A stretch of DNA of 64,000 nucleotides, taken from NCBI RefSeq assembly GCF_020667895.1, contig NZ_JAFMPS010000002.1, forward strand, positions 139,131 through 203,130. Reading direction: 5' to 3'. Positions 1 through 64,000 of this stretch are shown piece after piece. Made by a program: the position numbers and the translations under genes. The stretch's first letter is position 1. Each line of letters starts with the position of its first letter. This stretch comes from Alcanivorax sp. 1008. Its GTDB lineage: Bacteria; Pseudomonadota; Gammaproteobacteria; Pseudomonadales; Alcanivoracaceae. The notes under the pieces were generated by a model, which saw only the letters and a program-made list of their open reading frames with translations, was not told the origin of the DNA and searched no databases.

Positions 1-1
1 T

Positions 2-937
2 ATTGCCCTGTTCCCCGAACACGGCACCGATGGCGAAACCCTGATGCGACGCGCCGACATCGCCATGTACGATGCCAAGCAGGCAGGCCACCAGGTGGCG
101 GTATATCAGCCCGGCTGGGATGAGCGTCACCTGCGCCGCTTGTCGCTGGCCCGCGACCTCAAGGAAGCACTGATCAACGAAGATTTGCACCTGCTTTACC
201 AGCCGAAAGCGGCGCTAAGAGATCGCGAACGAATCGGCGCCGAAGCATTGATCCGCTGGCACCACCCCACCCTGGGACCACTGCGTCCGGATGAATTTAT
301 TGTCATTGCCGAAGACGCTGGTCATATCAATCGACTGACCCGCTGGGTGCTGAAAGCCGCCGTGCAGCAGTTGCAGCAATGGCACCGCGAGCACCTGATG
401 GTGCAACTGTCGGTGAATATTTCCGCCAGCGATTTGCAGGATGAAGACCTGCCCGGCTTTATCGCCACCTTGCTGACTAACGCCGAAGTAGAGCCCCAGG
501 CTTTATGTCTGGAAATCACCGAAAGCTCGGTAATGAAAGACGAGTATCAGGGCCACGCCATGCTGGCACGACTAAAAGGCATTGGCCTGCGACTGGCGGT
601 GGATGATTTCGGCACGGGCTATTCGTCCCTGTCGCAACTGAAGCGTATGCCGGTGGACGAACTGAAGATCGACAAATCCTTTGTTCTGAATCTGGACCAC
701 AGCGACGACGATGCGGTGATCGTTCACTCAACCATTGAGCTGGGCCATAACATGGGTCTGGAAGTGGTGGCCGAAGGGGTGGAAAACCGGGAAACCGTCA
801 TGCTGCTGGAAAGTTTTGGTTGCGACATGATTCAGGGCTTCCTGCTGGGCAAACCAATGAGCGCCACCGAGTTAGCGGTGTGGGCCAGAGCATGGCTGGA
901 ACAGCCGCGAATCGGCGAACAGAGTCTGTCGGCCTGA
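2..937 (+). CDS. GGDEF-EAL c-di-GMP phosphodiesterase, 5' end cut by window
   Basis: This is the C-terminal part of a GGDEF–EAL protein that hydrolyses cyclic di-GMP. The reading frame is open from base 2, so the gene starts outside the window. The first residues (…RRADIAMYDAKQAG) are the typical end of a GGDEF domain. The EAL domain follows and looks catalytically intact: EALIRW, NISASDLQ, LEITESSVM, the DDFGTGYSS loop, the lysine in LKIDKSF, EGVE and the final QGFLLGKPM. Activity as a phosphodiesterase is therefore expected. Any sensory domain lies upstream and cannot be seen, and whether the GGDEF half is active cannot be judged from its tail. Confidence 0.93.
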   Translation: MALFPEHGTDGETLMRRADIAMYDAKQAGHQVAVYQPGWDERHLRRLSLARDLKEALINEDLHLLYQPKAALRDRERIGAEALIRWHHPTLGPLRPDEFIVIAEDAGHINRLTRWVLKAAVQQLQQWHREHLMVQLSVNISASDLQDEDLPGFIATLLTNAEVEPQALCLEITESSVMKDEYQGHAMLARLKGIGLRLAVDDFGTGYSSLSQLKRMPVDELKIDKSFVLNLDHSDDDAVIVHSTIELGHNMGLEVVAEGVENRETVMLLESFGCDMIQGFLLGKPMSATELAVWARAWLEQPRIGEQSLSA

Positions 938-992
938 CAGAAACATCTCCCGCTCTGCTACACTCGCGCTTCATTTTCCACCCGGCTCCGTC

Positions 993-2888
993 ATGATCCA
1001 GCTTGAAAGCCTGCGCCTGCGACGCGGCCCCGATATTCTTCTCGACCACGCCAGCATGACCCTGCACGGTGGTTGGAAAATCGGCCTGACCGGTCGCAAT
1101 GGTTGCGGTAAAAGCTCCCTGTTCGCCCTGCTCAGCGGCCATCTTGAAGCGGACGCTGGCAGCCTGTCCGTGCCCGCAGACTGGCGCATGGCGATCATGG
1201 CTCAGGAAGTCCCGGCGCTGGACCAGCCCGCCATCGACTATGTGCTGGATGGCAACACACCGCTGCGCGCCGCGGAACAGGCCCTGCGTGATGCGGAAGC
1301 CAGTGCTGACGGCATGGCCATTGGTCATGCCCATGAAAAACTCGATGCCCTTAATGCCTGGTCACTACCCGCCCGCGCCGCTGAAGTGCTGGCCGGTCTG
1401 GGTTTTGCCGCTGACGCGCAAAACAATCCGGTGGCCAGCTTCTCCGGTGGCTGGCGCATGCGCCTTAATCTGGCCCGGGTGCTGCTGGCGGATGCCGACC
1501 TGCTGCTGCTCGACGAACCCACCAACCACCTGGATCTGGATGCGGTGCTGTGGCTGCAGGACTGGCTGCAACAGGCACCGCAAACCCTGCTGCTGATTTC
1601 CCACGACCGGGATTTTCTCGACGCCACCATCAGCCATATTCTGCATATCGAACAGCAGCGCCTGACCCTGTACAGCGGCAACTATTCCGCCTTCGAACGG
1701 CAGCGGGCCGAGCGCATGGCCCAGCAAACCCATGTGTACGAAAAACAAAAAGCCCAGGCCGCTCACCTGCAAAAATTTATCGACCGCTTTCGCGCCCAGG
1801 CCACCAAAGCCCGGCAAGCACAAAGCCGTCTGAAGGCACTGGCGAAACTGGAATTAATTGCCCCCGCCCATGCGGAAGACGGTTTCAGTTTCAGCTTCCC
1901 CAAACCGCTCAAACTGCCCAACCCCATGCTCGATCTGGTCAAGGTGCAGTGCGGTTATGGCGACACGGCCATCCTTCATGATGTGACCTTTTCTATCCGC
2001 CCGGAAAGCCGCCTTGGTCTGCTCGGCCCCAACGGCGCGGGCAAATCCACCCTGATCAAAACTCTGGCCACCCAGCTGCCCGCCCTGAGCGGCAAGTTCA
2101 CCGTTGGCCCGGAACTGGTGATCGGTTATTTCCATCAGCAACAGGTGGACGCCCTGCCCCAGGACAAAACTGCCTTTGCCCTGATGCAACTGGCCCAGCC
2201 GAAATGGGAAGAGCTACAGGTACGCAAAGAGCTGGGCCGATTTGGTTTCCACGGCGACGACGCCTTTGCCGAAGTGAAACGTTTTTCCGGCGGCGAAAAA
2301 TCACGCCTTGCGCTGGCCCTGCTGGTGCAACAAAAGCCAGCACTGCTATTGCTTGATGAGCCGGCCAACCACCTTGATCTGGATATGCGCGAAGCGCTGA
2401 CCATGGCGCTGCAGGAATTTGAAGGCGCGGTGATACTGGTTTCCCACGACCGGCACCTGCTGGAAACCACCGTCGACGAACTGGTGCTGGTGGCCAACGG
2501 CACAGTAACGAAATGGGAGGGTGATCTGGATGACTACGCCCGCTGGCTGCGTGAACGCAACAAGCAAACCAGCAGCGTCAGCGACAGCCCCGCCGGCACC
2601 AGTGACAACAAACTCAAGCGCCAGCAGGCGGCCCAGAAACGGGCCAACCTGCGGCCACTGAAACAGGCCGCCGACAAGCTGGAAAAGCAGCTGGAGAAAC
2701 TGCAGCAGCAGCTCGCTGAAGTAGAAACCAAATTAGGTGATGAAGCGCTCTATCAGGCGGATCAGAAAGCCACCTTAAATGACCTGCTGGCCCGTCAGGG
2801 CACCCTGCGCAAGCAATGTGAAAGCGTGGAAGGCGACTGGCTGGAAGCCATGACCGCACTGGAAGAGGCCGAGCAAGCGGAAGACTAG
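993..2888 (+). CDS. yheS: ABC-F family ATPase, YheS-like
   Basis: A 631-residue protein with two ABC ATPase domains in one chain and no membrane segments, the ABC-F layout of ribosome-associated translation factors. Domain 1 has Walker A GRNGCGKSS (about residue 34), signature FSGGWRMRLNLAR and Walker B LLLLDEPTNHLD. Domain 2 has GPNGAGKST (about 346), RFSGGEKSRLALA and LLLLDEPANHLD. A basic linker separates them, and a C-terminal coiled coil rich in K, Q and E spans about residues 540–631. The length and N-terminus (MIQLESLRLRRG) fit YheS rather than Uup or EttA. It starts 55 bases after the EAL gene. The exact ribosomal role of YheS is not well known. Confidence 0.92.
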   Translation: MIQLESLRLRRGPDILLDHASMTLHGGWKIGLTGRNGCGKSSLFALLSGHLEADAGSLSVPADWRMAIMAQEVPALDQPAIDYVLDGNTPLRAAEQALRDAEASADGMAIGHAHEKLDALNAWSLPARAAEVLAGLGFAADAQNNPVASFSGGWRMRLNLARVLLADADLLLLDEPTNHLDLDAVLWLQDWLQQAPQTLLLISHDRDFLDATISHILHIEQQRLTLYSGNYSAFERQRAERMAQQTHVYEKQKAQAAHLQKFIDRFRAQATKARQAQSRLKALAKLELIAPAHAEDGFSFSFPKPLKLPNPMLDLVKVQCGYGDTAILHDVTFSIRPESRLGLLGPNGAGKSTLIKTLATQLPALSGKFTVGPELVIGYFHQQQVDALPQDKTAFALMQLAQPKWEELQVRKELGRFGFHGDDAFAEVKRFSGGEKSRLALALLVQQKPALLLLDEPANHLDLDMREALTMALQEFEGAVILVSHDRHLLETTVDELVLVANGTVTKWEGDLDDYARWLRERNKQTSSVSDSPAGTSDNKLKRQQAAQKRANLRPLKQAADKLEKQLEKLQQQLAEVETKLGDEALYQADQKATLNDLLARQGTLRKQCESVEGDWLEAMTALEEAEQAED

Positions 2889-2988
2889 AGGAAAACTGAT
2901 AGCGCCGATCAGGGATTGACCAGACCCACAGCTGGCAGGACACTCCTATCACCAGCGTCACCCAAAATAATAAACCGGGAGAGCCATA

Positions 2989-3300
2989 ATGAAGCCAGTT
3001 GCCCTTGTTACCACCATTACCACCTTCGCTGCCGCCCTTACCTTGCTGCCCGCCAGCGCCCTGGCACTGGATATGAGCCAGCAGCAGTTCATTGATTACT
3101 CCGCAGAGCAGCACTGCCTGAACCAGAAGCTGTGGGACCAACCGGCACAGCTGGAAGCAGAGCTGATCAAGCTGGAGGAAAAGTACGGCATCAGTGAAGA
3201 CGACCTTGATGCGCTGGATGAGCTAACCGCCAAGTACAACGCCGACGCCACTATTCAGCCGCAGATTGAAGAAAAAGCACTGGCGCTTTGTCCTAGATAG
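2989..3300 (+). CDS. small exported protein of unknown function
   Basis: A 103-residue protein with a clear Sec signal peptide: basic start MKP, a hydrophobic core, and a likely signal peptidase I site after ASALA near residue 26. The mature part of about 77 residues is acidic and helical-looking, with one cysteine near its start (EQHCLNQK) and one near its end (LCPR), which could form a disulfide in the periplasm. A GGGAGAG-like ribosome binding site lies just before the ATG. I do not recognise the family. It stands alone between the ABC-F gene and the convergent DUF502 gene. Confidence 0.75.
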   Translation: MKPVALVTTITTFAAALTLLPASALALDMSQQQFIDYSAEQHCLNQKLWDQPAQLEAELIKLEEKYGISEDDLDALDELTAKYNADATIQPQIEEKALALCPR

Positions 3301-3331
3301 AAAGGCCCTGGATAATAGGCAGAAGCCCATC

Positions 3332-3964
3332 CTAACGGGGCAGCTGGCCGATCAGTGCAGAAGTACCCGCGCCGCAGGCAATCACACTCTTCATCATCTG
3401 CTCCACCCGGATCTCCGGGTGGAACTCCACCAGATCCGTACTGACGTGATAGATAAAACCGGTGGTCGGATTCGGCCCAGTGGGCACGAATACGCTCACC
3501 CGGCCATCCTCATGGCGCGACGTCACCAGACCCAGCACGGACACCTCCACCTGACGGCCATACAGCCACACTCTGGCCACTTCACCGCGCTTGAATGGCG
3601 AGTCATTACTATTGCCCAATAACTGCGCCGTGATTTCACGCACACTGCGATAGCCGGGCACGCGCACCATCAGCACTTCTTCCGCACGCAGCCACAACCA
3701 GGCACCAAGACGGGTTGCCACCAAAGTGCCAATCAAAAAACACAACAGAATCAGCAGCGCTATCACGATCAAATCCGCCAGCACTTTGGGCAAACCAAAG
3801 GTGGCAATAACCGGGCCGGTAAAGGGTGAGATCAGCCCGCTGGCCGCATCATATATCCAGCTAAAAATAGTGCCGACAATCACCATGGGCAGCAGGATCA
3901 GCAAGCCGCCCGCCAGCGAGCGGCGAACGATCATGGAAAAACGACTTTCAGGAACTTCAGTCAT
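3332..3964 (-). CDS. DUF502 family membrane protein
   Basis: A 210-residue protein with two predicted membrane segments near residues 14–36 and 57–80, then a soluble domain with the DUF502 hallmarks: a VPGYRSVREITAQL stretch near the membrane and the conserved FVPTGPNPTTGFI segment. Family members are conserved bacterial membrane proteins without a firm biochemical role. Its start is 8 bases downstream of the greB stop, on the same strand, so the two are probably co-transcribed. Confidence 0.88.
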   Translation of the reverse strand: MTEVPESRFSMIVRRSLAGGLLILLPMVIVGTIFSWIYDAASGLISPFTGPVIATFGLPKVLADLIVIALLILLCFLIGTLVATRLGAWLWLRAEEVLMVRVPGYRSVREITAQLLGNSNDSPFKRGEVARVWLYGRQVEVSVLGLVTSRHEDGRVSVFVPTGPNPTTGFIYHVSTDLVEFHPEIRVEQMMKSVIACGAGTSALIGQLPR

Positions 3965-3972
3965 AGTGGAGC

Positions 3973-4476
3973 CTAATCCTGCTGGTAACGAATGCCGCTA
4001 ATGTACCAGAGCTTGGCACCGGAAGGCGTATCAACTTCAGCCTCATCATCCACCTGTTTTTTTAACAGCGCGCGGGCTAATGGTGAATCGATACTGATAT
4101 AGCCAAGCTTGCCATCAGTTTCATCCGGGCCCACCAGACGGAAGGTGGACTGCACGCCGTCTTCGTCCTCCAGCGTTACCCAGGCACCGAAAAACACCCG
4201 GCTTTGATCCGCAGGTGGGCGGTCCACCACATTCATGTCGTCCAGACGCTTGCTCAGAAAACGAATACGGCTATCAATCTCGCGTAGCATCTTTTTGCCA
4301 TATATGTACTCCGCATTTTCCGAACGGTCGCCCTGGGCAGCGGCCTCCTGCACGGAACGGGTCACCTCCGGGCGTTTCACCTTCCACAGGTGCTGCAACT
4401 CTTCATTCATCGCCCGATAGCCTTGCGGGGTGATGTATTTGGAAGCCGGTGTGCTGGGAGGTCGCCAACGGGACAT
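3973..4476 (-). CDS. greB: transcription elongation factor GreB
   Basis: A 167-residue GreA/GreB family protein. These factors enter the RNA polymerase secondary channel and stimulate cleavage of backtracked RNA. The N-terminal coiled coil carries the acidic tip and basic patch typical of GreB (QGDRSENAEYIYGKK, about residues 49–63). The C-terminal FKBP-like domain follows from about residue 90 (FFGAWVTLEDEDG, ISIDSPLARALL). The full family length is present. It is divergent from the SDR gene at 4551, with about 75 bases between the two start codons for both promoters. Confidence 0.95.
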   Translation of the reverse strand: MSRWRPPSTPASKYITPQGYRAMNEELQHLWKVKRPEVTRSVQEAAAQGDRSENAEYIYGKKMLREIDSRIRFLSKRLDDMNVVDRPPADQSRVFFGAWVTLEDEDGVQSTFRLVGPDETDGKLGYISIDSPLARALLKKQVDDEAEVDTPSGAKLWYISGIRYQQD

Positions 4477-4550
4477 TGCGCCAGATCAACTCATGGTTTG
4501 AACAATGCTGCCAGTATGGCTATCCCGAAACACGACGCAAGGAGATCGCC

Positions 4551-5306
4551 ATGTTTGCCAAGGACACCGTTGCACTGGTTACCGGAGCTGCCACTGGCAT
4601 TGGCTATGCCGCTGCGGCTGCCTATAGCAAGGCCGGATGTCGGGTAGTGGTATCAGACCGTGATACCGAGCGCGGTGAGGCCGCTGCCGCTGAACTGCGC
4701 CGCACTGGCGCCGATGCGATCTTTATTGCCTGCGATGTCAGCGACCCGGAGCAAGTCCGCGCCATGCATGGGGAAATCATGGAGCTATTCGGTCGCCTGG
4801 ATGTGGCCTGTAATAACGCCGGCATCGAAGGCGAGCAGGCGCCCACCGCAGAGTCCTCGCTGGATAACTTTGACCGGGTAATCAGTATCAACCTGCGCGG
4901 CCTGTTCGTGTGCATGCAGGAACAATTGAAGATCATGCAGAAACAAGGCAGCGGCGCCATCGTCAATCTGGCCTCAGTGGCCGGGTTGATCGGCTTCGCC
5001 GGGTTACCCGCCTACTGCGCCTCGAAAGGCGGTGTGGTTCAGCTGACCAAAACTGCCGCGCTGGAATATGCCACCAGCGGCGTCCGGGTAAATGCCATCT
5101 GCCCCGGCGCCATCAAAACGGAAATGATTGACCGGATCACCCATCAGGACCCGGAAACCGAAAAAGCCTTTGATGCGCTGCACCCCATGAACCGCATGGG
5201 CACAGTACAAGAGGTCGCCGACACCATCGTCTGGATCACCTCGCCGCAGGCCGGCTTCATTACTGGTCAGGCACTGGCGGTGGACGGCGGCATGGTGGCG
5301 CGCTGA
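4551..5306 (+). CDS. short-chain dehydrogenase/reductase (FabG-like)
   Basis: A 251-residue classical SDR. It has the cofactor-binding TGAATGIG motif near the N-terminus, the NNAG motif, and a YCASK active site with the preceding catalytic serine, and it ends in ITGQALAVDGG as FabG-like enzymes do. It should reduce or oxidise a carbonyl/hydroxyl group using NAD(P)H; the substrate cannot be told from sequence. The start at 4551 is chosen because AAGGAG lies six bases upstream and the residues fit the family start; the frame is open further upstream. Its 3' end overlaps the convergent AraC gene by 40 bases. Confidence 0.92.
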   Translation: MFAKDTVALVTGAATGIGYAAAAAYSKAGCRVVVSDRDTERGEAAAAELRRTGADAIFIACDVSDPEQVRAMHGEIMELFGRLDVACNNAGIEGEQAPTAESSLDNFDRVISINLRGLFVCMQEQLKIMQKQGSGAIVNLASVAGLIGFAGLPAYCASKGGVVQLTKTAALEYATSGVRVNAICPGAIKTEMIDRITHQDPETEKAFDALHPMNRMGTVQEVADTIVWITSPQAGFITGQALAVDGGMVAR

Positions 5307-6307
5307 TTCCGCCGCCACTTTGCCGGAGATAGGTCAAACCATTGCCGGAATGCGCGATTGAAAGAACTCTGCTCGGCAAAGCCGAGCAGCATGGTTATTT
5401 CCACTAGCGACAACGACACGTCAGTCAGATAGGTCTGCGCCAGCTCCTGCCGAGTGCGATCGAGCAACCCCTGAAAAGACTGTCCTTCCTCCCTCAGTCG
5501 GCGCTGCAAGGTTCGCGTCGACATAGCCATTTCATCTGCCACATCTGCCAGCGCCGCTCGAGCAGCCGGCAATAGTCGCAATATCACTTGCTGCACCTGA
5601 AGCGCAAAAAATTGACCGCCAGGCAGCGCACTACTCAATGCCAATGACTGCCGATCAAGCAACGCCCTTAAGGACGGGTTTGCTGTCTGCAGCGGAATAT
5701 CCAGATAGGCCGCAGGGAAACGCACTCTCACATAAGGTGCTGCGAATATCACCCGGCAACCAAAAAATGCCTCATAAACCTGCGGCTGGGCCGGTGCCGG
5801 ACTCGAGAATGCCACCTCCACCGGCCCTGGTGCGCTGGGTGCCAACTGACGCATATAGCTAACCAGCGCGGAAATAGCGGTTTCGTCTGTTAGTAGCCCC
5901 GGACTGTTGCGGCCGGCTAGTGGCCAGCCAAGCTCAGCGGTACTTCCGCGAATGCTGATGCGCGCCATCTGGATGCCGTAAAACAATGCCTCAAAGCGCT
6001 GGTAAGCATGGAGCGCCTGACCAACGTTATCGCTGGCAGCTACCAGATAGCCCAGCACACCAACTCGCTCGGTACTGATACAGGCGCCAATTTCCAAGCC
6101 ACGCCCGTCACCGGGATGGACCGCTTCGGCCCGCTGCAGCAGCTCTCGCCACTGTGCCAGAGGCACTGGATCGCCGGGCCCATAGCGCTGCACCGCAGCC
6201 CGAAGGGACGGTGCGCTCAGTTGATAGCGATCCAGCCAGTCGATAAGGACTCGAACGTAGGAGCCATTAACGCGAATGGCAGAGGGCATGGAAGAGTAAG
6301 GCGACAT
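5267..6307 (-). CDS. AraC family regulator with arabinose-binding-type N-domain
   Basis: A 346-residue regulator. The N-terminal about 200 residues match the 'Arabinose_bd' ligand domain common in lipid and alkane degraders (VGVLGYLVAASDNVGQAL, AVIFAAP-like segment). The C-terminal AraC DNA-binding domain has two helix-turn-helix units (ADEMAMSTRTLQRRLREEG, then ITMLLGFAEQSSFNRAFRQW). It is divergent from the hydroxylase gene at 6396 and convergent with the SDR gene. The hydroxylase and perhaps the SDR are the best candidates for its targets; this is inferred from position only. Confidence 0.93.
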   Translation of the reverse strand: MSPYSSMPSAIRVNGSYVRVLIDWLDRYQLSAPSLRAAVQRYGPGDPVPLAQWRELLQRAEAVHPGDGRGLEIGACISTERVGVLGYLVAASDNVGQALHAYQRFEALFYGIQMARISIRGSTAELGWPLAGRNSPGLLTDETAISALVSYMRQLAPSAPGPVEVAFSSPAPAQPQVYEAFFGCRVIFAAPYVRVRFPAAYLDIPLQTANPSLRALLDRQSLALSSALPGGQFFALQVQQVILRLLPAARAALADVADEMAMSTRTLQRRLREEGQSFQGLLDRTRQELAQTYLTDVSLSLVEITMLLGFAEQSSFNRAFRQWFDLSPAKWRRNQRATMPPSTASA

Positions 6308-6395
6308 GGCGTGATTAGATAAAATTTAGGCGGGATCCGTCAATCTCAAATATGGCCGAGGTCATAGCATTGTCAGGTCACTCAGGAGGCCCACA

Positions 6396-7328
6396 ATGGA
6401 CCCAATCGAATTTGCTATTGCCGCCTATCAAGCCGCCGACCCTAAACAACTGATTCTGGTCGCCATGCTGCCGTTATTTTCCCTCACCGTCGTGCTGGAG
6501 GCCTGGCGATTCCGGCACACAGACATCTACAGCCTGAAGGACTCCGCTGCCAGCATGGCACTCGGGGTTGGCTATGTGTTGCTGGAAGTGGTGGTCAACG
6601 CATTATTTGTCTTTACGGTTCTGAATTGGGTTTATCAGTATCGGCTGATGACCATTGAGATCACGCCGCTTACATTTATCGGGCTGTACCTGCTGATTGA
6701 CCTGCTGTTCTACGGCTACCATGTGGTGGCGCACAAAGTACGCTGGTTCTGGGCCACCCATGTGGTTCACCACGCATCCGAACACATGAACTTCACCACC
6801 GCCGGGCGGCAGAGCATCCTCTACGCCTTCAGCGGTCTGTTCATGTTTTTTACGCCGGCCATCCTGCTCGGCTTCGACCCGGTCTGGACCATGTTTGCGC
6901 TGGCCTTGAATCTATCCTACCAGTGGTTCATTCACACCCAGTGGGTCTACAAGCTTCCGCGACCCATTGAGTTTATTTTCAACACACCATCGCATCACCG
7001 TGTTCACCACGGACGCAACCCGGAATATATCGACCGCAATTTTGCCGGCACGCTAATTATCTGGGACCGACTGTTCGGCACTTTTGTTGAAGAGCGTGAA
7101 GATCTGCCGCCGGAATATGGCATCACCCGGCCGATTCATAGCTACAACCCGGTGACCCTGACTTTGCATGAATTTATCGCCATGTTCCGCGACGTGGGCA
7201 GACCAGGGACCTTGTGGCTACGACTGAAACACCTATGGGCAGGCCCGGAGTGGCAGCGGCCGGAAACAGACACGCAGGACGCCGTGGCCAGCCAAGCCGG
7301 TCAACCGCAGCAACGTCTTACACCATAG
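6396..7328 (+). CDS. sterol desaturase / fatty acid hydroxylase superfamily membrane enzyme
   Basis: A 310-residue integral membrane di-iron enzyme. The histidine clusters of the superfamily are present: HVVAHK, HVVHHASEHMNF and SHHRVHHGRN, plus hydrophobic stretches for about four membrane spans. Members hydroxylate or desaturate lipids, sterols or ether lipids using O2; the substrate here is unknown. A strong ribosome binding site (CAGGAGG) precedes the ATG. It is divergent from the AraC regulator and overlaps the end of the convergent DUF2236 gene by 11 bases. Confidence 0.92.
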   Translation: MDPIEFAIAAYQAADPKQLILVAMLPLFSLTVVLEAWRFRHTDIYSLKDSAASMALGVGYVLLEVVVNALFVFTVLNWVYQYRLMTIEITPLTFIGLYLLIDLLFYGYHVVAHKVRWFWATHVVHHASEHMNFTTAGRQSILYAFSGLFMFFTPAILLGFDPVWTMFALALNLSYQWFIHTQWVYKLPRPIEFIFNTPSHHRVHHGRNPEYIDRNFAGTLIIWDRLFGTFVEEREDLPPEYGITRPIHSYNPVTLTLHEFIAMFRDVGRPGTLWLRLKHLWAGPEWQRPETDTQDAVASQAGQPQQRLTP

Positions 7329-8193
7329 ATTTGCTGTTGCGCAGGCGCTGACGGAAATCCCGCATCAGCAATAGTGTTGGCGCCTGTCGCACCACGCGGG
7401 GAACAAACCGGTTAACACGGAACACCAGCGACAGCACCCGCTGAAAACGCCGCTGCTGCGCATCGCTCCACTGCAGGTGCATCTGCTCGCGCATCTCTGC
7501 GGGCAGAAAGCCCGCGGTGACAAAGCGGTTAAAGCGACCAAATATCAGTTTTATGGGAGCGGGCATAAAGTTCAGATCAGCAATATCCAGCAGCACCCCG
7601 CGAATATAATCATCGATCTGCAGGTTCTTCAGATTTTCCTGCCAATAGGCATCGAACTCGTCCAGCGTCGCCGGCCACATATCCGCACGCACCTGCAAGG
7701 TGGTACCCAGCGGCTCAGCCAGCCTGTACAGCTCCTGCGCCTGCTCACGGCTCAGTTTGCCATGCATCTTTTCCAGCAAATCCGCATAGCCCCAGTACAA
7801 ACAGGCGGCCACCCATAACTGCAGCTGCGGATCAAAGGCGTTGTACTTCACCGGCGAGTCGTCCGTGGAGCGCACCTGGGCGTGGGAGCGATTGACCGCC
7901 ATGCGATAGGCCTGCTTCTCCTCGTCATTACCCAGCATGGCCACCGCCAGATAGGTCAGCGTGGTGCGCGTGCGTTTGAAGGGATGATGGAAAACGGAGC
8001 CACTGGTCACCCGGCTTTCCGCTACGCCGTAGCCCACCGGTGGCAGAGCCAGCTGCATGATGATGTTGGCGCCCGCCGCCACCAAACCCACCGCATCCAG
8101 AATCCCCGGGAATCGCTTATCCCACTCGCGAGCGGTAAGCGGCGCGGGCCACTGGGTTTGTAGCGACGAAACGGGAGCATTCATGGACAGCAC
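7318..8193 (-). CDS. DUF2236 (MpaB/rubber oxygenase-like) oxygenase
   Basis: A 291-residue protein of the DUF2236 family, which includes fungal MpaB and the haem-dependent latex-clearing protein Lcp. Family segments seen are FHHPFKRTRTTLTYL, a conserved RMAVNRSHAQVRS and DPQLQLWVAACLYWGY. Such proteins are thought to be oxygenases acting on terpenoid or lipid chains; the substrate here is unknown. No signal peptide is obvious. A 7-bp palindrome with arms 21 bp apart lies just upstream (8202–8229) and may be its operator. Confidence 0.85.
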   Translation of the reverse strand: MLSMNAPVSSLQTQWPAPLTAREWDKRFPGILDAVGLVAAGANIIMQLALPPVGYGVAESRVTSGSVFHHPFKRTRTTLTYLAVAMLGNDEEKQAYRMAVNRSHAQVRSTDDSPVKYNAFDPQLQLWVAACLYWGYADLLEKMHGKLSREQAQELYRLAEPLGTTLQVRADMWPATLDEFDAYWQENLKNLQIDDYIRGVLLDIADLNFMPAPIKLIFGRFNRFVTAGFLPAEMREQMHLQWSDAQQRRFQRVLSLVFRVNRFVPRVVRQAPTLLLMRDFRQRLRNSKSMV

Positions 8194-8201
8194 CTGACTG
8201 A

Positions 8202-8229
8202 GTGATACAAATTAAAGAAAACGTATCAC
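8202..8229. promoter_or_regulatory. operator-like inverted repeat upstream of the DUF2236 gene
   Basis: Perfect 7-bp arms GTGATAC (8202–8208) and GTATCAC (8223–8229), separated by an A-rich 14-base spacer. The centre-to-centre distance is 21 bp, two helical turns, as expected for a dimeric repressor. It lies 9–36 bases before the DUF2236 start codon, a place where it would overlap the promoter. The regulator is not identified. Confidence 0.4.
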
Positions 8230-8279
8230 CCGCTCTTTGGCGGCACAATGCCACGAAATGCAGATAAATATTTACCAGG

Positions 8280-9347
8280 CTAACCCGGCGTCAGCTCTGA
8301 CAGCTGCTGCGCCAACTCTCGCACCAGCTCGGCGGCAGCCACCTTGCGGCAGCCAGTCACATTCTGCCCGGCCCACAATGGCGAGAAATCACTACTGCCC
8401 TGCTGCTCCGCCGCCTTGCGCAGCGCCGTAATCGCCGTGCCCGCCAAAGGAAACTGGGGCACCCGCCGACTCATGGGCCCCTGCTCGCGCATCAGCCGGT
8501 TAACGATGCCACGGGCGGGACGGCCACTGAAAAGATTAGTCAGCGCCGTGACCTGCGCCGCAGGTTCCTGCAAGGCAGCCTGATGCAGCGCCGAAATGCG
8601 CGACTCATCGCACAACAAAAACGCGGTGCCCAGTTGCGCCGCCACCGCGCCTAACTGCAACGCCGCCGCAATGCCTGCCCCATCAGCAATGCCACCAGCG
8701 GCCACCACCGGCAACTGCACCGCGCGGACTATCTGTGGCAGCAAGGCAAAAGTGCCCACCTGCGTATTGATATCATCATCCAGAAACATGCCCCGGTGGC
8801 CGCCCGCTTCCACACCCTGAGCGATGATCACGTCGGCGCCATTGGCCTCCAGCCAACGGGCCTCCTCCACCGTAGTCGCCGACGCCATCACCAGCGCGCC
8901 CCAACCATTAACCCGGTCAAGCAGCTCCGCCTCCGGCAAACCGAAATGAAAACTCACCACCGGCGGCTGGAACGGCTCCACCAGATCCGCCACATCATGA
9001 TTGAACGGCTGACGCTGCGGCCCCTGCGGAATCTGCAAAGGATCAATATTGAACTCACGGAAATAGGCCGCCAGTGAGGCCCGCCACGCCACCTCTTTCT
9101 GGTCGTCCACCGTGGGCGGTGTGTGGCAGAAGAAATTCAGGTTATAGGGTTTGCTGGTGCGCGCGGTCAGCCAGGCCAGCTGCTTCTGCAACACCTCCGC
9201 CGACAACATGGCACAGGGCAAACCACCCAGACCGCCCGCCTCGGACACCGCCAGCGTTAACGCCGCGTCCTGGGCACCGGCCATGGGGGACTGCAGGATG
9301 GGCAGGTCGATGGCGAACAGTTCGCGGGCAGTAATACGGGTTTTCAC
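8280..9347 (-). CDS. nitronate monooxygenase family flavoenzyme
   Basis: A 355-residue FMN enzyme of the NMO (2-nitropropane dioxygenase) family with a TIM-barrel pattern: LPILQSPMAGAQD at the start, GVEAGGHRGMF, the FMN-phosphate region AAGGIADGAGIAAAL and GTAFLLCDES. Family members oxidise nitronates or act as related flavin oxidoreductases. The start is GTG at 9347, with AAGGAGC a few bases upstream. The start codon and ribosome binding site lie inside a 44-bp direct repeat whose other copy lies at the end of the MAPEG gene (15824–15867), so this gene probably once followed MAPEG directly. Confidence 0.9.
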   Translation of the reverse strand: MKTRITARELFAIDLPILQSPMAGAQDAALTLAVSEAGGLGGLPCAMLSAEVLQKQLAWLTARTSKPYNLNFFCHTPPTVDDQKEVAWRASLAAYFREFNIDPLQIPQGPQRQPFNHDVADLVEPFQPPVVSFHFGLPEAELLDRVNGWGALVMASATTVEEARWLEANGADVIIAQGVEAGGHRGMFLDDDINTQVGTFALLPQIVRAVQLPVVAAGGIADGAGIAAALQLGAVAAQLGTAFLLCDESRISALHQAALQEPAAQVTALTNLFSGRPARGIVNRLMREQGPMSRRVPQFPLAGTAITALRKAAEQQGSSDFSPLWAGQNVTGCRKVAAAELVRELAQQLSELTPG

Positions 9348-9367
9348 AGTCAGCTCCTTACAGCATC
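9324..9367. repeat. 44-bp direct repeat, left copy
   Basis: Matches 15824–15867 at 40 of 44 positions, same orientation, including 21 identical bases in a row at its right end (9347–9367). This copy holds the first eight codons of the nitronate monooxygenase gene, its ribosome binding site, and upstream of that ATG CTG TAA on the minus strand. ATG CTG TAA are also the last two codons and stop of MAPEG in the right copy. Confidence 0.9.
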
Positions 9368-9389
9368 AAACTGGCGAACTATCCTGACG

Positions 9390-10040
9390 TTAAGCCTGCT
9401 GTTCGAGGAACTCAATCATGCGCAGAAACATGGCGCTGGCAAAACGCGCCTGCCGGGCAACGACATCATCGCTGATCGGATGCTGGCGCATCAGCACCAC
9501 CATTGCAGACTCCAGCCAACCTACCAGCGTTTCCACTTCCAGCGGCATCACATCCCGCAAGCCCAAGCGTGACGCTTCGCGCGTCATGATCTGGTAAACC
9601 GCCTCAAGGGTTGCCTGCCGATAACGCCAGGCCGGTGAAGTGCTATCAAAACCTTCCCTATAGATCGCACGAGCCAGAGGCCCCATGGCTACGGCCCAGT
9701 CGAAGTAAGCTTGTACACCAGCATTGACCCGCGTTGGCGTGTCGGAGGTGGTGCCAAGGACGGACAGGATGCGCGCCATTAAATCCTCGTTGGCGCTGGC
9801 CACCAACATCTCTACCGCCTGCTCCAGGCCACCGGGGAACCAGCGATAAAAGGTCGGTCGCGATGTTCCAGCCGCCAGAATCACCTGCTCCACGGACAGC
9901 TCGTTGGCCGGTACTTCACCGAGCAGGTCGGCCACCGCGCGCAGCACCGTTTCCTGCTTGCGCGCCAACGCCTCGCCCGTCACCGGTGGCCTTCCCCTGC
10001 GATTGGCCCCGCGCTGGCCCATGTTTTCCTTGTTCTCCAA
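9390..10040 (-). CDS. TetR family transcriptional regulator
   Basis: A 216-residue TetR-type repressor. After a basic N-terminal tail (RRGRPPVTGEALARKQ) comes the helix-turn-helix: VLRAVADLL, then LSVEQVILAAGTSRPTFYRWFPG with the typical TFYRWF recognition helix. The C-terminal ligand domain is unlike any I can name. The start is either TTG at 10040 (preceded by AAGGAGG) or ATG at 10022 (preceded by AAGGA). It is divergent from the gene at 10127, and a perfect palindrome lies between them, so self-control and control of the GMC operon are likely. Confidence 0.9.
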   Translation of the reverse strand: MENKENMGQRGANRRGRPPVTGEALARKQETVLRAVADLLGEVPANELSVEQVILAAGTSRPTFYRWFPGGLEQAVEMLVASANEDLMARILSVLGTTSDTPTRVNAGVQAYFDWAVAMGPLARAIYREGFDSTSPAWRYRQATLEAVYQIMTREASRLGLRDVMPLEVETLVGWLESAMVVLMRQHPISDDVVARQARFASAMFLRMIEFLEQQA

Positions 10041-10090
10041 ATTGCCTCCTTCTGCTTTTGCCCGAGCGGTGGTTGACTTCCCTTATTTAT

Positions 10091-10108
10091 CGTAACACCA
10101 TTGTTACG
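10091..10108. promoter_or_regulatory. palindromic TetR operator candidate
   Basis: A perfect inverted repeat, CGTAAC–accatt–GTTACG, sits in the 86-base gap between the divergent TetR gene and the gene at 10127. The arm layout (6+6+6) is typical of TetR-family operators. It ends seven bases before the GGAGG ribosome binding site of 10127, so a bound repressor would block that transcript. Confidence 0.7.
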
Positions 10109-10126
10109 CTATTTTGGAGGCCAACC

Positions 10127-10576
10127 ATGAATGTGAATACTGCCAGTATTGGGCAACTGAAAGCACTGTATGCGTGCCTCGCGTTGCCGGAGCCCGGCAT
10201 GTGCGAGGGTTTCTTCAGGGCACGCTTTCTGGGACCGGCATGGATGCGCGCATCAGCCCGACCAACCCTCAACTTAAGCGGCCTGCCTGGCTGGCAGGGA
10301 AAGCGTTTCACCACGGCAACCAGCGCTACCAATGTGCTAATACACAAGGGGCAGACCGAGGAACGGCTCACCATGACGGTGACGTCAGTAAAGTCCTTGG
10401 TAGACGGCAGTGACGGGCTAGCGCTGTGTTACGGCCCTGATGCGCCGCGGCCATGGCGCTGGGTGCGCGATGAGCTGCGCGCAATCGATGCCAATACCCT
10501 GCTGGGGATTACCTTTGTGGACAAGCCGCTGATCCGCCTCTTTGCTTTTCCTTTCCTGCTTGAGCGTGCGTCATGA
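10127..10576 (+). CDS. protein of unknown function, first gene of the GMC operon
   Basis: A 149-residue protein with no signal peptide or membrane span. I do not recognise it with confidence. A GWQGKRF segment near the middle and a DELRAIDANTLLG segment near the end vaguely recall the GXWXG/DUF4334 lipocalin-like proteins that accompany lipid enzymes; this is weak. The start at 10127 is chosen because TTTTGGAGG precedes it and because the longer open frame upstream would run through the operator and the TetR gene. Its stop overlaps the GMC gene start (ATGA), so the two are translationally coupled. Confidence 0.75.
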   Translation: MNVNTASIGQLKALYACLALPEPGMCEGFFRARFLGPAWMRASARPTLNLSGLPGWQGKRFTTATSATNVLIHKGQTEERLTMTVTSVKSLVDGSDGLALCYGPDAPRPWRWVRDELRAIDANTLLGITFVDKPLIRLFAFPFLLERAS

Positions 10577-12156
10577 GCCCGTCAGACTTTGACGTTCTGG
10601 TCATCGGCTCTGGTTTCGGCGGCAGTGTCACAGCCTTGCGGCTGGCGGAAAAAGGCTGGCGGGTAGCCATACTGGAACAGGGCCGACGGCTTACAAAAGA
10701 TGATTTCCATCAGGCCGCCGTCAGTGCACGTGCGCTGACGTGGGCACCATCACTGGGACTACATGGTTTTTTTGCCCAGGAAATCTTCCAGCATGTGGCC
10801 ATCCTCCGTGGCGTTGCCGTCGGCGGCGGCAGCATGGTTTACGGAGCAGTTTCACTGAAGCCCAAGCCGTCGTTCTACGGCGACCCTGCCTGGTGCGACC
10901 TGAATCCGGATTGGCACGCCGAACTGGCACCTCACTTCGCCACCGCAAGCTACATGCTGGGTATTGCCGACAATCCCTATCGGGGCCGGCAGGATGACTG
11001 GCTAAAAAAAGCGGCAGTCGCCATGGGGGCTGCAAAAACATGCGGCCCGGTGCCGCAAAGCATTTTTTTTGGCGACCCTGCAAACACACCACGCGACCCG
11101 TACTTTAACGGCAAGGGCCCCATGCGCTCAGGCTGCACACAGTGCGGTCAATGCTTCACGGGATGTACCGAGGGCGCCAAGAATAGTCTGGACAAAAACT
11201 ACCTGTATTTTGCCGAGAAAGCAGGCGTAGAAATTTTACCGGAGACTCGCGTCAGCCATATCGAAGCGCTGACCGGCGGCGGCTATCGAGTTCACCGCAA
11301 GCACAGCCTGACTGGTCGCCCGCTGGCACCCCTGCACGCACCTAAGGTTGTGGTTGCCGCCGGGGCACTCGGCACAATGGAAATTCTGTTCTCGAGCCGC
11401 GACCAGCATCGTACCCTGCCCAAAGTATCCAAGGCGCTGGGACAACACGTGCGCACCAACAGCGAAGCACTGGTCGGCATCCTCGCCCGGGATGCAAATA
11501 CTGACCTGACCCACGGCACCAGCATTTCCTCACACTTCTACCCCGATGAACACACCCATATCACCCAGAACCGGCTGCCACCCAGCTACGGATTCATGAA
11601 ACTGTATATGGTGCCCATGGTTGATGGCACCCGACCATTTGTTCGCGCGCTGAAGACGCTAGCAGCGCTCATTCTGAAACCAGCACAAGGTCTGTTTACC
11701 TGGTTCTCGAGAGGCTGGTATCGGCGTATGACCTACCTCACGGTCATGCAACAGGCGGACAACGAACTATGTTTTGATTACGGTCGGACACTGTTCCGAG
11801 GTGGCCGCCGCGGGCTCAAGTCACGTCTGTCCAAAGGCGGGCGCTCGCCCTCTTACCTGCCGCAGGCGAATGCCGCGGCGCGTCATTTCGCGGCGGCAAG
11901 CAACGGCATCCCACAGAACATGGTGGCAGAGAGCGTTGGCAACATGTCCGTCACAGCCCATGTACTGGGCGGCGCGGTGATAGCGGGCACACCGGAGCAG
12001 GGTGTCATCAACGTCGACCACGAAGTCTTCGGTTGTCCCGGCCTATATGTCGTGGATGGAGCGGCTATTCCCGCCAATGTAGGCGTCAACCCAAGTCTGA
12101 CCATCGCTGCCATGGCAGAGCGCTTTGCGCACCGGTTTCCGCGCCCACCAGAGTAA
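10573..12156 (+). CDS. GMC oxidoreductase, cholesterol-oxidase (ChoD)-like
   Basis: A 527-residue FAD enzyme. The N-terminal dinucleotide fold is GSGFGGSVTALRLAEKG with the ribose-binding EQG. The GMC C-terminal signature is VDGAAIPANVGVNPSLTIAAMAER. The middle has the cysteine cluster CTQCGQCFTGCTEGAKNSL near residue 180, a CxxCxxCx3C pattern that also occurs in mycobacterial ChoD-type enzymes. It should oxidise an alcohol on a sterol or other bulky lipid, but the substrate is inferred only. No export signal is seen. The start overlaps the upstream gene by four bases, and a Crp/Fnr gene follows nine bases downstream. Confidence 0.9.
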   Translation: MSPSDFDVLVIGSGFGGSVTALRLAEKGWRVAILEQGRRLTKDDFHQAAVSARALTWAPSLGLHGFFAQEIFQHVAILRGVAVGGGSMVYGAVSLKPKPSFYGDPAWCDLNPDWHAELAPHFATASYMLGIADNPYRGRQDDWLKKAAVAMGAAKTCGPVPQSIFFGDPANTPRDPYFNGKGPMRSGCTQCGQCFTGCTEGAKNSLDKNYLYFAEKAGVEILPETRVSHIEALTGGGYRVHRKHSLTGRPLAPLHAPKVVVAAGALGTMEILFSSRDQHRTLPKVSKALGQHVRTNSEALVGILARDANTDLTHGTSISSHFYPDEHTHITQNRLPPSYGFMKLYMVPMVDGTRPFVRALKTLAALILKPAQGLFTWFSRGWYRRMTYLTVMQQADNELCFDYGRTLFRGGRRGLKSRLSKGGRSPSYLPQANAAARHFAAASNGIPQNMVAESVGNMSVTAHVLGGAVIAGTPEQGVINVDHEVFGCPGLYVVDGAAIPANVGVNPSLTIAAMAERFAHRFPRPPE

Positions 12157-12165
12157 AGAAAAACC

Positions 12166-12927
12166 ATGGGAGATATAAAGGCCACTAACACGTTGGGACT
12201 GCTGGACAAGGTGTTCGGAGCCCAACATGATCTGCGCAAAGAATTGCTCGCCCAGAGCCGGCTGATAACCGTGAGGAAAGACGACTATCTGTGGCAAACG
12301 GGGGCCTCGGCCAACCATGTCTGGCTACAGGTCAGTGGCTTCTGCCAAATCAGTCAAGTGTTGCTGGATGGCCGACTCGCATCCATCGGGATAGGAACAC
12401 CTGGTGATATTCTTGGCGAAGCTGAAGTGCTTGCCGGGACCGTTCGCGCCAATGAAGTAATGATCCGGGAAAGCGCCTCATTCCTGCAGATAGAAGCCAT
12501 CAAATTCCAGAAACTGCTTGATCAGTGGCCCAGTTTATCCAGCGCGATGCTGGCCACCTCGAATGCAAAGTTCCTTGGCATGATCGACTTCTGCGCGGTG
12601 ATGCAGAGCGCTGATGTTGCCACGCGTTGCGCCTACTTGTTTGTATTTCTTGGCGACCTTTGTGGTCAACCGGACGGCGCACACACACGCATCCCGTATC
12701 AGATCTCGCAGGACGCTCTGGCCAGCCTGGCCGGCACATCGCGGCAAACATTGAACGGCGCACTCAACCGATTACGCGATGCGGGCATCATTTTTTATGA
12801 GAAGGGAAGACTGTCAATCATGGACCAGCACCGGCTGGAAGCGTTAGCTGGCTGTCGCCCTGTGAAACAGCGCATTACCAAAGAAAAGATGATGGCAATG
12901 CTGGAAGAGAGGCTTGCCGTAACATAG
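12166..12927 (+). CDS. Crp/Fnr family transcriptional regulator
   Basis: A 253-residue regulator with an N-terminal cyclic-nucleotide-binding-type beta barrel (about residues 30–130; GTPGDILGEAEVLAG) and a C-terminal winged helix (ISQDALASLAGTSRQTLNGALNRLRDAGII). The cysteines needed for an Fnr iron–sulfur cluster are not arranged as in Fnr, so oxygen sensing of that type is unlikely; the ligand is unknown. It lies nine bases after the GMC gene in the same operon and may tune this block together with the TetR protein. Confidence 0.92.
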   Translation: MGDIKATNTLGLLDKVFGAQHDLRKELLAQSRLITVRKDDYLWQTGASANHVWLQVSGFCQISQVLLDGRLASIGIGTPGDILGEAEVLAGTVRANEVMIRESASFLQIEAIKFQKLLDQWPSLSSAMLATSNAKFLGMIDFCAVMQSADVATRCAYLFVFLGDLCGQPDGAHTRIPYQISQDALASLAGTSRQTLNGALNRLRDAGIIFYEKGRLSIMDQHRLEALAGCRPVKQRITKEKMMAMLEERLAVT

Positions 12928-13017
12928 CCGCACGACAAAGCATGGTCATACCCGGCGTGCGCATGAATATCGAGTTCGCTTTCGACGCGCTGCTCTTTGC
13001 GGATAGAGCCATCCGAG

Positions 13018-14097
13018 TTATAGGCTGCCACTTGAGGAAAAGCTACCGTCACGCAAAGACGCACGTAACAGACCAGGCGCGCAACCATGCCACCGCTGGC
13101 ACGCACGGTTAAAGGCACTGACAGAATCAAATCCCAATCGATCCGCAGCCTGCTGTAATTGGACATCGCCATCACTAAGTAGCGTTAGCATGTAATCGGC
13201 TCGCACCTCGTCAATAATCTGCCTAAACTGCCAACCTTCCTCACGTAACAGACGCTGTAGCTTACGCTCACTCATGGCGAGATCTTCAGCTACCAGCGGC
13301 AATAACAGCGGGGCGCTAACCTCCAGGCGGCTGAAGAGCCGCGCCCTGACCGCCGCCTGCAACCGGCCCTGACTACGCTGGTCAATATATTGTTTGCACA
13401 TCGTTGCATTTGCTTGAGCGAGGCTCGGACTGCGGGTAATCAATGCGTCTCTGGGAAGGTCAGCTAAAGCAATGCTGATCCCATCACAACGTGCCGAAAA
13501 ATTTACCGGACACTGGAAAAAATCGCGGTATACCGCGGGGGAGCAGCAGGCCCGATGGCGGAACATGACACGCGCTGGTCTGACACCGGTACCAACCATC
13601 TGCCTGCCGATCAGCACCAGTGCGCCGATAGTGGCCTCGACACTCGGTGCCGCAAAGCGTGGATAACCCGGCTTGCTGCCCACGGTAATAGTCATTACCT
13701 GATCATTGGCACGGCATTGCATATCCAGCCCGTCACTAACCATGGATGCAAACTGACACAAGCGATCTACGGCTTGCGGTAAATTGTCACTGGCCATGGC
13801 AGCCATCACCAGTGCGTGGAATGTGGTCACGTTGACCTGCCTGGCCACTCGCAACCCAAAAGCCGGATCTCCGGAAGAGGCCACGGCACTTCGCCACAAC
13901 GCCGTCATCACGTGTACTGGAATGCGGTGCGCTGTGTCGTCAGTACGTGCCTGATCAATTCCCACCGATGCCAACACCGCCGCAGGGTCACAGCCAGCCT
14001 CATGCAGTGCGCGCACAATGGCCCCGGCCCACGTGGCCATGGTGGTGTTTCCTGCGCCTACGATGTTCTCACTACTTGCAGGGTGTTCTGTCGCCAT
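13018..14097 (-). CDS. AraC family regulator (arabinose-binding N-domain type)
   Basis: A 359-residue regulator with an N-terminal ligand domain of the 'Arabinose_bd' type (VNVTTFHALVMAAMASDNLPQAV) and a C-terminal AraC domain (LAMSERKLQRLLREEGWQF, then AADRLGFDSVSAFNRACQRW). It is divergent from the secreted protein gene at 14215, with about 117 bases between starts, so that gene is its most likely target. It is of the same broad type as the AraC protein at 5267 but is clearly a different protein. Confidence 0.92.
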   Translation of the reverse strand: MATEHPASSENIVGAGNTTMATWAGAIVRALHEAGCDPAAVLASVGIDQARTDDTAHRIPVHVMTALWRSAVASSGDPAFGLRVARQVNVTTFHALVMAAMASDNLPQAVDRLCQFASMVSDGLDMQCRANDQVMTITVGSKPGYPRFAAPSVEATIGALVLIGRQMVGTGVRPARVMFRHRACCSPAVYRDFFQCPVNFSARCDGISIALADLPRDALITRSPSLAQANATMCKQYIDQRSQGRLQAAVRARLFSRLEVSAPLLLPLVAEDLAMSERKLQRLLREEGWQFRQIIDEVRADYMLTLLSDGDVQLQQAADRLGFDSVSAFNRACQRWHGCAPGLLRASLRDGSFSSSGSL

Positions 14098-14214
14098 TTA
14101 GCAAGTCCTTGCCGCCTAACGCCACTTATTCGGCTTCGCGGTCTTCTAGTCTTACGTGGCTGGCACTCGGGGTGCCGGCCCCGATCATGCGCACCCAGCC
14201 ATAAGGAGAGCAAT

Positions 14215-15777
14215 ATGCTGGTTCGAAAATTCACGCGGACATTCACGTCTGCAGCCACCGGCCTGAGCCTAACACTAATGAGCAGTCTCGCGCTGTCAGC
14301 TGACGGACACGAGCCACCCTCAAATCCCTTCCTTGCCGACAGCCCGTGGCCCATGACCCACCGCACACCCTACTCTCAGGGCTCAAGCCCCTATCCCGCG
14401 GCGATGCGTCGTTGGGACCTTCGCGCACCAGACTATGTAGGCACCGGCCTGACCAACCCGACAGTGGCCATGTCACCCCGATATGCTGACGGTAGCCGGG
14501 TGTACTGGGGCTCTACTTTTGGTGCGGTCTACAAACTGGCGGCCAATGCGAAAGGGCTGCCGCTGATTGACCGTCTGGACAAGCCTTCCGGGACGGGCCT
14601 GGACGACATTGGCAACGCCACATCCGGAGCCTACACGCTGGTAGACCACGAGAACCGCTTCTTCACCGTTGACGGTGTGACCGTGCTGGCCTATGTCGAT
14701 GCAGTGCACGGTGATGCAGGATCGCCTATCGCCCTGGAGCGACAATTCACCTTGCCGGATAGCGTGCTGCGCGGTGACGCACAGGAAGATCCAATTGTTG
14801 GCATGACCTTGCTGTGGGACGGCAGTCTGGCGGTGGCCACCAAGCTAGGCACGGTTGCGGTAATGAGCCGTGATTTTTCCGCTTTCCATACTGTCCAGCT
14901 CGGTGATGCACAGACCGGCGAGGAGATATCAAATTCTATCTCCGCAGACGAGACCGGCGGAATCTACGTCGTTAGCGAAAAGGCCATGAACAGGGTGCAG
15001 TGGACCGGAACCACCCTGAGCACAAACGAAAACGACGGCGCCTGGCGGGCGCTCTACGAAGCGGGCGGCGACACCACAGGGTCCGGCCGACTGGGGCCAG
15101 GCTCTGGCTCAACACCATCATTGATGGGCACCGGCAATGGCGACCGCTTTGTGGTCATCACCGACGGCCAGGAGCTGTCACACCTGGTGCTCTTCTGGCG
15201 CGATGAAATTCCCGAGGACTGGCAGCCCATTGCTGAGGGCAAAGACCGACGCATCGCTGCGGAAGTACCGGTGGATTTCGGTGACCCGGCGCGAGCCGCC
15301 ACCCTGTCAGAACAGTCAGTGCTTGTGCGCGGCTATGGCGCGGTGGTCGTCAGCAACGATTACCGCAATGTAGACGCACTGCCTGACACCAGCGGCAACG
15401 ATCTAATCGACAACTTCACCAATGGCATCACTGTAGCTCTCAGTGGCTTTACCGAATACCAGCCATTTGGAGTGCATAAATTCGAATGGGATCCGGTAAC
15501 CAGAACCCTGGAAACTGCCTGGGTAAATACCGAAACCAGCTGTCCCAATGGTGTACCGACCATGAGCGCCAGCTCAAACATGTTCTACTGTGTGGGTGCA
15601 CGCTGGAACGCGTGGACCATCGAAGCACTGGACTGGAACACTGGAGAAACCGAATTTTCCAAGTGGCTCGGATGGAACCCCTTGTACAACAGCTTCTACG
15701 CCGGGCTGGTTATCGGTGATGATGGCACCATGGTTAGCGGCACAACCCTGGGTGTAATAGAGGTGGACAGCCGCTAA
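14215..15777 (+). CDS. secreted protein, possibly beta-propeller, unknown function
   Basis: A 520-residue exported protein. The signal peptide covers about residues 1–30 (basic MLVRKFTRTF, hydrophobic middle, cleavage near SLALSA). The mature part is rich in G, D, T and W, with recurring stretches such as SRVYWGSTFGAVYKL, LWDGSLAVATKLGTVAVM, NSISADETGGIYVVSE and VIGDDGTMVSGTTLGVIEV. These read like blades of a PQQ- or YVTN-type propeller, but no cofactor motif could be assigned. The start at 14215 is chosen because AAGGAGAG precedes it and the signal peptide begins there; the open frame runs further upstream through the regulator. The operator for its AraC neighbour is not visible. Confidence 0.75.
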   Translation: MLVRKFTRTFTSAATGLSLTLMSSLALSADGHEPPSNPFLADSPWPMTHRTPYSQGSSPYPAAMRRWDLRAPDYVGTGLTNPTVAMSPRYADGSRVYWGSTFGAVYKLAANAKGLPLIDRLDKPSGTGLDDIGNATSGAYTLVDHENRFFTVDGVTVLAYVDAVHGDAGSPIALERQFTLPDSVLRGDAQEDPIVGMTLLWDGSLAVATKLGTVAVMSRDFSAFHTVQLGDAQTGEEISNSISADETGGIYVVSEKAMNRVQWTGTTLSTNENDGAWRALYEAGGDTTGSGRLGPGSGSTPSLMGTGNGDRFVVITDGQELSHLVLFWRDEIPEDWQPIAEGKDRRIAAEVPVDFGDPARAATLSEQSVLVRGYGAVVVSNDYRNVDALPDTSGNDLIDNFTNGITVALSGFTEYQPFGVHKFEWDPVTRTLETAWVNTETSCPNGVPTMSASSNMFYCVGARWNAWTIEALDWNTGETEFSKWLGWNPLYNSFYAGLVIGDDGTMVSGTTLGVIEVDSR

Positions 15778-15793
15778 CGCACTAGCAGCAATA

Positions 15794-15838
15794 GCCCGCA
15801 AGCTCCTTCGCGAGCTGGCGCTTGCGGGCAGTACTACG
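15794..15838. repeat. REP-like palindrome after the secreted protein gene
   Basis: A 10-bp perfect stem, GCCCGCAAGC (15794–15803) with GCTTGCGGGC (15820–15829), encloses a second possible hairpin AGCTC…GAGCT. On the minus strand it is preceded by GTAGTAC, similar to the GTAGT head of the REP-like element at 27863. It could also end transcription of the secreted protein gene, but there is no T-run. It overlaps the right direct repeat. Confidence 0.5.
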
Positions 15839-15867
15839 AGCTTTCGCAGTCAGCTCCTTACAGCATC
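15824..15867. repeat. 44-bp direct repeat, right copy
   Basis: Partner of 9324–9367, 40/44 identical and exactly 6,500 bp away. It contains the last two codons and stop of MAPEG, then AAGGAGC and a decayed version of the start of the nitronate monooxygenase gene in which GTG has become GCG. It reads as the old MAPEG–monooxygenase junction left behind when the 9.4–15.8 kb block arrived. Confidence 0.9.
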
Positions 15868-16295
15868 GCTACCAAGCCATTCCACGCCATGGCAATCAGC
15901 GGCAAGGTGGATAGCGCAAACAGGGCAAAACGCAGCTCAATAATATTCACCAGTGCCTGCAACAAACTATGCACCACACGCAGCCCCACATAAGCCCACG
16001 CTAATATCAAATTGATTCCATCGCCCTGCCCCATCACCGCCAACGCCAGCGCTGCCGCATAAAAAATGGTGGGCTGCTCCATCAAATGATTGTAGTTATC
16101 CGCCTTCCAGCGTACCGATGCCGGCAACTGACTCATCTGTTCACCACGCGGCGCATTCGGATCCGGTTTCATTTTCGCTTTTCTCATGGCCGGCAGCCGG
16201 GTAACGTACATCCACAGCCACATCACCAGCGACCAGCCCACCAGGGCCATCACTGGAAGCAGGATCGGGGCTGGCGTTTCGATAAGCGGGGTCAT
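15858..16295 (-). CDS. MAPEG family membrane protein
   Basis: A 145-residue protein with four hydrophobic spans and the MAPEG pattern (WKADNYNHLMEQPTIFYAAALALA, then WAYVGLRVVHSLLQALVN). MAPEG proteins are membrane enzymes of eicosanoid and glutathione metabolism in animals; bacterial members are mostly uncharacterised, some with glutathione transferase activity. The ATG has CAGGAG upstream. The end of the gene lies inside the right copy of the 44-bp repeat, so it was probably once directly upstream of the nitronate monooxygenase gene. Confidence 0.9.
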   Translation of the reverse strand: MTPLIETPAPILLPVMALVGWSLVMWLWMYVTRLPAMRKAKMKPDPNAPRGEQMSQLPASVRWKADNYNHLMEQPTIFYAAALALAVMGQGDGINLILAWAYVGLRVVHSLLQALVNIIELRFALFALSTLPLIAMAWNGLVAML

Positions 16296-16604
16296 GGCGG
16301 CTCCTGATAATAAAAGGTTCAGGGACAGAGTTGAGCACAGGTTGAGGGAAAGACCAATCGGGACGCTGTATCAGTACGACGCATCTCTTCTTCCCTTCTG
16401 TAGCACAGCATTCATTACTGCAGTGGCTGTATGTACAGTGTGAATAATTGGATAGCAGCCATCGGTATATTTTCCCATCTTGTAGGAAATGGCTTACACG
16501 CGGGGCGTTGATTTTGTTCAATAATGTCAGCCAACAACCAGATCAGGGCCGAGTTAGACAGCATGCCGCTTTTTTCTGGAAACACAGCATGCTGTCTAAT
16601 AACT
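16296..16604. other. 309-base gap between MAPEG and the first cassette
   Basis: No gene found. It holds the MAPEG promoter region and, at 16553–16600, an almost perfect inverted repeat (TTAGACAGCATGC / GCATGCTGTCTAA) starting with a GTTAGAC core-like heptamer directly before the first intact cassette boundary at 16605. This may be a remnant of an older cassette or attI-like site. A shorter palindrome CTGTATGTACAG (about 16429) is too short for a LexA box. Confidence 0.5.
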
Positions 16605-16626
16605 GTTATGTGCGGTAGAGGCGGCA

Positions 16627-16947
16627 ATGAGTCCTGAAAGGTTCGTGGCAGAGTTTAAAGAACTTAGGGAGTATATCCGTAATGGATACTTCTCCCCTGA
16701 TAGTGAAATCTCTCGCCTTCAACTGATGAGAGAAAGCGGTTTCAGCGAAGCCCAGATTGGCGTTGCTAATAAGATCGTCTCAGAGGCATTGACGGATGCT
16801 CTTTACACGGTTCTATTGGGAATAGATGGCTGCTCCGCTATTGGCAGCCACCAAGAGGCTTACAGGCTTGCTGGCGAAAACGGAGAGAGGCTTAGTGGCT
16901 TTCTAGAGACTCTAGCATGGGATCTGTTCCATGGTAAAAGCACATAA
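16627..16947 (+). CDS. cassette 1: small protein of unknown function
   Basis: A 106-residue soluble protein, mixed charge and mostly helical in appearance (EFKELREYIRNGYFSPDSEISRLQLMRESGFSEAQIG). I do not recognise it. It fills its cassette almost completely: the ATG is 21 bases after the cassette boundary, and the stop codon lies inside the attC core GCACATAAC, a common feature of integron cassettes. Expression probably depends on a promoter upstream of the array. Confidence 0.75.
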   Translation: MSPERFVAEFKELREYIRNGYFSPDSEISRLQLMRESGFSEAQIGVANKIVSEALTDALYTVLLGIDGCSAIGSHQEAYRLAGENGERLSGFLETLAWDLFHGKST

Positions 16948-17046
16948 CAATCAGCTGCACCGGATAAATTTCCGCTGTCACCTTTTGTGCATAGATCCGC
17001 ACAAAAGCCGCCATCGCAAATTTACCCGGTGAGCATAGCGTTATGC
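16940..17046 (+). repeat. attC site 1
   Basis: Outer cores GCACATAAC (16940–16948) and GTTATGC (17040–17046). Inside is a long near-palindrome: CACCGGATAAATTT pairs with AAATTTACCCGGTG (13/14) and CTTTTGTGC with GCACAAAAG (9/9), leaving a small loop. This is the folded hairpin architecture that integron integrases recognise. Length about 107 bases, in the range of chromosomal integron sites. Confidence 0.88.
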
Positions 17047-17064
17047 AATAGAAGGGGAAGGCGA

Positions 17065-17721
17065 ATGACAGGGGCTGAGATAACAGGACTGGTGGCATCA
17101 ATTGTCTCCTTAATTATAGGAGGCTTCGCGATATGGCTATCAGTCACTTTCTACAGAATGTCAAACAAGACATCCCAGGAGCTCGAAAAAGCTTCGTCTA
17201 ACATTAATTCTACTGTAGACCGATTAGAGGTCCTATTCGATAAGCTCTATTCAGATACGTTCAGTATGATGAAGGACACCGTCACAGATATGCGAAATCA
17301 TGTCTGGAGAACAACTGATGAAGATACAAGCCTCGAAAAGAGCGAACTTGAGAATAGTTTTGATGCATTGAAAAAAGAACTAAATGCAAGAATAGAAAAC
17401 TTGATCGCCGATCAAGGCTCAACAAGTGACCGGCTTGAAGGTTTTGCAGAACAAGTTGAATCACTAATAAGTGAAACTATAGATAGGTCTGCCAAGGAGC
17501 AGGTAGATCGGTCGTGGGATGAGAAAGAGAGGCAGGTTCTCGCTGCCATTACCGAACATGGCGAGTTAACCGAAGACGGGATCAGGAGAGCCACTGGAAT
17601 AAACGAAGGCGAGATCCCGCATATTGTCTTCACTCTTGGTAGAGAGAAGAAGTTGGAGTGGGAAGGCGGACCAACGATGTTTAGCTCGGAAACAAAGTTT
17701 CGCCTAGGAAAAGATGCATAA
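17065..17721 (+). CDS. cassette 2: membrane-anchored coiled-coil protein with C-terminal winged-helix-like region
   Basis: A 218-residue protein. One membrane span lies near the N-terminus (about residues 8–30, VASIVSLIIGGFAIWLSVTFY region), followed by a long charged coiled coil to about residue 150. The C-terminal end (EKERQVLAAITEHGELTEDGIRRATGINEGEIPHIVF) looks like a winged helix. The layout suggests an inner-membrane protein with a cytoplasmic rod. Function unknown. The start at 17065 is chosen for the AGGGGAAG upstream; the frame is open further upstream into attC 1. The stop TAA lies within the next attC core. Confidence 0.75.
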   Translation: MTGAEITGLVASIVSLIIGGFAIWLSVTFYRMSNKTSQELEKASSNINSTVDRLEVLFDKLYSDTFSMMKDTVTDMRNHVWRTTDEDTSLEKSELENSFDALKKELNARIENLIADQGSTSDRLEGFAEQVESLISETIDRSAKEQVDRSWDEKERQVLAAITEHGELTEDGIRRATGINEGEIPHIVFTLGREKKLEWEGGPTMFSSETKFRLGKDA

Positions 17722-17773
17722 CAAGGCCACGCACAGGGACGCCTAACGGCGCCCCTGTTGGCGGCGTTATAAC
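17715..17773 (+). repeat. attC site 2
   Basis: Cores TGCATAAC (17715–17722) and GTTATAAC (17766–17773), with the compact inner stem CAGGGaCGCC–TAAC–GGCGcCCCTG. At about 59 bases it is near the minimum size for attC. TGCATAAC is the exact complement of the start of cassette 2 at 17040. Confidence 0.88.
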
Positions 17774-17796
17774 TCTCAGAGAGAGAGTAATATTTC

Positions 17797-18273
17797 ATGA
17801 AATACTCAGATAAAAGTGAAGAAGACAAAGAAAAGCTTCATAGCTTTCTGGTTGCTCAGGCAGCAAACCAGTCAAGGAACGGGCGAGAAGTATTTGAGGG
17901 AACAAGCAAGGCTATATTGCTAGCAAACACAGGCGGTGTGGCTATTGCGGTTGGCTTGCTATCTTCAAGCGCGCCCATCTCATGCGTGATATATCTAAAA
18001 TTCGCAGCTATCGTATTTTCCGTGAGCGCCGCCCTATTTCTTGCCTTCAAGTTCTATCTTTGCGTGAAAATTGGCAACTCAGTGCAAGCCGTTAAAGAAT
18101 TTCATGTTAGTGCGATCGAGGACAAGGAAGATGTTTCTGATCGGTCTATTAGAGAGATGCTTGCATCTATATCTGAGGGGCTAGATGGTAAGGATCCGAT
18201 GCTTGCATTGGGCGTTTCCCTGCTTTTATTTTTAGTTGGTGTTGTGCTTGCTGCTATAGGAATTCTCAAATGA
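17797..18273 (+). CDS. cassette 3: membrane protein of unknown function
   Basis: A 158-residue protein with a polar N-terminal 40 residues (KYSDKSEEDKEKLHSFLVAQA), two closely spaced hydrophobic spans near residues 44–62 and 66–88, a charged cytoplasmic-type stretch, and a final span near residues 138–157. The shape is that of a small membrane effector or sensor, but no family is recognised. The ATG is 30 bases after the cassette boundary, with GAGAGAGAG upstream. Unlike its neighbours, its stop codon lies 15 bases before the attC core. Confidence 0.72.
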   Translation: MKYSDKSEEDKEKLHSFLVAQAANQSRNGREVFEGTSKAILLANTGGVAIAVGLLSSSAPISCVIYLKFAAIVFSVSAALFLAFKFYLCVKIGNSVQAVKEFHVSAIEDKEDVSDRSIREMLASISEGLDGKDPMLALGVSLLLFLVGVVLAAIGILK

Positions 18274-18287
18274 CAGCGGGTGCTTAT

Positions 18288-18366
18288 AGTTATAACAAGC
18301 AGCGCCGGTGCGGGCCTTTTGGGCGCCGGACGCACCTCGTGCGCCGCTGCGCAGGTCGTTCGATGC
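18288..18366 (+). repeat. attC site 3
   Basis: Cores AGTTATAAC (18288–18296) and GTTCGATGC (18358–18366). Inner pairs are GCAGCG with CGCTGC and GGTGCG with CGCACC. The right core departs from the GTTRRRY consensus, but the following cassette ends in its exact complement, GCATCGAAC, confirming the boundary. Confidence 0.83.
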
Positions 18367-18408
18367 TTACCAAGATAAAAGAGCCTGCACATAGGGAATT
18401 TCTGATAA

Positions 18409-20970
18409 ATGGCTAATATAATCGACAACTTGACTAAATGGCTTTCAGAGCGCCCCCAGTGGCTCCAGATTGCGGCTACTCGGCTACTTCAGCAGTCTGA
18501 GCTTGATGACAAGGACGTCTCTGAGCTCGCAAACCTTTGCCAGCAGGAAGCCGACGGCAAGCTGCCCAAAACGACCTGTTCCTTTCCTGCTACCGCGTTC
18601 TCCCAGGGCGCAGCAGGCTCCCTGCGTTTGTGTTCAATCAGTGAAATCGAAGGAGTAAACGCCCTTGCTCCGAAGAAGCCACTTGAGTTCGGTAAGGGCA
18701 ATATCACGATTGTTTATGGCAACAACGGGTCAGGCAAGTCCGGTTACGTCAGACTCCTCAAACATGTATGCGGAGCCCGCGAGACGGGCACCCTCCATCG
18801 CAATGTCTATAAGCCCGGCTCTGTCGCACAGAAAGCCTGCATTTCGTTTGAGCAGGACGGCGTACCGAAGACTCATACCTGGTCTGGTCAAGGTATCTGC
18901 GATGAGCTTAATAGCGTTGATATTTTCGACACCTCGTTTGGCAAGGTCTTTGTTAGCAGCGAAGACGAGGTGAGCTACGAGCCGCCGGCTCTATCGTTCT
19001 TCAGTTCACTCATCCTCGCATGTGAAAAGGTCGCATCGGCATTAGACAACGAGGCCAACCGGCACCATTCCAAAAAGCCAAATATTCCGGCTGACAAGAA
19101 GGTAACTCCAGAAGGCATCTGGTACGAAGCCATCAGTGCCAAGACCACCACCCAGGACATCGACAAGCATTGCGCATTTAGCAGTGCTGACGATACCGAG
19201 ATGCAAACGCTGCAGCAGCGCCTTGCCGAACAGGCACCGGCAGAAAAGGCGAGGCAGCTTAGAAAGCAGAAACAGCATATCGACACTCTGGTCCAGGATG
19301 CCCAAAAGTATCTGGAACAATTATCGGACGAGAATTACCGACGGATCATTGCAGCCAAGAAGAAGTCGATCCTCAAAAAGACGGCGGCAGATACGGCGGC
19401 GCAAAAGGTGTTCTCCGGCAGCGAGCTGGAAGGCATAGGCTCCGATGTCTGGAAAGAACTTTGGGAAGCGGCCCGGAACTATTCCGTATCGGCTGCCTAT
19501 AAAGAAGCCGAATATCCGAATGTTACTAATGGTTCCTATTGTGTCCTGTGTCACCAGACCTTGTCCCAGGAGGCCCAGGAGCGGTTGGCCTCCTTTGAGA
19601 ATTTCGTGAATGGCGAAATGCAGAAAGCCGCATCCGATGCGGCCAAGGAATACGAGACCGCCAGTCAAACTATCGAGGCGCTACCGACATCGGAGGCGCT
19701 GAAGACTCGTATCGATGCGGCTGGCATTCCACAAGATGAAGTCGCCAGCCAAGTTACGCATTTCTTTGCCCAATTGCAGGCCAGAAAAGACCTGCTTCCT
19801 GAGATCGATTCCGAAGAAGCCATTCCCGATCCGCTGCTCTCACCGAAATGGATTGAAGCAGCCAGCGCCCAGTCGAAAAGCCTAGATGAACTAGCGGAAA
19901 AATATGACGAAGATGCCAAAAGTGACAATCGGGAGGAGATCAAGAAGAAGCTAAACAACTTACAGGCCAGAAGGTGGTTGTCTGAGCACCGCGCCGCCAT
20001 TGATGAAGAAGTCGCCCGGTTGAAGCTACTGAACCAAATTCAGGAAGCCAAGAAGTCGACCAACACCAAAGCCCTGTCCCTGAAGAAAGGGGAGCTGGCA
20101 GAAGCCTTGATCACGGATGCGTTCGTGCAAAGATTCAACTCGGAGCTCAAGGCCCTTGGCGCGTCTCAGGTGAAGGTCGAGCTCGTGAAGTCAAAAGTCT
20201 CCAAGGGCCGCGTCCTTCATAAGCTCCAGCTTAGAGGGGCCTCTCAGAATGGGCTCGCCGATGTCCTGAGCGAGGGAGAAAATAGGATCGTTTCCATTGC
20301 GGCATTTTTGGCCGATGTCACCGGCAAGAGCAATCAGGCCCCGTTTATTTTTGACGATCCAATATCCTCGCTAGACCAAAGCTATGAGGAGGCTGTGGTT
20401 CAAAGGCTGATCGAGTTATCTCAGGATAAACAGATCATTGTCTTTACTCACCGCCTGTCCTTGCTGGGAACAGTCCGGCATTTTGCCGAGAAAAAGACCA
20501 TCAGGACCGATGTGGTGAGCATCCGCTCTGCGGACTGGGGGACCGGAGAGCCAGCCCCCATTCCACTTTCGCAGAGCGATATTAAATCCGCCCTGAACAC
20601 ACTCATGAATCAGCGGTATCAGGATGCAAAAAAGGCGAGTGAAAATGGCGAGTTTGAACATGCCGAAATCTTGATGAAGTCGATATGTAGCGACTTCAGG
20701 ACATTGGTGGAGCGCTCTATTGAAAATGATCTGCTGTGCGGGGTGGTTCAAAGATTCCAACGACCGGTCCATACGTTGAAACTCAAGGATCTGGCCAAAT
20801 TAAAGGGCACCGATTGCAATCGCCTTGATTCGCTCATGACTAAATACTCAGGGTTTGAACACTCGCAGCCAACAGAATCACCTGTGGAGCTGCCCAAGCC
20901 AGACGATCTTTTGGCTGACATGACTTCATTGAAAACCTGGCGTGAGGATTACGCAAAGCGCACCGCATGA
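18409..20970 (+). CDS. cassette 4: AAA ATPase with zinc hook, RloC/PrrC-like defence candidate
   Basis: An 853-residue SMC/Rad50-like ATPase. Walker A is GNNGSGKSG (about 104–112), the ABC signature is LSEGEN (about 620) and Walker B is FIFDDPISSLDQ (about 646–657). The long coiled-coil middle carries a CVLC pair (C378, C381), a zinc-hook motif as in Rad50 and RloC. The C-terminal region after the ATPase has R764, E768 (R-x3-E) and H818 in KYSGFEHSQP. PrrC and RloC anticodon nucleases use an R-x3-E…H triad, so a tRNA-cutting anti-phage role is plausible but inferred. At 2.7 kb this cassette is very large. It could alternatively be a DNA-end-processing ATPase. Confidence 0.8.
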   Translation: MANIIDNLTKWLSERPQWLQIAATRLLQQSELDDKDVSELANLCQQEADGKLPKTTCSFPATAFSQGAAGSLRLCSISEIEGVNALAPKKPLEFGKGNITIVYGNNGSGKSGYVRLLKHVCGARETGTLHRNVYKPGSVAQKACISFEQDGVPKTHTWSGQGICDELNSVDIFDTSFGKVFVSSEDEVSYEPPALSFFSSLILACEKVASALDNEANRHHSKKPNIPADKKVTPEGIWYEAISAKTTTQDIDKHCAFSSADDTEMQTLQQRLAEQAPAEKARQLRKQKQHIDTLVQDAQKYLEQLSDENYRRIIAAKKKSILKKTAADTAAQKVFSGSELEGIGSDVWKELWEAARNYSVSAAYKEAEYPNVTNGSYCVLCHQTLSQEAQERLASFENFVNGEMQKAASDAAKEYETASQTIEALPTSEALKTRIDAAGIPQDEVASQVTHFFAQLQARKDLLPEIDSEEAIPDPLLSPKWIEAASAQSKSLDELAEKYDEDAKSDNREEIKKKLNNLQARRWLSEHRAAIDEEVARLKLLNQIQEAKKSTNTKALSLKKGELAEALITDAFVQRFNSELKALGASQVKVELVKSKVSKGRVLHKLQLRGASQNGLADVLSEGENRIVSIAAFLADVTGKSNQAPFIFDDPISSLDQSYEEAVVQRLIELSQDKQIIVFTHRLSLLGTVRHFAEKKTIRTDVVSIRSADWGTGEPAPIPLSQSDIKSALNTLMNQRYQDAKKASENGEFEHAEILMKSICSDFRTLVERSIENDLLCGVVQRFQRPVHTLKLKDLAKLKGTDCNRLDSLMTKYSGFEHSQPTESPVELPKPDDLLADMTSLKTWREDYAKRTA

Positions 20971-20979
20971 ATTGGATGA

Positions 20980-21068
20980 GCATCGAACAATCAAATTCGC
21001 TCGGACTGAAAAAAGCGCCGCTCCTTCGTCGCTCCGCTTTTTACAGCGGGTGATGTGAGGCGTTATGT
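20980..21068 (+). repeat. attC site 4
   Basis: Cores GCATCGAAC (20980–20988) and GTTATGT (21062–21068). Inner stems are AAAAAAGCG with CGCTTTTT and a central GCTCC/GTCGC hairpin. GCATCGAAC is the exact complement of the start of cassette 4 at 18358, 2.6 kb away. Confidence 0.87.
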
Positions 21069-21106
21069 TTCCACGCAATCACAGACATCCCAATCTATGA
21101 GCCAGA

Positions 21107-21784
21107 ATGAAATACGCAATAGTTAACGGAGAAAGGGTAGAGGCAGAGCCTGGCCGCACGGGGGAATGCCCATGCTGTGGCTCAGAGATGGTATCTCGAT
21201 GTGGCGAAGTCAAAGTCAACCATTGGGCCCATAAAAGAAAAAGAGATTGTGACACTTATTGGGAAAATGAGACGGAGTGGCACAGAGAGTGGAAGGACTA
21301 TTTTCCGGAAGAATGGCAGGAAACCGTTCTAAAAGATGAAGACACCGGAGAGCGGCACATTGCCGATGTTCGAACTGGAGATGGCTTTGTAGTTGAGTTT
21401 CAGTATTCTCACATTAAGCCGGAAGAGCAAAGATCCAGAGAACGATTCTATAAAAGAATGGTATGGGTATTAAATGGATCAAGAAGGAAAACTGATTCTA
21501 AGAGGTTCACTAAAGGCTTCGAAGATTTCCGTCGAACCGATCAAAAGGGAATATTCATTGTACCTTTTCCTGACGAAGCCTTTCATAAAGCTTGGACAAA
21601 TTCATCTGTTCCAGTTTTTTTTGAATTTGAGGAGTGCATGGGCGCAGTTTGGGGGCTTCTGCCGGGGCGGAAAAATGGATATGCGATATCCTTATGTGTG
21701 TCAAAGAGTCAATTTGTTGAATTTGCAAGAAGCGGTAAATTATTTGAGAAGTTAAAAGAAATTAGTGGGAATTCTAAAACATAA
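21107..21784 (+). CDS. cassette 5: CoiA-like nuclease with zinc-finger N-terminus
   Basis: A 225-residue protein similar in layout to the competence protein CoiA family. The N-terminus has a zinc-ribbon-like CPCCGSEMVSRCG followed by HWAHK. Next comes WHREWKDYF, then HIADVRTGDGFVVEFQYSHI, which matches the PD-(D/E)XK nuclease core of CoiA-like proteins (D…ExQ). The C-terminal third is unassigned. It probably cuts or binds nucleic acid; a role in phage or plasmid defence is inferred only from its integron setting. Its stop TAA lies within the attC core AAACATAAC. Confidence 0.75.
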   Translation: MKYAIVNGERVEAEPGRTGECPCCGSEMVSRCGEVKVNHWAHKRKRDCDTYWENETEWHREWKDYFPEEWQETVLKDEDTGERHIADVRTGDGFVVEFQYSHIKPEEQRSRERFYKRMVWVLNGSRRKTDSKRFTKGFEDFRRTDQKGIFIVPFPDEAFHKAWTNSSVPVFFEFEECMGAVWGLLPGRKNGYAISLCVSKSQFVEFARSGKLFEKLKEISGNSKT

Positions 21785-21830
21785 CAAGACGCTGAAATTC
21801 TTGATCACGCTGAGGCGTGGAGTAATTATT
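21777..21830 (+). repeat. attC site 5, degenerate right end
   Basis: The left core AAACATAAC (21777–21785) is the exact complement of the start of cassette 5 at 21062. The body ACGC…GGCGT can pair, but no good GTT core follows; GTAATTATT at 21822 is the nearest candidate. This is the last site that can be recognised with any confidence. Confidence 0.6.
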
Positions 21831-21852
21831 AATCCTATTATAGGAAGTTGTA

Positions 21853-22317
21853 ATGAAAAAAAACGTGATTTTTCTTATGAGTATATTTGTATTTTTTGCA
21901 TTAACAGCATGTGCAAGCCCCGGCCCAATGCAAACATCAACCGGCCCAATGCATACCGCTGCTTTTAGGCCGATTATACTGGACAAGGTCAATGACGGTT
22001 CGAAAGAAGTTCTTTTTAAAGAATACACAACGATGTACGACGATAAAAAGCTCCGGAAATGGGGTGTTTTCTTTATCACTGATAAAGGTGTCTACATGGC
22101 ACACTGGGTTACAAGTGGCTATGTATACGAACTTGATTACCAGTTAAAGGCCGAAGAAATATCAGAAATTTTGGATGACACTGTTATAAGGGACTTTTGG
22201 TTTGATTCGAATTTATTGGTAATCAAAGACATACGGGGTAATAAGATTGGATTTCCGCTCCGCGGGAAAATAGCAGCCAGGGCGCTTTTGCAAGGCTTTC
22301 TAGATAGTAAAAAGTAG
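21853..22317 (+). CDS. lipoprotein of unknown function
   Basis: A 154-residue lipoprotein: signal peptide MKKNVIFLMSIFVFFA followed by the lipobox LTACA, so Cys20 is the likely lipidated residue. A short repeat (GPMQTSTGPMHT) follows it. The rest has no recognised domain. It is AT-rich like the neighbouring cassettes and in the same direction, so it may be a sixth cassette whose attC has decayed; the sequence after its stop has only weak palindromes (GTAGCG…CGCTAC). Confidence 0.72.
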   Translation: MKKNVIFLMSIFVFFALTACASPGPMQTSTGPMHTAAFRPIILDKVNDGSKEVLFKEYTTMYDDKKLRKWGVFFITDKGVYMAHWVTSGYVYELDYQLKAEEISEILDDTVIRDFWFDSNLLVIKDIRGNKIGFPLRGKIAARALLQGFLDSKK

Positions 22318-22409
22318 CGCCTGTGGGCTCACGCCGCTACGCTCACCATCCTCAAAAGCACCATGAAGAATGCTAGCGTGGCTCCGTAAAGAATTACAGA
22401 AAATGCTAC

Positions 22410-22877
22410 ATGAATAGAACACAACAGGCACACAAGGAACCCGGCGTGAAATTGGAGACTCAGGTAACTGGAAATATCGGAATGTATTATGCTTGTTACA
22501 AGCTATCGTGCATGGGCTGGAATGTTATGCCAACAGCCAGAAATGCACGGGGCATTGACATAATTGCATACAACAAAAAAGGCACCGAGTTTATTGGGGT
22601 TCAAGTAAAATCACTTTCAAAGCGAAATCCAGTTCCGCTCGGAAACTCACTTGAAAAAATTATGGGTGACTTCTGGCTCATCGTAAACAATGTCGCAAAA
22701 GAGCCAAATGTTTTTGTTCTTTTACCCGAAGAGGTAAAGTCATTGGCTCATCGCGGAGAAAAAGAAGGGCGCGTATCTTACTGGCTGCAACCGACCTCTT
22801 ACGATCATCATCAATTCAAAGAGGCGTGGCATCGCATAGGACTTGGCCATGAAACCTGGGACTCCGGAAGCTCCTGA
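22410..22877 (+). CDS. PD-(D/E)XK-like protein of unknown function
   Basis: A 155-residue protein. The central part (ARNARGIDIIAYNKKG, then FIGVQVKSLSKRNP) reads like the core of small PD-(D/E)XK nuclease-fold proteins: a D in GIDII and a QVK in place of (D/E)XK. The glutamine replacement occurs in some active families, so activity is open. Two starts are possible: ATG at 22410, or GTG at 22446 with AAGGA eight bases upstream; the second gives a start just before the fold begins. It is the last gene of the AT-rich stretch after the integron, and no attC follows. Confidence 0.68.
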   Translation: MNRTQQAHKEPGVKLETQVTGNIGMYYACYKLSCMGWNVMPTARNARGIDIIAYNKKGTEFIGVQVKSLSKRNPVPLGNSLEKIMGDFWLIVNNVAKEPNVFVLLPEEVKSLAHRGEKEGRVSYWLQPTSYDHHQFKEAWHRIGLGHETWDSGSS

Positions 22878-23169
22878 TCTTCTAATTCAAGCCCCAACTT
22901 CTCTTTATTTCACGCCACATTTTCACTTGTAAGCTCTTCACCACACTGGCAAACGGCCACCCGTAGAGCACTTCTCGACACAGTGATTTTCCCTGCCAGA
23001 AAAGAGCTCATTCGACAGCGTTTCCCCGATCTATCTAGCCTCGCTTGGTTCGCCTAGGTTCATTTAGAGCCACCCATAAAGACTGGCGTCAGCAGGATTA
23101 AGGAAGGAGCAATAAGGGGAACTCGTCGTACTCGGCAGGCTCAGGGCATGTCAGCTTAAGCACCTCAAA
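22878..23169. other. 292-base stretch without a gene
   Basis: No convincing open frame, attC site, terminator or RNA structure seen. It separates the AT-rich cassette region from the core genes that follow on the minus strand. Confidence 0.5.
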
Positions 23170-23520
23170 TCAAAGCAACTCAACCCCAAACCGCCGCATC
23201 ACCACCCCAAACCCTGCAAACAACACCACCGTCATCACCACGCAAGCCAGCAACGTCGGCCAGAATCCGATCCTCGGCAACAACGCCGGAAACGCCAGAA
23301 ACATTGGCAAGGTCGGCAGTACATACCAGAAGGTGTACCAGGCGTGGTTGGCAATCTTTTCCTGCGGTTGCTGTTCCACATACAGCCAGATCAATGCCAG
23401 CACGGTGACCAGTGGCAACGCAGCGATCAGGGCGCCGAGCTTGTCACTGCGTTTGGCCACTTCGGATACGGCCACCACTACCGCAGCGGTAATGAAGTAC
23501 TTGGTCAGCAACCAACTCAC
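23170..23520 (-). CDS. DUF3147 family membrane protein
   Basis: A 116-residue membrane protein with about four hydrophobic spans. The family pattern is clear: KYFITAAVVVAVSEVAKRSDKLGALIAALPLVT and HAWYTFWYVLPTLPMFLAFP. Members are small conserved inner-membrane proteins of unknown function. It lies 46 bases downstream of the DUF6544-like gene's stop, on the opposite side of that gene from its promoter, so the order on the minus strand is DUF6544-like protein first and then this one. Confidence 0.85.
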   Translation of the reverse strand: MSWLLTKYFITAAVVVAVSEVAKRSDKLGALIAALPLVTVLALIWLYVEQQPQEKIANHAWYTFWYVLPTLPMFLAFPALLPRIGFWPTLLACVVMTVVLFAGFGVVMRRFGVELL

Positions 23521-23566
23521 GCGCTAGCCCCCTGCATGGAATAAGGAAATTCTGTCTGGCGATTGA

Positions 23567-24472
23567 TCATTGGCTCGAACCAGTATCCTCGCTGGTTAAA
23601 AAGCCATAACGGAAGTTTTCCACCTCGCCCTTCCAGACTAGCTCAAGCTGGCCATCAACCACCCAGCCCACTTCGCCGTAGCGTGGCACCTGCATGCCAT
23701 CAACCAACTCGTAGTTGCGGAATTCGCCTTGCCAGGGAGTTTTGCGATAGCCGCCATCGAACTGGCCAAAGCGGCCGTCCGTGTACATGCCGGTTATTTG
23801 TCCGGTTTCGTTGAAGCGGAACTCAACTGAGACGGTGTTGCCATTGTCGGTGAGCGAGGCGATGGCGGTGTTGTCATCCACCGCTGTCCATTGCACACCG
23901 GCCTGGGGCAGCAACGCGGTGGGATACCAAGGCGCCTCTGCCAAATAGCGATGCAAGGCACCAGAGTTCAGCTCGGCGATATTTTCTGCCTGCACTACGC
24001 TGATCGCGCCATACAGGCTGACGCGGCCAACGCCGACACCCATGTTGTAGCTATCCAGCACGGAGACATAAAAGCCGGGGCGCACTGCCACGCGGGCATT
24101 CCAGACAAAGCCCGGAGCCACTGGCACCACCCGTTGTTTGGCGGTGAAGGCTGTCCAGTCGGGGCTGCTGACGGAGGTTCTCAGGATTCCGCTTTGGCTA
24201 AGATCCACTGCACCAATCAATGGCTGGCCATCGGTTAGTGCATAGCGAAAGTAACGGGCCACGGGCGCTGGCAGGTCCGCCAGCATGGAGGATTCGTAGA
24301 CCTGATAAGGCAGGTCCGCCGCGGCGCGCAACAGGCTGTACTTCTGTTCGGCAACCCGCTTGCTCTCGGCGTGTTGCAGGAACAACAACGCCAGGGCAAA
24401 CAGCGCCGGCACGATCAATCCCGCAAGCATCCAGCGCTTGCCCCTGTTTTTACCGCCTTCTTTAGTACTCAT
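23567..24472 (-). CDS. DUF6544-like membrane-anchored protein
   Basis: A 301-residue protein with one N-terminal membrane span (about residues 14–34, after basic GGKNRGKRW). The remainder matches the DUF6544 pattern as I remember it: LPAPVARYFRYAL, GFVWNARVAV, LHRYLAEAPWYPTALLP and a final VPRYGEVGW segment. Function unknown. ATG at 24472 (with AAGGAA upstream) is preferred over an upstream TTG at 24505. On the minus strand it lies between the flavoprotein fusion gene and DUF3147, so co-transcription is likely. Confidence 0.7.
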   Translation of the reverse strand: MSTKEGGKNRGKRWMLAGLIVPALFALALLFLQHAESKRVAEQKYSLLRAAADLPYQVYESSMLADLPAPVARYFRYALTDGQPLIGAVDLSQSGILRTSVSSPDWTAFTAKQRVVPVAPGFVWNARVAVRPGFYVSVLDSYNMGVGVGRVSLYGAISVVQAENIAELNSGALHRYLAEAPWYPTALLPQAGVQWTAVDDNTAIASLTDNGNTVSVEFRFNETGQITGMYTDGRFGQFDGGYRKTPWQGEFRNYELVDGMQVPRYGEVGWVVDGQLELVWKGEVENFRYGFLTSEDTGSSQ

Positions 24473-24532
24473 GCTGGCCACGTTCCTTAATCTGAAATTC
24501 TGCAAAGCGCCCTGCTATCCGAATGGCCTGCT

Positions 24533-26674
24533 CTAGCGAAGCCGCCACTGATGAAACTTGCGCACCCACTCCAACAAGCCCTGCGGCGCATGGGCTCGCT
24601 TCCACTCTCCGGCCACGTACTTGTTGGCCTCCATAAAGGTGGGATATGCATGGATGGTGCCAAGAACCTTGTTAAGGCCCAGGCCGTGGCGCATGGCCAA
24701 CACGTATTCGGCAATCATTTCGCCGGCATGTGCGCCGACAATGGTGACGCCCAGAATCTTGTCCTTGCCCGGTACAGTGAGCACCTTGATATAGCCGTAG
24801 GCTTCATCTTCCGCAATGGCGCGATCCAGATCGTCGATGCCGTAGCGGGTGATTTCATAGCTGACGCCCTGCTGCCTGGCTTCCTGCTCATTCAGGCCAA
24901 CGCGCGCCACTTGCGGGTCACTGAACACCACAAAGGGAATCACCGAGTAATCCACCTGAAACTTCCACACAAAACCGAACAGCGCGTTGACCGCCGCATA
25001 CCAGGCCTGATGGCCGGCCACATGGGTGAACTGGTATGGCCCGGTGACATCGCCGCAGGCGTAGATATTGGGCAAGCGGGTTTGCAGATACTCGTTGGTT
25101 TCGATGGTGCCGTCGCGGCGTAGCGGAATGCCGAGCACATCCAAACCCATTTCTTCCGTATTCGCTTCGCGCCCTACCGCCACTAGAATCGTATCGCCGG
25201 TAACTTTGGTGCTACTGCCCTCTTTGCCCGCCGGGGCGCATTCAATGGTGCGCCGGCTGCCTTCCAGCACCACGCCCACGGCGCGGTGGCCGGTGATCAC
25301 GCGAATGCCTTCCTGCTCGAAGCGAGCCTGCACCGCAGCGCCCACATCTTCGTCGTCGCGCGGCAGCAAGCGATCCATAAATTCAATAATGGTCACTTCA
25401 CTGCCCAGGCGCCGGAACGCTTGCGCCAGCTCGCAACCGATTGGCCCGCCGCCCAGCACCAGCAGATGTTCCGGCTGGGTTTCCAGCTGCCATAGGTTTT
25501 CTGAAGTGAGGTAGCCGGCGTGGGATAGTCCAGGGATTAGCGGCACTTTCGGGCGGCCGCCGGTGGCAATCACGATATGCCGGGCGGTTAGCGGGCGGCC
25601 CTCCACTTGCACGCTCCATGGCGTGGTCAGGGTGGCGCGGCCTTTAATGCAATCCACACCCAAAGCGCTGTAACGATCCACCGAGTCATGGGGTTCGATA
25701 TCGCCGATTACCCGCTGGATGCGTTTCATTACGGCGGGGAAGTCCACCGTCGGTGCGGATGCCTGCAAACCGAACTGCTCCGCGTTGCGAATCTGGTGGG
25801 CGGTGTGGGCCGAACGAATCAGCGCCTTGCTGGGCACGCAGCCGGTGTTCAGGCAATCGCCGCCCATCTTGTTGTCTTCGATCAGGCTGACGTTGGCTTT
25901 TACTGCGGCAGCGATATAGCTGGTCACCAGACCGGCGGCGCCACCACCAATCACAATCAGGTTGCGATCAAAGTGCTTGGGCTTTTTCCAGCCGCGATAA
26001 ACGTGGCGGCTACGGATGCGCTCCAGCAGTTTGCGGGCGATCCATGGAAACAGTGCCAGCAAGGCGAACGCACCGATCAAGCCCGGCGACAGAATGCCGG
26101 CGGTGGATTCCAGTTGCGCCAGCTGGGTGCCCGCGTTCACAAACACCAGGGTGCCGGGCAGCATGCCAAGCTGGCTGACCCAATAGAAACGCCGTGCCTT
26201 GATCTTGGTAAGGCCCATGGCAAGGTTGATAACGAAGAACGGAAACACTGGCACCAGTCGCAGGGCGAACAGGTAGAAAGCACCGTCCCGTTCGATGCCA
26301 GCGTTGATCTTGTCGAGGGAGCCCTTAAAGCGTTTGGCCACCGCATCATGGAACAGGGTGCGCGACAGCAGCATGGCCAGAGTGGCACCAATGGTGCTGG
26401 CAAACGACACCACCAGGGTGCCGGCGAACAGGCCAAAAATAGCCCCGCCAAGCAGGGTCAGCAGGGCCGCCCCCGGCAGGGACAGGGCCGCCATGATGAT
26501 ATAGGCCACAAAGTACAGGCCGAGAAGCTGGAACGGCTCGGTCTGATAGTAGCGTTGCAGGTCGTCCTGGCGGGCGCGAATCGCCTCGAAGGTCAGGTGC
26601 TGATCCAGCCCTAATCCGAACCAGGCCAGCACCGCCGCCACGATAATCGCCACCAAAACCATCTTTTTACCCAC
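24533..26674 (-). CDS. DedA/TVP38-type membrane domain fused to a pyridine-nucleotide disulfide oxidoreductase
   Basis: A 713-residue fusion. Residues about 1–225 form a TVP38/TMEM64 (SNARE-associated, DedA-like) membrane domain, with the conserved region LSLPGAALLTLLGGAIFG. From about 235 follows a full mercuric-reductase-like flavoprotein: FAD motif GGGAAGLVTSY, redox pair GGDCLNTGCVPSK, NAD motif GGGPIGCELA, FAD motif ACGDVTG, and the C-terminal HAYPTFMEANKY with the active-site histidine. The paired C-terminal cysteines needed for Hg(II) are absent, so mercury reduction is unlikely; a general membrane-tethered dithiol or quinone reductase is more plausible. It is divergent from hemB. Confidence 0.9.
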   Translation of the reverse strand: MGKKMVLVAIIVAAVLAWFGLGLDQHLTFEAIRARQDDLQRYYQTEPFQLLGLYFVAYIIMAALSLPGAALLTLLGGAIFGLFAGTLVVSFASTIGATLAMLLSRTLFHDAVAKRFKGSLDKINAGIERDGAFYLFALRLVPVFPFFVINLAMGLTKIKARRFYWVSQLGMLPGTLVFVNAGTQLAQLESTAGILSPGLIGAFALLALFPWIARKLLERIRSRHVYRGWKKPKHFDRNLIVIGGGAAGLVTSYIAAAVKANVSLIEDNKMGGDCLNTGCVPSKALIRSAHTAHQIRNAEQFGLQASAPTVDFPAVMKRIQRVIGDIEPHDSVDRYSALGVDCIKGRATLTTPWSVQVEGRPLTARHIVIATGGRPKVPLIPGLSHAGYLTSENLWQLETQPEHLLVLGGGPIGCELAQAFRRLGSEVTIIEFMDRLLPRDDEDVGAAVQARFEQEGIRVITGHRAVGVVLEGSRRTIECAPAGKEGSSTKVTGDTILVAVGREANTEEMGLDVLGIPLRRDGTIETNEYLQTRLPNIYACGDVTGPYQFTHVAGHQAWYAAVNALFGFVWKFQVDYSVIPFVVFSDPQVARVGLNEQEARQQGVSYEITRYGIDDLDRAIAEDEAYGYIKVLTVPGKDKILGVTIVGAHAGEMIAEYVLAMRHGLGLNKVLGTIHAYPTFMEANKYVAGEWKRAHAPQGLLEWVRKFHQWRLR

Positions 26675-26729
26675 AACCGCCTCCTGTGATTCGTCTCCCG
26701 GAGCGTTACACTACCCCGGTTAGCAATAA

Positions 26730-27776
<1,047 letters not shown>

Positions 27777-27793
27777 ACAATTAAATCGCAGCG

Positions 27794-27822
27794 CTGTCAT
27801 CCTGCTGACATCCTGCTGACAT
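27794..27822 (+). promoter_or_regulatory. Pho box (three PhoB repeats) upstream of ppk
   Basis: Three 7-bp direct repeats spaced exactly 11 bp apart: CTGTCAT (27794–27800), CTGACAT (27805–27811) and CTGACAT (27816–27822), each followed by a 4-base spacer (CCTG twice). The consensus PhoB unit is CTGTCAT with the same period. It starts 18 bases after the hemB stop and about 80–110 bases before ppk, so PhoB activation of ppk under phosphate limitation is expected. Confidence 0.8.
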
Positions 27823-27862
27823 AGAAACGTTGCGGAAAGATTGCACTAGTTGAACAAAGAGC

Positions 27863-27886
27863 GTTCGCGGCCAAAGCCGCTACTAC
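27863..27886. repeat. REP-like element between the Pho box and ppk
   Basis: Stem GCGGC–CAAA–GCCGC (27867–27880) flanked by CTACTAC. On the minus strand it reads GTAGTAGCGGCTTTGGCCGC, the head-plus-hairpin pattern of the REP elements common in Pseudomonas and relatives (GTAGGAGCGGCTTT type). It lies in the ppk leader, so it would be transcribed into the mRNA. Confidence 0.65.
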
Positions 27887-27904
27887 ATAGATTGGGTGGA
27901 TCGC

Positions 27905-29986
27905 ATGAATGACATGGCGGCTGGACAGCCGGCAATGGATCTAGGCAAGCCGGATTACTACATTAACCGGGAGCTAAGCCTGTTGCAGTTCAACCTGCGC
28001 GTGCTTGAGCAGGCCAGCGATGAGCGCCACCCGTTGATGGAGCGGCTTAATTTTTTGCTGATTTTCTCCAGCAACATGGACGAGTTTTTCGAGATCCGTG
28101 TGGCCGCCCTGCAAAACCAGCTGGAAACCGGGGCCGGCACACCGGGGCCAGACGGCATGCTGCCCGGCGAGATCCTCAAGCAGATCGGCGAGATTGCCCA
28201 TGAGGCGGTCAACCGTCAGTATCATTTGCTTAACGATGTGCTGCTGCCCGCACTGGCCGAGGAAGGCGTGAACTTCCTGCGCCGCGAATTCTGGACGGCA
28301 GAACAGGCCGACTGGGTAAAGCGCTATTTCCGCGATCAGATTTATCCGGTGCTGACTCCCATCGCACTAGACCCGGCCCATCCCTTCCCACGCCTGGTGA
28401 ACAAAAGCCTGAATTTTATTGTGCCGCTGGAAGGCAAGGACGGCTTTGGCCGGCAAAGCGGCCTGGCCATTGTGCCAGCGCCGCGTTCGCTGCCACGACT
28501 GATTCGCATGCCGGATGATATCTGTCAGGACGGTAACGACAATTTTGTCTTCCTGTCGTCAATGATTCACGCCCATGTCAGTGATCTTTTCCCGGGCATG
28601 AAGGCCACCGGCTGCTACCAGTTCCGGGTAACCCGTAACGCCGACTTGCAGGTCTCCAAAGATGTGGACGATCTGGCCAGCGCACTTAAAGGCGAGCTGC
28701 TGTCGCGCCGCTATGGCGATGAAGTACGCCTTGAAGTGGCCGACAACTGCCCGCGCCAGTTGATTGATTATTTGCTCAAGCAATTCGAGTTACGGGATCA
28801 GGATCTTTACGAGGTCAATGGTCCGGTAAATTTGGCTCGCATGTTCACGGATGTAAAAAAGCCGCGCCTGCATTACCCGCCCTTTAGCCCACGTACGCCG
28901 GCTGTTATCCGTAATAACGATAGTCTTTTCGACGCCATGAAGCAGGGCGATATCCTGCTACACCATCCGTTCGATTCGTTTAACCCGGTAATCAGCTTTC
29001 TTGCGGAAGCAGCTCGGGACCCCAAGGTGCTGGCCATCAAGCAAACCATTTATCGTACCGGCACCAACTCGGAAATTCTTGATCACCTGGAAACCGCGGC
29101 ACGAAACGGTAAAGAAGTTACCGCAGTGGTGGAGCTGCGCGCCCGCTTCGATGAAGAAAGTAATATTGAAGGCGCGCGGCGCTTGCAGGAAGCCGGCGCC
29201 ATCGTTGTCTATGGTGTGGTGGGCTACAAAACCCACGCCAAGATGATGCTGGTGGTGCGGCGCGAGGCGGACGGCATCAAACGCTACGCCCATCTTGGCA
29301 CGGGTAACTACCACGCCAAGACAGCCAAGATTTATACGGACTATGGTTTGCTGACGGCGGATGAAGATCTGTGTCAGGACGTGCACAAGATTTTTCTTGA
29401 GCTAACCGGCATGGGTAAGCCAGCCCGCCTTAAGCAGCTGAAGCACTCCCCTTTCACCCTGCACAAATCCATTCTTGAGCTGATCGAGTTCGAAACCGAG
29501 CAGGCACTGGCGGGCAAGCCGGCGCGCATCATTGCCAAGTTCAACGCATTGACCGAACAACAGATCATTCAGGCGCTGTATCAGGCCAGTCAGGCGGGCG
29601 TGGAAATCGATCTGATTATTCGCGGCATTTGCTGCCTGCGTCCCGGCATTCCCGGGCTCAGTGACAATATTCGGGTGCGCTCTATTATTGGCCGCTTCCT
29701 CGAACATACTCGGGTTTATCATTTTCACCACGAAGGTGAGGAGCTGGTGTATTGCTCCAGTGCCGACTGGATGGAGCGTAACCTGTTTAACCGCATTGAA
29801 ACCTGCTTCCCGATTCTTGATCCGGTGTTAAAGAAGCGGGTTATTGATGACGGCCTGATGCTATATCTGCAGGACAATTCCAGATCCTGGGCACTGGATG
29901 CGGACGGCAGCTACCGGCGCGTGGAGATTAATCCGCAGGAGCCCATGGTGGCGCAGCAGGTTCTGCTGGAAAAAATCTGCGGCTAA
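27905..29986 (+). CDS. ppk: polyphosphate kinase 1
   Basis: A 693-residue PPK1, which makes polyphosphate from ATP reversibly. Recognisable parts: N-terminal [19 protein letters not shown], the catalytic-domain block [12 protein letters not shown], the presumed phosphohistidine in [34 protein letters not shown], and the second histidine region near the C-terminus with [15 protein letters not shown]. The ATG at 27905 is chosen over an in-frame GTG at 27896; GGGTGGA lies just upstream. It ends seven bases before the end of the convergent ppx gene, so the maker and the breaker of polyphosphate face each other, and the Pho box makes ppk phosphate-responsive. Confidence 0.97.
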
Positions 29987-29993
29987 GCGCCCC

Positions 29994-31490
29994 CTACTTT
30001 ACGGTTAGGGTGTAGCCGGCGACGCGGAAAAATTCCTGCTCCTGCTCGAAGTCCGCGAGCGTTAACGGATGATCTTTCAACCAGCCGGCAGGGAATGTCA
30101 GCGCCAGCGTGTCTTCACCGGCACGCAGGCGAATATCTGGCAGCGCGGTGTCATAACGGCCGTGATGCAGCAGCGCGGCGATGCGCAGCAGCAGCGCCAG
30201 ACGCAGCAACGGCATCTGTTCTTCCGGCTGACGTTCTGCAAATGCGGCCAGCGGCACCTTGCGCCGATGGGCGCGAATCAGCAACGCTACCAGATCCTGC
30301 TCCTGACGGGAGAACCCGGACAGATCACTGTTCGATAACAGGTAGGCACCATGCTTGTGAAACTGGGCGTGGGATACCGCAAAACCCACTTCATGCAACA
30401 ACGCGGCCCAACGTAATGTATCGATCAGGGTATCGCCGGCCAGCTTCCAGCTTTTACAGGCCTGACCATGCAACGCCATGGCGGTGTCATGTACCCGCTG
30501 GGCCTGCACCTCGTCCACGCGATGACGTTTCATCATTGCCTGAATGCTGCGCTCGCGCACATCCTCGTGACTGAAGCGGCCGACCAGATCATAGAGCACA
30601 CCTTCGCGCAGGGCGCCGCTGGAGAAGTCCATCTTCTCCAGACCAAGCTGCTCGAAAATACCGGTCAGGATGGCAACGCCGGCAGGAAAGATTGCGGCGC
30701 GATCCTCACGCAGGCCTTTCAGATCCAGATTGTTGATATGGCCACTGCGCAATAGCCGTTTACGAATTTTCTGCAAGCCTTCAAGGGTGACAGCACCATC
30801 ACTCCAGCCATTGTCCTGGCATACCTGGGCAATGGCCTTGATGGTGCCCGAAGCGCCCACCGCCTGCTGCCAGCCCAGATTCCGGTATGCGGCCTCAATG
30901 GACAGCACTTCCCGCCGGGCCGCAGTAATGGCTTTGTTAAAAGGCTTCTCGGTGATCTCGCCATTGTTGAAGTAGCGCTGGCTGAAACTGACGCAGCCCA
31001 TATGCAGGGATTCGGTTTCCACGGATTCGAAGCGCTCACCAATAATCAGCTCCGTGCTGCCGCCGCCAATATCCACCACCAGCCGACGACTGCCGCCATT
31101 GTCCGGCAGAGTATGGGAAACGCCGAGATAGATGAGACGTGCTTCTTCCCGTCCGGCGACAATCTCGATGTCATGGCCAAGCAGCTTTTCCGCCCGGGCA
31201 ATGAACTGGCGGGCATTGCGCGCCACCCGCAAGGTATTGGTGCCCACCACCCGCACGGAGCCCAGCGGAATACCGCGGATGCGCTGGGCAAATCGACTCA
31301 GACAATCCAGCGCCCGTTGCTGGGCGTCCTCGGTAAGGCGGTTATCACTATCCAGCCCCGCTCCCAGCTGGACCTTTTCAGACAGGCCTTCCTGTAAACG
31401 AATCTCGTTCTGAGCAAGTACGGCCACCACCATATGGAAGCTGTTGGAGCCAAGATCAATGGCGGCGAGCTGTTTCTGTTCATCAGGCAA
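29994..31490 (-). CDS. ppx: exopolyphosphatase
   Basis: A 498-residue Ppx/GppA family phosphatase that removes terminal phosphate from polyphosphate. The actin-like (ASKHA) fold motifs are AAIDLGSNSFHMVV at the start and VVDIGGGSTELI near residue 140. The C-terminal half is the HD-like domain (LRWAALLHEVGFAVSH). Its ppk neighbour supports Ppx over GppA. Its promoter lies in the 174-base gap shared with trxA. Confidence 0.95.
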   Translation of the reverse strand: MPDEQKQLAAIDLGSNSFHMVVAVLAQNEIRLQEGLSEKVQLGAGLDSDNRLTEDAQQRALDCLSRFAQRIRGIPLGSVRVVGTNTLRVARNARQFIARAEKLLGHDIEIVAGREEARLIYLGVSHTLPDNGGSRRLVVDIGGGSTELIIGERFESVETESLHMGCVSFSQRYFNNGEITEKPFNKAITAARREVLSIEAAYRNLGWQQAVGASGTIKAIAQVCQDNGWSDGAVTLEGLQKIRKRLLRSGHINNLDLKGLREDRAAIFPAGVAILTGIFEQLGLEKMDFSSGALREGVLYDLVGRFSHEDVRERSIQAMMKRHRVDEVQAQRVHDTAMALHGQACKSWKLAGDTLIDTLRWAALLHEVGFAVSHAQFHKHGAYLLSNSDLSGFSRQEQDLVALLIRAHRRKVPLAAFAERQPEEQMPLLRLALLLRIAALLHHGRYDTALPDIRLRAGEDTLALTFPAGWLKDHPLTLADFEQEQEFFRVAGYTLTVK

Positions 31491-31598
31491 GGCAGAATCC
31501 TCCTTTATTCACGCCGATTGTACGCCCTCTGCAGGGGGATGGGATTGATCATCGTGACATCGACAGCGAATCTCTATCGACATCATCGTTACGATTCC

Positions 31599-31629
31599 TT
31601 GAAACAGCCGGGCCCGGTGCTGGTATGAT
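31599..31629 (+). promoter_or_regulatory. sigma-70 promoter for trxA
   Basis: TTGAAA (31599–31604) and extended −10 TGGTATGAT (31621–31629). The spacer of 19 bases is long, but the extended −10 compensates. The expected start is near 31636, about 30 bases before the trxA ATG. Predicted from sequence only. Confidence 0.6.
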
Positions 31630-31664
31630 GCCCGCCTGTATAAATACTTCTTCAGGAGAGAATC

Positions 31665-31991
31665 ATGAGCGGCGATATCATCCATGTCACCGATGCCAGC
31701 TTCGAGCAAGACGTACTGAAAGCCGAAGGTCCGGTGCTGGTCGACTACTGGGCGCCCTGGTGCGGCCCCTGCAAAATGATCGCCCCGATCCTCGACGAGG
31801 TGTCGAAAGAGTACGAGGGCAAGCTGACTGTGGCCAAGATCAACATCGATGAGAACCCGGACACCCCGCGCAAATTCGGCGTGCGTGGTATCCCGACTCT
31901 GGCGGTGTTCAAGGGCGGCAGTGTTGAGGCCACCAAGGTTGGTGCACTGTCCAAATCACAGCTGACCGCGTTCCTCGATAGCACCCTCTGA
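31665..31991 (+). CDS. trxA: thioredoxin 1
   Basis: A 108-residue thioredoxin, full family length, with the active site [10 protein letters not shown], the cis-proline loop FGVRGIPTL and the buried aspartate in VLVDYWA. It keeps cytoplasmic proteins reduced and serves ribonucleotide reductase and others. TTCAGGAGAG precedes the ATG. It lies upstream of rho in the usual gammaproteobacterial order. Confidence 0.97.
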
Positions 31992-32005
31992 GACTGGCAG
32001 GTGGT

Positions 32006-32071
32006 GCCCGGCCATACCGGGCCATCCGTCCATTGATCACATAATGGCCGGCCGGGGCTAGACAGCCCCGG
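32006..32071 (+). other. two GC-rich hairpins in the trxA–rho gap
   Basis: Hairpin A: GCCCGG–CCATA–CCGGGC (32006–32022). Hairpin B: CCGGGGCT–AGAC–AGCCCCGG (32052–32071). Neither is followed by a T-run, so they are not standard intrinsic terminators. They may stabilise the trxA 3' end or form part of the rho leader, which in other gammaproteobacteria takes part in rho autoregulation. Confidence 0.55.
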
Positions 32072-32214
32072 TGCAGGCTGTTAGATTCCGTCAGGCGTTA
32101 GACGCTCCCTTAGACTTTCGGCCCCTCGCCGAACCCGTTTTCCCTTGCGAAAACCCTGATCCTGCACCTCCCCGGTGCAAGCCCCGATAATTTCCGGAAC
32201 CTGACCATACACCC

Positions 32215-33474
32215 ATGAATCTGTCTGAACTTAAGAAAAAGCCGATCAGCGAACTGATCGAAATCGCCAAGCAGGCGGGCCTCGATAACATGGCTCGCAC
32301 CCGTAAGCAGGATGTGATTTTTTCCATTCTGAAGAAAGTTGCCAAAAACGGTGACGATATCTCCGGTGACGGGGTGCTTGAAATTCTGCAGGACGGTTTT
32401 GGTTTCCTGCGCAGCGCCGAGGGCTCCTATCTAGCCGGCCCTGACGACATCTACGTTTCCCCCAGCCAGATTCGCCGTTTCAATCTGCGCACTGGTGACA
32501 CCATTGCCGGCAAAATTCGCCCCCCTAAAGAAGGCGAACGTTACTTTGCCATGCTCAAGGTTGATGAAATCAACTTTGACCGCCCTGAGAACGCCAAGAA
32601 CAAGATCCTGTTCGAGAACCTGACGCCGCTGTTCCCCACCGAGCGCATGGTGATGGAACTGGGCAATGGCTCCACCGAAGACATCACCTCCAGAATCATC
32701 GATCTGGTTGCCCCAATCGGCAAAGGCCAGCGCGGCCTGATCGTGGCACCGCCGAAAGCCGGTAAGACCATGCTGCTGCAGCAGATCGCCCATTCCATCG
32801 CTCGCAACAACCCGGAAGCACATATGATCGTGCTGCTGATCGACGAGCGTCCGGAAGAAGTCACTGAAATGTCGCGCACCGTGCGCGGCGAAGTGGTTGC
32901 TTCTACCTTTGACGAGCCGCCAGCACGCCACGTTCAGGTGGCCGAAATGGTGATCGAGAAAGCCAAGCGTCTGGTTGAGCACAAAAAGGATGTGATCATC
33001 CTGCTTGATTCTGTGACCCGTCTGGCCCGCGCCTACAACACCGTGCAACCAAGCTCTGGCAAGGTACTGACCGGTGGTGTGGATGCCCATGCACTGGAAA
33101 AGCCGAAGCGTTTCTTTGGTGCGGCTCGAAACATCGAAGAAGGCGGCTCGCTAACTATTCTTGCCACCGCGCTGGTAGAAACCGGCTCGAAGATGGACGA
33201 AGTGATCTTTGAGGAATTCAAAGGCACCGGCAACATGGAACTGCATCTGGACCGCAAGGTTTCCGAGAAGCGCGTGTTCCCGGCCATCAACATCAAGAAG
33301 TCCGGCACCCGTCGCGAAGAGCGTCTGGTCAGCGAAGACGAACTGAAGAACATGTGGATTCTGCGCAAGGTACTGCATCCCATGGACGAAATCGGCGCCA
33401 TCGAATTTTTGATCGACCGCCTCAAGCAAACCAAGACCAACGCCGAGTTCTTTGACTCGATGAAGCGCAAGTAA
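32215..33474 (+). CDS. rho: transcription termination factor Rho
   Basis: A 419-residue hexameric RNA helicase that ends transcription. N-terminal Rho_N ([20 protein letters not shown]), the RNA-binding fold with GFGFLRS, P-loop [10 protein letters not shown] (about 178–187), Walker [17 protein letters not shown], and the Q/R-loop regions are all present. Length and sequence are typical. A 223-base leader with hairpins separates it from trxA, and an intrinsic terminator follows. Confidence 0.98.
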
Positions 33475-33482
33475 GACGATCC

Positions 33483-33510
33483 GGGCCGGCCTTAGCCGGC
33501 CCTTTCGTTT
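33483..33510 (+). terminator. rho intrinsic terminator
   Basis: Perfect 8-bp stem GGGCCGGC–CTTA–GCCGGCCC (33483–33502) followed by TTTCGTTTG. It begins nine bases after the rho stop codon. Confidence 0.88.
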
Positions 33511-33544
33511 GTATCATTTGTTTTTCGATTTTCAGGGAGCCGAC

Positions 33545-33829
33545 ATGACTGATACCACTGCCATCGAAGCCGCCGTGTTCCGCCGCCTGCTGGAGCATCT
33601 GGACAGCCGCAAGGACGTACAGAATATTGAACTGATGAATCTGGCCGGATTCTGCCGCAACTGTCTGTCGAAGTGGTACGTGGCCGCCGCTGACGAACAG
33701 GGCGTAGCTATCGACCAGAGTGCCGCCCGCGAAATTATCTACGGCATGCCCTACGACCAGTGGAAGGCAAAATATCAGACCGAAGCAACGCCAGAGCAAC
33801 TGGCCAGGTTTGCGCCACCAAAGGACTGA
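33545..33829 (+). CDS. DUF1244 family protein
   Basis: A 94-residue soluble protein of the DUF1244 family, recognised from AGFCRNCLSKWY with its CxxC pair, and from AREIIYGMPYDQWKAKYQ. The function of the family is unknown. The ATG at 33545 has GGGAG seven bases upstream; the frame is open a little further upstream into the rho terminator and was trimmed. The next gene starts four bases after its stop, so the two form an operon. Confidence 0.9.
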   Translation: MTDTTAIEAAVFRRLLEHLDSRKDVQNIELMNLAGFCRNCLSKWYVAAADEQGVAIDQSAAREIIYGMPYDQWKAKYQTEATPEQLARFAPPKD

Positions 33830-33832
33830 GCC

Positions 33833-34636
33833 GTGGCCGCTGGATCAGGCTTGCTGACCCCCATCCGCAATCTGCTGCAACAACCGCTTCCCACTGCAGT
33901 TGATCACCGGCGCATGCTGATTGTGGCGGTGGTCACGTCCGTGGCGCTGATCATCAATCATTACCTTGCCATACAAACCAGTCTTGGCGAAGGGCTGCAA
34001 TGGTTTGCCAATCTTACCGACCAATCCGTCGCTCCCTGGTTCCGCTGGCTGCGCCAGTCCCCCTGGGGAACGCTGTCAGGCCATGCCTGGTGGGGCATGT
34101 GGCTGCTGATTGGTTATGTACTGGTGCCGGTACTGGCGATCAAGCTGCTACTGCGCGAGTCACCCATGGAATACGGACTTCGCCTGAATGATGTGTTACA
34201 CCACTGGCGTTACTACGCAATCTTCGGCGGCATCATGGCCGGCATGGCCATTCTGGCTTCGTTCAACAGCACCTTTTTAAACACCTATCCTTTTTATCAT
34301 CTGGCCGGCCGTAGCTGGACTGATCTGCTGCTGTGGGAGCTGATCTATGTAATGCAGTTTTTCTGCATTGAGTTCTTCTATCGCGGCTTTCTGTTGCGCG
34401 GGCTGCAACCGTCGCTGGGCATTGGCTCGATTTACGTATCCAGTTTGGTGTACCTGACCATTCATTTGCCCAAGCCATTTCTTGAATGTGCTGGCTCGTT
34501 ATTATTCGGACTTATTCTGTGTGTGCTGGCCAGTCTTAGCCGCTCCATCTGGGGCGGTGTATTTGTTCATGTTTGTCTGGCGGTGAGCATGGACCTGTTG
34601 TCTCTGTTTCAGCGCGGCCAGCTTCCCGGCCAATAA
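33833..34636 (+). CDS. CPBP family intramembrane metalloprotease
   Basis: A 267-residue membrane protein with about seven to eight hydrophobic spans. The CPBP (Abi) motifs are recognisable: EFFYRGFLLRGL (E…R), HLPKPFLECAGSLLFGLI, and HVCLAVSMD near the end. The first motif has one glutamate rather than the usual EE pair. Members cleave or process membrane substrates, or serve protein-maturation roles; the substrate here is unknown. It starts with GTG four bases after DUF1244 and shares a two-way terminator with the PhoX-like gene. Confidence 0.85.
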   Translation: MAAGSGLLTPIRNLLQQPLPTAVDHRRMLIVAVVTSVALIINHYLAIQTSLGEGLQWFANLTDQSVAPWFRWLRQSPWGTLSGHAWWGMWLLIGYVLVPVLAIKLLLRESPMEYGLRLNDVLHHWRYYAIFGGIMAGMAILASFNSTFLNTYPFYHLAGRSWTDLLLWELIYVMQFFCIEFFYRGFLLRGLQPSLGIGSIYVSSLVYLTIHLPKPFLECAGSLLFGLILCVLASLSRSIWGGVFVHVCLAVSMDLLSLFQRGQLPGQ

Positions 34637-34640
34637 AAAA

Positions 34641-34663
34641 ATGCCCGGCACAAGGCCGGGCAT
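34641..34663. terminator. bidirectional terminator between the CPBP and PhoX-like genes
   Basis: Perfect 9-bp stem ATGCCCGGC–ACAAG–GCCGGGCAT. A-rich on the left (AATAAAAAA), which gives a T-run for the minus-strand PhoX-like transcript; less T-rich on the right. It sits between two convergent genes. Confidence 0.75.
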
Positions 34664-34683
34664 ATCAACACAAGCAGGTTAAA

Positions 34684-36753
34684 TCAAACGCCAATCACAC
34701 CACCGTCCGTGCGGGTAATAACCACCGTGGTAGAGCGGGGGCGGCTGACCCCATCATTAGCCGGGAAGTTAGAGGTAAACTCGCCGGGCTGCGAACGATC
34801 ACCTGGATGCTGGATATTAACAAACATGGTCTTGCGATCCGGCGCCATTACCACCCCTGTCACTTCCGCATCCTTGGGGCCAACCAGGAAGCGGCGAATC
34901 ACACCGGTATCGGTTTCCGCAGCAAGCATCTGGTTATTACCAAAATCGCCATCGGCGCTTAGACCTGCCTGCTGATTACCTGACATATCTGTCTGAATCC
35001 ACAATACACCGGCGCCGTCGAACCAGATGCCGTCCGGGCTTGCAGCGATATTGTCCTCGGTCAAAGGCATTTCTGAAACGTCACCGGGGAACACCGCGCC
35101 GGCCATCGGGCCACTGGTGCCACCGGCCAGCATAAAGATATCCCACTGGAAAGAAGTTGCAGCAGAGCTGCCATCTTCCAACCAGCGAATAATATGGCCG
35201 GTGGTGTTGCTGGCGCGCGGATTGGGTTCGTCCGTGGTGGCGCGGCTGGAGTTATTGGTCAAAGTAAAGTAGACCATGCCAGTGCGTGGACATACTGCGC
35301 CCCACTCCGGGCGATCCATTTTGGTGGCGCCGGCAATATCAGCGGCCAAACGGGTATTCAGCAGTACGTCACCCTGATCGGCAAAGCCGTCGAAGTTAAT
35401 TCCGCTAACCACGTTGCCGTCTGCCGCCGCTACCGCCGCTGCGAAAGTGGGGTCATCCAGATCCAGCGCTAACCACTCACCGGAACCATCACCATTGAAC
35501 TTGGCAACATACAGGATGCCTTCGTCGAGCAGATCATCACCACGCATTCCCTGCTGGTAGACGTTTTTGCTGACAAACTTGTAGATGTATTCGTTACGGG
35601 CGTCGTCGCCGGAATAGAACACCACCGGCTCACCAACCACCGGAGCTGCAAAGACGATTCCTTCATGGCCAAAGCGGCCCATGGTGGTGCGCTTCTTCGG
35701 TGTGGAGAACGGATCAAACGGGTCGATCTCCACAATCCAGCCCATGGTGTTGGCTTCATTACGGAAATCTTCTACCGCTGAGGCGCCGGTGGAGCCGCAA
35801 TCGAAACGAGTGCTGAGGTTGTTGCCCAGCGCCGGAGTGGCAGTTTCCCACTGGTAACGACTGGTCTGACCGGAATGGGGCACACCATAACGAAACTGTT
35901 CGCGCGGACGGCTGGCAGAGTCGTCGGTGGAGTTACGGAAGTAGCCGGACCAGTTCTCTTCACAGGTCAGGTAGGTGCCCCACGGGGTGTAACCGTGGGA
36001 GCAGTTGTTCAACGTGCCACGGGCAAGAACGCCGGTGGGGCTGAACTTTGTTTTCAGCTTGTCATTGCCACGAACCGGGCCACGCATTTCCATCTCGGTC
36101 AATGCGGTGATACGACGGTTATAAACACCAGCAACCACTTCCCAGTTGGAACCGCCGGCTGCGCTGCGACGGACTTCCACAACAGAAACACCGTGGGCAG
36201 CCATTTCCTTGAGCACTTCATCCTGCGGGCGCGGCGCCGCACTGGGGCCGTCAGCATGAAATACTTTTGAGTCAATGTACTCATGGTTCAACACCAGCAG
36301 GCCATGATCAGAGGCACCGTTGATGGGGAAGAAGTGCATGCCATCATGATGGGAGCCGACCTGCTGCAACTGCTCGGTGCCGGTGTTCATGCCGTCATCA
36401 CGGAATGCGGGAAAGCTTCCCAGGATCGGCGTGCCCCAGGGAATCAGTGGCGTCCACTGGTAGCCCGCTGGCAGAGTAATGGTGTCAGCACGGGAAGTTG
36501 GAATGGCGTCAAAAGTAATACGCGGCGCTTGCAGCGTCTTACTGCCGTCAGCGCTACTCGAGTCGCCACCACAACCGCTCAAGCCAGCACCGAGGAAGCC
36601 CACAGCTGCAGCGCCCAGCGTACCTTGCAGCACCGTACGGCGGGAAAAACGGGCCTGAATAATATCGGCCATATGGGTGTTAGACGACAGATTGGACATC
36701 GGCTCACTGCCGCTATCAATCAGCTGCTGATCAATATTTTCCTGAATAGTCAT
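34684..36753 (-). CDS. PhoX-like (DUF839) alkaline phosphatase, Tat-exported
   Basis: A 689-residue protein of the PhoX/DUF839 family, calcium/iron-dependent phosphatases that release phosphate from organic compounds. The N-terminal region carries FSRRTVLQGTLGAAAVGFLGAGLSGCGG, a twin-arginine signal (given here by position: about residues 32–60) ending in a possible lipobox. Family segments include HGYTPWGTYLTCEENWSGYF, MGRFGHEG and NIQHPGD near the C-terminus. ATG at 36753 with GAGGAAA upstream is preferred to an earlier in-frame start. A triple 12-bp repeat 138 bases upstream could be regulatory. Confidence 0.9.
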   Translation of the reverse strand: MTIQENIDQQLIDSGSEPMSNLSSNTHMADIIQARFSRRTVLQGTLGAAAVGFLGAGLSGCGGDSSSADGSKTLQAPRITFDAIPTSRADTITLPAGYQWTPLIPWGTPILGSFPAFRDDGMNTGTEQLQQVGSHHDGMHFFPINGASDHGLLVLNHEYIDSKVFHADGPSAAPRPQDEVLKEMAAHGVSVVEVRRSAAGGSNWEVVAGVYNRRITALTEMEMRGPVRGNDKLKTKFSPTGVLARGTLNNCSHGYTPWGTYLTCEENWSGYFRNSTDDSASRPREQFRYGVPHSGQTSRYQWETATPALGNNLSTRFDCGSTGASAVEDFRNEANTMGWIVEIDPFDPFSTPKKRTTMGRFGHEGIVFAAPVVGEPVVFYSGDDARNEYIYKFVSKNVYQQGMRGDDLLDEGILYVAKFNGDGSGEWLALDLDDPTFAAAVAAADGNVVSGINFDGFADQGDVLLNTRLAADIAGATKMDRPEWGAVCPRTGMVYFTLTNNSSRATTDEPNPRASNTTGHIIRWLEDGSSAATSFQWDIFMLAGGTSGPMAGAVFPGDVSEMPLTEDNIAASPDGIWFDGAGVLWIQTDMSGNQQAGLSADGDFGNNQMLAAETDTGVIRRFLVGPKDAEVTGVVMAPDRKTMFVNIQHPGDRSQPGEFTSNFPANDGVSRPRSTTVVITRTDGGVIGV

Positions 36754-36890
36754 GACGTTTCCTCGAAACAGGCACAATGTTGAAATGGCGCCACAATGGC
36801 GTGATGCGAGGTTAGGATTCGGTTATGACGAAACATGGTCGGAATGATTAAAAAGCGGCAGCAGATTTATGGCAGCCAGAATGCAGTTTG

Positions 36891-36922
36891 GTGACACCCT
36901 TTGTGACACCCTTTGTGACACC
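36891..36922. repeat. three 12-bp tandem repeats upstream of the PhoX-like gene
   Basis: GTGACACC at 36891, 36903 and 36915, exact period 12. On the minus strand (toward the PhoX-like gene) it reads GGTGTCAC–AAAG repeated. Each unit contains TGTCAC, a PhoB half-site-like hexamer, but the Pho box period is 11, so this may be a different regulator's site. It lies in the divergent gap shared with the SDR gene at 37019. Confidence 0.6.
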
Positions 36923-37018
36923 GAAAGAATAATAATTGGCGCACCTGTACCGTGCGGCCGCCGAACAACTTGGGCACACTGCCCTCCTCGTCTTTGCCAT
37001 TTCGATTAAGGAGAAATC

Positions 37019-37945
37019 ATGAGCTGGACCCCGAATCAGATTCCGCCACAGGATGGCCGTGTCGCCGTGATCACCGGCGCCAATAGTGGCATCGGCTTTC
37101 ATGCCACCCGTGAACTGGCCCAACGCGGCGCCCATGTGGTGATGGCGTGCCGCAATGAAAAGAAGGCTCGCCAGGCAATGGAAGAGATTCGTGCGGACAT
37201 CCCAAACGCTTCGCTATCCTTTGTGCCGCTTGATCTTTCCAGCCAGAAAAGCGTGCGTGACGCCGCCACCCTGATTCGTCATCAGCAGGAAAAGATAGAT
37301 CTGCTACTCAACAATGCCGGGCTGATGTGGCTTGAAGAAGGCCTCACTGAGGATGGCTTTGAACAGCAAATAGGCACCAACCACTTTGGTCACTTCACCC
37401 TGACCCTGCAGTTGCTTGAGCGGATGGAGAAGGTACCAGGGTCGCGCATTGTCACGGTGAGCAGCATTGCCCATCGCGGCGGCAAGATTCATTTCGACAA
37501 TCTGACCTTGAAAGGTGAGTACGGTCGGCAGAAAGCCTATGCCCAATCGAAGCTGGCCAATCTTATGTTTGCCATTGAGCTCGATCGACGGCTGCAGCAA
37601 GCGGGAGCATTGACCCGTTCGCTGGCCTGCCACCCGGGGGTTTCCAACACCAATCTGGCGGTGCCCGGCATTGTTGAGCAGAGCCCTTTGAAAATCGGTA
37701 AGGTTGTGGACTTGGTTTGGCCGCTGTTTACCCAGAGCGCCGAAAAAGGTGCCTGGCCCACCCTGTACGCCGCCACCTCTGCGGATGCCGAGGGTGGTCA
37801 TTACTACGGCCCGAGGGGCTGGTTCGAAGCCATGGGCGCACCGGCACCGGCCCGCGCCCGCCGCTATGCTCAGGACGCAGAAAAAGGCCAGCGCCTGTGG
37901 CAGCTGTCAGAGCAGCTCACCGGCGAGCACTATCCTCATGGCTGA
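37019..37945 (+). CDS. short-chain dehydrogenase (retinol/protochlorophyllide-type SDR)
   Basis: A 308-residue SDR with TGANSGIGF, NNAGLMW and the active site YAQSKLAN. The overall length and the C-terminal region (GHYYGPRGWFE) match the retinol dehydrogenase/WW-oxidoreductase-like group that reduces lipid-like carbonyls. TAAGGAG lies just upstream. It is divergent from the PhoX-like gene. The next gene is 84 bases downstream behind an operator-like palindrome. Confidence 0.9.
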   Translation: MSWTPNQIPPQDGRVAVITGANSGIGFHATRELAQRGAHVVMACRNEKKARQAMEEIRADIPNASLSFVPLDLSSQKSVRDAATLIRHQQEKIDLLLNNAGLMWLEEGLTEDGFEQQIGTNHFGHFTLTLQLLERMEKVPGSRIVTVSSIAHRGGKIHFDNLTLKGEYGRQKAYAQSKLANLMFAIELDRRLQQAGALTRSLACHPGVSNTNLAVPGIVEQSPLKIGKVVDLVWPLFTQSAEKGAWPTLYAATSADAEGGHYYGPRGWFEAMGAPAPARARRYAQDAEKGQRLWQLSEQLTGEHYPHG

Positions 37946-37988
37946 GTCCGCATAGCTGACTTGAACAGACAACTGGCCAGACACGATA

Positions 37989-38012
37989 GTTATGGTACGA
38001 TAGTGCCATAAC
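37989..38012. promoter_or_regulatory. operator-like palindrome upstream of the exported FAD oxidase operon
   Basis: GTTATGGTAC–GATA–GTGCCATAAC, arms matching at 9 of 10 positions. It ends 17 bases before the ATG of 38030, a good place for a repressor to block the three-gene operon that follows. No regulator gene lies nearby. Confidence 0.5.
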
Positions 38013-38029
38013 CACGCGAGGGCTTTCCA

Positions 38030-39400
38030 ATGATGAGCATCAACCTGCAGCGGCGCGCACTGCTTAAAGCCATGGCGCTGGGCGCCGGCGCCATGGCCCT
38101 GCCCGGCCGACTACTGGCCAATGCTGCCAGCGCCTTACATTGGCAGAACTGGTCCGGCAATCAGGTCGCCAGCCCGGAAGCCATGCACTTCCCCATGGAT
38201 GAGGACGCCCTGCGGCAGATTCTGAAGGCAGCCAGCGGCACGGTACGAGTGTTCGGTGGCAGCCACTCCTTTAGCGGCCTGGTGCCCACCGACCACACCA
38301 TGATTTCCCTTGAGGGCATGAGCGGCATTCGCCGGCATAACGCTGATGCCCTTACCGCCAGCTTCGGCCCCGGTACCCGTATCGGCATGGCCAGCGCCCA
38401 GAACTGGGAGATCGGCCAGAGCTTTATGAACGAGCCGGACATTAACCTGCAGTCACTGGCTGGTGCGGTGGCCACTTCCACCCATGGCACGGGCACCTCA
38501 CTGCCAAGCCTGTCTGGCATGGTCGCCGGCATGCGCCTGATGACCGTGGATGGCGAGGTGCTTGAGCTAAGCGAAGCGGATGGCGATCTGTTTCGCGCGG
38601 CCTGCGCCTCCCTCGGCGCCCTTGGCATCGTTACCGAACTGACCTTTAAAAATGTACCCGCCTATCGGCTGCAGGATGAAACCCGGGTAATGGGCCTGCG
38701 CGACGCCATGGATCTGATGGAGCGGGAACACCACAAGACGCGTAATCTGGAGTTCTTTGCCTTCCCCCGTGGCGAAACCGCCATTGTCAAAATCACCCGC
38801 ACCACCGATGAGCCGGACACTCCGCCGGCAGAGGCGGACAGCAACGAACTGCTGGAGCTGGCCAGCGACGTTTCAATGAAGGCGCCCTGGCTGATTCCGG
38901 CAATTCAGAAAGCGGTAACCTTCTTTGTCGAGGAAGAAATCCGGCGCGGCCCAGCCCACGTAATCTATGCCCAGAAACGCAGCGTGCCATTCAATGAAAT
39001 GGAATATACGGTGCCGCTGGATAAAGGTCTGGAGTGCCTTGAAGAGGTCTGCGCAAAAATCCGCGACGACCGCATGAATGTATTTTTCCCCATCGAGTTT
39101 CGCTACACCGCTGCGGACAATAGCCTGATCGGCATGTTCAGCGGCCGTCCCGGTGCTTCGCTATCGGTGCACCAGTATCACCGTCAGGAATACAACACCC
39201 TGTTCAATGCCGTGGAGCCGATCATGCAGCGTTATGAAGGCCGTCCACACTGGGGCAAACTACATACTATGGATGCTGCCAGCCTTGCCAGCGTGCATCC
39301 GGGACTTGAAACCTTCCGTACACTGCGTCGCCAGCTCGACCCCCAGGGCAAGCTGCTGAACGCTCACCTGCGCCATATTCTCGGTGAGCCTGCAGCATGA
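38030..39400 (+). CDS. exported FAD-linked oxidase of the aldonolactone oxidase type
   Basis: A 456-residue VAO-type FAD enzyme. The N-terminus is a Tat-like signal (RRALLKAMALGAGAMALPG, cleavage near ANA). The FAD domain shows RVFGGSHSFSG, with the histidine used for covalent FAD in this family, and ATSTHGTGTSLP. The C-terminus (RPHWGKLHTMD … LDPQGKLLNAHL) is typical of D-arabinono-1,4-lactone/L-gulonolactone-type oxidases. It probably oxidises a sugar lactone or polyol in the periplasm; the substrate is not certain. The stop overlaps the next start (ATGA). Confidence 0.88.
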   Translation: MMSINLQRRALLKAMALGAGAMALPGRLLANAASALHWQNWSGNQVASPEAMHFPMDEDALRQILKAASGTVRVFGGSHSFSGLVPTDHTMISLEGMSGIRRHNADALTASFGPGTRIGMASAQNWEIGQSFMNEPDINLQSLAGAVATSTHGTGTSLPSLSGMVAGMRLMTVDGEVLELSEADGDLFRAACASLGALGIVTELTFKNVPAYRLQDETRVMGLRDAMDLMEREHHKTRNLEFFAFPRGETAIVKITRTTDEPDTPPAEADSNELLELASDVSMKAPWLIPAIQKAVTFFVEEEIRRGPAHVIYAQKRSVPFNEMEYTVPLDKGLECLEEVCAKIRDDRMNVFFPIEFRYTAADNSLIGMFSGRPGASLSVHQYHRQEYNTLFNAVEPIMQRYEGRPHWGKLHTMDAASLASVHPGLETFRTLRRQLDPQGKLLNAHLRHILGEPAA

Positions 39401-40677
39401 AGCGCCGTCAGTTTCTAATCGGCGCTGCCGCTGTGGGCCTCGGCGCATGGTGGTTAAAGCCGGGTGATCGTGGCGCACCACACAATGATTATTTCGCCGG
39501 CCTGCAGGGCACGCTGCAGTCCCTCGGCGCTGGGCGACCGTTACTCGTTATTGATCGCCAGCGCTTGCGTGCCAACTGCGAACGACTGATCGATAACCTG
39601 CCCGCCGGCAAGGCATTTCGTATTGTTGCCAAGTCACTTCCGTCGCTGGCGTTGATTCGCGAAGTCATGGCGCTAACCGGCTCCCAGCGCCTGATGACTT
39701 TTCACCAACCATTTATGAATGCGCTGGCAGCAGCGGAACCAGACGCCGACCTGCTTTTAGGCAAGCCCATGCCGGTTGCGGCGGCGGCGCAGTTTTATGC
39801 TGAGCTGGAACCCGGCAACGGCTTTGATCCAGCCGCGCAAGTGCAGTGGTTGATAGATAGCCTACCGCGTCTTGAACAGTATCTGGCGCTTGCCGAAACC
39901 CTGCAGCAGCGCTTTCGAATCAGCATCGAAATTGATGTGGGCCTGCATCGCGGCGGCCTACGGCAAGCTGAAGAAATTGATGACTTGCTCAATCTGATTC
40001 GTCAGCATCCCCAGCATCTGCAACTGGCAGGCCTGATGGGATATGACGCCCATGTTGGCAAGATGCCGGGATTCATTGAAAGCACGGAAACGTCGCTGCG
40101 CAAATCCAATACCATTTACCAATCTTTTGTGGATCGCATCCGCAGCCAGCACAACGACCTGTGGAGCGATGACTTAGTACTCAATGGGGCAGGCAGCCCA
40201 ACCATTCGCCTGCATGACGAGAGCTCGCCGCTTAACGAAGTCTCCGCCGGCTCTTGCCTGGTCAAAGGGACGGACTTTGACTTGCCGCTGCTGCAGGACT
40301 TTCAGCCGGCCGCCTTTATCGCGACACCAGTGTTGAAAAAGCTGGATGGCCTGACCATGCCAGGGCCATTGCCCATCGGCAGCCTTTGGCAGAGCTGGGA
40401 CCCGAATCGGGCCACCACACTGTTTATTTATGGCGGCAAATGGATGGCCAAACCGGAGTCACCCGCCGGTCTGAGTGAGAACAGCCTGTACGGCAGCAGC
40501 TCCAATCAAATGATGCTCAACGGGTCTGCATCCCAACAGCTAAACGTGGATGACTGGATATTCCTGCGCCCCACACAAAGCGAAGCGGTGCTGCTTCAGT
40601 TCGGCGATCTGCTGGCACTCGACTCTCAAGGCCACGCGCAATGGTGGCCCCCTCTGGATGCCGGGCATGGCCGCTGA
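39397..40677 (+). CDS. DSD1/D-threonine-aldolase-type PLP enzyme with Tat-like signal
   Basis: A 426-residue member of the alanine-racemase-fold DSD1 family (D-serine dehydratase, D-threonine aldolase). It begins MKRRQFLIGAAAVGLGAWW, a twin-arginine-like signal. The PLP lysine is in FRIVAKSL, followed by family blocks IEIDVGLHRGGL and GLMGYDAHVG and a C-terminal DSD1 domain. It likely acts on a D-amino acid outside the cytoplasm, although PLP enzymes in the periplasm are rare and some Tat-like N-termini stay uncleaved. It is coupled by overlap to both neighbours. Confidence 0.83.
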   Translation: MKRRQFLIGAAAVGLGAWWLKPGDRGAPHNDYFAGLQGTLQSLGAGRPLLVIDRQRLRANCERLIDNLPAGKAFRIVAKSLPSLALIREVMALTGSQRLMTFHQPFMNALAAAEPDADLLLGKPMPVAAAAQFYAELEPGNGFDPAAQVQWLIDSLPRLEQYLALAETLQQRFRISIEIDVGLHRGGLRQAEEIDDLLNLIRQHPQHLQLAGLMGYDAHVGKMPGFIESTETSLRKSNTIYQSFVDRIRSQHNDLWSDDLVLNGAGSPTIRLHDESSPLNEVSAGSCLVKGTDFDLPLLQDFQPAAFIATPVLKKLDGLTMPGPLPIGSLWQSWDPNRATTLFIYGGKWMAKPESPAGLSENSLYGSSSNQMMLNGSASQQLNVDDWIFLRPTQSEAVLLQFGDLLALDSQGHAQWWPPLDAGHGR

Positions 40678-41653
40678 ACATTTCCCCCTGCTGCGCCGTT
40701 TTTCAGCCCTCTCATCTCTACAGCCGGTTGAGCTGTGTGAATTGCCCACGCCAGTGGAAAAATTTGCCGACAGCGATCTGCTGTTTATCAAACGAGATGA
40801 TCTGACCCGCAGCGATCAAGGTGGTAACAAGCCGCGAAAACTTGAGTTTGTTCTGGCGGACATTCGTCGCCGACAGGCCAACCGGGTCATTACTATGGGT
40901 GCTACAGGCACCAATGCCGGGGTAGCCACTGCACTAATGTGTCAGCGGGAGAATCTGCACTGCGAGGTAATTACCTTTCCGCAGCCGGAAACCGACATCG
41001 TCAGGCTCAATCAACGAATAATGCGTAATGCCGGCGCCACACTGACGGCAAGAGGTAGTCTTTTTTCAGCCGCGCTGAACTGGTATTTGCACCCGCGCCG
41101 GCTTGACCGAAAAAGCTATTTTCTCTACGCCGGCTGCTCTGCTCCGGTGGCAACCTTTGCCTATGTTAATGCCATGCTCGAGCTTGACCAGCAAATCCGT
41201 AACGGCGAATTGCCGGCGCCAAAACATATTGTGGTTGCTGCAGGTAGCGGCGCCACGGTGGCAGGAATTATCGCCGGGGCGGCCTTGGTATTACCGCAGG
41301 TTACCGTTCATGCCATACAGGTGGCACCGGCCAAGGTCGGCTCTTTCACTGCATGTCATCCCGATGTGGTTAGCGGCATGGTCGACCAGGTCTGGCGCTC
41401 ACTGCGCAACGCAGACAGTACACTGCCGGCGAAATGCAATGCGCAGTGGCTTTGGCATGAAGAGTATTTTGGTGAAGGTTACGGGGTGGCTACCCCTGAT
41501 TCGCGCCACGCCATCAGCAGTGGCGGCAAAAATGGTCTGGAACTGGAAAGCACCTACAGCGGCAAGGCCTTCGCCGCCGCTCTGACGCTAACCAGACAGC
41601 ACCGGCAAGCGGTGCTGTTCTGGCAAACGTTTGCCCGCGGCAATGAGTTATGA
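40667..41653 (+). CDS. D-cysteine desulfhydrase / ACC deaminase family PLP enzyme
   Basis: A 328-residue PLP enzyme of the ACC deaminase/D-cysteine desulfhydrase group. The PLP lysine region is RSDQGGNKPRKLEF, followed by MGATGTNAGVATAL and the phosphate-binding AAGSGATVAGI. Family length is about 330 residues, which supports the start at 40667 (ATG at 40658 is also possible); the frame is open further upstream. It overlaps the DSD1-type gene by 11 bases, completing a three-gene operon for D-amino acids or related compounds. No export signal, so this step is cytoplasmic. Confidence 0.88.
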   Translation: MAAEHFPLLRRFSALSSLQPVELCELPTPVEKFADSDLLFIKRDDLTRSDQGGNKPRKLEFVLADIRRRQANRVITMGATGTNAGVATALMCQRENLHCEVITFPQPETDIVRLNQRIMRNAGATLTARGSLFSAALNWYLHPRRLDRKSYFLYAGCSAPVATFAYVNAMLELDQQIRNGELPAPKHIVVAAGSGATVAGIIAGAALVLPQVTVHAIQVAPAKVGSFTACHPDVVSGMVDQVWRSLRNADSTLPAKCNAQWLWHEEYFGEGYGVATPDSRHAISSGGKNGLELESTYSGKAFAAALTLTRQHRQAVLFWQTFARGNEL

Positions 41654-42337
41654 CTTAACGCGCTCCATCTTACGCAGCACTTCCGTGATGTCGCTGGAAT
41701 AACGGTCCACCAGATAGGGCACCGTGTCGGAGTTGTAATTCAACAACGAACCACGAATAAACTGGTAGCGGGAGTAGGCATAACGCAGACCAGAATCCTG
41801 CGGAAAGCGGTCGCGAAGATTCTCGAACTGACCATCCATATCCATCACCATGGTTTCCAGATCAAGAATCTCGGTGGCACTCATGCCCGCACCCATGGTC
41901 GCTTCGGCGCGCCAGATATATTCGCTGGCGGTACGCTCCATTAACACCGCCAACGCCACCGGGTTCGGCGGGCTGGGAATCCTGTCACCTAGCGTCTCGA
42001 CCAACGCGATACGGTTGAGACGAATATCATCTGAGGTGTAGTGATCGCGAAATGATGTCGGATCATCAAAACCCCGATCATACAATTCAGTCAGCTGAGC
42101 CCAGTTTTCGGCAAGCGAGTCAACCAGCTCTGCAGACTCCAAATCACCCAGCTCTGTAAAGGTGGCATCTACATCAGCGAGAATGTCTCGGCACTCCTCA
42201 ACTCGATCCACCCGTGCATTGTCCGAGGACGACATAAAGGCACAACGCTCAAGACGAAAAAGACCCAGAACAAAATCATCGGTATCTGCCATGACCCAGG
42301 CCGGGCACAACAACACCAAAGCAAGAAGCAATCTCAT
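41648..42337 (-). CDS. exported protein of unknown function
   Basis: A 229-residue protein with a Sec signal peptide MRLLLALVLLCPAWVMA. The mature part is acidic and helical, with repeated D/E-rich stretches, and has two early cysteines (LERCAF, EECRDIL) that could form a disulfide. I do not recognise the family. The start at 42337 is chosen because the signal peptide begins there and GGGAG lies upstream; the frame is open for 17 more codons. It overlaps the end of the convergent desulfhydrase-like gene by six bases. Confidence 0.75.
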   Translation of the reverse strand: MRLLLALVLLCPAWVMADTDDFVLGLFRLERCAFMSSSDNARVDRVEECRDILADVDATFTELGDLESAELVDSLAENWAQLTELYDRGFDDPTSFRDHYTSDDIRLNRIALVETLGDRIPSPPNPVALAVLMERTASEYIWRAEATMGAGMSATEILDLETMVMDMDGQFENLRDRFPQDSGLRYAYSRYQFIRGSLLNYNSDTVPYLVDRYSSDITEVLRKMERVKS

Positions 42338-42435
42338 AAACGTCTCCCGGCAAACAGATGCGCATGGTGGCCACCGCCCTGATGCCATATTGTTGTTTTA
42401 TCCGGACCTAGGAACCGGTACTGCAATCTGGTCAT

Positions 42436-42456
42436 AATGTGACCTACGTCATACTT
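42436..42456. promoter_or_regulatory. CRP/Vfr-like site in a divergent promoter region
   Basis: AATGTGA–cctacg–TCATACTT is one base away from the core consensus TGTGA-N6-TCACA. It lies between the divergent genes at 42337 and 42600 and could serve either. This could be a chance match. Confidence 0.35.
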
Positions 42457-42599
42457 TACTCTTATGCCGGGCAGGTTGAAGCGCGATCCGATGACCGGCG
42501 AGTCATGATTTTCGGGCCATTAATTCAGGCCACTTCCGGTCATAGACAGCAGCCGCAAGCGCAGGCACAGTGCGGCCCGTCAACAATCCGGAGCCCACC

Positions 42600-43028
42600 A
42601 TGAGCCGACTGCAACAGGTACGCGAAGGCGTCCTCAACCACCCCCTGCACCGCGCCTGTGATCTCGAACTGGTACATAGCGCCGATGGCCGCGCCGAGGT
42701 CCGCTTCGCGGTCAACGACTTCACCGCCAACCCTCAGGGTGCCCTGCATGGCGGCATTCTTTACGCAATGATGGACGTGGCCTGTTTCTTCGCCGTTGTG
42801 CCACAACTGAACGACGACCAGCATCCGGTATCCGTGGAAGTGCACACCAGCGTGCTACGCGCCGCCCTGCACGGTGAAACAGTGGTGATCCGCAGCTGGG
42901 TCGACCGACTGGGCCGCACTCTTGGAGCCATGCGCTGCGATGCACTGGTGATCAACGAAGATGGTAGCGAGCGTCTGATTGGCACCGGCAATGTGACCAA
43001 GTCAATCCTGACCGGCCGGGGACGCTGA
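42600..43028 (+). CDS. PaaI-type hotdog thioesterase
   Basis: A 142-residue single hotdog-domain acyl-CoA thioesterase of the PaaI/YdiI type. The family block is AHGGILYAMMDVACFFA-like (LHGGILYAMMDVACFF near residues 54–69), followed by SVEVHTSVLRAALHGETV. It should hydrolyse acyl- or aryl-CoA; the substrate is unknown. The ATG at 42600 is preceded by a weak GGAG. The lptM–lysA pair follows 44 bases downstream. Confidence 0.88.
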   Translation: MSRLQQVREGVLNHPLHRACDLELVHSADGRAEVRFAVNDFTANPQGALHGGILYAMMDVACFFAVVPQLNDDQHPVSVEVHTSVLRAALHGETVVIRSWVDRLGRTLGAMRCDALVINEDGSERLIGTGNVTKSILTGRGR

Positions 43029-43072
43029 CGACGCAAGCGGCTATACTCGCCCCCTGAACCAAGGAGACCTCC

Positions 43073-43237
43073 GTGCGCCTGCTGACCTTTATTTTGCTAA
43101 CCCTGTGGCTGAGTGCCTGCGGCCAGAGCGGCGCGCTGTATTTCGCAGAACCTGACAAGCCGGTGAAATCCGAACAGCAAGATCAGGAAAAGCAGGACGC
43201 CGAGTCTCCCCCCACCGACCTCACCACCGGACCCTGA
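43073..43237 (+). CDS. lptM: LptM (YifL-like) LPS-assembly lipoprotein
   Basis: A 54-residue lipoprotein with a GTG start at 43073 and a strong AAGGAG six bases upstream. The signal ends in LSAC, with Cys16 as the lipidated residue, followed directly by GQSGALYF, which matches the conserved CGxxGxLYxP start of LptM. LptM stabilises the LptDE outer-membrane LPS translocon by helping correct disulfide formation. The C-terminal tail is charged and unstructured. It ends two bases before lysA, the classic lptM–lysA arrangement. Confidence 0.88.
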   Translation: MRLLTFILLTLWLSACGQSGALYFAEPDKPVKSEQQDQEKQDAESPPTDLTTGP

Positions 43238-43239
43238 GC

Positions 43240-44481
43240 ATGGATCATTTTCAGTACCGTGACGGCGAACTGTTTGCCGAGGAAATTGCCGTTGCCGATT
43301 TGGCTGAGCGCTTTGCCACGCCACTGTATGTCTATTCCCGGGCCACGCTGGAACGCCATTTCCGCGCCTTTGATGAGGCTTTTGGCGAGCACCCCCATCA
43401 GGTGTGCTACGCCGTCAAAGCCAATTCCAATATCGCCGTATTAAATGTATTAGCTCGGCTTGGCGCCGGCTTTGACATCGTCTCCGGAGGCGAGCTCACT
43501 CGCGTGCTGCGCGCCGGCGGCGATCCGGACAAGATCGTTTTTTCTGGCGTGGGTAAAACCGCCGATGAAATGGAGCTGGCCCTCAAAGCGGGCATCCACT
43601 GTTTTAATGTTGAGTCTGCTGCTGAGCTGGAGCTGCTCAATCTTGTTGCCGGCGAACAGGATCAGGTTGCCCGCATTGCTATCCGCGTCAACCCGGATGT
43701 GGATGCCCAGACTCACCCCTATATTTCCACCGGCTTGAAGGAAAATAAATTCGGCGTCGATATCGAACAGGCTCCAGCGCTTTATCAGCACGCCGCAGAT
43801 TTGCCGCACATTGAGGTGATTGGCGTCGATTGTCATATTGGTAGCCAGCTGACCAAACTGACGCCCTTTGAAGATGCGCTCAAGCGGGTGCTGGATCTGG
43901 TCGAGCGACTGCAGGCCAAGGGCATTCCGATTCGTCATCTTGATCTTGGCGGCGGCCTTGGCGTGCGCTATCGCGATGAAACACCACCGGAGCCAGCAGA
44001 ATATATTGCGGCACTGCTCAAGCATATTCCTGCAGACATGCCGGTACATATCGAGCCGGGCCGCGCTATTGCTGCCAACGCCGGGTTATTTGTCAGCAAG
44101 GTTTTGTATTTGAAGCCAACGGCGGAAAAGAATTTCGCCATTGTTGATGGCGCCATGAATGATCTGATTCGACCAAGCCTGTATTCCGCCTGGATGGAGA
44201 TCATTCCGGTGCAGCCACACGATGCCGATTGTCGCCAATGGGATATCGTTGGTCCGGTGTGCGAAACCGGAGACTTTCTTGGCAAGGAGCGCACCCTGGC
44301 CCTGGAAAGCGGTGACCTGCTGGCAATCCGTTCTGCCGGTGCCTATGGCTTCTCCATGGCAAGCAATTACAACAGTCGCAATCGTGCCGCCGAAGTCATG
44401 GTGGATGGCGACCAGGCCTATCTGGTTCGGCAACGGGAAACCTACGACGAGCAGTTGCGTCTGGAAAGTCTGCTGCCCTGA
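43240..44481 (+). CDS. lysA: diaminopimelate decarboxylase
   Basis: A 413-residue PLP enzyme that makes lysine from meso-diaminopimelate. The PLP lysine is in CYAVKANSN, with the family blocks GVDCHIGSQLT, HLDLGGGLGVRY and the substrate-binding GPVCETGDFLG, and the C-terminal SAGAYGFSMASNYNSR. Full length and conserved. It follows lptM. In Pseudomonas dapF comes next, but here the SRPBCC–SDR fusion does. Confidence 0.97.
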   Translation: MDHFQYRDGELFAEEIAVADLAERFATPLYVYSRATLERHFRAFDEAFGEHPHQVCYAVKANSNIAVLNVLARLGAGFDIVSGGELTRVLRAGGDPDKIVFSGVGKTADEMELALKAGIHCFNVESAAELELLNLVAGEQDQVARIAIRVNPDVDAQTHPYISTGLKENKFGVDIEQAPALYQHAADLPHIEVIGVDCHIGSQLTKLTPFEDALKRVLDLVERLQAKGIPIRHLDLGGGLGVRYRDETPPEPAEYIAALLKHIPADMPVHIEPGRAIAANAGLFVSKVLYLKPTAEKNFAIVDGAMNDLIRPSLYSAWMEIIPVQPHDADCRQWDIVGPVCETGDFLGKERTLALESGDLLAIRSAGAYGFSMASNYNSRNRAAEVMVDGDQAYLVRQRETYDEQLRLESLLP

Positions 44482-44539
44482 TCATGTGCTCTTCACTCGC
44501 ACTTCGTGAGAATGGCACCATCTGAATCAGGACAGCACC

Positions 44540-45925
44540 ATGATCACTCTGCAGGAAACCATCAGGGTCCCCCGACCAATCGCCGACTGCTTTCGCTATT
44601 TGGCTGATTTTTCCACTAGCGAGCAGTGGGATCCGGGCGTCTACAGGGCCAGCAAACTGACTCCCGGCGAACCAAAGCCGGGTAGCGAGTTCGACCTGAT
44701 CCTGAATAGCGCCGGGCGACGGGTGCCCATGCGCTACACGGTGACTGCGCTGGATGCTCCGCTGCGTATTGATCTTCAGGGTCAGGGTGATGGCTTCAGC
44801 GCCCACGATGTGATCCGCCTGCGCTCTGTCGGCCCTGACTCTACTGACATCGAGTATCACGCTGAGCTGCGTTTTCAGGGGCCTGCTGGTCACGTTGAAA
44901 AACTGCTCAATCCGCTCATGGTGCGTATGGGCAAACGGGCAGTTAACGGCTTGCAGCAGGCACTGACCAGGCAGACTGAAATTCAGCGCCCGGGACTGGC
45001 CGACCGACTTGGCCATGCCCTGCTGCTACCGGCAGCACTACGCTTCACCGAACATGGCTATTTGGCCATGGCAAACAAGGGGCTGTCCGATTCTGTGGGT
45101 GGCAAGACCGCGGTGATCACCGGCGCCACCACCGGCCTCGGGCTGGCCGCAGCCTGTGAGCTGTCCAGACTGGGCGCGAGCGTTGTTCTGGTAGGCCGCG
45201 ACTCCCTCAAGGTCGCCCGGGCAGCAAGATCGGTGCGCGAGTTCAGTGGTGCCGCCACCGATAAGGTGAGCACCTGCGAGGCCGAGCTGTCATCGCTGGC
45301 CGAGGTAAAGCGGGTGGGCGCCGAGTTGGCCAATCGATATCCGCGTATCGACATACTGATCAATAACGCTGGCGCGCTGTTTGCGGAACATGGCCTCACC
45401 GCAGACGGTCATGAGCGCGCTCTGGCCATCAATCTGCTTTGTCCGTGGCTACTGACCAACCTGCTGCTGCCATCCCTTTCACAGGCGCGGGGCAGGGTCA
45501 TTAATGTGTCCAGCGGCGGCATGTATCTGCAGCCACTGAAACTTGGTGACATGCAGTTCGCCAACGAGCCCTACGATGGCAGCAAGGCCTATGCCCGAGC
45601 AAAGCGGGCGCTGGTTGCAGTGACAGAATACTGGGCGCAACAAAATCCACAGATTTTCTTCAGCAGCATGCACCCGGGCTGGGCCGCAACTCCAGGCGTG
45701 GCAAAGTCTCTACCCGCCTTTAACCGGCGCATGCAGGGCTGGCTTCGCGATAGCCGCATGGGCGCCGATACCATGGTGTGGCTGGCCAGCAGTCAGGCTC
45801 CCATTGGTCACAGTGGCAAGTTCTGGTTCGACCGACAGCCAAGGCCCACCTCGGTACTCCCCGGCACGGCGGTGAGCAAGGATCAATGCAGCACATTGCT
45901 GCAGTGGCTTGAGAGCAACACCTGA
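44540..45925 (+). CDS. SRPBCC (polyketide cyclase-like) domain fused to a short-chain dehydrogenase
   Basis: A 461-residue fusion. Residues about 1–150 form an SRPBCC/START-like lipid-binding domain (RVPRPIADCFRYLADFSTSEQWDPGV). From about residue 185 a complete SDR follows: TGATTGLGLA, NNAGALFAEHG, and the active site SKAYARAKRA (YxxxK). The SDR half resembles the retinol dehydrogenase/WWOX-like group. The pairing suggests the SRPBCC part binds a hydrophobic substrate and the SDR part oxidises or reduces it; the substrate is unknown. A terminator and structured region follow. Confidence 0.85.
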   Translation: MITLQETIRVPRPIADCFRYLADFSTSEQWDPGVYRASKLTPGEPKPGSEFDLILNSAGRRVPMRYTVTALDAPLRIDLQGQGDGFSAHDVIRLRSVGPDSTDIEYHAELRFQGPAGHVEKLLNPLMVRMGKRAVNGLQQALTRQTEIQRPGLADRLGHALLLPAALRFTEHGYLAMANKGLSDSVGGKTAVITGATTGLGLAAACELSRLGASVVLVGRDSLKVARAARSVREFSGAATDKVSTCEAELSSLAEVKRVGAELANRYPRIDILINNAGALFAEHGLTADGHERALAINLLCPWLLTNLLLPSLSQARGRVINVSSGGMYLQPLKLGDMQFANEPYDGSKAYARAKRALVAVTEYWAQQNPQIFFSSMHPGWAATPGVAKSLPAFNRRMQGWLRDSRMGADTMVWLASSQAPIGHSGKFWFDRQPRPTSVLPGTAVSKDQCSTLLQWLESNT

Positions 45926-45993
45926 TCTCACTTCACAGCATTGCTTTACAACATCCAGCTATGCCGTGAAACCTCGTCACTCCCTGTTCACAG

Positions 45994-46127
45994 CATGTTC
46001 GAGAACATGGTTTTGCGAAGCGGCACGCCGGTCCCCCAGCCGGCCTGCTGTCCCCCCGACTTAGTGCCGCTTCGCAAACTGCAACTCTTGGCCGACGGCA
46101 TCCCCCCTGATTCCGTCGGTTTTTTTT
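45994..46127 (+). ncRNA. candidate structured small RNA with C-rich loops
   Basis: Three consecutive hairpins in a gap with no gene. First, CATGTTC–GA–GAACATG (45994–46009). Second, a perfect 15-bp inverted repeat (46012–46026 with 46064–46078) enclosing a smaller hairpin GCCGG…CCGGC (46027–46044). Third, CCGACGG…CCGTCGG followed by eight T (46092–46127), an intrinsic terminator. Unpaired loops carry TCCCCC, TCCCCCC and TCCCCCC, the type of C-rich loop that pairs with ribosome binding sites in trans-acting RNAs. The 5' end is uncertain. It could instead be the leader of bioA, but the terminator precedes bioA by about 90 bases. Confidence 0.5.
46092..46127 (+). terminator. intrinsic terminator upstream of bioA
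   Basis: CCGACGG and CCGTCGG arms (7 bp), a 14-base C-rich loop, and a run of eight T. It ends whatever is transcribed before it: the SRPBCC–SDR mRNA or the candidate small RNA. Confidence 0.85.
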
Positions 46128-46217
46128 GTCTGCTACCTGCTCATCGACTTCTGACACTGCTTTTGCGGCCAGAGCATCTGACCCGTATCATCATGCAGCG
46201 CAACCTGTGGAGTCGCT

Positions 46218-47570
46218 ATGTCCAGCAATCAAGCCCTGATGAACCGTGACCTGGAGGTGCTCTGGCATCCCTGCACGCAAATGAAGGATCACCAGTCACT
46301 ACCCGTGATTCCAATCCGCCGCGGTGAAGGAGTCTGGCTGGAAGACTTTGATGGCAATCGATATATCGATGCTGTCAGCTCCTGGTGGGTAAATATTTTT
46401 GGCCACGCCAACCCACGCATCAATAGTGCCGTGCGCGATCAGCTGGAGAAACTTGAGCATGTCATTCTGGCAGGCTTCAGCCATGAGCCAGTAATTGAAC
46501 TGGCGGAGAGACTGGTTGGCCTGACTGCGCCGGGACTATCCCGGGTATTTTTTGCTGACAACGGTTCCTCTGGTATCGAAGTCGCACTGAAAATGAGCTT
46601 TCACTACTGGCAAAACGCGGGCAAGCCGAAAAAGAAACGCTTTGTCACTCTTGGCAACAGCTATCATGGCGAAACACTTGCCGCTCTGGCTGTTGGTGAT
46701 GTCGATCTTTATAAGCACACCTACAAACCTCTGCTAATGGAAGTGCTCACCGCGCCCAGTCCGGACTGCTACCACCGCGAACCCGGGGAAAGCTGGGAGC
46801 AGCATTCACGCCGACAGTTTGAGGGCATGCAAAAAATTCTTGCTGAAAAACATGAAGAAATTTGCGCTGTTATCGTGGAGCCACTGGTTCAATGTGCTGG
46901 CAATATGCGCATGTACCACCCGATTTATCTAAAGCTGCTACGGGAGGCCTGTGATCGCTATGGGGTCCACCTGATTGCTGACGAAATCGCCGTAGGCTTT
47001 GGCCGCACCGGCACGCTATTTGCCTGCGAGCAGGCGGGTATCACGCCGGATTTTATGGCCCTGTCAAAAGGCCTGACCGGTGGCTATCTGCCACTTTGCG
47101 CAGTGCTCACCAGCGACCATATCTATCAAATGTTTTATGACGATTACGATACCCTGCGCGCCTTCCTGCACTCACATAGTTATACCGGCAACCCACTGGC
47201 CTGCGCTGCTGCCAATGCCACTATGGACATTTTCGCCACCGACAATGTGATTGAAAACAATCGCGTGCTGTCCGCCCATATGGCGCGCGCACTGGAACCA
47301 TTGAATGATCACCCCCATGTGGCAGAGGTCCGTCAAACCGGCATGATTGCCGCCGTGGAAATGGTTCGCGACAAGGCATCTCGGACCCCCTATGACTGGC
47401 GCGAACGTCGCGGCATGCGTGTCTATCAACACGCGCTGACCCGTCAGGCCCTACTCCGACCGCTCGGCAGCGTAACCTACTTTATGCCTCCGTATGTCAT
47501 CACTCCTGAACAGATTGACCATCTGGCCAAGGTTGCCATGGAAGGTATTGATATCGCGACTCGCGACTAA
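46218..47570 (+). CDS. bioA: adenosylmethionine–8-amino-7-oxononanoate aminotransferase
   Basis: A 450-residue class III aminotransferase of biotin synthesis, making 7,8-diaminopelargonate. The BioA N-terminus is recognisable (WHPCTQMKDH), as are SSWWVNIFGHANPRIN, the GSYHGET-like LGNSYHGETLAAL and the PLP lysine region MALSKGLTGGYLPL. Full length. The ATG at 46218 has GTGGAG upstream. The usual bioB–F–H–C–D cluster is not here. rsmE follows 16 bases after the stop. Confidence 0.95.
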   Translation: MSSNQALMNRDLEVLWHPCTQMKDHQSLPVIPIRRGEGVWLEDFDGNRYIDAVSSWWVNIFGHANPRINSAVRDQLEKLEHVILAGFSHEPVIELAERLVGLTAPGLSRVFFADNGSSGIEVALKMSFHYWQNAGKPKKKRFVTLGNSYHGETLAALAVGDVDLYKHTYKPLLMEVLTAPSPDCYHREPGESWEQHSRRQFEGMQKILAEKHEEICAVIVEPLVQCAGNMRMYHPIYLKLLREACDRYGVHLIADEIAVGFGRTGTLFACEQAGITPDFMALSKGLTGGYLPLCAVLTSDHIYQMFYDDYDTLRAFLHSHSYTGNPLACAAANATMDIFATDNVIENNRVLSAHMARALEPLNDHPHVAEVRQTGMIAAVEMVRDKASRTPYDWRERRGMRVYQHALTRQALLRPLGSVTYFMPPYVITPEQIDHLAKVAMEGIDIATRD

Positions 47571-47586
47571 ATCACAGGAAAGCCAG

Positions 47587-48306
47587 ATGCGCCGCTTTTT
47601 CGATAACCAGAACTTCCAGCTGGACAGCATTGTCGAGCTGGGTGAGGACGCCAGCCATCACATCAGTAAGGTGCTGAGGATGCAGCCTGGCAATGAAATC
47701 ACCCTGTTCAATGGCAAGGGTGGAGAGTGGCGTGCGCGTATTGAAGCCATTGGCAAACGCCAGGTGCAGGTGCTACCGCTTGAGTTTCAACAAACAGACC
47801 GAACGCCGTCCTGCGCCGTGCATCTGGCACTGCCAGTAATCAAGGGAGATCGGATGGACTATGCGCTGCAAAAAGGCACCGAACTTGGCGCAGCGTCCTT
47901 TCAACTGATTACCACTTCTCGCACCGAAGTACGCCTTGGTGGAGGACGTCTGGACAAGCGCCTGCCACACTGGCAACAGGTTGTGACCAGCGCCTGCGAG
48001 CAATGCGGCATGAACAGGATTCCGCTTATCCATGCCCCACTGAGCCTGGACGAATATCTGCAGCAACAGAATGACACGCTAAAGCTAATTGCCCATCCAG
48101 GCGAGCAGCCTTTACCTCCCGCTGCCTTGCAGGACGCCAGCGACATCCAATTGCTTACCGGGCCAGAAGGGGGCTTCAGTGCTGAGGAGTTGGAGCACGC
48201 TGGCAAGCGGGGTTTTCGTCCGTTTGCACTGGGACAAAGGGTGCTGCGCGCCGAGACGGCTCCCTCTGCCCTGCTGGCAGCAATCTGGATGGCGCGCGGA
48301 GAATAA
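47587..48306 (+). CDS. rsmE: 16S rRNA (uracil1498-N3)-methyltransferase
   Basis: A 239-residue RsmE. N-terminal PUA-like MRRFFDNQNF…HHISKVLRMQPG and C-terminal knotted (SPOUT) motifs LTGPEGGFSAEELEHA and LGQRVLRAETAPSALLA. It methylates U1498 in the 30S subunit. The start at 47587 follows AGGAAAG and agrees with the family; the frame is open upstream inside bioA. It may be co-transcribed with bioA. Confidence 0.95.
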   Translation: MRRFFDNQNFQLDSIVELGEDASHHISKVLRMQPGNEITLFNGKGGEWRARIEAIGKRQVQVLPLEFQQTDRTPSCAVHLALPVIKGDRMDYALQKGTELGAASFQLITTSRTEVRLGGGRLDKRLPHWQQVVTSACEQCGMNRIPLIHAPLSLDEYLQQQNDTLKLIAHPGEQPLPPAALQDASDIQLLTGPEGGFSAEELEHAGKRGFRPFALGQRVLRAETAPSALLAAIWMARGE

Positions 48307-48320
48307 CTTGAAGGCCAGAG

Positions 48321-48878
48321 CTACAAGCCGCGACTGCGCCAGAAGGGCAACATCCGCTTAAGAATGTCATCCTTGTCAAAGTAGTGATGCCACAATGCGC
48401 CGAGCAGATGCGCAATGATTAGCACAAATAATGCTGGCGCCAGCACTTCCGCATGCAGGTCTTTTAACTGTCCGGCCAGCTCTTTATTTACATCCAGCCA
48501 AACTGGTAATTCAACCAGGCCAAACCAGCTCACGGGATAGCCCGCAAGTTGCGACATAAGCAGGGCCGAAGCCGGCACCACAATCATCAGCAGATAAAGC
48601 AACCCATGGCCGATACTGGCCAGCTTGCTCATCAGCGGGCCTGCAAAATTTTCCGGCACTGGCTGCCCCATACGCCATCCCAGGCGCAACCAAACCAGGA
48701 CAAAAACCGTCAAACCACAGCTCTTGTGGAGCATCATCCACCAGTCCCGCTGGGCGGAACCCTCTTCAAACATTTCGTGCATGTTGACCGCTACGTAGGC
48801 ACCAACAATCACCAAAAACATTAGCCAGTGAAACAGTTTGGCCATCCAGCCCCAGGAAATTTCAGTATTACCAATCAT
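48321..48878 (-). CDS. cytochrome b561
   Basis: A 185-residue di-haem membrane cytochrome of the bacterial b561 type. About four spans; histidine ligands are likely in LFHWLMFLVIVGAYVAVNMHE, LHKSCGLTVF and LHAEVLAPALFVLIIAHLLGALWHH. It transfers electrons from quinol, possibly to superoxide, as in CybB; its role here is unknown. It is convergent with rsmE. Confidence 0.9.
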   Translation of the reverse strand: MIGNTEISWGWMAKLFHWLMFLVIVGAYVAVNMHEMFEEGSAQRDWWMMLHKSCGLTVFVLVWLRLGWRMGQPVPENFAGPLMSKLASIGHGLLYLLMIVVPASALLMSQLAGYPVSWFGLVELPVWLDVNKELAGQLKDLHAEVLAPALFVLIIAHLLGALWHHYFDKDDILKRMLPFWRSRGL

Positions 48879-48899
48879 GGTAGATCTCCAGCCTTCTGG

Positions 48900-49877
48900 T
48901 TATTCATCCTTGGAAACAGGTTTTGGCTCAACAAATACGCTAGCGGGTGACTCGCCTGCCTGCAGACGCTTGAGCGCCGCCGGCCTATACCAACCTCGCG
49001 CTCCGCCTGGGCCACGCCTGAACCGCTTGTAGGTCCATTGGTACTGGGTGGGGTTGCGCCGAATAATAGTCTCGAAGCCCGCGGTCATGGCCTTTAGCGT
49101 ATCATGTTCATTCATGGCGAGCATGGCTGGATCAGCCTGATCCAGCCAGACTTCATAGTGATAATCATCGCTACGCTGGGCACTTATAAAAAAGACATGG
49201 GGCTGAAAGCGCTTGATCACTTTGTAGATAAACGCTGGCACCATCACATCATGACCAAAGAATGGCACAAAAGGGTTGCTCCGCCCTCCCGGCTCATGGT
49301 CTGCCAGTAGTGCCATGGACTTACCGTGGGCAAGCCCAGCCAGCGCCGCCCGCACACCTTCTCCATTAGTCGGAATCAGAGTGCAACCCGTTGCCTCTCT
49401 ACCCTTTTTAACCAGCCCTTCCAGAGCACTACCTTCTACCGGCTGGTACATGATAAGCGCACCTGGGTCATTTTTTCCGACCAGTAACACCGGCACTTCC
49501 CAGCTGGACTGATGTAAGGACAGGTACAGTATTGGTCGATCACTTTCTATGGCCTGCTGCCAGGCCTGCAAACCTTGCACTTTAGTTATTCGGGAAAGCG
49601 TTTCCTCCGGCGGCCGGAGCCACACATGGCTGTAGCCCGCCAGGGTTCGGGCAGTCTCTATGACAGATTGGCGGGCAAACTTTTTTGCTGCCTGCCAGTT
49701 CTTTTCGGGGAAGCAAACCAATGCATTAATCAGCGCGCTACGATGGGGAGTTGCCACTGATAAGGGAACAAAGGCAAACAGCTTCGCCAATATCGAAGCC
49801 AGGCCAACCACCCAGGACAATGGCAACCGGGAAAACGCGCGTAGCAGGCGCGCCTCCCAAACATGCATTTCTTTCAT
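48900..49877 (-). CDS. LpxL/HtrB-type acyltransferase
   Basis: A 325-residue lysophospholipid acyltransferase-fold protein of the lipid A acyltransferase type. The catalytic HX4E is HQSSWE (about residue 121), with GREATGCTLIP and ALLADHEPGGRSNPFVPFFG forming the acyl-acceptor region and a C-terminal YQWTYKRFRRGPGG. An N-terminal hydrophobic segment anchors it. Its start overlaps the stop of the metallo-hydrolase gene (ATGA), which in turn touches chpC, so it is the last gene of the Pil-Chp transcript. Likely substrate: a lipid A precursor or another envelope lipid. Confidence 0.85.
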   Translation of the reverse strand: MKEMHVWEARLLRAFSRLPLSWVVGLASILAKLFAFVPLSVATPHRSALINALVCFPEKNWQAAKKFARQSVIETARTLAGYSHVWLRPPEETLSRITKVQGLQAWQQAIESDRPILYLSLHQSSWEVPVLLVGKNDPGALIMYQPVEGSALEGLVKKGREATGCTLIPTNGEGVRAALAGLAHGKSMALLADHEPGGRSNPFVPFFGHDVMVPAFIYKVIKRFQPHVFFISAQRSDDYHYEVWLDQADPAMLAMNEHDTLKAMTAGFETIIRRNPTQYQWTYKRFRRGPGGARGWYRPAALKRLQAGESPASVFVEPKPVSKDE

Positions 49878-50881
49878 TTAATCAATTCCGCAAATTGCTG
49901 TGTTTCGCCGTGCTGGAACACCCGAAAAACGTCATCCTGAATGCCCGCTTGCGCCATCGCTTGGCGTAATCGCCGTGGTGGCTCATCCATTGCTTCACTG
50001 GTCAGCACAAAGGTGCCCCAGTGCATCGCCACTGAGCAGCGCGCACCAATATCCTGATGGATTCGCAAAGCCTCATCAGGATCGACATGGACAGGCCCCA
50101 TAAACCAGCGCGGATCATAGGCACCGATGGGTAGTAGCGCCAGATCAATCGGTGCGAACAGGGAGCCAATATCTCGAAACAAAGATGCATACCCGGTATC
50201 GCCCCCAAAATAGAGACGGAAGCCGTCAACTTCCATCAGCCAGCTACACCACAAGCTGGCATTCCGATCCGTCGCGCTACGGCCACTAAAATGCTGCGTC
50301 GGCAAACAAAACAGTTCCGCCTCACCATGGGAGTCTATGGATGCCTGCCACCAGCCGAGTTCCACCACATTGGTGATGCCGCGCTTTGTAAACCAATCCG
50401 CCACTCCGGTAGGAACAAAAAATTGCAATTTACTGCCAAAACGTCGATGCAGGTCACGCACGGTTTTTTCGTCAAGATGATCGTAGTGATTGTGTGAAAT
50501 CAGGACATGAGTAATCGGCGGCAGCTCGCCTACCTGAAGGGGCGCCGGGGTATAGCGTTTAGGACCGATGAACTGTACCGGGCTACAGCGCTCGGAGAAA
50601 ACCGGGTCTGTCAGTACATTGCAATTTCTGAACTGGAACAGGAAAGAAGCATGTCCAAGCCAGGTAAGGCGCGGCACCTTAGCTGGCTCCGCCAACAGGT
50701 GCGGATCGGGCTTGAGAAGAGGGAATCGCTTCCCCGGCGGAAAGCCTCCGCCGGACTCGATCTGCCATCGAAAAAAATCTTTTAACCCATGGGATGGGAT
50801 GCGTTCGAGATTACGAAACCTGCCCTTGTAGAACGTGGACTGACTGGCAAGCTGGGCAAGCCGGGCACGATCTACGCTCAT
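49874..50881 (-). CDS. metallo-beta-lactamase-fold hydrolase (NAPE-PLD/UlaG-like)
   Basis: A 335-residue MBL-fold enzyme with the metal site HNHYDHLD (about residue 131), WLGHASFLFQ upstream and a final MHWGTF, placing it in the Lactamase_B_2 group together with N-acylphosphatidylethanolamine phospholipase D-like proteins. It probably hydrolyses a phosphodiester or similar bond in a lipid or sugar phosphate. The start ATG shares one base with the chpC stop (TAATG), so it is translated after chpC. The pairing with an acyltransferase suggests a lipid role. Confidence 0.85.
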   Translation of the reverse strand: MSVDRARLAQLASQSTFYKGRFRNLERIPSHGLKDFFRWQIESGGGFPPGKRFPLLKPDPHLLAEPAKVPRLTWLGHASFLFQFRNCNVLTDPVFSERCSPVQFIGPKRYTPAPLQVGELPPITHVLISHNHYDHLDEKTVRDLHRRFGSKLQFFVPTGVADWFTKRGITNVVELGWWQASIDSHGEAELFCLPTQHFSGRSATDRNASLWCSWLMEVDGFRLYFGGDTGYASLFRDIGSLFAPIDLALLPIGAYDPRWFMGPVHVDPDEALRIHQDIGARCSVAMHWGTFVLTSEAMDEPPRRLRQAMAQAGIQDDVFRVFQHGETQQFAELIK

Positions 50882-51330
50882 TAATGCATCAGGCCTGAAA
50901 TCGCCTGCTCTATGGCATCGAGGTCCGGAATCACCGCAAGGTCTCCACCCATCTGCACATACATGGATTCCGCTGGGCCATTATCTACGGGCTCCTCAAC
51001 CAAATCGTCCTTGCCAATACGAGACTGACGCGGGATCCCCTGGATAATCACTGCATAGAATTTCAGCTTGCCGGTAACGGTGTTAATTACCGCTATCCGC
51101 GCTTCCGGCCCGATGGTTACCTGACCACTTTCATTAAGTCTCTCAAACGACAGCAAGGGAATATCCTGATCACGCCAGCTGAGCCAGCCCAACAGCCATT
51201 CAGGACCATGGCCAGGACGGTCAGGCTGGCGTAGGGGAATGATTTCCGCCACGACAATATTGGGAACCACCCATGGGCGGCCATGCATCGGGATCAGCAA
51301 CCCGGGAATTTCTTTCGGCAATTCAGCCAT
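50881..51330 (-). CDS. chpC: CheW-like protein ChpC
   Basis: A 149-residue single CheW domain (LLIPMHGRPWVVPNIVVAEIIP, then PEWLLGWLSWRDQDIPLLSFERL). CheW-like adaptors link chemoreceptors to the histidine kinase. As the second CheW protein of the cluster (PilI being the first), and directly after chpB, it matches ChpC of Pseudomonas. It is the third gene after chpA, and chpD/chpE do not follow. Confidence 0.88.
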   Translation of the reverse strand: MAELPKEIPGLLIPMHGRPWVVPNIVVAEIIPLRQPDRPGHGPEWLLGWLSWRDQDIPLLSFERLNESGQVTIGPEARIAVINTVTGKLKFYAVIIQGIPRQSRIGKDDLVEEPVDNGPAESMYVQMGGDLAVIPDLDAIEQAISGLMH

Positions 51331-51343
51331 ATTATTCTCCTAA

Positions 51344-52360
51344 TCAGTGCAGTCCCCGACGAATATCCTGACGGACATACTCCACCAGTGCCAACGCCAA
51401 CTTCTCCGGTGTTCCCGAATAACTGACACAACCCGTATCACGAACCGAATCCGGCTGACTGCTGCACGCGCAACTGTCAGCACTCTGGGCCCAGACCGGC
51501 CCACCACGCCCCTTCATGGCCGGCCCGGCAATAGAGCCATCATTACCCATGCCACTGAACAGAATAGCACCAGCTCGATCCGCAAACCGGGACGAGACGT
51601 TATTAATGACCTGATCAATGGAGGGCGAATAAGGGCCTTCCCATGGCTTTCCGGTAGACATTAGCCGGCCTGTTTCCGTAAACGCCACTTCATATTCCAC
51701 CGGCGCAATTAACACGGTGCCATGACTCAACTGCTCACCATCGTAGCCGACACGACAGGCAAAACTATTATCACGGCAAAGAACGCCTGCCAGGGTTTCA
51801 AGAAAACTGCTATCGATGTGCTGGGCCAGAATAAATGCGACCGGTAACTCCGCGGGCAGGCAGTCAAGAAACACTTTCACTGCAGCCGGACCACCCAATG
51901 ACGCCCCCAAAACCCATACTCGCTCTGGCACCGGACCGATGGCTACCTTACGAAACTCGCTTGGCGTGGGAATACTGATAGCTGGCTTGGCAGGCGCCAG
52001 AGATTCCAATTTGACGTCCACTTGTGGGCGACCCACATAGTCCAACATCTTACTCAGCAGGCGTCTTTCCCAACGCGGATAAAGCGGCGAATTGCGGGCC
52101 GGCGCCTGGCCATCTGAAAAGAGAATCGGTACCGGGGTGCCTTCCAGCAAATGATCAAGAAAATCCTGCCAACGATCTTCGTGATTGAGGTCAACCACCC
52201 ACAGATCCAAATCACCAGAAGTCAGCCAGCTCTGCTCAATACTACCGGGATCACTGTTAACCACCACATTGTAACCTTGGCCTCGCACTGCAGAGGAAAG
52301 CAGGTGCCCCTGAAGCGTTGTGTCGGCAATGATGCCGATACGCGGACCAGCGGAGGTCAT
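51344..52360 (-). CDS. chpB: receptor methylesterase ChpB
   Basis: A 338-residue CheB-type methylesterase. The C-terminal catalytic domain (about residues 145–335) has the serine in GASLGGPAAVKV, the histidine in AQHIDSSFL and the aspartate in FSGMGNDGS. The N-terminal about 120 residues look receiver-like (GIIADTTLQGHLLSSAVRG) but lack a clear phosphorylation aspartate block, so control by phosphorylation is doubtful. It removes methyl groups from the receptor PilJ. It overlaps chpA by four bases. Confidence 0.9.
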   Translation of the reverse strand: MTSAGPRIGIIADTTLQGHLLSSAVRGQGYNVVVNSDPGSIEQSWLTSGDLDLWVVDLNHEDRWQDFLDHLLEGTPVPILFSDGQAPARNSPLYPRWERRLLSKMLDYVGRPQVDVKLESLAPAKPAISIPTPSEFRKVAIGPVPERVWVLGASLGGPAAVKVFLDCLPAELPVAFILAQHIDSSFLETLAGVLCRDNSFACRVGYDGEQLSHGTVLIAPVEYEVAFTETGRLMSTGKPWEGPYSPSIDQVINNVSSRFADRAGAILFSGMGNDGSIAGPAMKGRGGPVWAQSADSCACSSQPDSVRDTGCVSYSGTPEKLALALVEYVRQDIRRGLH

Positions 52361-55300
52361 GTGCCGGCAATCTCCTGTATCCGCGCCAACAGCTCCTGAA
52401 TGGTTTCAAGCAGCTCGCCTTCCTGGAAAGGTTTGCCCATGTAACGATCGACACCAATCTCAAACGCTCTTTCACGGTGCTTCTCACCGGTACGAGAGGT
52501 AATCATGATAATCGGGATATTCTTCAAGCGGGAATCATGGCGAACATGGGAGGCCACTTCGAAACCATCCATACGCGGCATCTCGATATCCAGAAGCATC
52601 AGATCCGGGCGGCGCTCTTCCAGCTTGGCGATAGCATCCACACCATCTTTCGCGGTCATGACTTCAAAGCCATTCCGCTCCAGCAGACGGGTAGTAACTT
52701 TTCTCACCGTTACGGAGTCATCTGTGACCATAACAAGAGGCACGCGCTTCTCTTCGACAACCGGCGCCTCTGGAATAATTTCCTCTGGCAGGTTGGCATC
52801 CTGGCGGGCACGCCTCTCAAGCAAGCCGTGCTGCCGCTGCATGTGCGCGGCACGGATTAGCGAGTGCACATCAAGAATGATTACAACCGAGCCATCACCA
52901 AGAATGGTGGCACCACTGATACCCGCCACAGTGGCAAGCTGTGGGCCAACAGACTTCACCACAACTTCCCGCGAGCCCACCAGGCCATCGACCAGAACCG
53001 CAACCTGGTGCTCGGTGCTACGAATCAACAACACCGGCAAAGGCGACTGCTGCGCCATCAGATGTGATGGCTTTTTCTGCCCAAGGACAAAGTTACCAAT
53101 ATAGTCCAGTTCGTAGGACTGACCGGCATAAACGAAGGGGGTATCTTCCTCGCCAAAATAGTTTTCCAGCTCGTAGGGGCTGATCCGCACAATACCTTCA
53201 ATCTGGTTAAGCGGAATGGCATAGACATCCTCGCCGGCGCGAATCATCAGAGCGCGGTTCATCGCCAGAGTAAACGGCAGGCGAATCATAAAGCGCGTGC
53301 CAATCCCCTTCTTCGAATCGATGGTGACGGAGCCGCCCATCTGCTTGATCTCAGAGGACACCACATCCATGCCAACACCACGACCGGAAATCTGGGTTAC
53401 CTTCGCTGCGGTGGAGAAACCTGCATTGAAAATAAATTGCTGAACTTCCTGATCTGTCAGGCGGGAGCCTTCTTCCATCAAGCCCCGCTCCACCGCCTTA
53501 CGACGAACCGCATCAGTATCAATACCCTTGCCATCATCAGACAGGATCATCACTACCTCGCCACCCTCTCGGGTCAGCTCAAGAGTGATACGTCCGGTTT
53601 CATCCTTGCCAGCGGCGCGGCGCTCGGCCGGCTCTTCAATACCGTGGTCAACGCCGTTACGCAGCATGTGCTCGAGCGGCGCAACGATCCGCTCCATCAG
53701 CGTCCGGTCCAGCTCGCCTTCCGGGTTAACCACATCAAACTCAACTTTCTTGCTAATCTCACCAGAAACCTGACGAACAATACGGCGTAGACGCGGCACC
53801 AATCGGGTAAACGGCACCATGCGGGTTCGCATCAGGCGCTCCTGCAGTTCCGTATTGATTCGTGACTGCTGCAACAGCAATGTTTCAGTATCGCGAGTAC
53901 GATCGATCAAAGTGGTTTTCAGATCCAGCAAGTCAGAGGCCGACTCGGAAAGCTGCTTGGTAATCTGGTGCAACTCGGAGTACTGATCCATCTCAAGCGG
54001 ATCGAAGTCTTCGCCGAAGTCGCCACTCTCCAGACCCTGCTGGTAGGTGGACATGATCTGCGATTCGGTTTCCACATCCAGACGGCGCAGCTGTTCATAC
54101 AGACGTTCGATGGTGTTACCCATCTCCTGCACGTGGTTAGCGAATTCAGTTACGCCCTGCTCCACACGACCGCGGTTAATACTGGTTTCACCGGCCAGGT
54201 TAACCAGTGACTCAAGCATGCCAGCGTCAATGCGCACCATTTCCTGCGGCTGCTGCTGAGCCTGCTGGCGACGTGTGAGCTTTTGCTGCTGTGGCTCAAC
54301 TTTTGCTTTCGCGGTCGCCGCAGGTTCTGCCTGTGGTGCTGCTGGCAAACTTGCCGCAGGCGATTGAGCAGCTGACTGCCGGCCAGCCGCCGCATTACGG
54401 ATCTGCTCCACCAGCTCATTAATCTTGTCCTGCCAGGCATGCATGCGAGCAAAAAACTCGGCCGTTGGAGCCTGGCGCAGGTCAGTCTCTTCTAGCGCAG
54501 TTTCGAAATCGTGGCTGATATCGCCCAGCTCTTTCAAACCGGCAAGTCGGGCACCGCCTTTCAGGGTGTGCAGCACACGATTGAGCTCCGCCCCAGCCTC
54601 TGAATTATCAGGCTGCTGTTCCCAGGCGGTCAGATGAGTTTCCAAAGCCTCGCAAAGCTCTGCGGATTCCTCGACAAAAATCTCCAGAATATCTGCATCA
54701 ACATCGGCGGGCAGAACAAAGCTTGCGGAGGCAGCAGCTTTCTCCGGCGCTTGTGGTTGCGCAACTGCCGAAGGCTGAACATCAACAGGCGATGCAAAAG
54801 AAGCTGGTGCCACTTGCACTGCTGCCTGATTCGCCGACACATCGGGCAAAACAAAGGCAGCAGGATCGGCAATATAACTATGAATTGCAGCGATCAGATC
54901 ATTAGCCGGGTTGAGTGCCTGCGACGCCTTGATGCCCTCCACCATCTCGGCGAGCCGATCATGGCAGCGGTGCAATAACTCAAACATCACCGGCGAGGCC
55001 TTCAAAGAGCCCATGGCGAGACCTTCGTAAAGGTTCTCAAGCTCATGACCCAAGTCACCAAGCTCCGGTATCTCGGCCATCCGCGCACCGCCCTTCAAGG
55101 TATGAAGGTCACGCTGCAGGGACTGCACTTCAATCAAGTTGTCTGTTGCTTCCATCCAGGATTCAAGGCTAGTGCCAGCCGCTTCGAGAATCTCATCGGC
55201 TTCCTCTAGAAATATTTCAACCAACTCTGGGTCACGCTCTGCTTGAGGAGGCGGAGTGCTTTCCTCCTCCAGCACAACGGGCGCAGCAGGAATATCAGCA

Positions 55301-58300
55301 GGCTGAACCACCGCTTCGGCATCTTCCGAATCAATCAGCTGCTGCAGAATCTCATCTTCAGCGGAATCAACGACTTCAATTGGCGGCGCCGACTGGTCCA
55401 GCGAATTAGCCTGCTCGTCGCCCGCAGCAACATCGCCACCAGCAAGGAAAGAGGCGATTGCCTCAACCAACTCAGGAGCCTGATCACAATTGCCAGATGC
55501 ACGGATGGCATCGACCATGTCAGCGAGGGAATCATGGCAGCGGTGCAGTAATACGAACAGTTCGTCGCTGGCGCTAAACTGACCAGCAGCAAAACCCTCA
55601 TAAAGGCTCTCCAGCTCATGAGCCAGGTCACCGATGGGTCGAATGCCAGCCATTCTCGCGCCGCCCTTCAGGGTGTGCAGGTCTCGCTGCAGGCCTGCCA
55701 ACTGGCTGGCATCCCCTCCCTGCCACGCATCCAGTGCCGCACCGGCACTTTCCATAACTTCCTCAGCTTCCTCGAGGAAAATTTCCAGTAGCTCAGGATC
55801 AACTTCTGATGCCAGCTCAACTTCTTCGGTGGCTACAAAAGAAGAGGAGTCCACATCTGGCAAGGGGGGCAGATCACTTTCCCAAGCACTGTCATCTGCG
55901 GGCGCTGGAGTTGCGGTAATTTCTTCTTCACTGAATGCGGAAAAATCGATCTCTTCGACTTCCATCCCGCCGGGGCCGTCATCGTCCGGGCCGCCTTCGA
56001 GGAAAGCCGCCAGCGAGGCCAATAGGGCAGGATCTCTCTTAATGCCCTGAGCTGCCGCCAGATTATCCATCATATCGAGCAGCGACTCGTGGGCGCGGGT
56101 GGCGACATCCAGGAAGTCGCCAGTCAAACGAATCTGTTGTGCCGACAAAGCTGCATAGCAACTTTCCAGCGCTCTGGCCAACTCCGAAATTTCGTTGAGA
56201 CCCGCGGTATCTGCACTACCCGCAAGCAAGCCCAGTTCATCACGCAGTTTTTCCAGCCCGGAAATCTCGGTGGGGTTCTGGGACCAGGCCGCCAGCAGGC
56301 TGTCTGCATCGAGAATCAGGTCCATGCCAGCGGAAAGGAAAACAGACACCAAGTGCGGGTCTGGCCCGGAGCCTCCATCGGCAAAAGCCATTGCATCATG
56401 AAGGCGCTCAATCAGTACGTCGGCATCGGCAATACTAACGGCACTGCCCTCAGAGCCGACTAACCCTTCGTTGAGCGCTTCGGTAATATCACGAATCAAG
56501 TCAACGGCGGCCCGGCTTGCCGTGCCGCCTGCCCCGGCAAGCGCCCTGGCATAGGCTTCGGCAGGCTCAGCCACAGCAGCTACCGCTGGAACACCGGCCA
56601 TTCTGGCGCTGCCTTTCAGCGTATGAAAAGCGCGGTAGACCACATCATCAAGATCATTTTCTGCCAGATCAGGATCAATATTCGCTAACCAGTCGCGCAG
56701 CATTGCGATATTGGTATGCGCTTCTGATTTAAAAATATCCAGCAGCACATCATCAGAATCATCGCCGTCATCTTCTTCAGAAGCGTCGATTTCCTGCGGC
56801 TCTTCGGCGGCTTCGCTGACTGGCTCCTCAGCTACAGACTCAGCGGCAACACTAGAGGCGGTGACATCCGGCACGCTCTCGATAGTGCCCCCACCAGCCA
56901 GCGTAAACGCGGCCTCGCTGAGCGGAGTAACATCCCAGGGATTGGAAAGGCGGCGTGCAAATGCGTCCACCAGAGCAGGAATCAATCCGTGTACCGTGCG
57001 CACCAGCTCAATCAATATGGGCGTTGCCACGATGGTCCGGTCGATTACCCGGTTCATCATATTCTCGATAGACCAGGCCAACTCGCCCACCGTGGTCGCA
57101 CCGACCATCCGCCCTGAACCTTTCAGGGTATGGAAGGCACGACGAAATTCTATCAGCGCCTCCTCATCATTCTGATTGGATGCCCAGCGCGGAAAGTATT
57201 CATTCAACGCTTCGAGTACTTCGCCGGCTTCTTCGACAAAGATCTCAACGATCTCGTCATCAATAAGATCGTCGTCGCCGGCTTCGGCCCGCTCCGGTGC
57301 AGGGGCTGGCGCACTCACCGGCGCAGCCGGCTCTAAGTCAGGCTCTTCAGAGGAGTCTTCAGAAACCTCGTCAGCGATCTCGAAGGACACTTCCTCTGTC
57401 GCATATTCATCTATGTCTTCAGATATGTCTTCAGATTGTTTGGCGGCCGGCTCAGTTGCGACGGGCTGCGCCGCCACTGGCTCACTAATGGGTAGCACCG
57501 AAAGACTGATCTCTTCAGTCGCCAAAGCGGACACACCAGAGGCTACAGCTTCAGCGTCTCCCGCTCCCCTACCAAACTCCGCATCGGCAATAGGATAGCC
57601 CAGCAATTCGACGCTGTTGCGAGCCAAATCCAGCATCTCATCGCCGGACTCCGGATCGTCAGTAATTCGTTCGAGGTAGTACTCCACACTGGTAATGGCG
57701 TCTGCCAATGTGTCCATGCTGCGCCAATCAGGCTTGCTCGCATCTTCCGGCAGCAGCTTTTCGTTGATGTAGTTCACGCACTGACGCAGTATCGCCGCCG
57801 GCCGCACCAGCAAAATCATCGCCAGGCCACCACGCACCGCAGTGATCTTCGCAGGCACCTCGGCAAGGTGGTCTTTCTGCCACTGCGAAGCGATAAATTC
57901 GACGATGCCATCTTTAGCTTCTTCAAGCCCGGCACGGCATTCGCGAATCACCGCATCGCGGGCCCGTTCAACGTGATCCGGCACAGAGGTCAACGCGCTC
58001 TGTCGCTCTGAAGAGCGACGATCGCCGGTCATGCCCTGCAACGTAGCCTCGACGTACAGCAACGCACCGGCCACATCCATAAGCAGGGAGCGGTCCGGCG
58101 CGCTCTTGCCCGCCGCGATGGCATCGATTACTTCGAGCTGCTCTTCAACCAGTTTGCGCGGCTGCCCCAGGCCAAGCACAGCAACAGTATCCGCAACTTG
58201 CTTCAGGGTCTGGCTTTGCGGCTTCAACTTGCTGCCATCGGTTTCTTCGTTATGAACGAAGGTCTCCAGAGCATCCTTAACCTTGTTAATCTCTTCTGAC

Positions 58301-59268
58301 AGCGCCATCACCACCGACGCCATGGCCGCCTGATCCGGGCCGCTCATCTTGGCGCGCTCGGAACTGATCAATTCCTCAGAAGGCAACGCATCACTAAGAC
58401 GATAATTTTCCCGAACCTCACGCAACACCGGGCCGTCAACATCACTTTTTGCGATGTAATAAAGCAGGTTCTTCATCAGCTCCGCCGGAGGAGCCTTAGC
58501 CAATACGGATGCGCCATCACCGGCAAGCAGTCTGAGCAAACGATCCAGCTGAGCGAGCACGGATTTAACAGATGTGCCCGGCTGAATCCCCCCTAAAGAA
58601 AGCCCTTCAACCATCGCTGAAGAAACTTGCCAGAGCGGAGCCATAGCGGCATCTCCGCTAACGTGCTTCAGCTTGGTAAATACCTTCGCCATAAACCCAT
58701 AGTTGGAAGGCAGGTTTTCACCGCGGATAACACCCAGCAGCGCGATCTGATACATCTGGCGAATTTTGCGCGCAAGCTGCGGGAACGACGGATCCTCAAA
58801 TACGGACTGCGGAACAGACCCGTGACTGGCACCGCCGGCAAGATCCGGCTTGAACAGGGATGTTTCAGAAAGCAGGGACTCACCGCGTGATGCACGCAGG
58901 TCATTCAATAGCGGTAAAAGTACCAACGGCAGATCGCGACGACCCGCCTGAACACGATCGAGATAGGGGGGTAACTGCAAGATGGCACGCATCAGGGTTT
59001 CCTGAGCGTCCGCAAGCTGAGAAACCTTACCATCAAGCAAAGCCTGGGCAAGCTTCTCCATTTCTTCGGCAAGTAACGCAGCGCCATAAAACTCGACCAT
59101 CTGCAAGGTGCCATACACCTGATGCAAATAGGTCTGACAAAAACGCATGCGGGTGGAGTCGTCCGGATTTTCTACGAAGGCTTCCAGCGCTTGTTGCGCC
59201 TGATTCAGGGTCTCCTGAATTTCTCCGCGAACCCAGTCGAGTGCCAGATAGTCATGCCTGTCGGTCAT
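52357..59268 (-). CDS. chpA: Pil-Chp hybrid histidine kinase ChpA
   Basis: A 2303-residue CheA-type kinase, the hub of the twitching-motility signalling system. Five phosphotransfer modules keep the histidine: FHTLKGSGRM (about 711), FHTLKGSARM (about 879), LHTLKGGARM (about 1197), LHTLKGGARM (about 1387) and LHTLKGGARL (about 1565). One module near 1010 has lost it, and the first 640 residues contain degenerate Hpt-like regions. The CheA core begins about 1674, the ATPase N-box HMLRNGVDHGIE is at about 1870 and the G-box region SGRGVGMDVV follows. A CheW domain follows to about 2150, and a receiver ends the protein (aspartate in MLLDIEMPRMDG, about 2227). Glu/Ala/Pro-rich linkers join the modules. 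Pseudomonas ChpA is similar but somewhat longer. Confidence 0.96.
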   Translation of the reverse strand: MTDRHDYLALDWVRGEIQETLNQAQQALEAFVENPDDSTRMRFCQTYLHQVYGTLQMVEFYGAALLAEEMEKLAQALLDGKVSQLADAQETLMRAILQLPPYLDRVQAGRRDLPLVLLPLLNDLRASRGESLLSETSLFKPDLAGGASHGSVPQSVFEDPSFPQLARKIRQMYQIALLGVIRGENLPSNYGFMAKVFTKLKHVSGDAAMAPLWQVSSAMVEGLSLGGIQPGTSVKSVLAQLDRLLRLLAGDGASVLAKAPPAELMKNLLYYIAKSDVDGPVLREVRENYRLSDALPSEELISSERAKMSGPDQAAMASVVMALSEEINKVKDALETFVHNEETDGSKLKPQSQTLKQVADTVAVLGLGQPRKLVEEQLEVIDAIAAGKSAPDRSLLMDVAGALLYVEATLQGMTGDRRSSERQSALTSVPDHVERARDAVIRECRAGLEEAKDGIVEFIASQWQKDHLAEVPAKITAVRGGLAMILLVRPAAILRQCVNYINEKLLPEDASKPDWRSMDTLADAITSVEYYLERITDDPESGDEMLDLARNSVELLGYPIADAEFGRGAGDAEAVASGVSALATEEISLSVLPISEPVAAQPVATEPAAKQSEDISEDIDEYATEEVSFEIADEVSEDSSEEPDLEPAAPVSAPAPAPERAEAGDDDLIDDEIVEIFVEEAGEVLEALNEYFPRWASNQNDEEALIEFRRAFHTLKGSGRMVGATTVGELAWSIENMMNRVIDRTIVATPILIELVRTVHGLIPALVDAFARRLSNPWDVTPLSEAAFTLAGGGTIESVPDVTASSVAAESVAEEPVSEAAEEPQEIDASEEDDGDDSDDVLLDIFKSEAHTNIAMLRDWLANIDPDLAENDLDDVVYRAFHTLKGSARMAGVPAVAAVAEPAEAYARALAGAGGTASRAAVDLIRDITEALNEGLVGSEGSAVSIADADVLIERLHDAMAFADGGSGPDPHLVSVFLSAGMDLILDADSLLAAWSQNPTEISGLEKLRDELGLLAGSADTAGLNEISELARALESCYAALSAQQIRLTGDFLDVATRAHESLLDMMDNLAAAQGIKRDPALLASLAAFLEGGPDDDGPGGMEVEEIDFSAFSEEEITATPAPADDSAWESDLPPLPDVDSSSFVATEEVELASEVDPELLEIFLEEAEEVMESAGAALDAWQGGDASQLAGLQRDLHTLKGGARMAGIRPIGDLAHELESLYEGFAAGQFSASDELFVLLHRCHDSLADMVDAIRASGNCDQAPELVEAIASFLAGGDVAAGDEQANSLDQSAPPIEVVDSAEDEILQQLIDSEDAEAVVQPADIPAAPVVLEEESTPPPQAERDPELVEIFLEEADEILEAAGTSLESWMEATDNLIEVQSLQRDLHTLKGGARMAEIPELGDLGHELENLYEGLAMGSLKASPVMFELLHRCHDRLAEMVEGIKASQALNPANDLIAAIHSYIADPAAFVLPDVSANQAAVQVAPASFASPVDVQPSAVAQPQAPEKAAASASFVLPADVDADILEIFVEESAELCEALETHLTAWEQQPDNSEAGAELNRVLHTLKGGARLAGLKELGDISHDFETALEETDLRQAPTAEFFARMHAWQDKINELVEQIRNAAAGRQSAAQSPAASLPAAPQAEPAATAKAKVEPQQQKLTRRQQAQQQPQEMVRIDAGMLESLVNLAGETSINRGRVEQGVTEFANHVQEMGNTIERLYEQLRRLDVETESQIMSTYQQGLESGDFGEDFDPLEMDQYSELHQITKQLSESASDLLDLKTTLIDRTRDTETLLLQQSRINTELQERLMRTRMVPFTRLVPRLRRIVRQVSGEISKKVEFDVVNPEGELDRTLMERIVAPLEHMLRNGVDHGIEEPAERRAAGKDETGRITLELTREGGEVVMILSDDGKGIDTDAVRRKAVERGLMEEGSRLTDQEVQQFIFNAGFSTAAKVTQISGRGVGMDVVSSEIKQMGGSVTIDSKKGIGTRFMIRLPFTLAMNRALMIRAGEDVYAIPLNQIEGIVRISPYELENYFGEEDTPFVYAGQSYELDYIGNFVLGQKKPSHLMAQQSPLPVLLIRSTEHQVAVLVDGLVGSREVVVKSVGPQLATVAGISGATILGDGSVVIILDVHSLIRAAHMQRQHGLLERRARQDANLPEEIIPEAPVVEEKRVPLVMVTDDSVTVRKVTTRLLERNGFEVMTAKDGVDAIAKLEERRPDLMLLDIEMPRMDGFEVASHVRHDSRLKNIPIIMITSRTGEKHRERAFEIGVDRYMGKPFQEGELLETIQELLARIQEIAGT

Positions 59269-59280
59269 GTCCGCTCCCGA

Positions 59281-60162
59281 TCAACCCTGACGCCGACGAA
59301 ACGCCAGGGTGTCTTTAAATGGCACCCGCTCAAGATCCGGGTGACTCCAGTCGGTAATCTCACCAAGACCAAGCACCATCATGCCCCCTGGGGCAAGGCG
59401 CTCGGCCATGTGCGTAACAATCTGACGCTTTCTCCAGCGTCTGAAATAAATCAGCATGTTCTGACAAAAAATCAGATCCATGTCCTGCATTGGCGCCTTA
59501 TTGATTTCAAGAACGTTCAGACGCGCAAAACAGATTCGATCGCGAAGCGAAGGCACAACTTGATACTCGCGCTCGCTGACGCTTTCAAAATATTTGTCCC
59601 GCATACTGACATCAACTCGATCAACTCGCCGGGCCGGATAGATACCGCGGCGGGCCTTGCCGAGAGTCGGCAAACTGATATCGGTTGCCGTAATGCCAAA
59701 GAAATGCTGGCTCTTCTTTTCGCTAAAAATCTCATTGATCAGCATGGCCAGAGAATACGGCTCTTCGCCCGTTGAGCAGCCGACACTCCAGACATCCAGC
59801 GACTGCTTACCTGGCCGCTCGACAAACTTGCTGACGTATTCCTCCACCAAGGCGTAGGAACTCTCATGCCGGAAGAAGCTGGTTTCCTGAACGGTGAGGC
59901 GGTCTACCAATACCGACCACTCCATTGCCTTCGATTCCGTTGTACCGGCAACCAGCTGCTCGTAGTAAACGTCGTAGTCAGTAATGCCGAGCTCGCGCAT
60001 ACGAATATTAAGACTGGTCTCCAGAAACGTCTTACGCTCCTGGTTCAAAGTCATACCAGTACGATCTTCTAGCAACGCCTGCCAGAGCTCGAACTGCTCC
60101 TGCTCCATGACAGGCGTATTTTTGATCGACCAGCGATCTTTCACGGCAGCACTCGACATCAT
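59281..60162 (-). CDS. pilK: receptor methyltransferase PilK
   Basis: A 293-residue CheR-type methyltransferase that methylates receptor glutamates using SAM. The SAM-binding GCSTGEEPYSLAML motif (about residue 128), the R-x-x-YF basic region near RRGIYPARRVDRVD, and DLIFCQNMLIYF are conserved. It lies between pilJ and chpA on the minus strand. The start ATGATG at 60160–60162 fits family length. Confidence 0.94.
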   Translation of the reverse strand: MMSSAAVKDRWSIKNTPVMEQEQFELWQALLEDRTGMTLNQERKTFLETSLNIRMRELGITDYDVYYEQLVAGTTESKAMEWSVLVDRLTVQETSFFRHESSYALVEEYVSKFVERPGKQSLDVWSVGCSTGEEPYSLAMLINEIFSEKKSQHFFGITATDISLPTLGKARRGIYPARRVDRVDVSMRDKYFESVSEREYQVVPSLRDRICFARLNVLEINKAPMQDMDLIFCQNMLIYFRRWRKRQIVTHMAERLAPGGMMVLGLGEITDWSHPDLERVPFKDTLAFRRRQG

Positions 60163-60195
60163 GGTTCCGACTCCGGAACCGGCTCAGCCTGCGAC

Positions 60196-62211
60196 TTAAG
60201 TCGGCAGGCGGAAACCGGCTACCGAATTACGCATTTCCTGAGCCATCTCGGCGAGGTTACCAATCGACCGTGCGGTGGCCGTGGTACCCGACGAAGTCTG
60301 CGAGGTAATCTCCTGAATAACGTTCATGGTGTTGGAGATGTGGCCCGCAGAGGCCGCCTGCTGACGTGCAGCGTTGGAAATGTTCTGAATCAGGTCAGCC
60401 AGGTTTTTCGATACGTTCTCAATTTCTTCCAGCGCGACACCCGCATCCTGGGCCAGGCGAGCACCCTTCACTACCTCGGCGGTGGTTTGTTCCATCGAGA
60501 TAACCGCTTCGTTGGTATCGGTCTGAATAGTTTTTACCAGCGTTTCAATCTGCTTTGTTGCCGCAGCGGAACGTTCCGCAAGACGCTGTACTTCGTCCGC
60601 AACAACCGCGAAGCCTCGACCTGCTTCACCAGCCATAGACGCCTGAATCGCCGCGTTAAGAGCCAGAATGTTGGTCTGGTCCGCAATGTCGTTAATCAGC
60701 GATACGATGTCACCAATCTCCTGGGAAGATTCACCCAGTCGCTTGATCCGCTTTGAAGTTTCCTGAATCTGCTCACGAATGGTATCCATGCCGTGGATGG
60801 TTGCCTGTACCACTTCAGCGCCCTTGTTGGCGATGGCTACCGCTCGTTCCGCAACGGCGGCGGACTCAGAGGCGTTGGCAGATACCTGGTCAATGGAGAC
60901 CGCCATTTCGTTCACAGCGGCGGATGCACCGGCAATTTCCTGCGCCTGATGCTCCGACGCTTCGGCAAGATGCATAGCCGTAGACTGGGTTTCCTGGGCA
61001 GCGGATGCCACCTGTACAGCGGTCTGGTTAATGGTTTGTACCAGAGAGCGCAGCTGGTCAATGGAGAAGTTAATAGAGTCAGCGATAGCACCGGTGAAAT
61101 CCTCGGTTACCGTCGCCTGTACTGTCAGGTCACCGTCAGCGAGGTCGCCGAGCTCGTCAAGCAGACGCAAAATAGCAGACTGGTTCCGCTGGTTTTCTGC
61201 TTCCAGCTCATCTTTCTTCTTGCGGTCTTCAGTGACACGCTGCAACACGATGATAACGAACAGACCCAGCGCAACACCGGAGAAAATCAGACCGGCCAGA
61301 ACCGATGGGAAAACGCCTGCAGTGGACTGTTCGAATTCATCCGCCAGATTGGTGGACTCAAGCAGCAGGTCCTGAGAGCGAGCGAAGATGCTATCCGCAG
61401 CAGCACGCACCTGGAACAACTCCGGCGCGGTCTCAAGAATTTCATCAACGGACTGGTTAACGAATTCATCGAACAGCGAAGCAATTTCGGCGAGATAGTC
61501 GAGCGCTTCCGGATCGTCAATACGCTCAATGCCGAGAGCGTCATCGCCCTCGATCATGCCGTTCATGATTCGACCGAACTGGCTGGCGTCACGGCCGAAA
61601 CTGTCAGCCGCCTGAACCGCACCCTCACCACCGGCGAGCACTCGGTCAATAGCGCGAACAATTCTTTCTGCCAACAGAGACTGACGGGAGGCAATTGCAA
61701 CCTGATCAGGATTCGCCTCACCCATAATCAGAATGTCGACAACACCCTCATACTCTGCCTGCAACATGGGCACAGTCTGAGACAGGGTGGCTGCCACTTC
61801 ATGCAAATCAAGTACCGTGTCCTCACCACTCAGAATGACGTTTGCACTGTCTTTCACATCATCCCAGAGCAAACCCACGCGGCCAAGCAGCTCAGGATCT
61901 CCAACGCTGGCCTCGCTAACCTGATCCCAGCTTTCCTGGAAGGTAGTCTTGGCCGCTTCCAGTTCCCCGAAAGCCTCGGCGTTACCCGCAGCCGCTTCCA
62001 GCGCGTTTTTGGCGATCTGCTGTGATACAACTCGCAGCTCAGAAGCGTAGGTAATGTTATCTTTGGCCACGTTGGCCTGAATCGCCAGATAACTAAAATT
62101 GAATACCGCCAGCAGTACAGCAATAGCTGCGCCCGCATACAGACCCAGCGTCAGCGGACCGCTGGCACCTCCCCGCAATCTGGCGAACACCTCTCCCGGA
62201 TTGAAATTCAT
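60196..62211 (-). CDS. pilJ: methyl-accepting chemoreceptor PilJ
   Basis: A 671-residue receptor. An N-terminal membrane span (about 20–40) is followed by two PilJ-type periplasmic helical-bundle modules (about 45–300), a second span (about 308–330), a HAMP-like linker and a cytoplasmic MCP domain with the highly conserved tip [24 protein letters not shown]. In Pseudomonas PilJ senses type IV pilus contact/retraction and feeds ChpA. The length matches Pseudomonas PilJ. Confidence 0.95.
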
Positions 62212-62265
62212 AACGTGGCTCCTGGCCTGCCTTGCTCTTGTTGTTTCACCCGTTCCCCTGCAACG

Positions 62266-62811
62266 TCAGCCCGTACGAGCAACCTGCAGAAACCTCGGAT
62301 CCTCTGCGAGATGCTCAATACTGAACACCTGCCAGATCTCTCCATCTTTTTCATAACCGCCCTGTAAAAAGGGCCGCACTGCTTCATCGACATCTTCCGG
62401 CTCAGCGGTATAACCGGTTACCGGAAAGTGCTGCATGCCGTATACATCGTCCACCGTTACACCGGTGTACAGGTCGCCCTGATCAATCACCAGCAAGCGA
62501 CGACGTTTTTCCTGCAGCGGCGTACTCTTTTCGAGAAAGCCAGTCAGATCCATCACTGCCATCAAACGGCCACGCACATTGGCGATGCCCTTCATCCAGT
62601 GATGCACACCCGGCACCCGCGTGTAGGAAGGCGCCTGAAGTATTTCGGACACCTGCTCCAACGGCGCCACGTACCGACGACCATCAAGCAGAAAGCCAAT
62701 ACCACTCCAGTACTGCACGACATCCTGACGGGACGGCAACTGCCACGACCGCTCACGACAGCGAGCAGAAAGTTCCGCCAGTTTGATAAAGGCCGCGGAT
62801 GCAGTACTCAC
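62266..62811 (-). CDS. pilI: CheW-like adaptor PilI
   Basis: A 181-residue CheW protein. The domain starts about residue 35 (GIGFLLDGRRYVAPLEQVSEIL) and includes VPGVHHWMKGIANVRGRLMAVMDL. It couples PilJ to ChpA. It has an N-terminal extension relative to enteric CheW, as in Pseudomonas PilI. It lies between pilH and pilJ. Confidence 0.93.
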   Translation of the reverse strand: MSTASAAFIKLAELSARCRERSWQLPSRQDVVQYWSGIGFLLDGRRYVAPLEQVSEILQAPSYTRVPGVHHWMKGIANVRGRLMAVMDLTGFLEKSTPLQEKRRRLLVIDQGDLYTGVTVDDVYGMQHFPVTGYTAEPEDVDEAVRPFLQGGYEKDGEIWQVFSIEHLAEDPRFLQVARTG

Positions 62812-62823
62812 AACACCACTCCC

Positions 62824-63192
62824 TTACCCTTCCGCCAGCATCCGATCGACGGTGCGCATCAGCACTTCCTCGTCGACCGGCTTGGTCAGATAGTCTTTAG
62901 CACCCTGACGCTGCCCCCAAACCCGATCAGTTTCCTGATCCTTGGTGGTGACGATAATGATCGGAATGTGCGCTGTGTCAGAGCCCTTGGTTAGCTGCCG
63001 GGTAGCCTGAAAACCATTCAACCCCGGCATAACCACATCCATCAACACCAGTTCGGGCAGTTCTGCACGCGCCACAGCCACGCCGTCCGCACCATTCACC
63101 GCCTCAATAACCGAATGTCCATGGCGCTCGAGAATCTCCCGCAACTTATAAGTTTCGGTAGGAGAGTCGTCGACAATCAAAATCTTCGCCAT
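62824..63192 (-). CDS. pilH: response regulator PilH
   Basis: A 122-residue single receiver domain (MAKILIVDDSPTET, phosphoaspartate in ELVLMDVVMPGLNG, lysine in YLTKPVDEE). PilH acts against PilG in Pseudomonas twitching, likely as a phosphate sink and retraction control. The start at 63192 agrees with the family; an upstream in-frame start at 63237 would add 15 unrelated residues. Confidence 0.94.
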   Translation of the reverse strand: MAKILIVDDSPTETYKLREILERHGHSVIEAVNGADGVAVARAELPELVLMDVVMPGLNGFQATRQLTKGSDTAHIPIIIVTTKDQETDRVWGQRQGAKDYLTKPVDEEVLMRTVDRMLAEG

Positions 63193-63237
63193 AACGGCAT
63201 CCTCACTTCCACTCGGCCAACATGGCCAAGATGGCAA

Positions 63238-63624
63238 TTACATCTGAACGTGCTGGCGAATAGCGCCAAGCAATTCTTCTTTTGAGAACGGCTTGGTCAG
63301 ATATTCATCCGAACCAACAATCCGCCCTTTGGCCTTATCAAAAAGGCCATCTTTGGAAGACAACATGATCACCGGTGTATTCTTAAAGGCGCTGTTGTTC
63401 TTGATCAGCGCACAGGTCTGATAACCATCCAGACGCGGCATCATGATGTCGACAAAAATAATATTGGGTTTGGTATCAGCGATCTTCGCCAACGCATCAA
63501 AACCGTCGGTAGCAGTGATCACCTCACAGCCGGCTTTTTTGAGCAGGGTTTCGGCGGTACGCCGGATGGTCTTCGAGTCGTCGATGACCATCACCTTAAG
63601 ATCCTGGAAGTTTTCTTCAGTCAT
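63238..63624 (-). CDS. pilG: response regulator PilG
   Basis: A 128-residue single receiver domain (KVMVIDDSKTIRRTAE, phosphoaspartate in IIFVDIMMPRLDGYQ, TKPFSKEE). PilG promotes pilus extension in Pseudomonas, linked to cAMP and PilB. It is the first gene of the operon; its promoter lies in the 231-base gap shared with gshB. Confidence 0.94.
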   Translation of the reverse strand: MTEENFQDLKVMVIDDSKTIRRTAETLLKKAGCEVITATDGFDALAKIADTKPNIIFVDIMMPRLDGYQTCALIKNNSAFKNTPVIMLSSKDGLFDKAKGRIVGSDEYLTKPFSKEELLGAIRQHVQM

Positions 63625-63855
63625 TGATTGCAGCCTTCAGCCGTCCGCAGTTATGAGGCCTAACTTATTGTTTTACCTTATTTTTTGGATTTTTTATCGT
63701 TTAGTACGATGTTTTCCCTAGTCCAGTGGCGAGTTTTAACACAGTTTCCACATTCAATCTATAACACCTTATAAAGGCTGCAAAAAAGCGCTTTGACGGA
63801 TGGTGTCTCCGGGAAGCGGCACTGCTAACATGTCCACGCCGCCAAGGGAGCCGCA
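63625..63855. promoter_or_regulatory. divergent promoter region pilG/gshB
   Basis: A T/A-rich 231-base gap between the two divergent starts. A TTATAAA hexamer near 63770 could be a −10 for gshB. No clear operator was identified. The same divergent arrangement occurs in Pseudomonas. Confidence 0.4.
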
Positions 63856-64000
63856 ATGACAATCCGCCTCGGGGTCGTAATGGACCCCATCGAAAAGATC
63901 AAACCGTGGAAGGACAGCACCTTCGCCATGCTGCTGGAGGCCCGCAGGCGTGGCTGGCAAGTGCTGTATATGACGCCAGGCGACCTCTACGTACGTGAAG
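63856..64000 (+). CDS. gshB: glutathione synthetase, 3' end cut by window
   Basis: The first 48 codons of a GshB, which joins glycine to gamma-glutamylcysteine. The N-terminus MTIRLGVVMDPIEKIKPWKD and the following STFAMLLEARRRGW are highly typical. AAGGGAG precedes the ATG. The gene runs off the window. Confidence 0.93.
   Translation, partial: MTIRLGVVMDPIEKIKPWKDSTFAMLLEARRRGWQVLYMTPGDLYVRE

Follow-up and report, generated by a model that had tools for sequence, protein, structure and literature searches.

A full-length relative of BREX-operon genes as a single-gene integron cassette in Alcanivorax sp. 1008: a candidate RloC-like defence effector

The locus described here raises the question of whether a gene resembling that of RloC, a zinc-hook anticodon nuclease (PMC2610378, PMC3874168), is carried as an integron cassette and what its product would do there. 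It lies in Alcanivorax sp. 1008 (assembly GCF_020667895.1, contig NZ_JAFMPS010000002.1), in a stretch of 64,000 nt of the forward strand (contig positions 139,131–203,130), which was analysed as a whole and is called the window. All coordinates below are positions in the window, and all features are on the forward (+) strand.

The first-pass annotation of this DNA had proposed an integron cassette of about 2.7 kb with a single gene, and this was confirmed. The complete one-gene cassette occupies positions 18359–21062 (2,704 bp), where the start core GTTCGATGCT mirrors the end core AGCATCGAAC over 10 nt, a length that none of 500 shuffled versions of the flanks attained. Its attC (20979–21062) extends from the 5′ core GCATCGAAC up to the G preceding the next cassette. 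In its circle form the site folds with the core stem and scores z −4.06 relative to mononucleotide shuffles; the linear form does not stand out from dinucleotide shuffles (z −0.02).

The same boundary rule was found in the neighbouring cassettes. Five successive ORFs (16627–21784) each have a mirrored core pair of 8–10 nt, and the gene under study belongs to the fourth of these five recognisable cassettes. Cassette 1 (16606–17040; ORF 16627–16947, with no Pfam or PADLOC match) has 9-nt mirrored cores and an attC with z −9.15, cassette 2 (17041–17766; ORF 17065–17721) has 8-nt cores and an attC with z −6.47, and cassette 3 (17767–18358; ORF 17797–18273) has 9-nt cores and an attC at 18287–18358 (circle form z −4.07, linear form z −0.49). 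Judged by eye, the product of cassette 3 is a membrane-like protein. The end of cassette 5 (21063–21785; ORF 21107–21784; 9-nt cores) was placed only to the 5′ core, and its ORF matched CoiA_N (34.8 bits against a cut-off of 26.3). The two ORFs after the run had no mirrored core pair. As a control, all 131 window ORFs of at least 100 aa were examined: six reached mirroring of at least 7 nt, and four of them were cassette ORFs. The fifth cassette ORF fell outside these six because its longest ORF begins within the adjacent attC. Two non-cassette ORFs showed matches of 9 nt and 7 nt, so isolated mirrored matches can arise by chance. A whole-genome attC consensus pattern was rejected as an array finder (10 and 11 matches versus 46 and 42 in the control). 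Rfam and tRNA scans of the whole window gave no matches.

The cassette ORF (18409–20970, 853 aa) starts with ATG and is intact, without an internal stop. The product, P0001, is predicted to be an ABC ATPase of the SMC/Rad50 type; it carries a CxxC zinc hook and ends in a helical domain bearing an RloC-type motif. Based on PADLOC annotation, the best match was the PDC-S06 model PDLC04893 (1111 bits, E 0, residues 1–852); the family is thus already in PADLOC as an untested phage-defence candidate. It should be noted that the PDC-S06 label also covers a second protein of the same host, of the RloC type (model PDLC04887), and therefore spans more than one architecture.

Residues 1–70 (18409–18618) form an N-terminal helical extension (model helices 2–13, 17–29 and 34–48), absent from the RloC-type rows compared, which begin near the ATPase. 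Behind it lie motifs that we take to be Walker A (GNNGSGKS, residues 104–111, 18718–18741; K110 in all 33 rows that have a residue there), the ABC signature (LSEGE, 620–624, 20266–20280; read in the translation), Walker B with the D-loop (FIFDDPISSLD, 646–656, 20344–20376; D649 and D650 in 34/34) and the switch histidine (H681). The zinc hook CVLC (C378 and C381, 19540–19551) is kept in every one of the 33 rows that have a residue here, the remaining row being gapped, and is flanked on both sides by long helices in the AlphaFold model (mean pLDDT 84.2). Both the hook and the SMC-type ATPase motifs read in the first pass are therefore present. An initial AlphaFold model from 19 rows was set aside for its low quality (pLDDT 61), and no claims rest on it. 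Structure searches with the retained model indicated an SMC/Rad50-like head (best VIA Z 22.2). The best 50 rows of each search were filled by this ATPase head, with hits to ABC-type heads (SMC, Rad50, RecF and relatives); a part of these rows carried no name, and none was named HEPN or RloC. PDB sequence searches gave mainly ABC- and SMC-type ATPases (best 60 of 76 and best 60 of 127 rows), and the search with the RloC-type profile gave ATPases and coiled-coil proteins (16 of 16 rows); neither RloC nor PrrC was named among the rows listed.

The C-terminal domain (residues 725–853, 20581–20967), predicted to be helical, is proposed to be a HEPN-type RNase. Its helices were modelled at 725–745, 749–775, 789–797, 800–814 and 831–850, with pLDDT 68–91 in ten-residue blocks. 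R764-x3-E768 (20698–20712) lies in the second helix (749–775), and H818 (20860–20862) is in the loop 815–830 between the last two long helices, in a block with pLDDT 69. This pattern had been singled out in the first pass, and its conservation among homologues was one of the checks run: R764, E768 and H818 are invariant in all 34 sequences of the alignment, whose identity goes as low as about 23%. Over residues 695–853, just eight columns reach 33/34 (G713, R764, E768, R769, R782, H818, P829 and R851). The spacing of the triad is R-x3-E-x49-H. In the model, E768 in helix two is followed by a short helical insert, and H818 comes right after the next long helix; [K/R]812-x5-H818 is present in 33 of 34 rows. 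A second check, a profile comparison of this domain alone with the RloC-type set (12 rows, in which R-x3-E and S-H are kept as invariant columns), gave no significant match (hhalign 0.3%, with five other P0001 segments at 0.1–1.4%), and the triads do not line up in an anchored global alignment of the P0001 family with this set. No RNase family occurred among the best 25 of 70 Pfam families listed for the 34 aligned members (A7), and there was no PHROG match to the C-terminus above E 0.4.

Close relatives of the cassette gene lie in large phage-defence operons of distant bacteria. At 85–92% identity, they adjoin brxL in BREX operons, or HsdR, or belong to a methylase–helicase–SbcD–SbcC operon. 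The commonest are BREX-operon genes: among the 26 loci of relatives in which contexts were counted, BrxL is directly upstream in eight. HsdR is beside the relative in three, following it in L014 (where HsdS precedes it) and L034 and preceding it in L024. In the methylase–helicase–SbcDC operon of L027, the relative comes after an SNF2 helicase and before SbcD–SbcC. It occupies the place held in an operon of our host (contig C24) by an RloC-type protein, which lies between a helicase 54% identical to that of L027 and SbcD–SbcC (72% and 61% identical, respectively, to those of L011). SbcD as an obligate partner was rejected, since 2 of the 30 SbcD loci in the class adjoin a relative or an RloC-type gene (tblastn, E 1e-8, flanks of up to about 1.5 kb, shorter at a few loci). 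No phage record matched at E 1e-5, and 264 plasmid records matched, all below 60% identity.

The best explanation, in our view, is that a PDC-S06-type effector, which would usually be an accessory of larger defence systems, is here packaged unshrunken as a cassette. The cassette quite probably encodes a stand-alone defence effector working like RloC, i.e., a DNA-gated HEPN-type RNase, probably a tRNase. We suggest the following mechanism. Two ABC heads, linked by the zinc-hook coiled coil, would sense an abnormal DNA state, which may be DNA ends, phage DNA that has been stalled or cut, or a restriction system under inhibition. An ATP-driven rearrangement would then free the C-terminal HEPN-type RNase, with R764, E768 and H818 as its putative active site. 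The freed RNase would cut RNA, most likely tRNA, and translation would stop, leaving the phage unable to multiply. The relatives in BREX, type I R-M and methylase–helicase–SbcDC loci would presumably act as a second line.

The alternatives overlap one another and parts of this explanation, so their probabilities do not sum to one. It is possible that the C-terminal domain is a HEPN-type RNase but not an anticodon nuclease, with mRNA, rRNA, another region of tRNA or phage RNA as its target. The lack of profile homology to the RloC-type set, the N-terminal extension peculiar to this subfamily and the diverse targets described for HEPN RNases (PMC3710099) fit this idea. However, the triad and its spacing are RloC-type, one relative occupies a position held elsewhere by an RloC-type protein and three adjoin HsdR, and we regard a target other than the anticodon as rather unlikely.

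Further cassette copies were sought with a two-sided test at 22 loci, of which three (the window, L017 and L031) reached at least 9 nt. L014, L016, L024 and L030 offered no pair to compare. L018 (6 nt, 71/500 shuffles), L019 (4 nt, 431/500) and L023 (4 nt, 328/500) failed the test and are cassette-like by one-sided sequence resemblance only. On visual comparison, the 3′ flank is common to the window, L017 and L018, and the 5′ leader to L031, L023 and L019. A single origin, with the cassette copies as one clade, was rejected by the DNA tree (7 rows versus 14, AU p 4.2e-7), as was a clade of the window, L017 and L018 (p 1.9e-5), in tests that take no account of recombination. The protein tree of the relatives is star-like. 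The gene may have been captured repeatedly as a cassette.

The gene could also be a silent passenger, a real cassette that is not expressed and drifts within an array fallen out of use. The sole intI over the cut-off in the host genome is on contig C27, apart from this array, and a tblastn search of the window with 311 residues of that integrase gave no match at E 1e-10; the locus thus has no intI beside an attI and the array, as a complete integron would. An integron of its own beside the host intI was rejected, since none of 51 ORFs there (L222) had mirrored cores of at least 8 nt. Promoter-like sites for the cassette gene are at chance level (9 versus 7.4 expected, sd 2.8); together with the fourth place in an array without an adjoining integrase, this means that the gene may be silent here, and its expression in the host is something we infer. 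The Kineobactrum copy (L023), moreover, is frameshifted. On the other hand, every motif of the window copy is intact and the gene is evidently under purifying selection, with dN/dS of 0.099–0.145 in comparisons with 14 relatives, among them the cassette copies L017 and L031, which makes a silent passenger unlikely.

Finally, it is distinctly improbable that P0001 is a DNA-repair or SMC-like accessory of defence loci, with C-terminal helices that bind DNA or a partner, no RNase and a structural role for R764, E768 and H818: its head is Rad50/SMC-like and SbcD–SbcC genes follow the relative in 11 of 26 loci, but the cassette copies (window, L017 and L031) lack SbcDC, the four plasmid copies examined have no SbcD or SbcC annotated beside them in their incomplete gene tables, the R/E/H residues are polar, invariant and RloC-spaced, and the C24 operon of the host has an RloC-type protein at the corresponding position.

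A broader version of the RloC-like reading is possible but doubtful. P0001 would be a plug-in second-line translation-killing effector, able to replace RloC in DNA-based defence systems unrelated to one another (BREX, type I R-M and methylase–helicase–SbcDC) and packaged unshrunken more than once as a cassette, so that arrays would lend their hosts the abortive-infection part of systems that are themselves too big to be cassettes. If the gene works alone, a single gene of 2.7 kb would allow a test of the RloC idea, in which a sensor of DNA state is coupled to an RNase; it would also show a way for a large defence system's suicide arm to move independently between phyla.

As an enzyme, RloC excises the wobble nucleotide from tRNA and is responsive to zinc and DNA. 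It is described as having ABC motifs, a CX2C zinc hook in a coiled coil, an R-X3-E-X36–52-H motif and 658–897 aa, and its genes occur alone or, rarely, at R-M loci (PMC2610378). P0001 likewise has an ABC head interrupted by a coiled coil bearing a CX2C hook; its X49 and its 853 aa are within the RloC ranges, and its head is homologous to the RloC-type set (profile–profile 99.6%, E 2.9e-24). P0001 shows every RloC feature that the sequence alone reveals, and the proposal that it works like RloC is well supported. P0001 differs in its N-terminal helical extension of about 70 residues, in the position of Walker A (near residue 105, versus about 41–48 in RloC-type rows) and in a C-terminal domain whose divergence puts it beyond profile detection. 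The resemblance to RloC proposed in the first pass is supported in part, by the motifs, triad spacing, hook, length and ATPase head; C-terminal profile comparison has so far given it no support (0.3%). The first pass had recognised neither the PADLOC candidate family nor the prevalence of BREX-operon genes among the close relatives.

The prrC gene sits between hsdS and hsdR; similarly, the relatives in L014, L024 and L034 adjoin HsdR, that of L014 lying between HsdS and HsdR, and the R-x3-E...H triad is shared with PrrC. No R-M gene was found among the proteins neighbouring the window copy that were scanned with Pfam and PADLOC, and PrrC's linkage to a type I R-M enzyme, by which it is silenced, is not seen here. 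In addition, P0001 has 853 aa and a zinc hook, whereas PrrC is shorter (341–416 aa), without the zinc-hook insert (PMC2610378).

HEPN domains are described as a four-helix core with an acidic residue in helix 2 and a basic-x4–6-H motif ending helix 3 (PMC3710099). The modelled topology of the P0001 C-terminus would fit this description, and [K/R]812-x5-H818 resembles the HEPN Rx4–6H motif. The same 2013 survey reports RloC-family HEPN proteins embedded among Pgl core genes in a few operons, whereas the relatives of P0001 occur in cassettes and alongside BrxL in type I BREX loci. It also predicts a HEPN RNase in a small integron-cassette protein (PDB 3jrt family), as proposed here for P0001; unlike P0001, that entry of the survey is not listed as an ABC ATPase fusion.

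Phage-defence genes in integron cassettes have been described (Darracq 2025, Kieffer 2025 and Getz 2025, via PMC12409362 and PMC12444791), and according to these accounts they are reportedly small and streamlined, with BREX and like systems absent. The present locus is similar in being a one-gene candidate defence cassette within an attC array. It differs from the cassettes in those accounts in that it carries, at full length, a relative of a BREX-operon gene, which is found as a cassette, on two-sided evidence, in three hosts (the window, L017 and L031).

Based on its core sites, the DNA around the ORF at 18409–20970 (plus strand, ATG start, open throughout, 853 residues) is a textbook integron cassette (18359–21062, 2,704 bp), and the cassette claim of the first-pass annotation was confirmed. 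GTTCGATGCT at 18358, at the start of the cassette, is the reverse complement of AGCATCGAAC at 20979–20988, with which its attC starts; this match extends over 10 nt, and none of 500 shuffles of the flanks reached the same length. The same rule holds, with 8 to 10 nt each, in five consecutive ORFs including this gene, while mirrored core sites were absent from both ORFs next after the array (0/2). In its circle form, the attC adopts a fold centred on the core stem (z −4.06, mononucleotide shuffles); folding of the linear form now present does not stand out from dinucleotide shuffles (z −0.02). Because the only integron integrase above the cut-off in the genome of the host, Alcanivorax sp. 1008, sits on another contig, the array is a cassette cluster without its own integrase. 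No recognizable cassette was found around that integrase by the mirrored-core test (51 ORFs in 16 kb; L222, G000:C27 126000–142000). The protein of cassette 2 (17065–17721) appears, by eye, to be a membrane-anchored coiled coil, with a TFIIE_alpha-like stretch just under the cut-off (E 1.5e-4). Just past the recognizable array, a 155-aa ORF (22410–22877) shows a weak Mrr_cat resemblance (E 0.04–0.15) and has no mirrored core sites.

The encoded protein matched Pfam AAA_13 over residues 93–694 (62.8 bits), ending short of the C-terminus, and the PADLOC PDC-S06 profile PDLC04893 over residues 1–852 (1111 bits). PADLOC PDC systems are described as phage-defence candidates of unconfirmed function (PMC11878078). 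An AlphaFold model (34 rows of the alignment A7) had a mean pLDDT of 84.2 and a pTM of 0.56. Its head is SMC/Rad50-like according to a structure search (5xns_A, Z 22.2, rmsd 6.2, 343 aligned; 5da9_B, Z 21.6, rmsd 4.7, 317 aligned). The C-terminal region is modelled as five helices (725–745, 749–775, 789–797, 800–814 and 831–850), in blocks at pLDDT 68–91, with the block holding H818 at 69.

Translation of the ORF places the zinc-hook cysteines C378/C381 and the R764, E768 and H818 triad, from which a RloC/PrrC-like nuclease had been proposed, exactly where they had been pointed out. Conservation was assessed in an alignment other than A7, comprising 34 rows (this protein and 33 relatives, with identity down to about 23%). 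The triad is invariant in all 34 rows; the cysteines are found in 33/33, counting the rows that have a residue at those positions. Eight of the 159 columns from 695 onward are conserved in at least 33 rows, three of these being the triad; K or R stands six residues ahead of H818 in 33/34 rows. In our reading of the predicted structure, E768 and H818 lie at places described for HEPN domains (PMC3710099). For RloC, the motif R-X3-E-X36-52-H is reported, and alanine mutants at any of its three residues lost activity (PMC2610378).

For comparison, a 12-row set that we call RloC-type was compiled from the host copy and eleven relatives on viral contigs; of these, the host copy alone was searched with Pfam and PADLOC, and it was named AAA_13 and PDC-S06, not RloC. 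R-x3-E and S-H are likewise invariant columns in this set, which also has CxxC. However, the profile comparison of the C-terminal domain with its RloC-type counterpart gave a probability of 0.3%, not above that of other segments of the protein (0.1–1.4%), and a forced global alignment did not bring the triads into register. Therefore, the proposed resemblance to RloC stands as one of motif, topology and architecture, but not of detectable sequence homology in this domain.

Relatives were found in 25 loci by a pattern-based scan of one genome each of 84,980 species, and one more came from a viral-contig scan; these 26 loci are 62–92% identical over the best segment, several of them being incomplete. 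The gene immediately upstream of the relative encodes BrxL in eight of them (L011, L012, L013, L015, L016, L020, L032 and L043), and matches to PADLOC profiles bear out PglZ and BrxL for L011, and PglX for L012. In L021, BrxL is reduced to a 36-residue remnant (5868–5975) ahead of an orphan copy, a trace of the decay of a BREX operon or of escape from one. SbcD and then a one-clade SbcC come next after the relative in 11/26 loci (L011, the query; L024, L025, L027, L028 and L029, by tblastn; L012, L013, L015, L032 and L043, by eye), and L022 carries a different metallophosphatase–ATPase pair. In other loci, the relative lies between HsdS and HsdR (L014), before HsdR (L034), after a type I HsdR (L024), or after a D12 methylase and an AlwI-type endonuclease (L026). 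By eye, one type I-like locus (L095, 1748–4152 and 6980–9552) holds both an RloC-type AAA_13 protein (G103:C1:39546–41795, 457.9 bits) and a relative of the cassette protein.

Two relatives, L017 and L031, are cassettes by the two-sided test (9 nt each, 1/500 shuffles each); L018, L019 and L023 failed it, resembling cassettes on one side only. The Kineobactrum copy in L023 (6001–8563) is split between two reading frames, the break falling after roughly residue 93. In G002, a genome of the host's genus, visual inspection showed an attC-like site downstream of a partial copy. A Pseudomonas aeruginosa plasmid (L262, NZ_CP061074.2) has a 34%-identical relative just past three recombinase/integrase genes, from which a single small gene separates it; this is another possible mobile carrier.

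The hosts include Pseudomonadota, Thermodesulfobacteriota and Actinomycetota, several being metagenome bins that may be misassigned; 92% copies occur in isolates of Desulfobulbus rhabdoformis and Vibrio zhanjiangensis. The cassette gene is closest to the Desulfobulbus copy from a BREX locus, with which it shares 91.9% of bases. In pairwise comparisons with 14 relatives, dN/dS was 0.099–0.145, indicating that purifying selection has acted on the protein across the contexts compared. The cassette copies (853 residues here, 858 in L017 and 853 in L031) are hardly shortened relative to the BREX copies (858 in L011, L012, L013, L015 and L043). A single clade of cassette copies was rejected on the DNA tree, yet 3′ flanks are, by eye, common to L017, L018 and the present cassette, the hosts of the first two belonging to two phyla; this pattern would fit recombination as well as repeated capture. 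Of the 369 genomes in the class sample, 35, host included, had at least one match at E 0.001, and in about a third of these it spanned most of the protein.

The host has a second defence locus (L230, G000:C24 7569–19790) with all genes on one strand: a methylase-like gene, a 170-aa gene, a BrxHI/HmaA-like SNF2 helicase, an RloC-type AAA_13 protein (PDLC04887, 1032 bits; the PrrC model also, 36 bits), SbcD and SbcC. Profiles assigned no single PADLOC system to it. The gene order in L027 is the same, but a relative of the cassette protein fills the RloC-type place. The two helicases are 54% identical, and the BREX locus L011 encodes an SbcD and an SbcC that share 72% and 61% identity, respectively, with the host's. 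The exchange is a single case and does not amount to a statistic; only 2/30 SbcD loci in the class adjoin a relative or an RloC-type gene, one being the host's own.

In the best-supported account, the Rad50-type head and zinc hook would sense the state of DNA and restrain a metal-independent RNase of HEPN type at the C-terminus. A comparable arrangement is reported for RloC, an enzyme responsive to DNA breaks (PMC3874168); for the present protein, we infer the RNase activity, its target and its trigger. In BREX or type I restriction–modification loci, relatives would come into play after failure of the first line. The cassette-borne protein would work by itself or in trans with systems that the host already has; HSDR_N matches lie above the cut-off at six places in the host genome, and the one BrxL model tried gave a partial match only (27.5 bits).

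Among the titles and abstract openings listed, none presented the gene as a cassette or a type I BREX gene; since most subscription papers, the primary integron papers among them, were beyond reach, this negative carries little weight. The words RloC, SbcD and Mre11 are absent from the main text of a BREX survey (PMC12839542). Among known systems, RloC itself dates from 2008, a 2013 paper pointed out RloC-family genes within Pgl operons (PMC3710099), reports of integron-borne defence genes followed in 2025, and the present family is already catalogued as a phage-defence candidate.
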